26,358 bases of DNA from a virus. Numbering within the stretch: position 1 is the stretch's first letter; each line of letters opens with the position of its first letter. This document shows, piece by piece, positions 1 to 26,358 of this stretch. The stretch lies in the IMG/VR virus record IMGVR_UViG_3300028400_000028, positions 1 to 26,358 of that record; one strand, given 5' to 3'. The position numbers and the translations under genes were made by a program. A model generated the notes under the pieces. The model was given only the letters and a program-made list of their open reading frames with translations, made no database searches and was not told the origin of the DNA.

Positions 1-291
1 GCCATCGTCAGCGCCCGCGCCGACAACGAAACCGGCGCCCACGCCGGCCAGCCGTGGAACCGCACGTCGCTCGGCATCTGCCTGATCGGCATGGACCGGT
101 TCAGCGCCGCGCAGTGGGAGACGCTCAGGGTCAACGTCATCGGCCTGCGACGGCGCTTTCCCGACATCGACCGGGTGATGGGCCACCGCGAGGTGAACCC
201 GCGCAAGCTCTGCCCCGGCTTCGACGTGCGGGCCTGGCTTGAAAACGACATGAAACCGCTGCCAAACCATATTTACGAGGCCGTCGAATGA
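1..291 (+). CDS. N-acetylmuramoyl-L-alanine amidase (phage endolysin), 5' end missing
   Basis: This is the open C-terminal 96 residues of a protein that starts before the window. The pattern of a GAHA-like motif, LGICLIG, a QW segment, GHREVNP and K-x-CPGFDVRAWL is that of the Amidase_2/PGRP fold, which cuts the amide bond between N-acetylmuramic acid and L-alanine in peptidoglycan. The His of GHRE and the Cys of CPGFD lie where this family has catalytic or zinc-binding residues; the first zinc-binding His would be in the missing part. The stop overlaps the start of the next gene (ATGA), which fits a lysis operon with a holin-like protein. The role in host lysis is inferred from family and position. 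Confidence 0.88.
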   Translation, partial: AIVSARADNETGAHAGQPWNRTSLGICLIGMDRFSAAQWETLRVNVIGLRRRFPDIDRVMGHREVNPRKLCPGFDVRAWLENDMKPLPNHIYEAVE

Positions 292-545
292 CCAAGCTGA
301 TCCGCTTTATCTGGCAATTCTTCCCGCAACTGCAGGAGGCGCGCGACTGGGTCGGCGGCAAGGCGTGGTACCGCTCCAAGACGATCTGGACCAATTTGAT
401 CATTCTGACCAGCTCGGCGGCGGCCTACTGGCTGGGGCCGGCCTACGGCGTCAGCGACGCCGAGGCGGTGGCGCTGGCCACCGGCATCAGCAGCGCGGTG
501 AATATCGTCCTGCGCATCGTCACCTGGCAGCCGATTGACGCATGA
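288..545 (+). CDS. Small membrane protein, holin-like candidate
   Basis: This 85-residue protein starts with an ATG that overlaps the stop of the endolysin (ATGA). It has an amphipathic N-terminal part rich in Trp and Phe, then hydrophobic stretches around residues 35-50 and 58-78. The size, the hydrophobic segments and the place directly after an amidase suggest a holin or another lysis membrane protein. I do not recognise a specific family, so the function is inferred mainly from position. Confidence 0.6.
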   Translation: MTKLIRFIWQFFPQLQEARDWVGGKAWYRSKTIWTNLIILTSSAAAYWLGPAYGVSDAEAVALATGISSAVNIVLRIVTWQPIDA

Positions 546-628
546 GCACCGCCAAATCAGGGACTTTCTACCAGCCGGCCCGCTTTGAGCCGGCTTTAAT
601 GACACAACAACGACTGGAGACAACATGA
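542..628 (+). CDS. Possible 28-residue coupled ORF
   Basis: This short frame begins with an ATG overlapping the stop of the holin-like gene and ends with a TGA overlapping the ATG at 625. It thus links both neighbours by 4-bp overlaps. It has no recognisable motif and covers a hairpin at 573-595. It may be a leader that carries ribosomes across to the next gene, or it may be chance. Confidence 0.25.
   Translation: MSTAKSGTFYQPARFEPALMTQQRLETT
573..595 (+). terminator. Hairpin, weak terminator-like
   Basis: AGCCGGC (573-579) and GCCGGCT (589-595) can form a perfect 7-bp GC-rich stem with a 9-nt loop, followed by TTAAT. The U-run is too short for a convincing intrinsic terminator. It may be an attenuating or processing hairpin between the first two lysis genes and the following genes. 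Confidence 0.3.
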
Positions 629-882
629 AACGACTGCTGCTGAGCCTGATTCTCACCCTGCTCAAGCGCCTGGCCAACCCGGAGCTGGTGGAGGCCGCCA
701 AGGACTTTGTGCTGACGATGATGGCGCTGGACATCCCCGGCGAGGAGAAGAAGCAGAAGGTGATCGAATCGCTGCGCAATCTCTATGCCGGCGGCGTGAA
801 CGTGCTGGCCGAGACCGCGCCGCACATCGTCAACCTGATCATCGAGGCCGCCGTCGCCTGGGCCAAGGCGCAGCAGCGGTAA
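625..882 (+). CDS. Hypothetical small phage protein
   Basis: This 85-residue protein begins at an ATG preceded by CTGGAGAC, a reasonable ribosome-binding site. The N-terminus is hydrophobic and basic (MKRLLLSLILTLLKRL), then comes a helical, charged middle and a hydrophobic C-terminal helix (about residues 65-80). It may associate with the membrane and could take part in lysis, but I recognise no family. Its stop overlaps the next ATG (TAATG). Confidence 0.6.
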   Translation: MKRLLLSLILTLLKRLANPELVEAAKDFVLTMMALDIPGEEKKQKVIESLRNLYAGGVNVLAETAPHIVNLIIEAAVAWAKAQQR

Positions 883-1091
883 TGGATGAGGTGGACCGCG
901 CCCAGGCGCTGGAGGCGCTGCAGCTGCGGGTCGCCCTGTCGAAGATAGAGGCGCCGGACAAGGGCTTGCATAAAAAAAATCGGTGCGAAGATTGTGGGGA
1001 ACCGATCGGCCGCGCGCGGCTGAAGGCGCTGCCGGCGGCCCGGCGCTGTATCGACTGCCAGGCCGCATACGAAAGGGAGAGACGATGCTGA
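882..1091 (+). CDS. TraR/DksA-type C4 zinc finger protein
   Basis: This 69-residue protein carries the zinc finger Cys35-x2-Cys38 ... Cys56-x2-Cys59, with the family signature CGEPIGRARLKALP between the pairs. TraR/DksA proteins bind in the RNA polymerase secondary channel and alter initiation. Short versions of this length are common in Mu-like and other phages. Residues 1-30 are helical, without the long coiled-coil of DksA, so it belongs to the short TraR type. Position in the late operon suggests that it tunes host transcription during late infection, which is inference. The start overlaps the previous stop (TAATG). Confidence 0.85.
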   Translation: MDEVDRAQALEALQLRVALSKIEAPDKGLHKKNRCEDCGEPIGRARLKALPAARRCIDCQAAYERERRC

Positions 1092-1474
1092 CACCGGACT
1101 GGGGAAAATTCTGGCTGGAGGCGCTGACGCTGCTGGGGGTCATGGGCAACATGCTGTACACCTTCATTACCAACCGAAGCAAGGCCAATACCAAGGCGAT
1201 CAAGGAGTTGCGCGGGCACATCGATGTCCGCACCGAGTCCATCTCGGAGCGGGTGGACACCATCGAGCTGGATGTGCGCGAGCTGCGCACCGACCTGCGC
1301 CACCTGCCGGACGAGGACGACATCAAGCGGCTGCACCAGCGCATCGACGGCGTCGCCCAGGGCATGACCCGGCTGGAGGGGTCGCATGACGCCCACATGC
1401 GCGCCATCAACAAGAATCTGGATCTGATCAATACGCACCTGCTGAGCCGGGAGCTGGGAGAGCAAAAGAAATGA
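1085..1474 (+). CDS. DUF2730 family protein, membrane anchor plus coiled coil
   Basis: The likely start is the ATG at 1085, just after a purine-rich AAGGGAGAG ribosome-binding site, giving 129 residues. A hydrophobic segment at about residues 10-28 is followed by a long charged helical region (about 35-110) suited to a coiled coil. This layout and the position before the gp26-like gene match DUF2730 proteins of Mu-like prophages. The function of the family is not known. The membrane anchor and periplasmic coil could suit an envelope or lysis role such as an i-spanin, but that is speculative. Confidence 0.65.
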   Translation: MLTPDWGKFWLEALTLLGVMGNMLYTFITNRSKANTKAIKELRGHIDVRTESISERVDTIELDVRELRTDLRHLPDEDDIKRLHQRIDGVAQGMTRLEGSHDAHMRAINKNLDLINTHLLSRELGEQKK

Positions 1475-1779
1475 GCTATCACGACATCATCGAGCAGGAT
1501 CTGCGGCTGACGATTCTGCTGATTCTGGCGCAGGACGCCGACTACGCCGTCAATGACGCGGTGCTTCACCGCGCGCTGGAGCAGGTCGGCCACCGCATCA
1601 GCCGCGACCGCATGCAGACCGAGCTTTCCTGGCTGGCGGAACAGGGGTTGCTGGAAGCGGAAGGCACGGGCGTGGGCGAACTGGCGGTGATCAAGCTCAC
1701 CGCGCGCGGCATGGACGTGAGCCAGGGCCGCACGGTGGCCCCCGGCGTGCGCCGTCCCACCCCGGGGGAGCTGGGCTGA
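1471..1779 (+). CDS. Mu gp26-like small helical phage protein (VpaChn25_0724 type)
   Basis: This 102-residue protein starts with an ATG overlapping the previous stop. It has the typical opening MSYHDIIEQDLRLTIL, then a winged-helix-like core (RISRDRMQTELSWLAEQGLL) and a short glycine- and proline-rich tail. Mu-like phages encode such a protein between the DUF2730 protein and the DUF3486 (gp27-like) protein, as here. It may bind DNA or take part in packaging; no direct function is established. Confidence 0.72.
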   Translation: MSYHDIIEQDLRLTILLILAQDADYAVNDAVLHRALEQVGHRISRDRMQTELSWLAEQGLLEAEGTGVGELAVIKLTARGMDVSQGRTVAPGVRRPTPGELG

Positions 1780-1934
1780 TGACGCGACTGGAACACCTGA
1801 AAGCGGCCCTCGGCGACGTGCCGGAGATTCTCCAGCTCGTGCTGGTGTGGATGGTGCTGGCCTCGCTCGGCGGGGTCGCGGTCGGCTACGGCTGGGCGGT
1901 CGGCGCGGCCATTGCCGGGGCGGTGCTGCAATGA
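1779..1934 (+). CDS. Small membrane protein (51 aa)
   Basis: The ATG overlaps the stop of the gp26-like gene (TGATG) and the TGA overlaps the next ATG (ATGA). After a charged start (MTRLEHLKAALGDV) the rest is hydrophobic and glycine-rich, with one or two membrane-spanning helices from about residue 17 to 49. The double overlap and the membrane-like composition support a real gene. No family is recognised. Confidence 0.55.
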   Translation: MTRLEHLKAALGDVPEILQLVLVWMVLASLGGVAVGYGWAVGAAIAGAVLQ

Positions 1935-2035
1935 GCCGCATCCTGCTCGGCGTGGTGCTGGCGCTGGTGCTGCTCGGCGCGGTCGCCAGCATCGGCGCCT
2001 TTGCCGATGCCTGCTGGAGGCTCTGCGGTGGCTAA
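1931..2035 (+). CDS. Very small membrane protein (34 aa)
   Basis: The ATG overlaps the previous stop, and a single hydrophobic helix (about residues 4-22) is followed by a short tail with two Cys (ADACWRLCGG). It is close to the minimum size for a membrane-anchored phage peptide. A GGAGG near its end (2016-2020) serves the next gene. Function is unknown; coupling to both neighbours favours its being translated. Confidence 0.45.
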   Translation: MSRILLGVVLALVLLGAVASIGAFADACWRLCGG

Positions 2036-2579
2036 GCCCTCGTCCATCGACCGGCTGCCGCCGGACATTCTGGAGCAGTTGCAGACGCTGCTGCGCGATC
2101 CGCGCGTGACGCAGCTGGAGGCGACGCGCCAGATCAACGCCATTCTCGAGCGCGACGGCCATCCCGAGCGCGTCAGCAAGAGCGCGGTCAACCGCTACAG
2201 CCAGCGGATGGAAGAAGTCGGCGCCCGGCTGCGCCAGTCACGCGAGATGGCGGCCATGTGGATCGGCAAGCTCGGCGCCGCGCCCCAGGGCGAGGTGGGC
2301 AAGCTGCTGAACGAGATGATCCGCACCCTCGCCTTCGAGGCGACGATGAGCGCCGCCGAGTCCGAGGAGCCGGTGCCGCCCAGTGTAATCAACAAGTTGG
2401 CGCTGGCAGTGCAGCGACTGGAGGCGGCCAGCAGCATCAACGAGAAGCGCGAAGCGGAAATCCGCGCTCGCGCCCGGGAAGAGGCCGCCGCCAAGCTGGA
2501 AGAGAAGGTCGGCGAAACCACCGGCGCGATCCCGGCCGAACGGCTGCGGGAGATCATCCGGGAGGCCTACGGCGCATGA
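2028..2579 (+). CDS. DUF3486 family protein (Mu gp27-like), putative small terminase
   Basis: The start chosen is GTG at 2028 (VAKPSSIDRLP), because GGAGG at 2016-2020 lies 7 nt upstream; the longer frame from 2001 lacks such a site. The 183-residue protein has the family opening SSIDRLPPDILEQL, then a helix-turn-helix-like segment (VTQLEATRQINAIL) and a long helical C-terminus rich in Ala, Glu and Arg. It sits directly before the large terminase with an ATGA overlap. In Mu-like phages this gene is thought to be the small terminase subunit that recognises packaging DNA. Confidence 0.85.
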   Translation: MAKPSSIDRLPPDILEQLQTLLRDPRVTQLEATRQINAILERDGHPERVSKSAVNRYSQRMEEVGARLRQSREMAAMWIGKLGAAPQGEVGKLLNEMIRTLAFEATMSAAESEEPVPPSVINKLALAVQRLEAASSINEKREAEIRARAREEAAAKLEEKVGETTGAIPAERLREIIREAYGA

Positions 2580-3910
2580 GCGTGCTCTACCCCTATCAGC
2601 AGAAATGGCTCAACGACGACAGCCGCTTCAAGATCGGCATGTTCGCGCGGCAGACCGGCAAGACCTTCACCACCACGCTGGAGATCGTGCTCGACTGCCT
2701 CAAGGCGGAGGCCGCGGGCAAGAAGTCGCGCTGGGTCATTCTCTCTCGCGGCGAGCGCCAGGCGCGAGAGGCGATGGAAGAGGGGATAAAGCTGCATCTA
2801 CGGGCCATGAAAGTGGCTTTCGAGGCCTATGAATCGGACTATTTCGAGGGCACGCAGACGAAGAATCTGGAAGTGACGCTGCCCGGCGGCTCGCGCATCA
2901 CCGCGCTGCCGGCCAATCCGGACACGGCGCGGGGCTTCTCCGCCAACGTCTTTCTGGACGAATTCGCCTTCCACAAGGATTCGCGCGCCATCTGGAAAGC
3001 CCTGTTCCCGGTGGTTTCCGCCGGCTGGAAGCTGCGCGTGGTCTCCACCCCCAACGGCAAGGGCAACATGTTCTACGACCTGGTCACCGACCAGAGCGAG
3101 AACAATCCCTGGTCGCGCCATATTGTTGACATTTATCAAGCGGTGGCCGATGGCCTGCCGCGCGACATCGAGATGCTGCGCGCCGGGCTGAAGGATGCCG
3201 ACGCCTGGGCGCAGGAGTACGAATTGCAATGGCTGGACGAGGCCAGCGCCTGGCTCAGCTACGACCTGATCAATAGCGTCGAGGACGACCGCGCCACGGC
3301 CGAGCGCTATCAGGGCGGGCAGACGTTCATCGGCAACGATATCGCCGCCCGCAACGACCTTTGGTGCGCCTGGGTCTGGGAGCGCGTCGGTGATGTGCTG
3401 TGGACCCGCGAGGTGGTGACGCTGAAGCGGGCGACCTTCGCCACGCAGGACGCCACCCTCGACGAGCTGGTGAGGAAATACAACCCGGTGCGGATCTGCA
3501 TGGACCAGACCGGCATGGGCGAAAAGCCGGTGGAGGACGCGATCCGCCGCTATGGCGCCAGCCGCGTCGAGGGCGTGCTGTTCACCGGCACGGCCAAGCA
3601 GCACATGGCCAGCCTGGCGAAACAGGCCTTCGAGGATCGCAAGTTGCGCATTCCGCTTGGGGATGAGGATATCCGCGCCGATCTGCACAGTCTGCGCCGC
3701 ATTACCACGGCGGCCGGCAATATCCGCTTCGACGTGGAGGGCGGAGACGGCCACGCCGACCGCGCCTGGGCCGCGTTTCTGGGCATCTACGCCGCGTCGA
3801 GCGGGCACGAGGTGTTCGCCTATGAGCCTGTGTTGCGTCAGGCGGATGAGGATTTCGAGCGGCCGGTGCGGGTGACAGCCGGCTTCGGTCTGGCGGGAGG
3901 AGTGCTGTAA
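2576..3910 (+). CDS. Phage terminase large subunit (Mu gp28-like)
   Basis: This 444-residue protein starts at an ATG overlapping the stop of the small subunit. The N-terminal ATPase has a Walker A-like ARQTGKT at residues 24-30 and a Walker B FLDE with Asp128 and Glu129. The C-terminal half (about 225-425) matches an RNase H-like nuclease, with acidic residues in GNDIAARNDL and CMDQTGMG. It should drive DNA translocation into the prohead and cut host-flanked phage DNA during headful packaging. The portal gene follows with a TAATG overlap, as in other Mu-like phages. Confidence 0.92.
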   Translation: MSVLYPYQQKWLNDDSRFKIGMFARQTGKTFTTTLEIVLDCLKAEAAGKKSRWVILSRGERQAREAMEEGIKLHLRAMKVAFEAYESDYFEGTQTKNLEVTLPGGSRITALPANPDTARGFSANVFLDEFAFHKDSRAIWKALFPVVSAGWKLRVVSTPNGKGNMFYDLVTDQSENNPWSRHIVDIYQAVADGLPRDIEMLRAGLKDADAWAQEYELQWLDEASAWLSYDLINSVEDDRATAERYQGGQTFIGNDIAARNDLWCAWVWERVGDVLWTREVVTLKRATFATQDATLDELVRKYNPVRICMDQTGMGEKPVEDAIRRYGASRVEGVLFTGTAKQHMASLAKQAFEDRKLRIPLGDEDIRADLHSLRRITTAAGNIRFDVEGGDGHADRAWAAFLGIYAASSGHEVFAYEPVLRQADEDFERPVRVTAGFGLAGGVL

Positions 3911-5469
3911 TGGCGGTATCGCGCATTGTCGATCAATTCGGCCGGCCCATCGAGCTGGGGCGGCTCACCGAGGAGGTCGCCAGCCCGTCGCTGACCGGCG
4001 TCCGCTCGGTCTGGAGCTACGGCAGCATGGCCGATGGCCTGACGCCCTCGCGGCTGGCCAGGGTTCTGCGTGGCGCCAATGATGGCGTGCTGCACGACTA
4101 TCTGACCCTCGCCGAGGAGATGGAAGAGCGCGACATGCACTACGGCAGCGTGCTCGGCACCCGCAAGCGCGGCGTCTCCGGCCTCGAGGTCAGCGTCGAG
4201 GCCGCCAGCGACGCGGCCGAGGATGTGAAGCTGGCCGATGCGCTGCGGGAAAGGATCGTCGCCACGCCGGAGTTCGGCGAGCTGATCGACGATCTGCTCG
4301 ATGCGCTAGGCAAGGGCTTTGCCGTCTGCGAAATCATCTGGGACCGCAGCGGCCGTCAGTGGCAGCCGCTGCGCTACGAATGGCGCGATCCGCGATTTTT
4401 CACGCCGTCGCGCGAGGATGGGCGCACTCTGCGACTGCTGGACGAAGCCAATCCCTCCGAGGGCGTCGAGCTGCCACCCTACAAGTTCGTGCCCCACTAT
4501 CCACGATTGAAGTCGGGCCTGCCGGCGCGTGGCGGCCTTGCCAGGCTGGCGGCCGTCTCTTACATGTGCAAGAGCTACGCGCTGTCCGACTGGATGGCGT
4601 TCGCCGAGGTCTATGGCCAGCCGATCCGGGTCGGCCGCTACGGCCCCAGCGCCAGCGAGGCCGATCGCAAGATCCTGAAAACCGCCGTCGCCAATATCGG
4701 CAGCGACGCGGCCGCGATTCTGCCGGAGTCGATGCGCATCGAGTTCATCGAAGCCGCCAAGGGGGCCAGTGGCGGCGACAGCCTGTTCCAGAGCCTGGCC
4801 GAATGGCTCGACCGCCAGATCAGCAAGGGCGTGCTGGGCCAGACGGCATCGACCGAGGGCACGCCCGGCAAGCTCGGCAATGAGGATGCGCAGGACGCGG
4901 TGCGCGACGACATCAAGCGCGCCGATGCAAAAGCGCTACAGAACACGCTCAACCGCTACCTGGTGCGGCCGTTCATCGATCTGAACTTCGGCCCGCGGGA
5001 GCAGTACCCGCGCATCGAAATTCCGGTGCCGGAGGCAGAGGATCTGGCGCAACTGGCCAATGCGCTGGAAAAGCTGGTGCCGCTGGGCATTTCGGCGCCG
5101 GCCAAGTGGGCAAGAGACAAGTTCGGCATTCCGGATGGCCGCGCCGATGATGAATTCCTCGCCGCGCCGTCAACCGCTCCGAGCGCGATGAATCACGCCT
5201 GCCCGGCCTGCGGCGGCCATCACGTCGCCCTGAACCGCCAGCAGCCGGATGAAATCGACGCCCTCCTCGAGGAGGGGCTGGCTGACTGGGAGCGGCAGAT
5301 GACGCCCATTGCAAAGCCGATCGAAGACGCTTTGAAGCGGGCGCAAAGCTATGAGGAATTCGTTTCCATGCTGCCCGGACTGGTGAATGAAATGGACGCC
5401 ACCGAGCTGGTGGAAACGCTGGCGCGGCAGACGTTCAAGGCGCGGGGGCTGGGTGATGGCAAGGCATAA
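3910..5469 (+). CDS. Phage portal protein, DUF935 family (Mu gp29-like)
   Basis: This 519-residue protein follows the terminase directly and has the DUF935 pattern, including LTPSRLARVLRGANDG, HYGSVLGTRKRGV and the FVPHYPRLKSGLPARGGL region. It forms the ring at the unique capsid vertex through which DNA enters and leaves. Near the C-terminus is a short Cys/His cluster, Cys431-x2-Cys434-x2-His437-His438, that might bind zinc. The C-terminal 80 residues are acidic and helical. In Mu the F gene follows next, but here the fibre/DGR cassette comes in between. Confidence 0.92.
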   Translation: MAVSRIVDQFGRPIELGRLTEEVASPSLTGVRSVWSYGSMADGLTPSRLARVLRGANDGVLHDYLTLAEEMEERDMHYGSVLGTRKRGVSGLEVSVEAASDAAEDVKLADALRERIVATPEFGELIDDLLDALGKGFAVCEIIWDRSGRQWQPLRYEWRDPRFFTPSREDGRTLRLLDEANPSEGVELPPYKFVPHYPRLKSGLPARGGLARLAAVSYMCKSYALSDWMAFAEVYGQPIRVGRYGPSASEADRKILKTAVANIGSDAAAILPESMRIEFIEAAKGASGGDSLFQSLAEWLDRQISKGVLGQTASTEGTPGKLGNEDAQDAVRDDIKRADAKALQNTLNRYLVRPFIDLNFGPREQYPRIEIPVPEAEDLAQLANALEKLVPLGISAPAKWARDKFGIPDGRADDEFLAAPSTAPSAMNHACPACGGHHVALNRQQPDEIDALLEEGLADWERQMTPIAKPIEDALKRAQSYEEFVSMLPGLVNEMDATELVETLARQTFKARGLGDGKA

Positions 5470-5869
5470 TTTCAGCCTGGGTCCGGTTATCCGGCATCTG
5501 CGGATCTATCGCGGCGCGGAGCTGATCGAGCGGCTGCCGCTGCCACCCGGCGACTGGTCCGGGTTTTCGCCGGTTGCGCAGCTGCGGGCCGATGTCGGCC
5601 AACCGCTGCTGGCGGCGGCTGAAGCGGCCATCGATGGGGGGGGTGTGGTGCTGCGCGTGGCGTCAGCAGAAACGGCCAACCTGCCAGACAACGGCTGGTG
5701 GGACTGCCTGCTGGTCGCCGCCAGCGGCGAGCGGCGGTTGTTCGCGCGTGGGCGATGGAGCGCATACGGCGTCATCACGGCCGACGAGACCGTTCCGGTC
5801 GGGGATTTTCTGATTGCTGCCGACGGCAGCCTGGTAACCGCTGCCGACGGCAGCCTGATTGTGGTGTAG
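5456..5869 (+). CDS. Hypothetical protein opening the fibre cassette
   Basis: The likely start is ATG at 5456, inside the end of the portal gene (14-bp overlap), giving 137 residues. The composition is mixed beta-type with many Gly, Ala and Val. The C-terminus has two AADGSL repeats (IAADGSLVTAADGSLIVV), encoded by a 24-bp tandem repeat. No catalytic motif is visible. Its place just before the fibre gene suggests a small virion or fibre-attachment protein, but that is positional inference only. Confidence 0.6.
   Translation: MARHNFSLGPVIRHLRIYRGAELIERLPLPPGDWSGFSPVAQLRADVGQPLLAAAEAAIDGGGVVLRVASAETANLPDNGWWDCLLVAASGERRLFARGRWSAYGVITADETVPVGDFLIAADGSLVTAADGSLIVV
5816..5857. repeat. Tandem 24-bp repeat containing two 15-bp palindromes
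   Basis: GCTGCCGaCGGCAGC occurs at 5816-5830 and again at 5840-5854. Each is a perfect hyphenated palindrome, and the direct repeat extends to 18 bp (5816-5833 and 5840-5857). They code for the two AADGSL units and lie 16 bp before the fibre gene start. They could be a coding repeat only, paired RNA hairpins, or a site for exchange of fibre modules. Confidence 0.6.
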
Positions 5870-5872
5870 AGC

Positions 5873-8128
5873 ATGCCAAACAAGACGATTGCGGAAGTAG
5901 CAGACGAGATCAAGGCGTCATACGAGTCCAACGCGGACACCAATGCCTATACCGATGCCGAAAAGGCCAAGCTGGCCGGCATCGAGGAGAACGCCACCGC
6001 CGACATGACCGGCGCGGAGATTAAGGCGGCCTACGAGGGCGAACCGGACACCAATGCCTATACCGATGCCGAAAAGGCCAAGCTGGCCGGCGTCGAGGCC
6101 AACGCCACCGCCGACATGACCGGGGCGGAGATCAAGGCGGCCTACGAGGCCGAGGCGGACACCAACGCCTATACCGATGCCGAAAAGGCCAAGCTGGCCG
6201 GCATCGAGGAGAACGCCACCGCCGACATGACCGGGGCGGAAATCAAGGCGGCCTATGAGGGCGAGGCGGATACCAACGCCTACACCGACGCCGAAAAGGC
6301 CAAGCTGGCCGGCATCGAGGACAACGCCACGGCAGACATGACCGGGGCGGAGATCAAGACGGCCTACGAGTCCAACGCGGACACCAACGCTTATACCGAT
6401 GCCGAGAAGGCCGCGCTGAATGACATCATGCAAAACGGTGTTGCTGCACCATATTTGAGCGTTGAATATGCTGGTGCGCGCATCAGCATCGGCGCGACTG
6501 TGGCAACAATTAATACCGGAACGGATTTCGGTGACTCTACGATTGGCGGGAATGGTGTAGAACATGAATTCTCAATCGTCAATCGCGGGGCCGATGATAT
6601 AACGCTACCTGCTGACGCGGCGTCGGTTGCGGGTGCTGGATTTTCGGTAACGCAGCAACCGGCTGCTGGTGTTTTAGCGCCAGACGAGTCGGCAGCATTC
6701 AAGCTGGTGTTTTCCCCAACGTCCGCTGGAGTCGCAAACGGAACTGTGTCGGTAGCATCATCCGATCCGGTACGGTCACCGTTTGATTTTGTTGTCGCCG
6801 GAAACGGTGTGGAGCTGTTAGTTGGTGGCGCGCCAGGTGAGGCTGGCTATGGTGTATGCGCTCCAGATTTGACTGGCACGGGATTCGAGCCGCTCGATGC
6901 GGCTCAATATACAGACCCGACAGCGGCAAATTTTGGCAATGCGCGCCACACACTCTCCGGCAGTATCGAGGTGATGATTCCGGCAATGGGGTTCAAGTCT
7001 GGCGCAAATCCAAACGAGTGGAGTTCAGCGTATCTCGCAACATACGCGGGAGATGTCTCAGCGATGGAGGCTGATGGATATATTCTGCATGAAGCATTTT
7101 ATGCTGGAGGCACAGGAGCCGCGCCGAATGTCGTGCCGGTGCTGGCAGTAGACAAATACCTGTGTAGCAAAGTGGCGCAGGGAACAGGATTTGTCGCGGC
7201 ATCGATAAAAGACGGCGATCCGCTATCGACGAGTTCAGACCATAATCCGGTAGCGGATATTACCGCCGCGGGCGGGGTCAACGCATATTACGCCGCAGTC
7301 CGCGCGGTCAAGGGGCGCGATTCCGCGAACGGTGAATACGACAGCGGGTCGCGCTGGTATGTGACGACTCGGCAGATTCAAGGGCTCATGCAGCTCATCT
7401 CGCTATGTCACGGTCAGGCCGCAACATCAACCACGCATTGCGCATGGTACGACGCTACTGGCGCTAAAAATTACCCACGAGGGTGCGACAACAACGCGCT
7501 CGGTAGCGTGGATGATGCGTCGCTGTCGTGGGTTGGTGATGGTTACAGTAATGCGGCGAAAACAGGATCGTGCAGCGACCCAGCAAAAACGTCTGTAAAT
7601 GGGCAGTTATGCGGGGTTGTGGAGCTGGGCGGGAATATGTATCAGATCAATCTCGGCATGACCCGCTCCTCCGATCAGGCGAGCGACGGCAGCGACACGA
7701 CGTTTTTTGTGCTCAAAAAACACATCGATCCGGCATCGCTGGATTGGGGGGCGGGCGGGCCGTCCGACGCTTGGGGGACGATTGCGTCACTTCAGGATCG
7801 ATATGACAGAATTGATATCCCCGCGTTGACTCATTCTTCAGCGTGGATGCGATTTGGCAACGGGACAAAACAGGTATTGCCGACGAACAACAACCAGATA
7901 TTATCTCTGGCCATGCCAGTCGATGCCAACGCAATATCAGCCGGAGGTACGCAGCAATTTGGGAATGATGGTATCTACCTATATCACCGTTCTCTGTTGT
8001 GCGTGCTCTCCGGCCTGAGCTGGAGTAATGGGTCCTTGGCCGGGGTGGCGGGCGCGCATCTGGGCCATGCGCGGGCGCACTCGTACAACCTTGTCGGGTT
8101 CCGCGCCGCCTGTGCCTTGTCGGCATGA
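5873..8128 (+). CDS. Fibre-like virion protein with C-type-lectin-like variable tip; DGR target
   Basis: This 751-residue protein has three parts. Residues about 10-185 contain near-perfect 37-residue repeats (NAYTDAEKAKLAG...ADMTGAEIKAAYE), known from phage tail fibres and probably forming an extended trimeric stalk. Residues about 195-315 resemble a Hydin/choice-of-anchor-D immunoglobulin-like domain (GNGVEHEFSIVNRG, FSPTSAGVANGTVSV). The C-terminus (about 320-751) ends in SGLSWSNGSLAGV...VGFRAAC, the formylglycine-generating-enzyme-like C-type lectin fold typical of DGR targets. VR covers residues 708-747; substitutions against the template are at 716, 727, 729, 731, 732, 735, 736, 738, 740 and 746. 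The stop overlaps avd. It should bind host receptors; the receptor is unknown. The part after the repeats is clearly poorer in GC than the neighbouring genes. Confidence 0.9.
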   Translation: MPNKTIAEVADEIKASYESNADTNAYTDAEKAKLAGIEENATADMTGAEIKAAYEGEPDTNAYTDAEKAKLAGVEANATADMTGAEIKAAYEAEADTNAYTDAEKAKLAGIEENATADMTGAEIKAAYEGEADTNAYTDAEKAKLAGIEDNATADMTGAEIKTAYESNADTNAYTDAEKAALNDIMQNGVAAPYLSVEYAGARISIGATVATINTGTDFGDSTIGGNGVEHEFSIVNRGADDITLPADAASVAGAGFSVTQQPAAGVLAPDESAAFKLVFSPTSAGVANGTVSVASSDPVRSPFDFVVAGNGVELLVGGAPGEAGYGVCAPDLTGTGFEPLDAAQYTDPTAANFGNARHTLSGSIEVMIPAMGFKSGANPNEWSSAYLATYAGDVSAMEADGYILHEAFYAGGTGAAPNVVPVLAVDKYLCSKVAQGTGFVAASIKDGDPLSTSSDHNPVADITAAGGVNAYYAAVRAVKGRDSANGEYDSGSRWYVTTRQIQGLMQLISLCHGQAATSTTHCAWYDATGAKNYPRGCDNNALGSVDDASLSWVGDGYSNAAKTGSCSDPAKTSVNGQLCGVVELGGNMYQINLGMTRSSDQASDGSDTTFFVLKKHIDPASLDWGAGGPSDAWGTIASLQDRYDRIDIPALTHSSAWMRFGNGTKQVLPTNNNQILSLAMPVDANAISAGGTQQFGNDGIYLYHRSLLCVLSGLSWSNGSLAGVAGAHLGHARAHSYNLVGFRAACALSA
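5900..6418 (+). repeat. 111-bp tandem repeats coding the fibre stalk
   Basis: The NAYTDAEKA codons begin at 5942, 6053, 6164, 6275 and 6386, exactly 111 bp apart, so the unit is 37 residues. The first and last copies are partial or diverged (ADEIKASYESN at the start, AALNDIMQNG at the end). High identity between units makes expansion or contraction by recombination likely, which would change stalk length. Confidence 0.92.
7994..8112 (+). repeat. DGR variable repeat (VR)
   Basis: This stretch aligns without gaps to 8546-8664 at a constant offset of 552. Across 7995-8112 there are 13 differences (8011, 8019, 8051, 8057, 8063, 8064, 8066, 8075, 8078, 8084, 8090, 8091, 8109) and each is opposite an A in TR: six to C, five to G, two to T. 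Position 7994 may be a further A-to-C change. Ten of the 23 TR adenines are unchanged, including those under the WSNG motif. The 3' 17 bp at 8092-8108 are identical in both copies and should hold the initiation-of-mutagenic-homing sequence. The first non-adenine mismatch is at 8113. Confidence 0.97.
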
Positions 8129-8145
8129 GCGATAGCGATATGCCG
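8121..8145 (+). promoter_or_regulatory. Inverted repeat just downstream of VR, candidate DGR target hairpin
   Basis: CGGCAT (8121-8126) and ATGCCG (8140-8145) can pair with a 13-nt loop. The element begins about 9 bp after the VR end and spans the target stop and the avd start. In the Bordetella phage BPP-1 DGR, a hairpin shortly after VR enhances retrohoming. The stem here is shorter and the loop larger, so the match is tentative. Confidence 0.3.
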
Positions 8146-8544
8146 GGAATCGCACGTGTGACGCCAGGAGAGGCAAAATTGATCCGCCGGATCGGTGAGT
8201 TGGCAAAGCGGCTCAATATTTATCTGAATCATTTTCCTCGTCACGAGAAGTATGCGCTATCGAACAGAATCAGGAATACGCTGTATGAGGTTTACGATCT
8301 GGTCGTTGAGGGTGAAAAGCGGTATCACAAAAAGACTGTGCTGACGAATCTTGATATTGCACATGAGCGACTAAGAATGCAGTTATGGTTGGCGAATGAG
8401 CTAGGGTATTTTTGTTATGAGCGTGGGGCAACCGGCCGCGATGACGCGCTGGCAGCGCGGAGGTATTTGACCATCAATAGAATGGTTGACGAGATCGGTA
8501 GGATGATTGGTGGGTGGATATCGAGCAAGAGGGATGCGTCTTAA
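8125..8544 (+). CDS. avd: DGR accessory variability determinant (four-helix bundle)
   Basis: This 139-residue protein begins with an ATG overlapping the target stop (ATGA). Its segments FPRHEKYALSNRIRNTLYEV, AHERLRMQLWLANELGYF and INRMVDEIGRMIGGWI are characteristic of the Avd/four-helix-bundle (23S rRNA insertion-like) family. Avd forms a basic pentameric barrel that binds the reverse transcriptase and template RNA and is required for mutagenic retrohoming. The basic residues in helices one and two fit nucleic-acid binding. The length is close to the roughly 125-130 residues usual for Avd. The region has lower GC than the neighbouring phage genes (25 of 60 bases at 8221-8280). The stop lies just before TR. 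Confidence 0.9.
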   Translation: MSDSDMPGIARVTPGEAKLIRRIGELAKRLNIYLNHFPRHEKYALSNRIRNTLYEVYDLVVEGEKRYHKKTVLTNLDIAHERLRMQLWLANELGYFCYERGATGRDDALAARRYLTINRMVDEIGRMIGGWISSKRDAS

Positions 8545-8545
8545 C

Positions 8546-8664
8546 ATGTTGTGCGTGCTCTCAGGCCTGAACTGGAGTAATGGGTCCTTGGCCGGGGTGG
8601 CGAGCGCGAATCTGAACAATGCGCGGACGAACTCGAACAACAATGTCGGGTTCCGCGCCGACTG
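8546..8664 (+). repeat. DGR template repeat (TR)
   Basis: This is the invariant donor copy of VR. It contains 23 adenines from 8547 to 8664, many in AAC or AAT codons when read in the target frame (nine AAY codons, seven changed in VR), which maximises non-stop substitution. It starts two bases after the avd stop and lies upstream of the reverse transcriptase, the common order VR-avd-TR-RT. The 3' GTCGGGTTCCGCGCCG part is shared with VR. Confidence 0.97.
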
Positions 8665-8793
8665 CGATTCCGTCCTCAAATCTCAAGTGAGAACAGTGGA
8701 GTCACAGGGAGACGCATTCCTGCGGAAACGCGAAATCTGCAACTCTGGCGTTTTTGGTAGGCGCATAGCCGAAGATCACGCCCGGGATCTATC
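8546..8793 (+). ncRNA. DGR template RNA with TR-RT spacer
   Basis: The 129-bp stretch between TR and the RT start holds no convincing gene. In characterised DGRs the RNA spanning TR and the following spacer is the template and primer scaffold for adenine-mutagenic cDNA synthesis. The exact RNA ends cannot be seen. A reading frame open across it (to 8797) is best explained by TR copying the target's coding sequence. Confidence 0.6.
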
Positions 8794-9786
8794 GTGAAAC
8801 GGGTTGGCGGGCTATATGGAGATGTGTTCTCTCCCGCCAACTTGTATGCGGGTTACATGGATGCCCGGAGGTGCAAGCGCTCAAAGCCGGCGTGTCTGGC
8901 GTTTGAGAAATCTCTTGCGGTAAATCTCGACGGGCTGAGGCGAGAGATTATTGCAGGCATCTACCGCCCAGCGCCTTTGCGCAAATTCACTATATGCGAG
9001 CCGAAGGAGCGAGTGATTCACGCGCCGTCGTTTCGTGATCTGGTGGTTCAGCATGCGATATATCGTATTGTCTGGCCCATTTTTGATGCGACATTCATCG
9101 ATCATTCATATGCCTGCCGGCCCGGATACGGGACGCATAAATGCGCTGATTATGTTCAGCAGGCGCTCAGACGGTCGGAGGGTTACACGCTACATCTGGA
9201 TGTGCGCAAATATTTCTACTCGATCGACAGAGGGTTGTTGCGCAAGATGGTCGAGAGAAAGGTCAAGGACGACCGGCTGGTTGATGTGATGGTGTTGTTT
9301 GCAGGCGGAGATTCAGGGCGTGGGATTCCAATCGGCAATTTGCTCAGCCAGATGTACGCGCTGATTTATCTCAACCCGATTGATCATTTCATCAAGCGAG
9401 AGCTGAGGGTTGCACGCTACGCCCGATATATGGATGACATGTTGCTGGTTGGTCTGTCTCGCGAAGAGTGCGATCGCGCCGGCGCTGCTGTAGAGCGCGA
9501 GCTGTCCCGTCTCGGGCTTGAGCTGTCGAAGGCTTCAATTGCGCCGATTTCGCGCGGCGTCAACTTCGTCGGCTACCGAACATGGCGCTCCAGGCGCTTT
9601 GTTCGCAAGCATTCGCTGTACACGTTCCGTCGAGCCGTCAAGCGTGGCGACAGGCAAAGGGCGGTGTCGGTTCTTGGGCATGCGCGACACACCAGCTCGT
9701 TGCGCTCAATGCTCTTATATGCACGAGAGGAAAATTATGAGCTCTATCTATCGCTACCGGCCGCATATCGGTCGATCGTCTCTTGA
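8794..9786 (+). CDS. DGR reverse transcriptase
   Basis: This 330-residue protein begins at GTG 8794. Reverse transcriptase motifs appear in order: QHAIY (86-90), GYGTHK (111-116), the first catalytic Asp in LDVRKYFYSID (Asp136), GIPIGNLLSQ (177-186) and YMDD (212-215) followed by LLVG. The I-G-N-L-L-S-Q motif is diagnostic of DGR and related retroelement enzymes, where others have a QG or PQG form. There is no maturase or endonuclease domain, and the length is normal for DGR enzymes. It copies TR RNA into cDNA with misincorporation at adenines, together with Avd; the product replaces VR. No start-site ribosome-binding sequence is strong, so expression may rely on read-through from avd. Confidence 0.95.
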   Translation: MKRVGGLYGDVFSPANLYAGYMDARRCKRSKPACLAFEKSLAVNLDGLRREIIAGIYRPAPLRKFTICEPKERVIHAPSFRDLVVQHAIYRIVWPIFDATFIDHSYACRPGYGTHKCADYVQQALRRSEGYTLHLDVRKYFYSIDRGLLRKMVERKVKDDRLVDVMVLFAGGDSGRGIPIGNLLSQMYALIYLNPIDHFIKRELRVARYARYMDDMLLVGLSREECDRAGAAVERELSRLGLELSKASIAPISRGVNFVGYRTWRSRRFVRKHSLYTFRRAVKRGDRQRAVSVLGHARHTSSLRSMLLYAREENYELYLSLPAAYRSIVS

Positions 9787-10162
9787 TTTGATGGATCGGG
9801 AAGGTAATGTCGCCAGCTTGGATCTCTGCGAGATTGACGGCTGGCGTTACGTCAGTGTTGCCGATGATGCCGTGCCGGATGTCGACGTTGTCATCGAGCC
9901 AGTTACGCTCACGGATGAGTTGCGCGGGGCTATAAAACAGTTGTCTCCACACTGTCGTTTGATCAAGCGCCGCGCCGAGGCGCGCATCAGCGAGCGCTAT
10001 TCGCTGGCGGACCGTCTGCAGATCGCGGCCATTGCCGGTGGCATCAGCAATGGGCTGGTGGAGGAGACGCCTGGGTATCGGGCCATGATGGAGGCCTACC
10101 GCGACTATGTCGTGAGCGTCAACCAGTGGGCGGCCGGCGAATATGGCAAGCTGGGGCTTTGA
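9737..10162 (+). CDS. Hypothetical protein, probable fibre-associated or assembly protein
   Basis: The chosen start is ATG 9737, inside the end of the RT gene, with GAGAGG (9725-9730) 6 nt upstream, giving 141 residues. The longer upstream frame is only the RT in another phase. The N-terminal half is beta-like (DLCEIDGWRYVSVADD); the C-terminal half is helical, with RISERYSLADRLQI and a final WAAGEYGKLGL. Similar small proteins with a YSL..RLQI and AYRDYV..V..W pattern lie after phage tail-fibre genes, so a fibre chaperone is possible. I do not recognise a named family. Confidence 0.6.
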   Translation: MSSIYRYRPHIGRSSLDLMDREGNVASLDLCEIDGWRYVSVADDAVPDVDVVIEPVTLTDELRGAIKQLSPHCRLIKRRAEARISERYSLADRLQIAAIAGGISNGLVEETPGYRAMMEAYRDYVVSVNQWAAGEYGKLGL

Positions 10163-10313
10163 CGGCGTGACGCGCTCAGATCGCTTCGGCGGCGTCGAGG
10201 AGCGTTTCCGGCTGCTATGCCCCGACTCAAAAACCGTTAAACGTTTCTGGAACGATTTAAACGGGGTCTGGCGCATCTCTGCGCCCTCGCACTCCGCGAA
10301 ATCGGCGAGGTAG
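10143..10313 (+). CDS. Possible 56-residue ORF between fibre cassette and F gene
   Basis: An ATG at 10143 inside the end of the previous gene opens a 56-residue frame with aromatic and basic content (RFWNDLNGVWRI), ending 7 bp before the F gene start. No clear ribosome-binding site is seen. It fills an otherwise 158-bp gap and could be a small real protein or chance. Confidence 0.35.
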   Translation: MASWGFDGVTRSDRFGGVEERFRLLCPDSKTVKRFWNDLNGVWRISAPSHSAKSAR

Positions 10314-10320
10314 CCCGAAA

Positions 10321-11841
10321 ATGTCCGTTTCCAGCCCCGGACCCGTCCCCGGCGACGGCCTCGACTACTTCCGCGCCAAGGGCGTCAAGCCGTCGTTCGA
10401 CTATCGCGATGTCTGGCGCGAGGAGCATGCGGCCGCGTTCACGGTGGCCAAGGCGATGCAGGCCGATCTGCTGATGGATCTGCGCGAGGCGGTGGACAGC
10501 GCGCTGGAGCGCGGCGAGACGTTCGATCGGTTTTCGAAGTCGTTGCGGCCGGTGCTGGAAAAGCAGGGTTGGTGGGGTCGGCGCGAGATGCTCGACCCGA
10601 AGACGGGCAAGGTGGTCGATGCGCAGCTCGGCAGCCCTCGCAGACTACTCACTATATATAATGCCAATCTGCGCACCGCGCGCGCCGCCGGGCAGTGGCA
10701 GCGCATCCAGCGCAGCCGCCGAACACATCCCTGGCTGCTGTACCGGATCGGCCCGTCGAAGGAGCATCGGCTGGAGCATGTGCAGTGGAACGGCGTGCTG
10801 CTGCCGGTGGATGATCCCTGGTGGCTGAGCCACTTCCCGCCGAATGGCTGGGGCTGCAAGTGCCATGTGCGCCAAATCAGCCAGCGTGAGCACGATCGCC
10901 TGACGCGCAGCGGCAAGGTAACGACGACCGCGCCGCCATTGTCGCTGCGGGAGTGGGTCAACAAGCGCACCGGCGAGACGGAGCTGGTGCCGAGCGGCAT
11001 CGATCCGGGCTGGGGCACCAATCCGGGGGCGCTGCGCACGGCGGCGCTCAAGCATCAATTGAAGCAGAAGGAAAAGGCCCTCGATGCCGCGTTGAAGCGG
11101 CCCTTGCCGCCACATCCGCAGCGGCTGACGGACCTCGACGATCTGCTCGCCGCCGGCGCGTCGATCCGTCGAGAGCTTGCGAAGGCGCGCTCTGCGGATG
11201 GCAAGGTGGATGAGACTGCGTTTCGCGCCACGCTCCGCGAGCGCCTGGCGCAGGTCCGGCCGATGGCGGCCCTGGTCAAGACGGCCGGTGGCGGCAAGGG
11301 AGCGGCGCTGGTCAAATCCGTCTCGAAGTGGCTGCCGGATGACTGGCTGCGGCGGTCGGACGAGGCTGGCCGGCTGCGAGTCAGGTTCGATGGCAAGGGT
11401 CGCGGCTGGGCGTGGACGGCAAAAAAGACCGGGCCGGTCCGTCTGGCGAAATACGGCGTGGTCGATGCCGCCGAGGGGGACGGGTTTCTGGTGGTGCGCG
11501 ATGCGGGCAATGCCCTGCATGAGCTGATGCATCGGATTCAGTCGGTTTATCCGGAGCTGGATGAGCTGTTTCAGGCGTTGCATCGCCGGCGCACGGCGGG
11601 GGAAGCGCTGGTGTCGCTGAAGGCGCTGAAGCCTGACCGCGACTACAGTCCAGACGAGCTGGCGCGCCCGGACAATTATCTGACGCCCTATCAGGGCAGG
11701 GAGTATGCGGATGGCGGGGCGCTGGAGGTGATGACGATCGCCTTCGAGTATGCGCTCGGTCGGCGCGGGCTGCTGCTGGATATGCTAGAAAAGGATCGTG
11801 AAATGCTGGATCTGGTGCTGGCGGTGCTTTTTCACTTTTAA
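10321..11841 (+). CDS. Minor head protein F (Mu gp30-like, SPP1 gp7 type) with C-terminal HExxH domain
   Basis: This 506-residue protein starts at ATG 10321 with a GGCGAGGT site upstream. Residues about 50-215 are the Phage_Mu_F domain, ending in the hallmark FPPNGWGCKCHVR (Asn175 to Cys181). This family helps assemble the head around the portal. The C-terminal region, about 345-506, is an addition: it has NALHELMHRI with His400-Glu401-x2-His404 and a later Glu469 in GALEVMTIAFE, the arrangement of a zinc metallopeptidase. It may process virion or host proteins after injection. The domain function is inferred from motif only. Confidence 0.87.
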   Translation: MSVSSPGPVPGDGLDYFRAKGVKPSFDYRDVWREEHAAAFTVAKAMQADLLMDLREAVDSALERGETFDRFSKSLRPVLEKQGWWGRREMLDPKTGKVVDAQLGSPRRLLTIYNANLRTARAAGQWQRIQRSRRTHPWLLYRIGPSKEHRLEHVQWNGVLLPVDDPWWLSHFPPNGWGCKCHVRQISQREHDRLTRSGKVTTTAPPLSLREWVNKRTGETELVPSGIDPGWGTNPGALRTAALKHQLKQKEKALDAALKRPLPPHPQRLTDLDDLLAAGASIRRELAKARSADGKVDETAFRATLRERLAQVRPMAALVKTAGGGKGAALVKSVSKWLPDDWLRRSDEAGRLRVRFDGKGRGWAWTAKKTGPVRLAKYGVVDAAEGDGFLVVRDAGNALHELMHRIQSVYPELDELFQALHRRRTAGEALVSLKALKPDRDYSPDELARPDNYLTPYQGREYADGGALEVMTIAFEYALGRRGLLLDMLEKDREMLDLVLAVLFHF

Positions 11842-11851
11842 TGGCGAACCG

Positions 11852-12160
11852 ATGCGACTGGAACTGAAAAACTGGAAGGGTGAGCTTGTCGGCCATATTG
11901 ACTGGGACCGCGAAGCTGGAGAGGTGTCTGGCCCGCTGGCCGCGAGAGTGCTTGAGTTGACCGCGCGGGCGCTGGCGGACGGGTATGTCATGACCGACCC
12001 CTACCCCACCGCCTACGACATTGGCGCCGAGCCGCTGCGCAGCGCCCGCGATCTGGCGTTGATCCTGTCGACCGACTGGCAGGTGCCGCCCGAACTGCGC
12101 GACGCGCTTCCGCCTCCTCCCAGGATGCCGGACGATCTCCCCCCAGACGTCACCTTCTGA
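11852..12160 (+). CDS. Hypothetical phage protein
   Basis: The ATG at 11852 is favoured because the protein (102 residues) then begins with a natural beta-strand pattern, MRLELKNWKGELVGHIDW; the extra upstream residues are F-gene sequence in another phase. The C-terminus is rich in Pro and Asp. It lies between the F-like gene and the protease gene. No family or function is recognised. Confidence 0.6.
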   Translation: MRLELKNWKGELVGHIDWDREAGEVSGPLAARVLELTARALADGYVMTDPYPTAYDIGAEPLRSARDLALILSTDWQVPPELRDALPPPPRMPDDLPPDVTF

Positions 12161-12220
12161 CCGCCCCGGTCGCAACGAAAGTTAATCCCCGCGCCGATCC
12201 CCTCCGCCGACAATGGCGGC

Positions 12221-13207
12221 ATGAAAAACACCTCGCCTGATCGATCCAGCACGGCTTCGGCTGCCTGCCGCGTACTCGCGCCGGCGGACTCGCTGCCGGA
12301 GTGGATCGAGCTGCTGCCCGCCGGGCCGGTCGTCGGCCGTGACGGGCGCGAATGGATCAATGACGACCCGCAGGGGGTTGTTGATCGATTCGTCGCCATG
12401 CAAATGCATCTGCCGATCGATATTGAGCACTCGACCGAGCTGAAGGGCGTCAACGGCGACCCGGCGCCGGCGGTCGGCTGGATCGAGGAGATGGCCGTCC
12501 GCGAGGGCGCGGTCTGGGCTCGCGTGAGCTGGAACGACGAAGGCGCAAAGCTGCTGCGCGAGCGCAAGTATCGCTATTTTTCCCCCGTATTCACCTTTGG
12601 CAAGCCACGCCATGACATCCACCAGGTCACCTCGGTGGGGCTGACGAATCAGCCCAACCTGCGCGTGGCCGCACTCAATCGACAACAGGAGCAGTCCGAA
12701 ATGAGTCTATCGAAGCTGATAGCGCAGGCGCTGGAGCTGGCCGACGACGCGACCGAGCAGGACGCGGTAACGGCCATCAATCGCCTGAAGAACGACCATC
12801 AAACGGCCCTCAATCGGGCTGACAACCCCAGCCTGGACAAGTATGTGCCGCGCGCCGATTACGATGCCGCCATCAACCGCGCCAGCGAAGCCGAGACGCG
12901 CCTGCAATCGCTGCAACACGAGCAGCTGGAGCGCGAGATCGAGAGCGAGATCGACGCGGCGCTGGCGGCGGGCAAGATCACGCCCGCCACGGTCGACTAC
13001 CACAAGGCGCAGTGTCGCGCCGAGGGCGGGCTGGAGCGGTTCCGCGAATACGTGGCGGCCGCGCCCGAGATTGGCGGCGATGCCGGCATTGCCGCTGTGG
13101 CGGCCGGCAAGCAGTCCGACGCGCTGACCGAGGACGAACTGGCGATCTGCCGCGCCACCGGCCAGACGCCGGATGAATTCAAGGCCCTGAAGGAGGCAAA
13201 CAAGTAA
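12221..13207 (+). CDS. Prohead protease/scaffold (Mu I protein family)
   Basis: This 328-residue protein has the Phage_Mu I pattern in residues about 20-155: LPEWIELLPAGPVVGRDGR, MHLPIDIEHSTE, PAVGWIEEM and YRYFSPVFTF, then VGLTNQPNL. The remaining C-terminal half is helical, charged and suited to an internal scaffold. In Mu the I protein is a self-processing protease, and an internal start inside the gene makes the scaffold Z. The same arrangement appears here at Met161. The ribosome-binding site before 12221 is weak. The stop overlaps the capsid start (TAATG). Confidence 0.9.
   Translation: MKNTSPDRSSTASAACRVLAPADSLPEWIELLPAGPVVGRDGREWINDDPQGVVDRFVAMQMHLPIDIEHSTELKGVNGDPAPAVGWIEEMAVREGAVWARVSWNDEGAKLLRERKYRYFSPVFTFGKPRHDIHQVTSVGLTNQPNLRVAALNRQQEQSEMSLSKLIAQALELADDATEQDAVTAINRLKNDHQTALNRADNPSLDKYVPRADYDAAINRASEAETRLQSLQHEQLEREIESEIDAALAAGKITPATVDYHKAQCRAEGGLERFREYVAAAPEIGGDAGIAAVAAGKQSDALTEDELAICRATGQTPDEFKALKEANK
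12701..13207 (+). CDS. Internal in-frame start: scaffold protein (Mu Z-like)
   Basis: ATG 12701 is codon 161 of the protease gene and is preceded by AGGAG (12687-12691), a better ribosome-binding site than that of the full gene. The product would be the 168-residue helical C-terminal part. In Mu the Z scaffold is made in this way from the 3' part of I. The nested gene is inferred from the site and the family. Confidence 0.6.
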   Translation: MSLSKLIAQALELADDATEQDAVTAINRLKNDHQTALNRADNPSLDKYVPRADYDAAINRASEAETRLQSLQHEQLEREIESEIDAALAAGKITPATVDYHKAQCRAEGGLERFREYVAAAPEIGGDAGIAAVAAGKQSDALTEDELAICRATGQTPDEFKALKEANK

Positions 13208-14115
13208 TGGCTATTCTGACACCCGGCGCGCTGACGGCGCTGATGACCACCTACCGCGGCGACTACCAGCGCGGTCTGGACAACGCCAATTCCGACTACG
13301 ACAAGATCGCCACCACGGTGCCGAGCACGTCGAAGAGCTCCACATACGGCTGGCTGGGCAAGTTCCCGAAGTTCCGCGAGTGGGTCGGCGATCGCGTGAT
13401 CAACGACATGGCCGCCAGCTCCTATGTCATCACCAACAAGCATTGGGAGAGCACGGTCGGCGTCGACCGCGACGACATCGAGGACGACAATCTCGGCGTC
13501 TACCGACCGATGATGGAGGAGATGGGTCGCGCCGCGAAAACCCACCCCGACGAGCTGGTGTTCCCGCTGCTGGCGGCCGGCATCAGCACGCTCTGCTACG
13601 ACGGCCAGAACTTCTTCGACACCGATCACCCGGTCTACCCGAACGTGGACGGCACCGGCACGCCGGCCACGGTCGCCAATGTCGATTCCGCCGGCAGTGG
13701 CCCCTACTGGTATCTGCTCGACACCTCGCGGGCGATCAAGCCGATCATCTTCCAGGAGCGCAAGAAGCCGGTATTCACCGCGATGGATCAGCTCACCGAT
13801 GAGCAGGTGTTCACCGCCAACCAGCTGCGCTTCGGCGTCGATGCCCGCAACAACGTCGGCTTCGGCTTCTGGCAGATGGCGTTCGCCAGCAACCAGGCAC
13901 TGGACGCGGCCCACTTCAATGCGGCCTTCGCGGCCATGACGGGCTTCAAGTCCGACGGCGGCCGTCCGCTCGGCATCCGGCCGACACTGCTGGTGGTGCC
14001 ACCCGCGCTGCGCGGCGATGCGCTGGAAGTGGTCAAGGCGGAGCGCAACGCTTCCGGCGCGACCAACGTCAACCGCAACGCGGTGGATGTGCTGGTGACG
14101 CCCTGGCTGGCGTAA
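13207..14115 (+). CDS. Major capsid protein (Mu T family)
   Basis: This 302-residue protein matches the Mu-like major head subunit: start MAILTPGALTALMTTYRGDY, then TVPSTSKSSTYGWLGKFPKFREWVG-type sequence, FFDTDHPVY, and RPTLLVVPPALRGDALEVV near the end. It forms the icosahedral shell. The start overlaps the stop of the protease/scaffold gene. A strong hairpin follows the stop. Confidence 0.93.
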   Translation: MAILTPGALTALMTTYRGDYQRGLDNANSDYDKIATTVPSTSKSSTYGWLGKFPKFREWVGDRVINDMAASSYVITNKHWESTVGVDRDDIEDDNLGVYRPMMEEMGRAAKTHPDELVFPLLAAGISTLCYDGQNFFDTDHPVYPNVDGTGTPATVANVDSAGSGPYWYLLDTSRAIKPIIFQERKKPVFTAMDQLTDEQVFTANQLRFGVDARNNVGFGFWQMAFASNQALDAAHFNAAFAAMTGFKSDGGRPLGIRPTLLVVPPALRGDALEVVKAERNASGATNVNRNAVDVLVTPWLA

Positions 14116-14122
14116 GTGAAGA

Positions 14123-14143
14123 CGGGCGGCATTGCGCCGCCCG
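14123..14143 (+). terminator. Hairpin after the capsid gene
   Basis: CGGGCGGC (14123-14130) and GCCGCCCG (14136-14143) form a perfect 8-bp stem with the loop ATTGC. No U-run follows, so it is more likely a partial terminator, or an RNA-stabilising hairpin at the end of the abundantly needed capsid message, than a full stop. Confidence 0.45.
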
Positions 14144-14173
14144 GCTGAAACACCGATTGATTCAGGAGTAGAG

Positions 14174-14383
14174 ATGGCAACACGACAGAAAGCGTCTGCG
14201 GGCGCGAAGGACGAAAAAGAAAAGAGCCTCTATGAGGTGCAGGCCGTTGGCGTGCCGCGCCGCTGCCGGGCGGGCCATTGCTTCGGCACCGCGCCGCGCG
14301 AGGTGGCGCTGACCAGCGCCGAGGCGAAGGCGATCAGCGACGACGCGCATCTGAGCATCGTCGCGGTGGGGGGCGAGAAGTGA
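14174..14383 (+). CDS. Small head-region protein (Mu gp35-like)
   Basis: The ATG at 14174 has CAGGAG (14163-14168) 5 nt upstream, giving 69 residues. After a basic, Lys-rich start the core RCRAGHCFG...EVALTSAEAKAI...LSIV resembles the small RRAGxxF proteins found after the T gene in Mu-like phages. Its function is unknown. The next gene overlaps its stop (TGATG). Confidence 0.6.
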   Translation: MATRQKASAGAKDEKEKSLYEVQAVGVPRRCRAGHCFGTAPREVALTSAEAKAISDDAHLSIVAVGGEK

Positions 14384-14751
14384 TGGAGAACTCGCCGATG
14401 GATGCACGCACCCGCGCCAAGTTCGAGGCGCTGTATGGCTATACCGACGCCGAGCTGGAGGCGCTCTACTTTTCCCCGATCGACATCCTGATCGACTGCC
14501 AGCACAAGCAGTGGTCGGGCACGATCCGCAGCGTCACGATCACGCCGCTGAACGCGGCTGGCGATCCGGCGCTCGACACTGACGACGAGCTGTATGGCTT
14601 CGAGGTCGAGGTGGTCGCAAAGGATGGCCGTGTGGCTTCGGCGATTCGTGATCTGGAAGATTGTGACACGCTGCTATGCCGGGTGAAGGAACAATGGTTG
14701 GCCACCGTGGCGTGTCTGGATGAGTTGTTCCCGCAGGAGCAGCCTGCGTGA
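14383..14751 (+). CDS. Hypothetical phage protein
   Basis: ATG 14383 overlaps the previous stop and gives 122 residues; ATG 14398 is an alternative. The sequence is acidic, with YGYTDAELEALYFSPIDI at the start and a predicted beta-rich middle. No family is recognised. Position in the head-tail connector region suggests a structural or assembly role. Confidence 0.6.
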   Translation: MENSPMDARTRAKFEALYGYTDAELEALYFSPIDILIDCQHKQWSGTIRSVTITPLNAAGDPALDTDDELYGFEVEVVAKDGRVASAIRDLEDCDTLLCRVKEQWLATVACLDELFPQEQPA

Positions 14752-14957
14752 TCGCCCTGCTCGAATTCTCCCCTCGCGGCATTCCCGCCGTGACGATCTA
14801 TGCCAGCGAGCATCACCTGCAGGTGGCGCGCGGCAAGCCTGACGGCATCGTCATGCGCTCGCGCGTGGACTTCGAGAAGCAGTTGCGGCTGCATGGCAAG
14901 AACGACTGGGCGAAGCGCGTCCTCGAGGGCATCGACGTGGAGGCGTTTTCCGGCTGA
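14748..14957 (+). CDS. Hypothetical small phage protein
   Basis: GTG 14748 overlaps the previous stop (GTGA) and the stop overlaps the next ATG (TGATG), giving 69 residues. The C-terminal half is basic and helical (MRSRVDFEKQLRLHGKNDWAKRV). No family is recognised. Confidence 0.6.
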   Translation: MIALLEFSPRGIPAVTIYASEHHLQVARGKPDGIVMRSRVDFEKQLRLHGKNDWAKRVLEGIDVEAFSG

Positions 14958-15376
14958 TGGCCTACTGCACGCAGGATGACCTGGTCACGCGCTTCGGCGA
15001 GGAGGAGCTGGCGCAGCTCACCGACCACAACTGGGAAGACGGCCGGCTCGACGAGACGGTGATCGCCCGCGCCATCGACGACGCCACCGGCGAGATCGAT
15101 GCGCGTCTGGTCAAGCGCTATCCGCTGCCACTGGAGACGACCCCCCGGCTGCTGACCCGGGTGGCCTGCGATATCGCGCGATTCTACCTCTATCAGGATC
15201 GCGTCACGGAGACGGTGGAGAAACGTTACGCCGCCGCGATCAAGCTGCTCGACGGCATTGCACGCGGCGATGTCTCGCTGGGGCTGGAATCGACGCAGCA
15301 GCCGCAAGATGGCCCGGCAGAGATCACCAGCGCTGAGCGGCTGTTCAAGCGGAGCTCAATGGGGGATTTGCTGTGA
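14957..15376 (+). CDS. DUF1320 family protein (Mu gp36-like), head-tail connector
   Basis: This 139-residue protein has the family opening MAYCTQDDLVTRFGEEEL, then AIDDATGEIDARLVKRYPLPL and a helical core. DUF1320 proteins of Mu-like phages resemble the gp6/gp15-type adaptor that bridges portal and tail. The gene is in the usual order, before the G-like protein. Confidence 0.85.
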   Translation: MAYCTQDDLVTRFGEEELAQLTDHNWEDGRLDETVIARAIDDATGEIDARLVKRYPLPLETTPRLLTRVACDIARFYLYQDRVTETVEKRYAAAIKLLDGIARGDVSLGLESTQQPQDGPAEITSAERLFKRSSMGDLL

Positions 15377-15558
15377 TAAGGGGTCTTGTGGCGTTGGTTG
15401 CCGGCTTGTCGGCCGGTGGGCTTGGCCGCCCGGCGGTTTCCTCCCGAGCGCTCAGCGCTCCGTCGCATCCATCTGGACGCGCAAAACCTACCAAAGGTCG
15501 CCGGCATGCCAGCCAACGTCAACGCGCCAATCGGCGCAAGGCGCGGGCCAGAAGATGA
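15373..15558 (+). CDS. Possible small basic protein (61 aa)
   Basis: GTG 15373 overlaps the DUF1320 stop (GTGA) and the TGA overlaps the next ATG (ATGA), so the frame fits exactly between its neighbours. It has a short hydrophobic start (LVALVAGLSAGG) and a very Arg-rich tail (QRQRANRRKARARR). All three forward frames are open here, so the protein sequence is not convincing by itself. It could be a recent insertion or a genuine basic peptide. Confidence 0.4.
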   Translation: MIRGLVALVAGLSAGGLGRPAVSSRALSAPSHPSGRAKPTKGRRHASQRQRANRRKARARR

Positions 15559-16040
15559 CCGGCGCGGCCTTCAGCCATGACGTCGTCGGCATGGCCGGTC
15601 TCGGCAAGCTGCTGAGCCGGCTGGCCGATCCCGATCTCAGGGATCTGATGGCCGGTCTGGCGGCGGAGGGCGAGACGCAGACGCGCCGTCGCATCGAGGA
15701 GGAGATGGCGTCCCCGGAAGGTCAGGCCTGGGCGCCGCTGTCGGAACGCTATGCCCGTCGCAAGGCGGCCGGCATCACGGTGGCCGGGGTGAAGCTCGAA
15801 TCGGATGGCGGCCTGCTGCAGTTTCAGGGGCATCTGCTGGACAGCATCACCAGCGCGGTGGTCGGCAATGACGAGGCGGAATGGGGCAGCAATCTGGTCT
15901 ATGCCGCCACGCATCAATTCGGCGATGAGGGCAGGAATATCCCGGCGCGTCCATATCTGGGGCTGTCCGACGACAATGCCGATGATCTGGTGGCGCTGGC
16001 CACCGATTTCGTGCGCGAGGTGATTCATGGCGCGCACTGA
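15555..16040 (+). CDS. Virion morphogenesis / tail completion protein (Mu G-like)
   Basis: The ATG at 15555 gives 161 residues. The pattern QAWAPLSERYARRKAAG, then LLQFQGHLLDSITS, VYAATHQFGDEGRNIPARPYLGLS is that of the phage virion morphogenesis family (Mu G, P2 S). These proteins act at the head-tail joint. The stop lies within the next gene (14-bp overlap). Confidence 0.85.
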   Translation: MTGAAFSHDVVGMAGLGKLLSRLADPDLRDLMAGLAAEGETQTRRRIEEEMASPEGQAWAPLSERYARRKAAGITVAGVKLESDGGLLQFQGHLLDSITSAVVGNDEAEWGSNLVYAATHQFGDEGRNIPARPYLGLSDDNADDLVALATDFVREVIHGAH

Positions 16041-16464
16041 TCGCCAGCTCATAGAGCAGCGGTTGATGGATGTCGCCGGGCATCACTTCACCGAGGTCAA
16101 GGGGGCTTCGGGGTTGGCCGAGATCAAGTCGGCGCGCTTTCGCGCTGCCGGCGTCTATGTCTATCCGCTGCGCAGGAGCGCTGGGCGCAATACGCTGGGA
16201 CCGGGCGTGGCGCAGCGTGTCGATCAGCAGTTCGGGGTTGTCTGCGTGGCGCGCAATGTCAGCGACGCCCGCGGTGGTGACAGCACAGACGTCATCGAGG
16301 AGATGACGGGGCATGTCAGGGCCGCGCTGCTCGGCTGGTGCCCGAGCGAGGAACACGAAAGCATGACCTACGCCGGTGGCGGCCAGGTCGGCTATCTCGA
16401 TCAATTTGTGTTGTGGCAGGAGATCTATGCCACGGCAACATACTGGAGGACAGCGCAATGCTAG
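16027..16464 (+). CDS. DUF1834-like protein (Mu gp37-like), tail terminator candidate
   Basis: This 145-residue protein starts within the end of the G-like gene. Its alternating strands (VYVYPLRRS, FGVVCVARN) and HVRAALLGWCP helix fit the gp37/DUF1834 family, which corresponds to tail terminator or joining proteins. Gene order supports this. Confidence 0.7.
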   Translation: MARTDRQLIEQRLMDVAGHHFTEVKGASGLAEIKSARFRAAGVYVYPLRRSAGRNTLGPGVAQRVDQQFGVVCVARNVSDARGGDSTDVIEEMTGHVRAALLGWCPSEEHESMTYAGGGQVGYLDQFVLWQEIYATATYWRTAQC

Positions 16465-16622
16465 GTGGCGTCTATGAGAAAGACCCAAAGACCGGGGAGT
16501 TGGTCCGGAAGGAATATACCCGCGAGCGTGACGAGGCTGACGCGGCGGCGAAAGACGCTCGCCAGCCGGATGCTGGCGATGGTAAAGCGCCTGGGAAGCC
16601 GGCCAAAAGAGGTGACAAGTAA
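16458..16622 (+). CDS. Small hydrophilic protein (54 aa)
   Basis: ATG 16458 has GGAGGAC (16445-16451) upstream. The 54-residue product is very rich in Lys, Asp, Ala and Gly (KDPKTGELVRKEYTRERDEA), probably disordered. The stop overlaps the tail tube start (TAATG). Similar short charged proteins precede tail genes in Mu-like phages; the function is unknown. Confidence 0.6.
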   Translation: MLGGVYEKDPKTGELVRKEYTRERDEADAAAKDARQPDAGDGKAPGKPAKRGDK

Positions 16623-17539
16623 TGGCGACAAAGCGATTTTCGCGCATGCTGGTGCTGGTGAAGCCGGAAACGACTTACGGCACCGATGCCGGCCCGACGG
16701 CTGCGGCCAATGCGATGCTGATGACCGATGTGGCGGTGGAGATGCAGTTCGACACCGAGGTGGCGCCGAAGACGACGACCTATCTCGGGGCGCAGCAGCA
16801 GACGCTCTATAACCTGCGTGGCCAGCTCACCGGCACGGTGGAACTGGCCGGCAGCGGCGCGGCCGGCACGGCCCCGGCCTATGGCGTACTGGATCGCGCC
16901 TGCGGCTTTGCCGCGGTGGGCGGGGACTTCTCGCCGGCTTCGGACGGGCATGAGAGCGTCACGGTCTACGCCTATTTCGATGATGCCTGGCACAAGTTGC
17001 TGGGGGCTCGCGGCGACTGGTCCGAGAACTGGTCCACCGGCGCGCCGAAGGCGACCTATACCCTGACCGGTTTCTGGACGGAGCCTGCGGCCACAGATTT
17101 CGACACCCTGTCGCCCGATTACAGCGCCTTTGAGGCGCCGCTGCCGATCTCTGGCGACAACACCAGCAAGATCACGCTGCATGGATGGGAGACCTGCGGA
17201 TCGGAGCTGACGCTGAGCGGCGGCAACCAGATCAAGTTCGACTCGATCATGGGCTGCACCGGCATCTATATCACCGACCGCGAGATCACCGGGAATATCG
17301 TCGTGACGCCGGCCGATCTGGGGACGTTCAACCCCTGGGCGGTGGCTGCTGCGGGAACGCTCGGCAACTTCTCCGTGCAGCACGGTACGGCTGCCGGGGC
17401 CATCGTCAAGCGCACCGCGCCGAAGGTGCAGGTGATGCCGCCGACGCGGCAGGATCGGGACGGGCTGCTGATGTGGAACATTCCGCTGCGGTTCATCCCG
17501 AACGCTGGCGACGACGAGCTGGTCAAGGGGGTCGCCTGA
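16622..17539 (+). CDS. Major tail tube protein (B3/D3112-like siphovirus tail)
   Basis: This 305-residue protein begins MATKRFSRMLVLVKPETTYG and has beta-rich segments with TLYNLRGQLTGTVELAGSG, then VTVYAYFDDAWHKLLGARGDW. It sits before the chaperones and the tape measure gene, the place of the tail tube. No tail sheath gene lies before it, so the tail should be non-contractile. The assignment rests on position and on resemblance to the major tail proteins of Mu-like siphophages. Confidence 0.75.
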   Translation: MATKRFSRMLVLVKPETTYGTDAGPTAAANAMLMTDVAVEMQFDTEVAPKTTTYLGAQQQTLYNLRGQLTGTVELAGSGAAGTAPAYGVLDRACGFAAVGGDFSPASDGHESVTVYAYFDDAWHKLLGARGDWSENWSTGAPKATYTLTGFWTEPAATDFDTLSPDYSAFEAPLPISGDNTSKITLHGWETCGSELTLSGGNQIKFDSIMGCTGIYITDREITGNIVVTPADLGTFNPWAVAAAGTLGNFSVQHGTAAGAIVKRTAPKVQVMPPTRQDRDGLLMWNIPLRFIPNAGDDELVKGVA

Positions 17540-17874
17540 TGTTCCGGCTCGTTGACATCGAGCAGCCTCGCCCTCATCCGGTCGAGCTGGACCTGGGCGA
17601 TGGCGAGCAGTACACGTTCACCGCGCTGTGGCGTTATCGAGACGAGGCGACGGTGGCCAGGCTGGCCGAGCAAGGGGACGATGCGCTGGTGCTCGATGCG
17701 CTGGCCGGCTGGGAAGGCGTACGCGACGCGGAAGACAGCGAGATCGCCTTCGACGAGGACGAGCTCCGGCGTCTGCTCGGTTACCCGGTGATCCGTCGGG
17801 CGCTGGTGCTCTCCTATTATGACTATCTCCGGAGCGTCTACCGGGGAAACTGGAAGCGGCCGTCCGTCAGCTGA
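17539..17874 (+). CDS. Tail assembly chaperone, first frame (lambda gpG-like)
   Basis: This 111-residue protein starts at an ATG overlapping the tube stop (TGATG). It is acidic, with FTALWRYRDEATVARLAEQG and a helix VIRRALVLSYYDYLRSVYRGN. Position between the tail tube and the tape measure gene is that of lambda G. The heptamer G GGA AAC at 17844-17850 would let some ribosomes move to the -1 frame. Confidence 0.78.
   Translation: MFRLVDIEQPRPHPVELDLGDGEQYTFTALWRYRDEATVARLAEQGDDALVLDALAGWEGVRDAEDSEIAFDEDELRRLLGYPVIRRALVLSYYDYLRSVYRGNWKRPSVS
17844..17850 (+). promoter_or_regulatory. Programmed -1 frameshift slippery site GGGAAAC
   Basis: In the chaperone frame the codons read GGA AAC, preceded by G, so the sequence is a perfect X XXY YYZ heptamer. 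Slipping back one base gives GGG AAA. Lambda uses the near-identical GGGAAAG for its G-T fusion. The -1 frame is then open to 18179 and lacks an early start codon. Confidence 0.85.
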
Positions 17875-18179
17875 TCGAGCTGGCCCGCCATGCGAGCGGG
17901 CGCGACGAGACGGCCGCCGCATTCGACAGCCTGCCTGAGGGGCTGCAGCCACCGGTCCGCCCGGCGCCGCCCGGCGATGACGAGATCGAGATTCTGCCGA
18001 GGAACCTGCCTGTGGTTACCGCCTTTATAGATAATGTGTCTCAGCTGACGCCCCGTGGCTTCGACTACGCCGGGCTGCGCGCCGGCTTGAAGCTGTCCGG
18101 GCGTGGGCTGACGCCTGCCCAGTTCGCCGATCTGCAGGTGATGGAGCGGGTCTGGCTGCGGGAGATTGCGGATGGCTGA
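17850..18179 (+). CDS. Tail assembly chaperone, second part made by -1 frameshift (lambda gpT-like)
   Basis: The frame from CTG 17850 to TGA 18177-18179 is open for 109 codons with protein-like content: LEAAVRQLIELARHASG, then ILPRNLPVVTAFIDNVSQ and a helical end LTPAQFADLQVMERVWL. There is no suitable ATG or GTG near its start, so it should be made only as a fusion of about 213 residues to the first chaperone. The fusion would load the tape measure protein. Its end overlaps the start of the tape measure gene by 8 bp. Confidence 0.8.
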   Translation: MEAAVRQLIELARHASGRDETAAAFDSLPEGLQPPVRPAPPGDDEIEILPRNLPVVTAFIDNVSQLTPRGFDYAGLRAGLKLSGRGLTPAQFADLQVMERVWLREIADG

Positions 18180-20241
18180 TGATCTGGTCGTCAAGCTCCG
18201 GTTGAAGGGGGATTCAAGCGGCCTCACGGCGGCGGTAAAGCTGAGCAAGGATCAGCTCAAGGGGCTGGATTCGCAGTTCGACAAGCTGGCGGCCGCGGAG
18301 CAGCGGGCCGGCGAGGGGGCATCGCGGGTCGCTGGCGAGCTCAAGTCGATGGGGCTCAAGCTGGCGGGCGGCATCGGTCTTGCGCAGTTGGCCCGGGCGT
18401 TCGTCGAGACCAATCGCGAGGCGCAGCGTCTCAGCGCCTCGCTCAAGGTCGCCACCGGCGACTATGCCGAGGCCGGCAAGGTCACGGCGCAGCTGGCGGC
18501 ATTCTCCAATCGTCTCGGCCTGGCGCTGGATGACAGCGTCAATGCCTTCTTGCGGCTGAAGAATCTGGGGCTGGAGCCGAGCCAGGCGGCCATCGAAAGC
18601 TATGGCAACACGGCCGCGGCGATGGGCAAGTCGCTGGATCAGATGATCGAGGCGGTCGCCGACGCCGCCACCGGCGAGTTCGAGCGGCTGAAGGAGTTCG
18701 GCATCAAGGCGCGCGTCGAAGGAGACAAGGTGAAGTTCACCTTCAAGGGCGTGACGAAGGAGATAAAGAACGACGCCAGGTCGATTCAGAATTATCTGCT
18801 CGATCTGGGCAATACCGAGTTCGCTGGTGCGCTGGAGGCGCAGTCGAGCAAGCTCGATGGCGCCTTCGCGCGTCTCGGCAATGCGGTCAACGGTCTGGCG
18901 CGGCGGATCGGTGAATCCGGGCTCAATGATGCATTGACCGCCGTCGTCGATACCACCGCCAGGCTGGTGGAGGTGGCGTCAGGCGCGCCCGCCAGTCTCG
19001 ATACGCTGGCGGCGAAGCTCGAGCGGCTGCAGAGCCAGGGGCTGCGCGGCCGCAATCGCACCGGTTCCAGTGCGGCGGCCGAGCGGCTCCGCGAGGAGAT
19101 TCAGCAGGCCCTCGAGGCGCTGCCCGGTGTCGAGGGCGTCCGCGCCGAACTCAGACGGATGGATGACGAGATTCGTCAGCTCTCCCGCGCTCGGGAGGCG
19201 TTGAATCGGCGCATCGAGGCCTTTACCGGAGACCGCGCCCTGGTTCGCGGTTCCGGGCGCAACCGTCGGCAGACGGACTATGGGCGTCTGGTGGGTGAGC
19301 AGCAGCGCGTCAATGCGCAGCTGACGGAACTGGTCAAGGCTCGCGATGGCCTGTTCGACCGCTTGGCGGAGAAGGAGTTCTCCGCCGCGCCTTTCGACGA
19401 CATGGCCAAGGGGGTCGACGGGGCGACCGAGGCGACGAAGAAGCTCAACGACGCGCAGAAGACGCTCAAGGATTTTCTGAAGGATGCCAGCAAGGCTTTT
19501 GACGACCTGAAGCCGCTGGCGGACCAGAATCAGAATCTGAGCGAGACGGAAAAGAAGCTGAAGGAGATCAACGCCTCGCTCGATGCGCGGGATCTGGTCG
19601 GCAAGGCAAACCGGGCGCTGGCGGATCGCCGTGCGGGCGACGCCCGGGATTTCGCCCAGCAGGCCCGGGAGATCATCGAGCAGTTGCAGCAGGAAGGCAG
19701 CAACCGCGCCGACGACCTGATCGACGATCTGAAGCGCATCAACGACGAAAGCATCAAGATCATTCAGGAGATGGTGCCGCCAGAGCTGGGCATTTCCTTC
19801 GACACCGAGAGCACGCAGCAGCAGATCGAGGCGATGATCGCCGATCTCAACAAGGCCTTCGGCAATACGCGCGCGGAGGTGACGGTCGGGATCAAGAAGG
19901 ATGACGCCGCGACCCAGGCAGTGGCGGAGATCCAGAAGGTGGTGGACGGCCATCCGGTTTCGCTGCCGGTTAAGGTGGACGGCGACAGGGTGAAGGCGCA
20001 GATCAGCAGCCTGAATGACTCCGTCGCCGCGACGCTCAAGTCGATCACGCTGGCGGACGTCAGGTTCGACGAGCAGAAGAGCAAGGCCAACGCAATGGCG
20101 CTGAAGCAATCCCTGGAATCGTCGCTGGCGGCGCGGCCGATCAAGGTGCCGGTGGAGCTGGAGGTGACGGCGAAGAACCGGACCGGCGGCCAGATCACCG
20201 ATGATCTGCTGGCCGCGGCGATGCGCGGCGGGTCGCTCTGA
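18172..20241 (+). CDS. Tail length tape measure protein
   Basis: The ATG at 18172 (MADDLVVKLRLKG) is chosen over TTG 18166 because GGGAG lies about 7 nt upstream. The 689-residue protein has a tape-measure N-terminus (about 60-215: AFVETNREAQRLSASLK, FLRLKNLGLEPSQAAIESYGN, GEFERLKEFGIKARV), then long charged helices with few aromatics to about 560, and a mixed C-terminus. It sets tail length and passes through the tube. The length is modest, so the tail should be short for a siphovirus, on the order of 100 nm by the usual rule. Confidence 0.9.
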   Translation: MADDLVVKLRLKGDSSGLTAAVKLSKDQLKGLDSQFDKLAAAEQRAGEGASRVAGELKSMGLKLAGGIGLAQLARAFVETNREAQRLSASLKVATGDYAEAGKVTAQLAAFSNRLGLALDDSVNAFLRLKNLGLEPSQAAIESYGNTAAAMGKSLDQMIEAVADAATGEFERLKEFGIKARVEGDKVKFTFKGVTKEIKNDARSIQNYLLDLGNTEFAGALEAQSSKLDGAFARLGNAVNGLARRIGESGLNDALTAVVDTTARLVEVASGAPASLDTLAAKLERLQSQGLRGRNRTGSSAAAERLREEIQQALEALPGVEGVRAELRRMDDEIRQLSRAREALNRRIEAFTGDRALVRGSGRNRRQTDYGRLVGEQQRVNAQLTELVKARDGLFDRLAEKEFSAAPFDDMAKGVDGATEATKKLNDAQKTLKDFLKDASKAFDDLKPLADQNQNLSETEKKLKEINASLDARDLVGKANRALADRRAGDARDFAQQAREIIEQLQQEGSNRADDLIDDLKRINDESIKIIQEMVPPELGISFDTESTQQQIEAMIADLNKAFGNTRAEVTVGIKKDDAATQAVAEIQKVVDGHPVSLPVKVDGDRVKAQISSLNDSVAATLKSITLADVRFDEQKSKANAMALKQSLESSLAARPIKVPVELEVTAKNRTGGQITDDLLAAAMRGGSL

Positions 20242-20744
20242 TGGCCTGCCCGGATCTGATCATCAGCGATGGCAGCGTCACGGTAACGGTGCCGATCGGG
20301 CCGGATTTCCATGTCGGGCAGAGCTATGCGCCGAGCGTGGACATCCAGAAGGATTCCGTCAGCAGCAATGCCGGCGTGACGCGCAATCTCAACGGCGACC
20401 TGATCGTGCAGGAGGCCTGCGGCGCCGACAATCCGGAAACGCCGCCCGACCCGGCCACGGCGGCCGAGATCGAGGCGACGCTGCGCAAGCTGAAGACGAC
20501 GATCACCATCTCCGGGCGGTATCCGCTCAATATCCAGGCGCTGTCGCGCAGCAAGGTGTGGACCGTGCATTGCGTCGCGCCCATCAACGGCTGGGCGGGC
20601 GCAAGCCGCGCGGAGACTTATGTCACGCCGTATGGCACTGGCAAGTACCCGATCCTGCAGGCGCGGCCGGAGAATGGCAGCCCCAGCGGCGGCATGTCCG
20701 AGGATGGCAGGTTCAGCTATTCGATCGTGGCGGTGGAGGTGTAG
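20241..20744 (+). CDS. Minor tail protein, unknown family
   Basis: This 167-residue protein starts at an ATG overlapping the tape measure stop (TGATG). It is beta-rich (LIISDGSVTVTVPIG, TITISGRYPLNIQAL) with two Cys near residue 60. It directly follows the tape measure gene, the place of distal tail proteins in siphophages. The assignment is by position. Confidence 0.6.
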   Translation: MACPDLIISDGSVTVTVPIGPDFHVGQSYAPSVDIQKDSVSSNAGVTRNLNGDLIVQEACGADNPETPPDPATAAEIEATLRKLKTTITISGRYPLNIQALSRSKVWTVHCVAPINGWAGASRAETYVTPYGTGKYPILQARPENGSPSGGMSEDGRFSYSIVAVEV

Positions 20745-21869
20745 ATGACGAATCGTTATTTCGATGCGTCCGCCGGCAGTTGTCAGGACTATTGGTTCAA
20801 CATTTCTGGGTCGTCCAGTTCGTCGACGCGGTATCTGCGCTTTCGCGACATGGCGGACGCGGCGGTGGCGGGGTCGTCGATCCCGATCGCTCGGGCGATG
20901 ATCTATGACGATTGGGTGGATGCTCCGACCGCGACGTATATATCGCGGTATCGACCCTACACCGTCCCCGCCTGCGTGGCGCCTGACTTGACGGCGGCAC
21001 TGCCGTTTCGTGTGAAGCTGGAAGGGCCGTATTCTCCAGAAATCGTCGATTTTGCGGCGGCGCCGCCGGACCCGGATGTCGCGGTGGCGGCGCAGGCAAT
21101 CGTGATGCCTGACAAGGCGTATGCGGCGGCGGGCGATACGGTGACATACACCGTCTATCTGCGCGACGCGCTCAACCGCTTCAAGACGGCGGGTGGCGAC
21201 ACCGTGACCGCCGTCAAGCCCGGTTATGCCGATGCCGATCTCTCCGTCTCCGCCGTCACGGACAATGGCGACGGCAGCTACACTTTTACCGTCACCAAGC
21301 CGACGGACGGGTGGGTCTACGTCGACATCGCGGTCAACGGCGATGCGGTGACGTCGCCGAAGTCGTCCGTGGCATTCGGCACGCCGGGTTACATGTCGAC
21401 ATCGGGGCCGGACAGCACGCTGACGGTGGCCGGTGACAGGGCGATCGTCACGGTGCGCAGCTATGGTGGCGCGGATCCGGCCAGTACCAGCGATCGCAGT
21501 GGCTGGATTCGGGTTTTTGCCGACAAGGGGGTGAGTTTCGGCGCGCCGGCGCGCACGGGGGATTTCACCTACGAGTTCCCGATGACGGTGGCGGAAGGCG
21601 GTGGCGGCAGTGTTCATGTCTACGGCTTCCTGGATTACGCCAAGCCGATCGGCGCGCTGATTGGCGTCCAGCAGATCGACGCGCTTGGGCCGGCAGTCGC
21701 CACGGCCAGTCGTCAGCTCGGCCTGCGGGCGACGGTGGAAGGCCCCGCGTCGTCGCGCGATCTCGATCTGCGTGCCCTGGTCAATGATCTGGACGATCCC
21801 AATTCATTCCCCTCCGCCGGGTCGCCGAACCAGGCCTATCCACGCTATTCGAGCTGGACGATACGATGA
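20745..21869 (+). CDS. Tail protein with immunoglobulin-like domain
   Basis: This 374-residue protein starts directly after the previous stop. Residues about 118-212 resemble a bacterial Ig-like (invasin/filamin) domain: AAGDTVTYTVYLRDALNRF...VTDNGDGSYTFTVTKPTDGWVYVDI. The N-terminal and C-terminal parts are beta-rich and not recognised. Ig-like domains on phage tails bind weakly to cell-surface sugars. The stop overlaps the next ATG (ATGA). Confidence 0.65.
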   Translation: MTNRYFDASAGSCQDYWFNISGSSSSSTRYLRFRDMADAAVAGSSIPIARAMIYDDWVDAPTATYISRYRPYTVPACVAPDLTAALPFRVKLEGPYSPEIVDFAAAPPDPDVAVAAQAIVMPDKAYAAAGDTVTYTVYLRDALNRFKTAGGDTVTAVKPGYADADLSVSAVTDNGDGSYTFTVTKPTDGWVYVDIAVNGDAVTSPKSSVAFGTPGYMSTSGPDSTLTVAGDRAIVTVRSYGGADPASTSDRSGWIRVFADKGVSFGAPARTGDFTYEFPMTVAEGGGGSVHVYGFLDYAKPIGALIGVQQIDALGPAVATASRQLGLRATVEGPASSRDLDLRALVNDLDDPNSFPSAGSPNQAYPRYSSWTIR

Positions 21870-23494
21870 GTTACGGCTGGCCGACGGACAAGACGACCCG
21901 TATCCGCATCACGGCCGAGGAGGGCGCGGCGCGCTCGGCCGAGATCAGCTATCAGGCGGTCGATGACACGCTCGATCTGGAGGCGCTGATCGGTGGCAAG
22001 GTCGGCGTGACATTCACCGGGTTCGCCAATGGGGTGGCCTCTGGCAGCACCCTTTTTACCGGCACGGTGATAAGCGCAGCTTATAGCCTGGCCGATGACG
22101 AGGTGACGCTGACCTGCACCGACGGGCTGCAGCAGGTGGTCAATGCGATGACGCGGGAGCAGATCGAGGCGCTGGTGCCTGGCGTCTGGCATCCAGCGCT
22201 CTATGGCGATGAAAAGCCGGAGGGCTGGGACTATCTGCAGATGCTGCTGGAGTCGGCCCCGGGGACGGTGGAGCTCGATGCGCAGGGGCATGTCCGCTAT
22301 ACGCCCTGGAACGGCAGCGGGGCCAGCATGACGATCGGCACCGACAGCATGGTCTGCGATCGTCAGAATGTCAGCGCCTCGAGGGCGTTTTCAAGCCCGG
22401 TCAACAAGGTCTTGATCCGGCTGTCGCACCGCTATGAGCTGTTCCGCGGGGCCGTCACGCGCTACCAGTACGATTATGGCGATGTCTGCCAGTGGCACAA
22501 CAACAGCAAGCGGATGATGCCCTATCGCATGGTGACGGACGCGATCGCAAAGGACGGACGGCTGGTGCGCGGCTTCTCCGCCAAGTTCCTCGAGCCGCCC
22601 GGCTCGGTCTGCGGCGGCATCATCTGGCTCGGCGACAAGTTCTTCAAGCTGGTGCGGGCGTTTGGCGTGGTCCTCGAGGACCGCTGGTCGCAGCAGGTGA
22701 CGGAGAAGATCGAAGTGGCGGTTGCCAATGCGGCCAGCGTCGCCAAGTACGGGGAGAATGCCGACAGCATCGATGTGGCGCTCGATATCGAGGCGGATGT
22801 CGAGGCGTGGACGGATGACCCCGGCAGGGTGGTCGATCCGGAAGCGATTGGGCCGGAGATCGGATCGGCGCTGAATCCGGATATCGGCGAGACGGTCTAC
22901 GCCGGTGTCGATGACGTTGCGAGCGTGGCGGCGAGTGAGCTGGGCGCCGCTGCGGCCAACATGGGGGATTACGACGCCGTCAACGCCGCCCTGGCGGCGG
23001 CGGTGGCAGTGGCGAAGAACCGGATTCGCGGCTCCCACCGCATCGGGCGGGTGACGGCGACGACGAAGCTGAACCCGTTCGTCGATGTGGACAAGAGCGC
23101 CACCATAGATGCCGGTCGTGTCAGCGCCAGCGGCAAGATCGGGCAGGTGGTCTTCGATATCGACGTCAAGTCGTGTCGGGCCGACATGACGGTGACGTTG
23201 TTCACGTCGGTCGCCCAGGGTGGCGTCGATACCGATCCTGCGCCGATCGCGGCGCCAGGCGATGACGAGTATCCAGCCTGCTCAGGCTCGTCGGACATCA
23301 CATTATCCACGGTAACCAACGGTGGCGAGGAGCCGCCGGATACACTCAACGGTCTGTGGTTCAGTGGCGAGCAGACGAGCGATGACAGCGTGATGAAGTT
23401 GTGCCTGGTCAATGATGGCGCCGGCGATGACTGTACCCAGCACTGGGAGCACAGGCGCGTCGATCAGGATCAGGTCGTCGGGGTGGCGATCTGA
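21866..23494 (+). CDS. Distal tail / baseplate hub-like protein
   Basis: This 542-residue protein starts with an ATG overlapping the previous stop. It opens with a beta-rich section (TRIRITAEEGAARSAEIS, LIGGKVGVTFTGFANG), followed by VTLTCTDGLQQVVNAM and a larger mixed region. The layout is similar to tail hub proteins that bind the tube end, though I see no decisive motif. Residues about 420-510 are Gly/Asp-rich with several Cys. Role is inferred from position and fold-like pattern. Confidence 0.55.
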   Translation: MSYGWPTDKTTRIRITAEEGAARSAEISYQAVDDTLDLEALIGGKVGVTFTGFANGVASGSTLFTGTVISAAYSLADDEVTLTCTDGLQQVVNAMTREQIEALVPGVWHPALYGDEKPEGWDYLQMLLESAPGTVELDAQGHVRYTPWNGSGASMTIGTDSMVCDRQNVSASRAFSSPVNKVLIRLSHRYELFRGAVTRYQYDYGDVCQWHNNSKRMMPYRMVTDAIAKDGRLVRGFSAKFLEPPGSVCGGIIWLGDKFFKLVRAFGVVLEDRWSQQVTEKIEVAVANAASVAKYGENADSIDVALDIEADVEAWTDDPGRVVDPEAIGPEIGSALNPDIGETVYAGVDDVASVAASELGAAAANMGDYDAVNAALAAAVAVAKNRIRGSHRIGRVTATTKLNPFVDVDKSATIDAGRVSASGKIGQVVFDIDVKSCRADMTVTLFTSVAQGGVDTDPAPIAAPGDDEYPACSGSSDITLSTVTNGGEEPPDTLNGLWFSGEQTSDDSVMKLCLVNDGAGDDCTQHWEHRRVDQDQVVGVAI

Positions 23495-23904
23495 TGGCGG
23501 CGATCGCGCCGCTCGATTTCTATGCCGATGCCGGTCTGGTGTCGCGGCTGCCGGCGCAGCTGGACATGCTCGTGACGGCCCCCAATGGCAGCGTGGATGT
23601 GTCGTTCTACGTTGGCAGCCCGGCGGCTGCCGGGGTGTTCAAGTCCACGGCGGACCCGGCGGCCGAGATCGAGGTGTCGTTGACGCCGTCGGCGGAGGTG
23701 CTGGCGACAGAGGTCAGGCTGGCGCTGGCGCAGGCTGATCTCGACGCGGCAACCCCGGGGGGCGCGTTGGCGCTGGGAACGTCGATCAGCGCAGGGCAGG
23801 CCGTGCAGGTGTGGCTGCGCTTCACCGACAGTTCCGGCCAGAGCGGCGTCTATTCCGGCGCGAAGCTCGCCCTCACTCCAACCAGTTACTACGCCTCTGC
23901 ATGA
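23494..23904 (+). CDS. Hypothetical distal tail protein
   Basis: This 136-residue protein starts at an ATG overlapping the previous stop (TGATG). It is beta-rich with few charged residues (LDMLVTAPNGSVDVSFYVG, QAVQVWLRFTDSSGQSG), typical of small tail-tip proteins. No family is recognised. Confidence 0.55.
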   Translation: MAAIAPLDFYADAGLVSRLPAQLDMLVTAPNGSVDVSFYVGSPAAAGVFKSTADPAAEIEVSLTPSAEVLATEVRLALAQADLDAATPGGALALGTSISAGQAVQVWLRFTDSSGQSGVYSGAKLALTPTSYYASA

Positions 23905-24242
23905 GCGATATAAGCCAGCTCAAGGCGGCATTGAACGCCCTTGTAAAGAAGCACAAGATCGGCTCGGTCACGACCCGTCCGGCGCTCAGGCGCAAGCGGC
24001 CCGCGCGGCAGGTCATCACCCGTTTCACCGCCTCCGGTGGCGCCGAGGGTGGCGGCGTAACCAGCCCAATCACCGAAACCGCCGGCACGCGCGAATACCA
24101 TGACCCCGTCACGTTGACCAGCACGGATGGTCTGTTCACCCTCGTCGACTACGGCTCCTACGCCAAGAAGATCGTCTGCACCGACGCCGTCGGCGAGACC
24201 TTCGAGATCAACCTCAAACCCCCACCGAACGACGGATCATGA
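23901..24242 (+). CDS. Hypothetical distal tail protein
   Basis: The ATG at 23901 overlaps the previous stop (ATGA), giving 113 residues. A basic helical start (KAALNALVKKHKIG) leads to a beta-rich part (REYHDPVTLTSTDGLFTLVDY). The stop overlaps the next ATG. Function is unknown. Confidence 0.55.
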   Translation: MSDISQLKAALNALVKKHKIGSVTTRPALRRKRPARQVITRFTASGGAEGGGVTSPITETAGTREYHDPVTLTSTDGLFTLVDYGSYAKKIVCTDAVGETFEINLKPPPNDGS

Positions 24243-26131
24243 GCAAGGCGCCGACTCCCTTCGATCGCATCCGCCCCCAGATCATGGGGAATCCGTATCA
24301 TGGGCTGGTGAAGGACGGCCAGCTGACGCTTCCCAATGGGCAGGTGATGTCATTGGGGGGTGGTCAGTACCTGGGGCAGGTGTGGGCAACCCCCAGCAGC
24401 TGGGGCTCCGTCCCAGACAGGAGCGAAACGGCGGATCCGGCTGCCTACCAGCTTGATCAGCAGAACGGCTGGCAGTGGCAGCCATATGCGCTGGTGCATG
24501 ATTTCAAGCGCGTCTACGGGCGGACGTTCGTGGCCGGCGGACGTGGCTGGCTGTTCAAATCGTCGGACGGCAAGGTCTGGGCGATCACTATTCAGGGGGC
24601 GACGCTGGCAGGCGTGGATGAATATGCGTTCAGCAAGCCTGGGGCTGCGGGCAATCCGATCGACGGCGATATTGTCATTAAGGCGCGGCGATTTGGGGTC
24701 CTCGATCTTGCGGCTGCGTCGGCGGTGGAGTATGAAGTGTCAATACCGACTCCCGCCGGAACAGTGCCAAGCCCAGAGGACGAGCCGCAGTATTATGACT
24801 GGTATCGGCAATTGCTCGATGTCCGTCCTGATGCTGGTCAGGCTGTTCTTCGGTACGAGAAGGATGCTGGGGTTGGCGTGCCGCGCGAGGCGTACGGTTA
24901 TGTGGTGATCGATGTCGCTGACGTTACTGCCGGCGGTGTGTCTGCCTCGGCGTCACTGGTCAAGTCGCGATCTGATATTGCTCCGCCAGCTGAGCATGAG
25001 GTCTTGGTCGATACGAGCGATCAGAAATGGTGGGGGGTTTCCGCAGCCTGCGGCGGTCTCAATGATGGGTACAAGATCAAGGTAGATACATACGAGTCGG
25101 GGTCGGTATGCTTTGGCAGCAATGGGAAGGTCGGCGCATACCTCACGCTGCCGAACGATGCTTCGAGCGGTGTTTCCAGGGATTACTGGGGGTGCGATCT
25201 CACGCAGTTTCAGGGGCAGTTGTACAGCGCCTCTTCGTTCTCTGAGCATCCGGATGCTCCGAGCGAAGTGGTCTACCAGGATTTGAGCGGTGTTGGGAGT
25301 TACGGTGACTGGGTCAGGCCCTGCGAATTGCCGCCGTCGACCTTGCCTCCAGGCATTGATCCGGATTCGTGTGAGCTGACGTGGGTCTGGTTTGGTGCCG
25401 GGACTGATCCTGATCGCGGCTGGCATCTTCCTGATCCCGTGATTGCGGCGCCGCATCTCGGCGTTGACTCGGTAGACAACAACAAGAGTGAGGTCTGGCG
25501 ACGTGAGAGGATCGTCTCGGCGTACTACGATTCAAGCGGAGTATTGCGATTTGTAACGGAAAAGGAGGAGGAAACCCATGTTCGAAACTCAGGGATAACT
25601 GCGCCGGCAAGTGTGTCCGGGGTGCTGGATGTCAGTGTTACGCAAGGCGACTCGGGGGGGTATTCTGTCTCCTTCAATCAGCATTTGAGCTGGTCTCAGG
25701 ATATCTACGATTATCTTACCAGGACGGTGGTGAAGACGTGGGAGGTTGCTGGATCAACCCTTCTAACTAAGACGACCGTTAACGATTATGCTTATCGGGA
25801 GCGCGGGGCGTACAACACGGGCTCCTATGAGGGGAGGGTGATCTGTATTCAGCGACCAGACCCGTTGTCAATCCTCGAAGATACTCATGATGTGACAAAG
25901 TACGTCGATGGCGTTGAAGTTGAAGCCACGTTTACCCATGTGCGGCGTGGCGGATGGGTGCAGATCGTTGCGCGTGATACTGGTGGTGGGTACGAGACGA
26001 AAGTCGTGCGCGGGGATGTTTCTGGCCAAAAAACATGGATTGGTGGTGGCAACGAAGCGGCGTTTGCTTATCACCCCGTGACAGGTGAACTGGCTATAGA
26101 TGAGACAGTAGACGAGCTGTATTTCATATGA
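24239..26131 (+). CDS. Large tail-tip protein at the right end of the prophage
   Basis: This 630-residue protein starts with an ATG overlapping the previous stop. The N-terminus (MGNPYHGLVKDGQLTLPNGQ) is followed by a beta-rich body with many Trp, Tyr and Gly. No catalytic motif is visible. It is the last phage gene and ends 10 bp before the terminal repeats. The GC content falls visibly within it relative to the genes before it, which suggests exchange between phages. A receptor-contact or tail-tip role is likely but inferred. Confidence 0.6.
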   Translation: MSKAPTPFDRIRPQIMGNPYHGLVKDGQLTLPNGQVMSLGGGQYLGQVWATPSSWGSVPDRSETADPAAYQLDQQNGWQWQPYALVHDFKRVYGRTFVAGGRGWLFKSSDGKVWAITIQGATLAGVDEYAFSKPGAAGNPIDGDIVIKARRFGVLDLAAASAVEYEVSIPTPAGTVPSPEDEPQYYDWYRQLLDVRPDAGQAVLRYEKDAGVGVPREAYGYVVIDVADVTAGGVSASASLVKSRSDIAPPAEHEVLVDTSDQKWWGVSAACGGLNDGYKIKVDTYESGSVCFGSNGKVGAYLTLPNDASSGVSRDYWGCDLTQFQGQLYSASSFSEHPDAPSEVVYQDLSGVGSYGDWVRPCELPPSTLPPGIDPDSCELTWVWFGAGTDPDRGWHLPDPVIAAPHLGVDSVDNNKSEVWRRERIVSAYYDSSGVLRFVTEKEEETHVRNSGITAPASVSGVLDVSVTQGDSGGYSVSFNQHLSWSQDIYDYLTRTVVKTWEVAGSTLLTKTTVNDYAYRERGAYNTGSYEGRVICIQRPDPLSILEDTHDVTKYVDGVEVEATFTHVRRGGWVQIVARDTGGGYETKVVRGDVSGQKTWIGGGNEAAFAYHPVTGELAIDETVDELYFI

Positions 26132-26141
26132 TCGGGCTGGC

Positions 26142-26212
26142 AGATTCTCAAAAAATTTGTCACGCCGTTCTCAAACCATGTGTCACTAGATTCTCAAAAA
26201 ATTTGTCACGCC
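26142..26212. repeat. Three 23-bp-spaced repeats at the prophage right end, probable transposase-binding sites
   Basis: The core TTCTCAAAaaATtTGTCAC begins at 26145, 26168 and 26191, exactly 23 bp apart. The first and third copies are identical over 25 bp (26142-26166, 26188-26212) and the middle one is diverged. In Mu the transposase MuA binds about 22-bp repeated sites at each end. These lie between the last phage gene and host sequence, so they mark the right end; the exact terminus (a CA at 26212-26215) is inferred. Confidence 0.8.
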
Positions 26213-26319
26213 ACACCTGGCCGAAAGCCGCTGCATCCTACGCAGGGCAATGCGCTGCATCCTTGTCGCGCCCGCACGGCGAACGGACACTGCCACCATC
26301 ACGCAGAGGGAGACGAGTG
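26213..26319. other. Host sequence after the prophage end
   Basis: These about 107 bp lie beyond the terminal repeats and contain no gene. A GAGGGAGACG stretch just before 26320 is a good ribosome-binding site for the next gene. A 10-bp direct repeat GCTGCATCCT occurs at 26230 and 26254; its meaning is unclear. No promoter can be named with confidence. Confidence 0.5.
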
Positions 26320-26358
26320 ATGAAATCCATCGCAGACATCATGACCCGGCACGTCGTC
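26320..26358 (+). CDS. CBS-domain protein, first 13 residues only (probable host gene)
   Basis: The start ATG follows a strong GAGGGAGA site, and the first residues MKSIADIMTRHVV have the typical opening of a CBS-pair protein, where the first strand and helix contain a D-I-M-T motif. CBS domains bind adenosyl ligands. The rest lies outside the window. It marks the return to the host chromosome. Confidence 0.6.
   Translation, partial: MKSIADIMTRHVV

Follow-up and report, generated by a model that had tools for sequence, protein, structure and literature searches.

Among natural systems that direct mutation to phage receptor binding, diversity-generating retroelements (DGRs) are the best known. 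The element of BPP-1 (mtd-avd-TR-brt) is arranged as target gene, avd, template repeat (TR) and reverse transcriptase (RT), with an Avd protein and adenine-specific variation in the variable repeat (VR), and the window analysed here (the whole stretch of viral DNA, 26,358 nucleotides) shares each of these characters. The two RTs are homologous (36% identity), and in BPP-1 a small open reading frame (ORF), bbp4, overlaps the end of the RT gene, as does the ORF in the window that we term the companion, although profile comparison did not relate bbp4 to the companion. The window differs from BPP-1 in its fibre stem and domain set, in the form of its hairpin, and in the placement of the element between head genes. 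Among the deposited phage records searched, Pseudomonas phage Bise was closest to the window (RT 52%, Avd 61%); Bise is a contractile phage with a Mu-like gene order, and its DGR lies after the tail genes and is followed by a Dam gene, with no companion ORF detected. BalMu-1, FP_Mushu and Chromohalobacter YPCBV-1 are likewise Mu-type phages with a DGR and Avd, but their DGRs are found towards the record's end, next to genes for the tail or for lysis, unlike the head-operon placement in the window, and the companion family was not detected in them. The Thermus aquaticus DGR variable protein TaqVP (5VF4), which has a C-type lectin fold (PMC6328139), shares with the window's target a C-terminal region that includes the VR segment; this C-terminal part alone is common to both, and the aligned stretch does not include the fibre repeats.

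The VR (7995-8112) and TR (8547-8664) of the window, both on the plus strand, aligned without gaps over 118 bp at an offset of 552, and all 13 mismatches between them (6 A>C, 5 A>G and 2 A>T) fell at the 23 adenines of the TR. An earlier note on this DNA had claimed the same alignment and the same restriction to adenines, and our recomputation agreed with it, giving a hypergeometric probability of 1.6e-11 for such a distribution by chance. The likeness between the repeats broke off at either end of the 118 bp, and besides the VR no further copy of the TR was found in the 26,358-base record. The VR ends 16 bp short of the end of the target ORF (5873-8128), and many of its variable amino-acid positions correspond to AAC or AAT asparagine codons of the TR, where variation is usual in DGRs.

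The RT (8794-9786, plus strand, 330 aa) holds YMDD and IGNLLSQ, the latter within IPIGNLLSQ, and matched the phage DGR RT family phrog_1423 (E 3.8e-101). Its best match among solved structures was 8ub7_A, a chain deposited under the title 'Reverse transcriptase' (E 6.7e-54; the highest-ranking group II RT reached 1.2e-20). The accessory variability determinant, avd (8125-8544, plus strand, 139 aa), encodes a protein that scored over the gathering cut-off of the bAvd family PF22296 (E 7.9e-18), also matched phrog_3206, and reached 79.3 bits against NF033474, just under the cut-off of 80. These family searches, proposed in the earlier note, supported its naming of both genes, and inspection of the ORFs showed that all parts are present in the order that it gave (target with VR, avd, TR, RT), with open frames. 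Having found adenine-restricted TR/VR differences, a VR at the 3' terminus of the target, a DGR-type RT and Avd, we conclude that the element is a genuine, intact DGR. Its previously assigned start at 7994 took in the element from the VR onward, and left outside both the start of the target gene at 5873 and the probable end of the cassette at 10162.

The target (plus strand, 751 aa) was identified as a tail fibre. Five DTNAYTDAEKAKLAG-type repeats with a phage-like composition at third codon positions (GC3) matched PHROG tail fibre families, and the protein also carries a choice-of-anchor-D/Ig-like domain (NF012200). A family profile of its C-terminus matched only 5vf4 in the PDB (E 6.4e-07), in an alignment that spans the VR segment, and by this profile comparison the C-terminus of the target, which ends in the VR, is a homologue of TaqVP and is predicted to form a C-type-lectin-type domain. 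A structure prediction of the target from 16 sequences was too poor for use (mean pLDDT 46.6), and a PDB search with this low-confidence model returned no match.

Behind the RT, and starting inside its gene, lies the companion ORF (9737-10162, plus strand, 141 aa), which had no family match in Pfam, PHROG or NCBIfam; a search with 48 members of its family against Pfam and PHROGs yielded no Pfam family and single-member PHROG matches only, and tblastn with four members found none in phage records. Using a profile built from 21 members selected by similarity, and counting those RT clusters with enough DNA, we detected the companion behind the RT in 44 of the 47 clusters that could be scored, and in 27 of the 30 clusters that had contributed no sequence to the profile; the clusters lacking it were L013, L020 and L043-45. 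An AlphaFold2 model of the companion was of high confidence (pLDDT 96.1) and contained three strands and four helices. Foldseek comparison of this model with solved structures gave nothing at E <= 0.001, VIA-align reached a Z of 6.6 at most and in the helical half only, which was uninformative, and predicted viral structures gave one weak match (E 1.6e-04) to an unnamed protein. We found no description of this family in the literature; an earlier mention in DGR surveys is possible.

Its overlap with the 3' end of the RT gene and its frequency behind the RT could indicate that the companion is a third retrohoming protein, that is, a DGR accessory factor. In three phages that lack a DGR (L197, L198 and L214), however, members of the family also stand directly after fibres; the fibres upstream in L197 and L198 had tail-protein and RCC1-type PHROG matches, and in L214 the companion is preceded by a 1091-aa protein that is probably a fibre. 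The companion is also retained in L195 (8276-10150), where only the last ~50 RT codons stand between a DGR-type target and the companion, and where the DGR has apparently been lost by deletion of avd, the TR and most of the RT, leaving fibre and companion. The family was, moreover, not detected behind the RTs of 12 phage records, which included BPP-1, Bise, BalMu-1 and VP585. A direct part in retrohoming is thus a minority possibility that we consider unlikely. Because the family adjoins non-DGR fibres and persists in L195, its role appears to be linked to the fibre, and the gene neighbourhood suggests that the 141-aa companion most likely acts outside the mutagenesis machine, as a chaperone or assembly factor that would assist the folding or assembly of the fibre. 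This arrangement points to placement of the DGR core into a fibre-companion gene pair.

As possible homologues of the companion we also considered the bbp4 ORF of BPP-1 and those downstream of the RT in other DGR phages, and rejected them for want of profile support. Small ORFs of a different kind overlap or abut the end of the RT in DGR phages of Vibrio, Aeromonas and Pseudoalteromonas and in BPP-1 (L202 3462-3806, L203 3463-3738, L204 3517-3798, L209 3531-3806 and L205 3462-3710). Those of L202, L203, L204 and L209 look like one family, ending in ..WRDKVAEIKxRYPLP, and it is possible that the five ORFs are functional analogues of the companion.

Homing in BPP-1 requires a hairpin behind the VR, and the hairpins of phage DGRs have a GC-rich stem of 7-10 bp and a GRNA loop (PMC3240598). 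A hairpin is found at the equivalent place in the window (8120-8144, plus strand; CGGCAT-GAGCGATAGCGA-T-ATGCCG), where it spans the target stop and the avd start. Its outer stem (CGGCAT/ATGCCG, with a bulged T) and its GATA loop are present, and the stem is interrupted by GA/GA as well as by the bulge. As DNA, a 30-nt segment containing this hairpin folded better than 197 of 200 shuffles. Among 58 distinct sites of the clade, 21 had a canonical-type stem of at least 6 bp, 27 had the fixed core GAG(C/T)GATA(G/A)CGA, made up of tandem GA, a 2-bp stem and a GATA loop, and 10 were intermediate. The exact GAGCGATAGCGA occurred 25 times in 642 kb, with 24 of these copies directly behind a VR. The inner pair of the variant core covaries (C-G or T-A), and pairing of the outer flanks was observed 81 times, compared to a mean of 40 and a maximum of 59 in 500 re-deals between loci, with the outer stem being nearly absent at some sites. 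On the RT tree (41 scored rows), canonical and variant hairpins replaced each other at least eight times. From these features we infer that the hairpin just behind the VR, in its variant form, marks the VR as target site in the window, and the variant would presumably work in the way that the canonical hairpin does. No description of the variant core was found in the literature.

Architecture like that of the window was shared by 74 relatives, mostly with a TR-VR spacing of 550-600 bp. Across the resulting 75 TR/VR pairs (the window and its 74 relatives), the VR differed at 1357 of 2266 TR adenines and at 83 of 6334 non-adenine positions. The earlier note had called for VRs to be compared between related strains, and this could be done for near-identical relatives within the clade, in pairs of contigs whose flanking DNA is identical and whose TRs match exactly or almost exactly, where almost only TR-adenine changes were seen. 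All VR changes were at TR adenines in L063/L066 (19/19), L055/L061 (20/20), L037/L040 (6/6) and L029/L030 (11 changes, with one TR difference), as were 21 of the 23 changes in L076/L077. Since the VRs of near-identical relatives differ at TR adenines, DGRs of the window's type diversify in nature.

For the phage of the window itself, a scan of viral contigs with its own TR/VR 20-mer gave no match and no sister strain, so that the comparison proposed for strains was made on its relatives. This lack of strains of the same phage, together with a target hairpin whose stem is interrupted rather than a canonical 7-10 bp, would allow the element to be silent, looking intact while its VR-TR differences are the frozen record of past movement. 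Every ORF is intact, however, and not one non-adenine difference has accumulated across the 118 bp; in many relatives whose hairpin is of this kind the differences keep to the adenine rule, and two of these relatives, L076 and L077, which have identical flanks, differ at 21 TR adenines. We therefore judge a silent element to be quite improbable, and favor a DGR that probably still diversifies its target.

Two further observations were made in these comparisons. A TR T opposite a VR G accounted for 38 of the 83 non-adenine differences among the 75 pairs, and this recurrent mismatch may be the mark of a fixed difference between TR and VR. L023 has the same TR as L024 and L025, with DNA upstream of the VR that is just 46% identical; possibly the target gene was exchanged, or a single TR serves two targets.

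The DGR lies within a head module in which Portal_Mu, Phage_Mu_F and gpT were matched in Pfam. Upstream is the Mu-type portal protein (3910-5469, plus strand; PF06074, E 9e-107), followed by a small ORF (5456-5869, plus strand) that overlaps the portal stop codon, has a phage-core-like GC3 (0.775) and had no Pfam, PHROG or phage-record match; downstream is a MuF-like minor head protein (10321-11841, plus strand; PF04233, phrog_220). These matches sustain the "Mu-like" part of the earlier description of a Mu-like prophage, as regards the head genes, but "prophage" is not supported, since the whole record is without host flanks or an identified transposase; a search of the 26,358-base record, which is a fragment, for MuA/MuB transposase, run without a positive control, gave no match. 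The gap between portal and MuF is 4,851 nt in the window, compared to a median of -2.5 nt in the 78 relatives with both genes (a set in which four stood out with gaps of 333-737 nt and one had a miscalled gene). Core genes had a GC3 of 0.80-0.89 and the fibre repeats one of 0.85, but it was 0.56 in the fibre C-terminus, 0.55 in avd, 0.62 in the RT and 0.70 in the companion, with the break falling inside the fibre gene, near 6,440.

The cassette probably comprises 5873-10162, companion included. Its base composition suggests that the C-terminal half of the fibre, avd, TR, RT and companion are foreign, and that they were probably captured between portal and MuF and joined onto a resident fibre stem. 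That an assembly artefact instead joined two phages is very improbable: an insert of such size was found at this junction in none of the 78 relatives and GC shifts on both sides of the cassette, but neither portal nor MuF is truncated and their order is kept, the small upstream ORF begins before the portal gene ends, the GC break falls within a continuous fibre frame and not at a gene edge, two separate joins would be needed, and L027 is a second phage with such a cassette among its head genes. In L027 the fibre-DGR-companion cassette (3906-9578) has a head structural gene on one side and the head protease on the other, so that the head-module position is not unique to the window; in L010 the cassette lies ahead of the tail sheath. 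Elsewhere in the window, a large low-GC ORF (24239-26131, GC3 0.63) had no family match and is possibly a second acquired tail protein.

Taken together, we hold it as nearly certain that this phage with a Mu-like head has a complete DGR, probably in working order, by which the receptor-binding tip of its tail fibre is diversified; the mechanism, the role of the companion and the acquisition proposed here are probable parts of this reading. By analogy with BPP-1, TR RNA would be copied by the RT with Avd, adenines would be misread, and the mutated cDNA would take the place of the VR at the 3' terminus of the fibre gene. A broader proposal, to which we give about even credence, is that DGRs of this RT clade have a companion across the RT stop and a variant hairpin that has exchanged with the canonical form at least eight times, neither of which we found described, and that the cassette of the window is a portable module of fibre, DGR and companion that came to rest in a head operon. 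The kind of DGR machine is known; what is noteworthy is the family of the companion, the variant form of the hairpin and the position in a head operon, three features that the earlier note had missed. A conserved companion would bear on how a diversified fibre is folded and assembled. Which target-site features the RT/Avd complex reads is a question remaining after the BPP-1 work, and the variant hairpin is a natural test of it. The head-operon position, finally, indicates that insertion of such a cassette can leave a pair of essential, tightly coupled genes unbroken.
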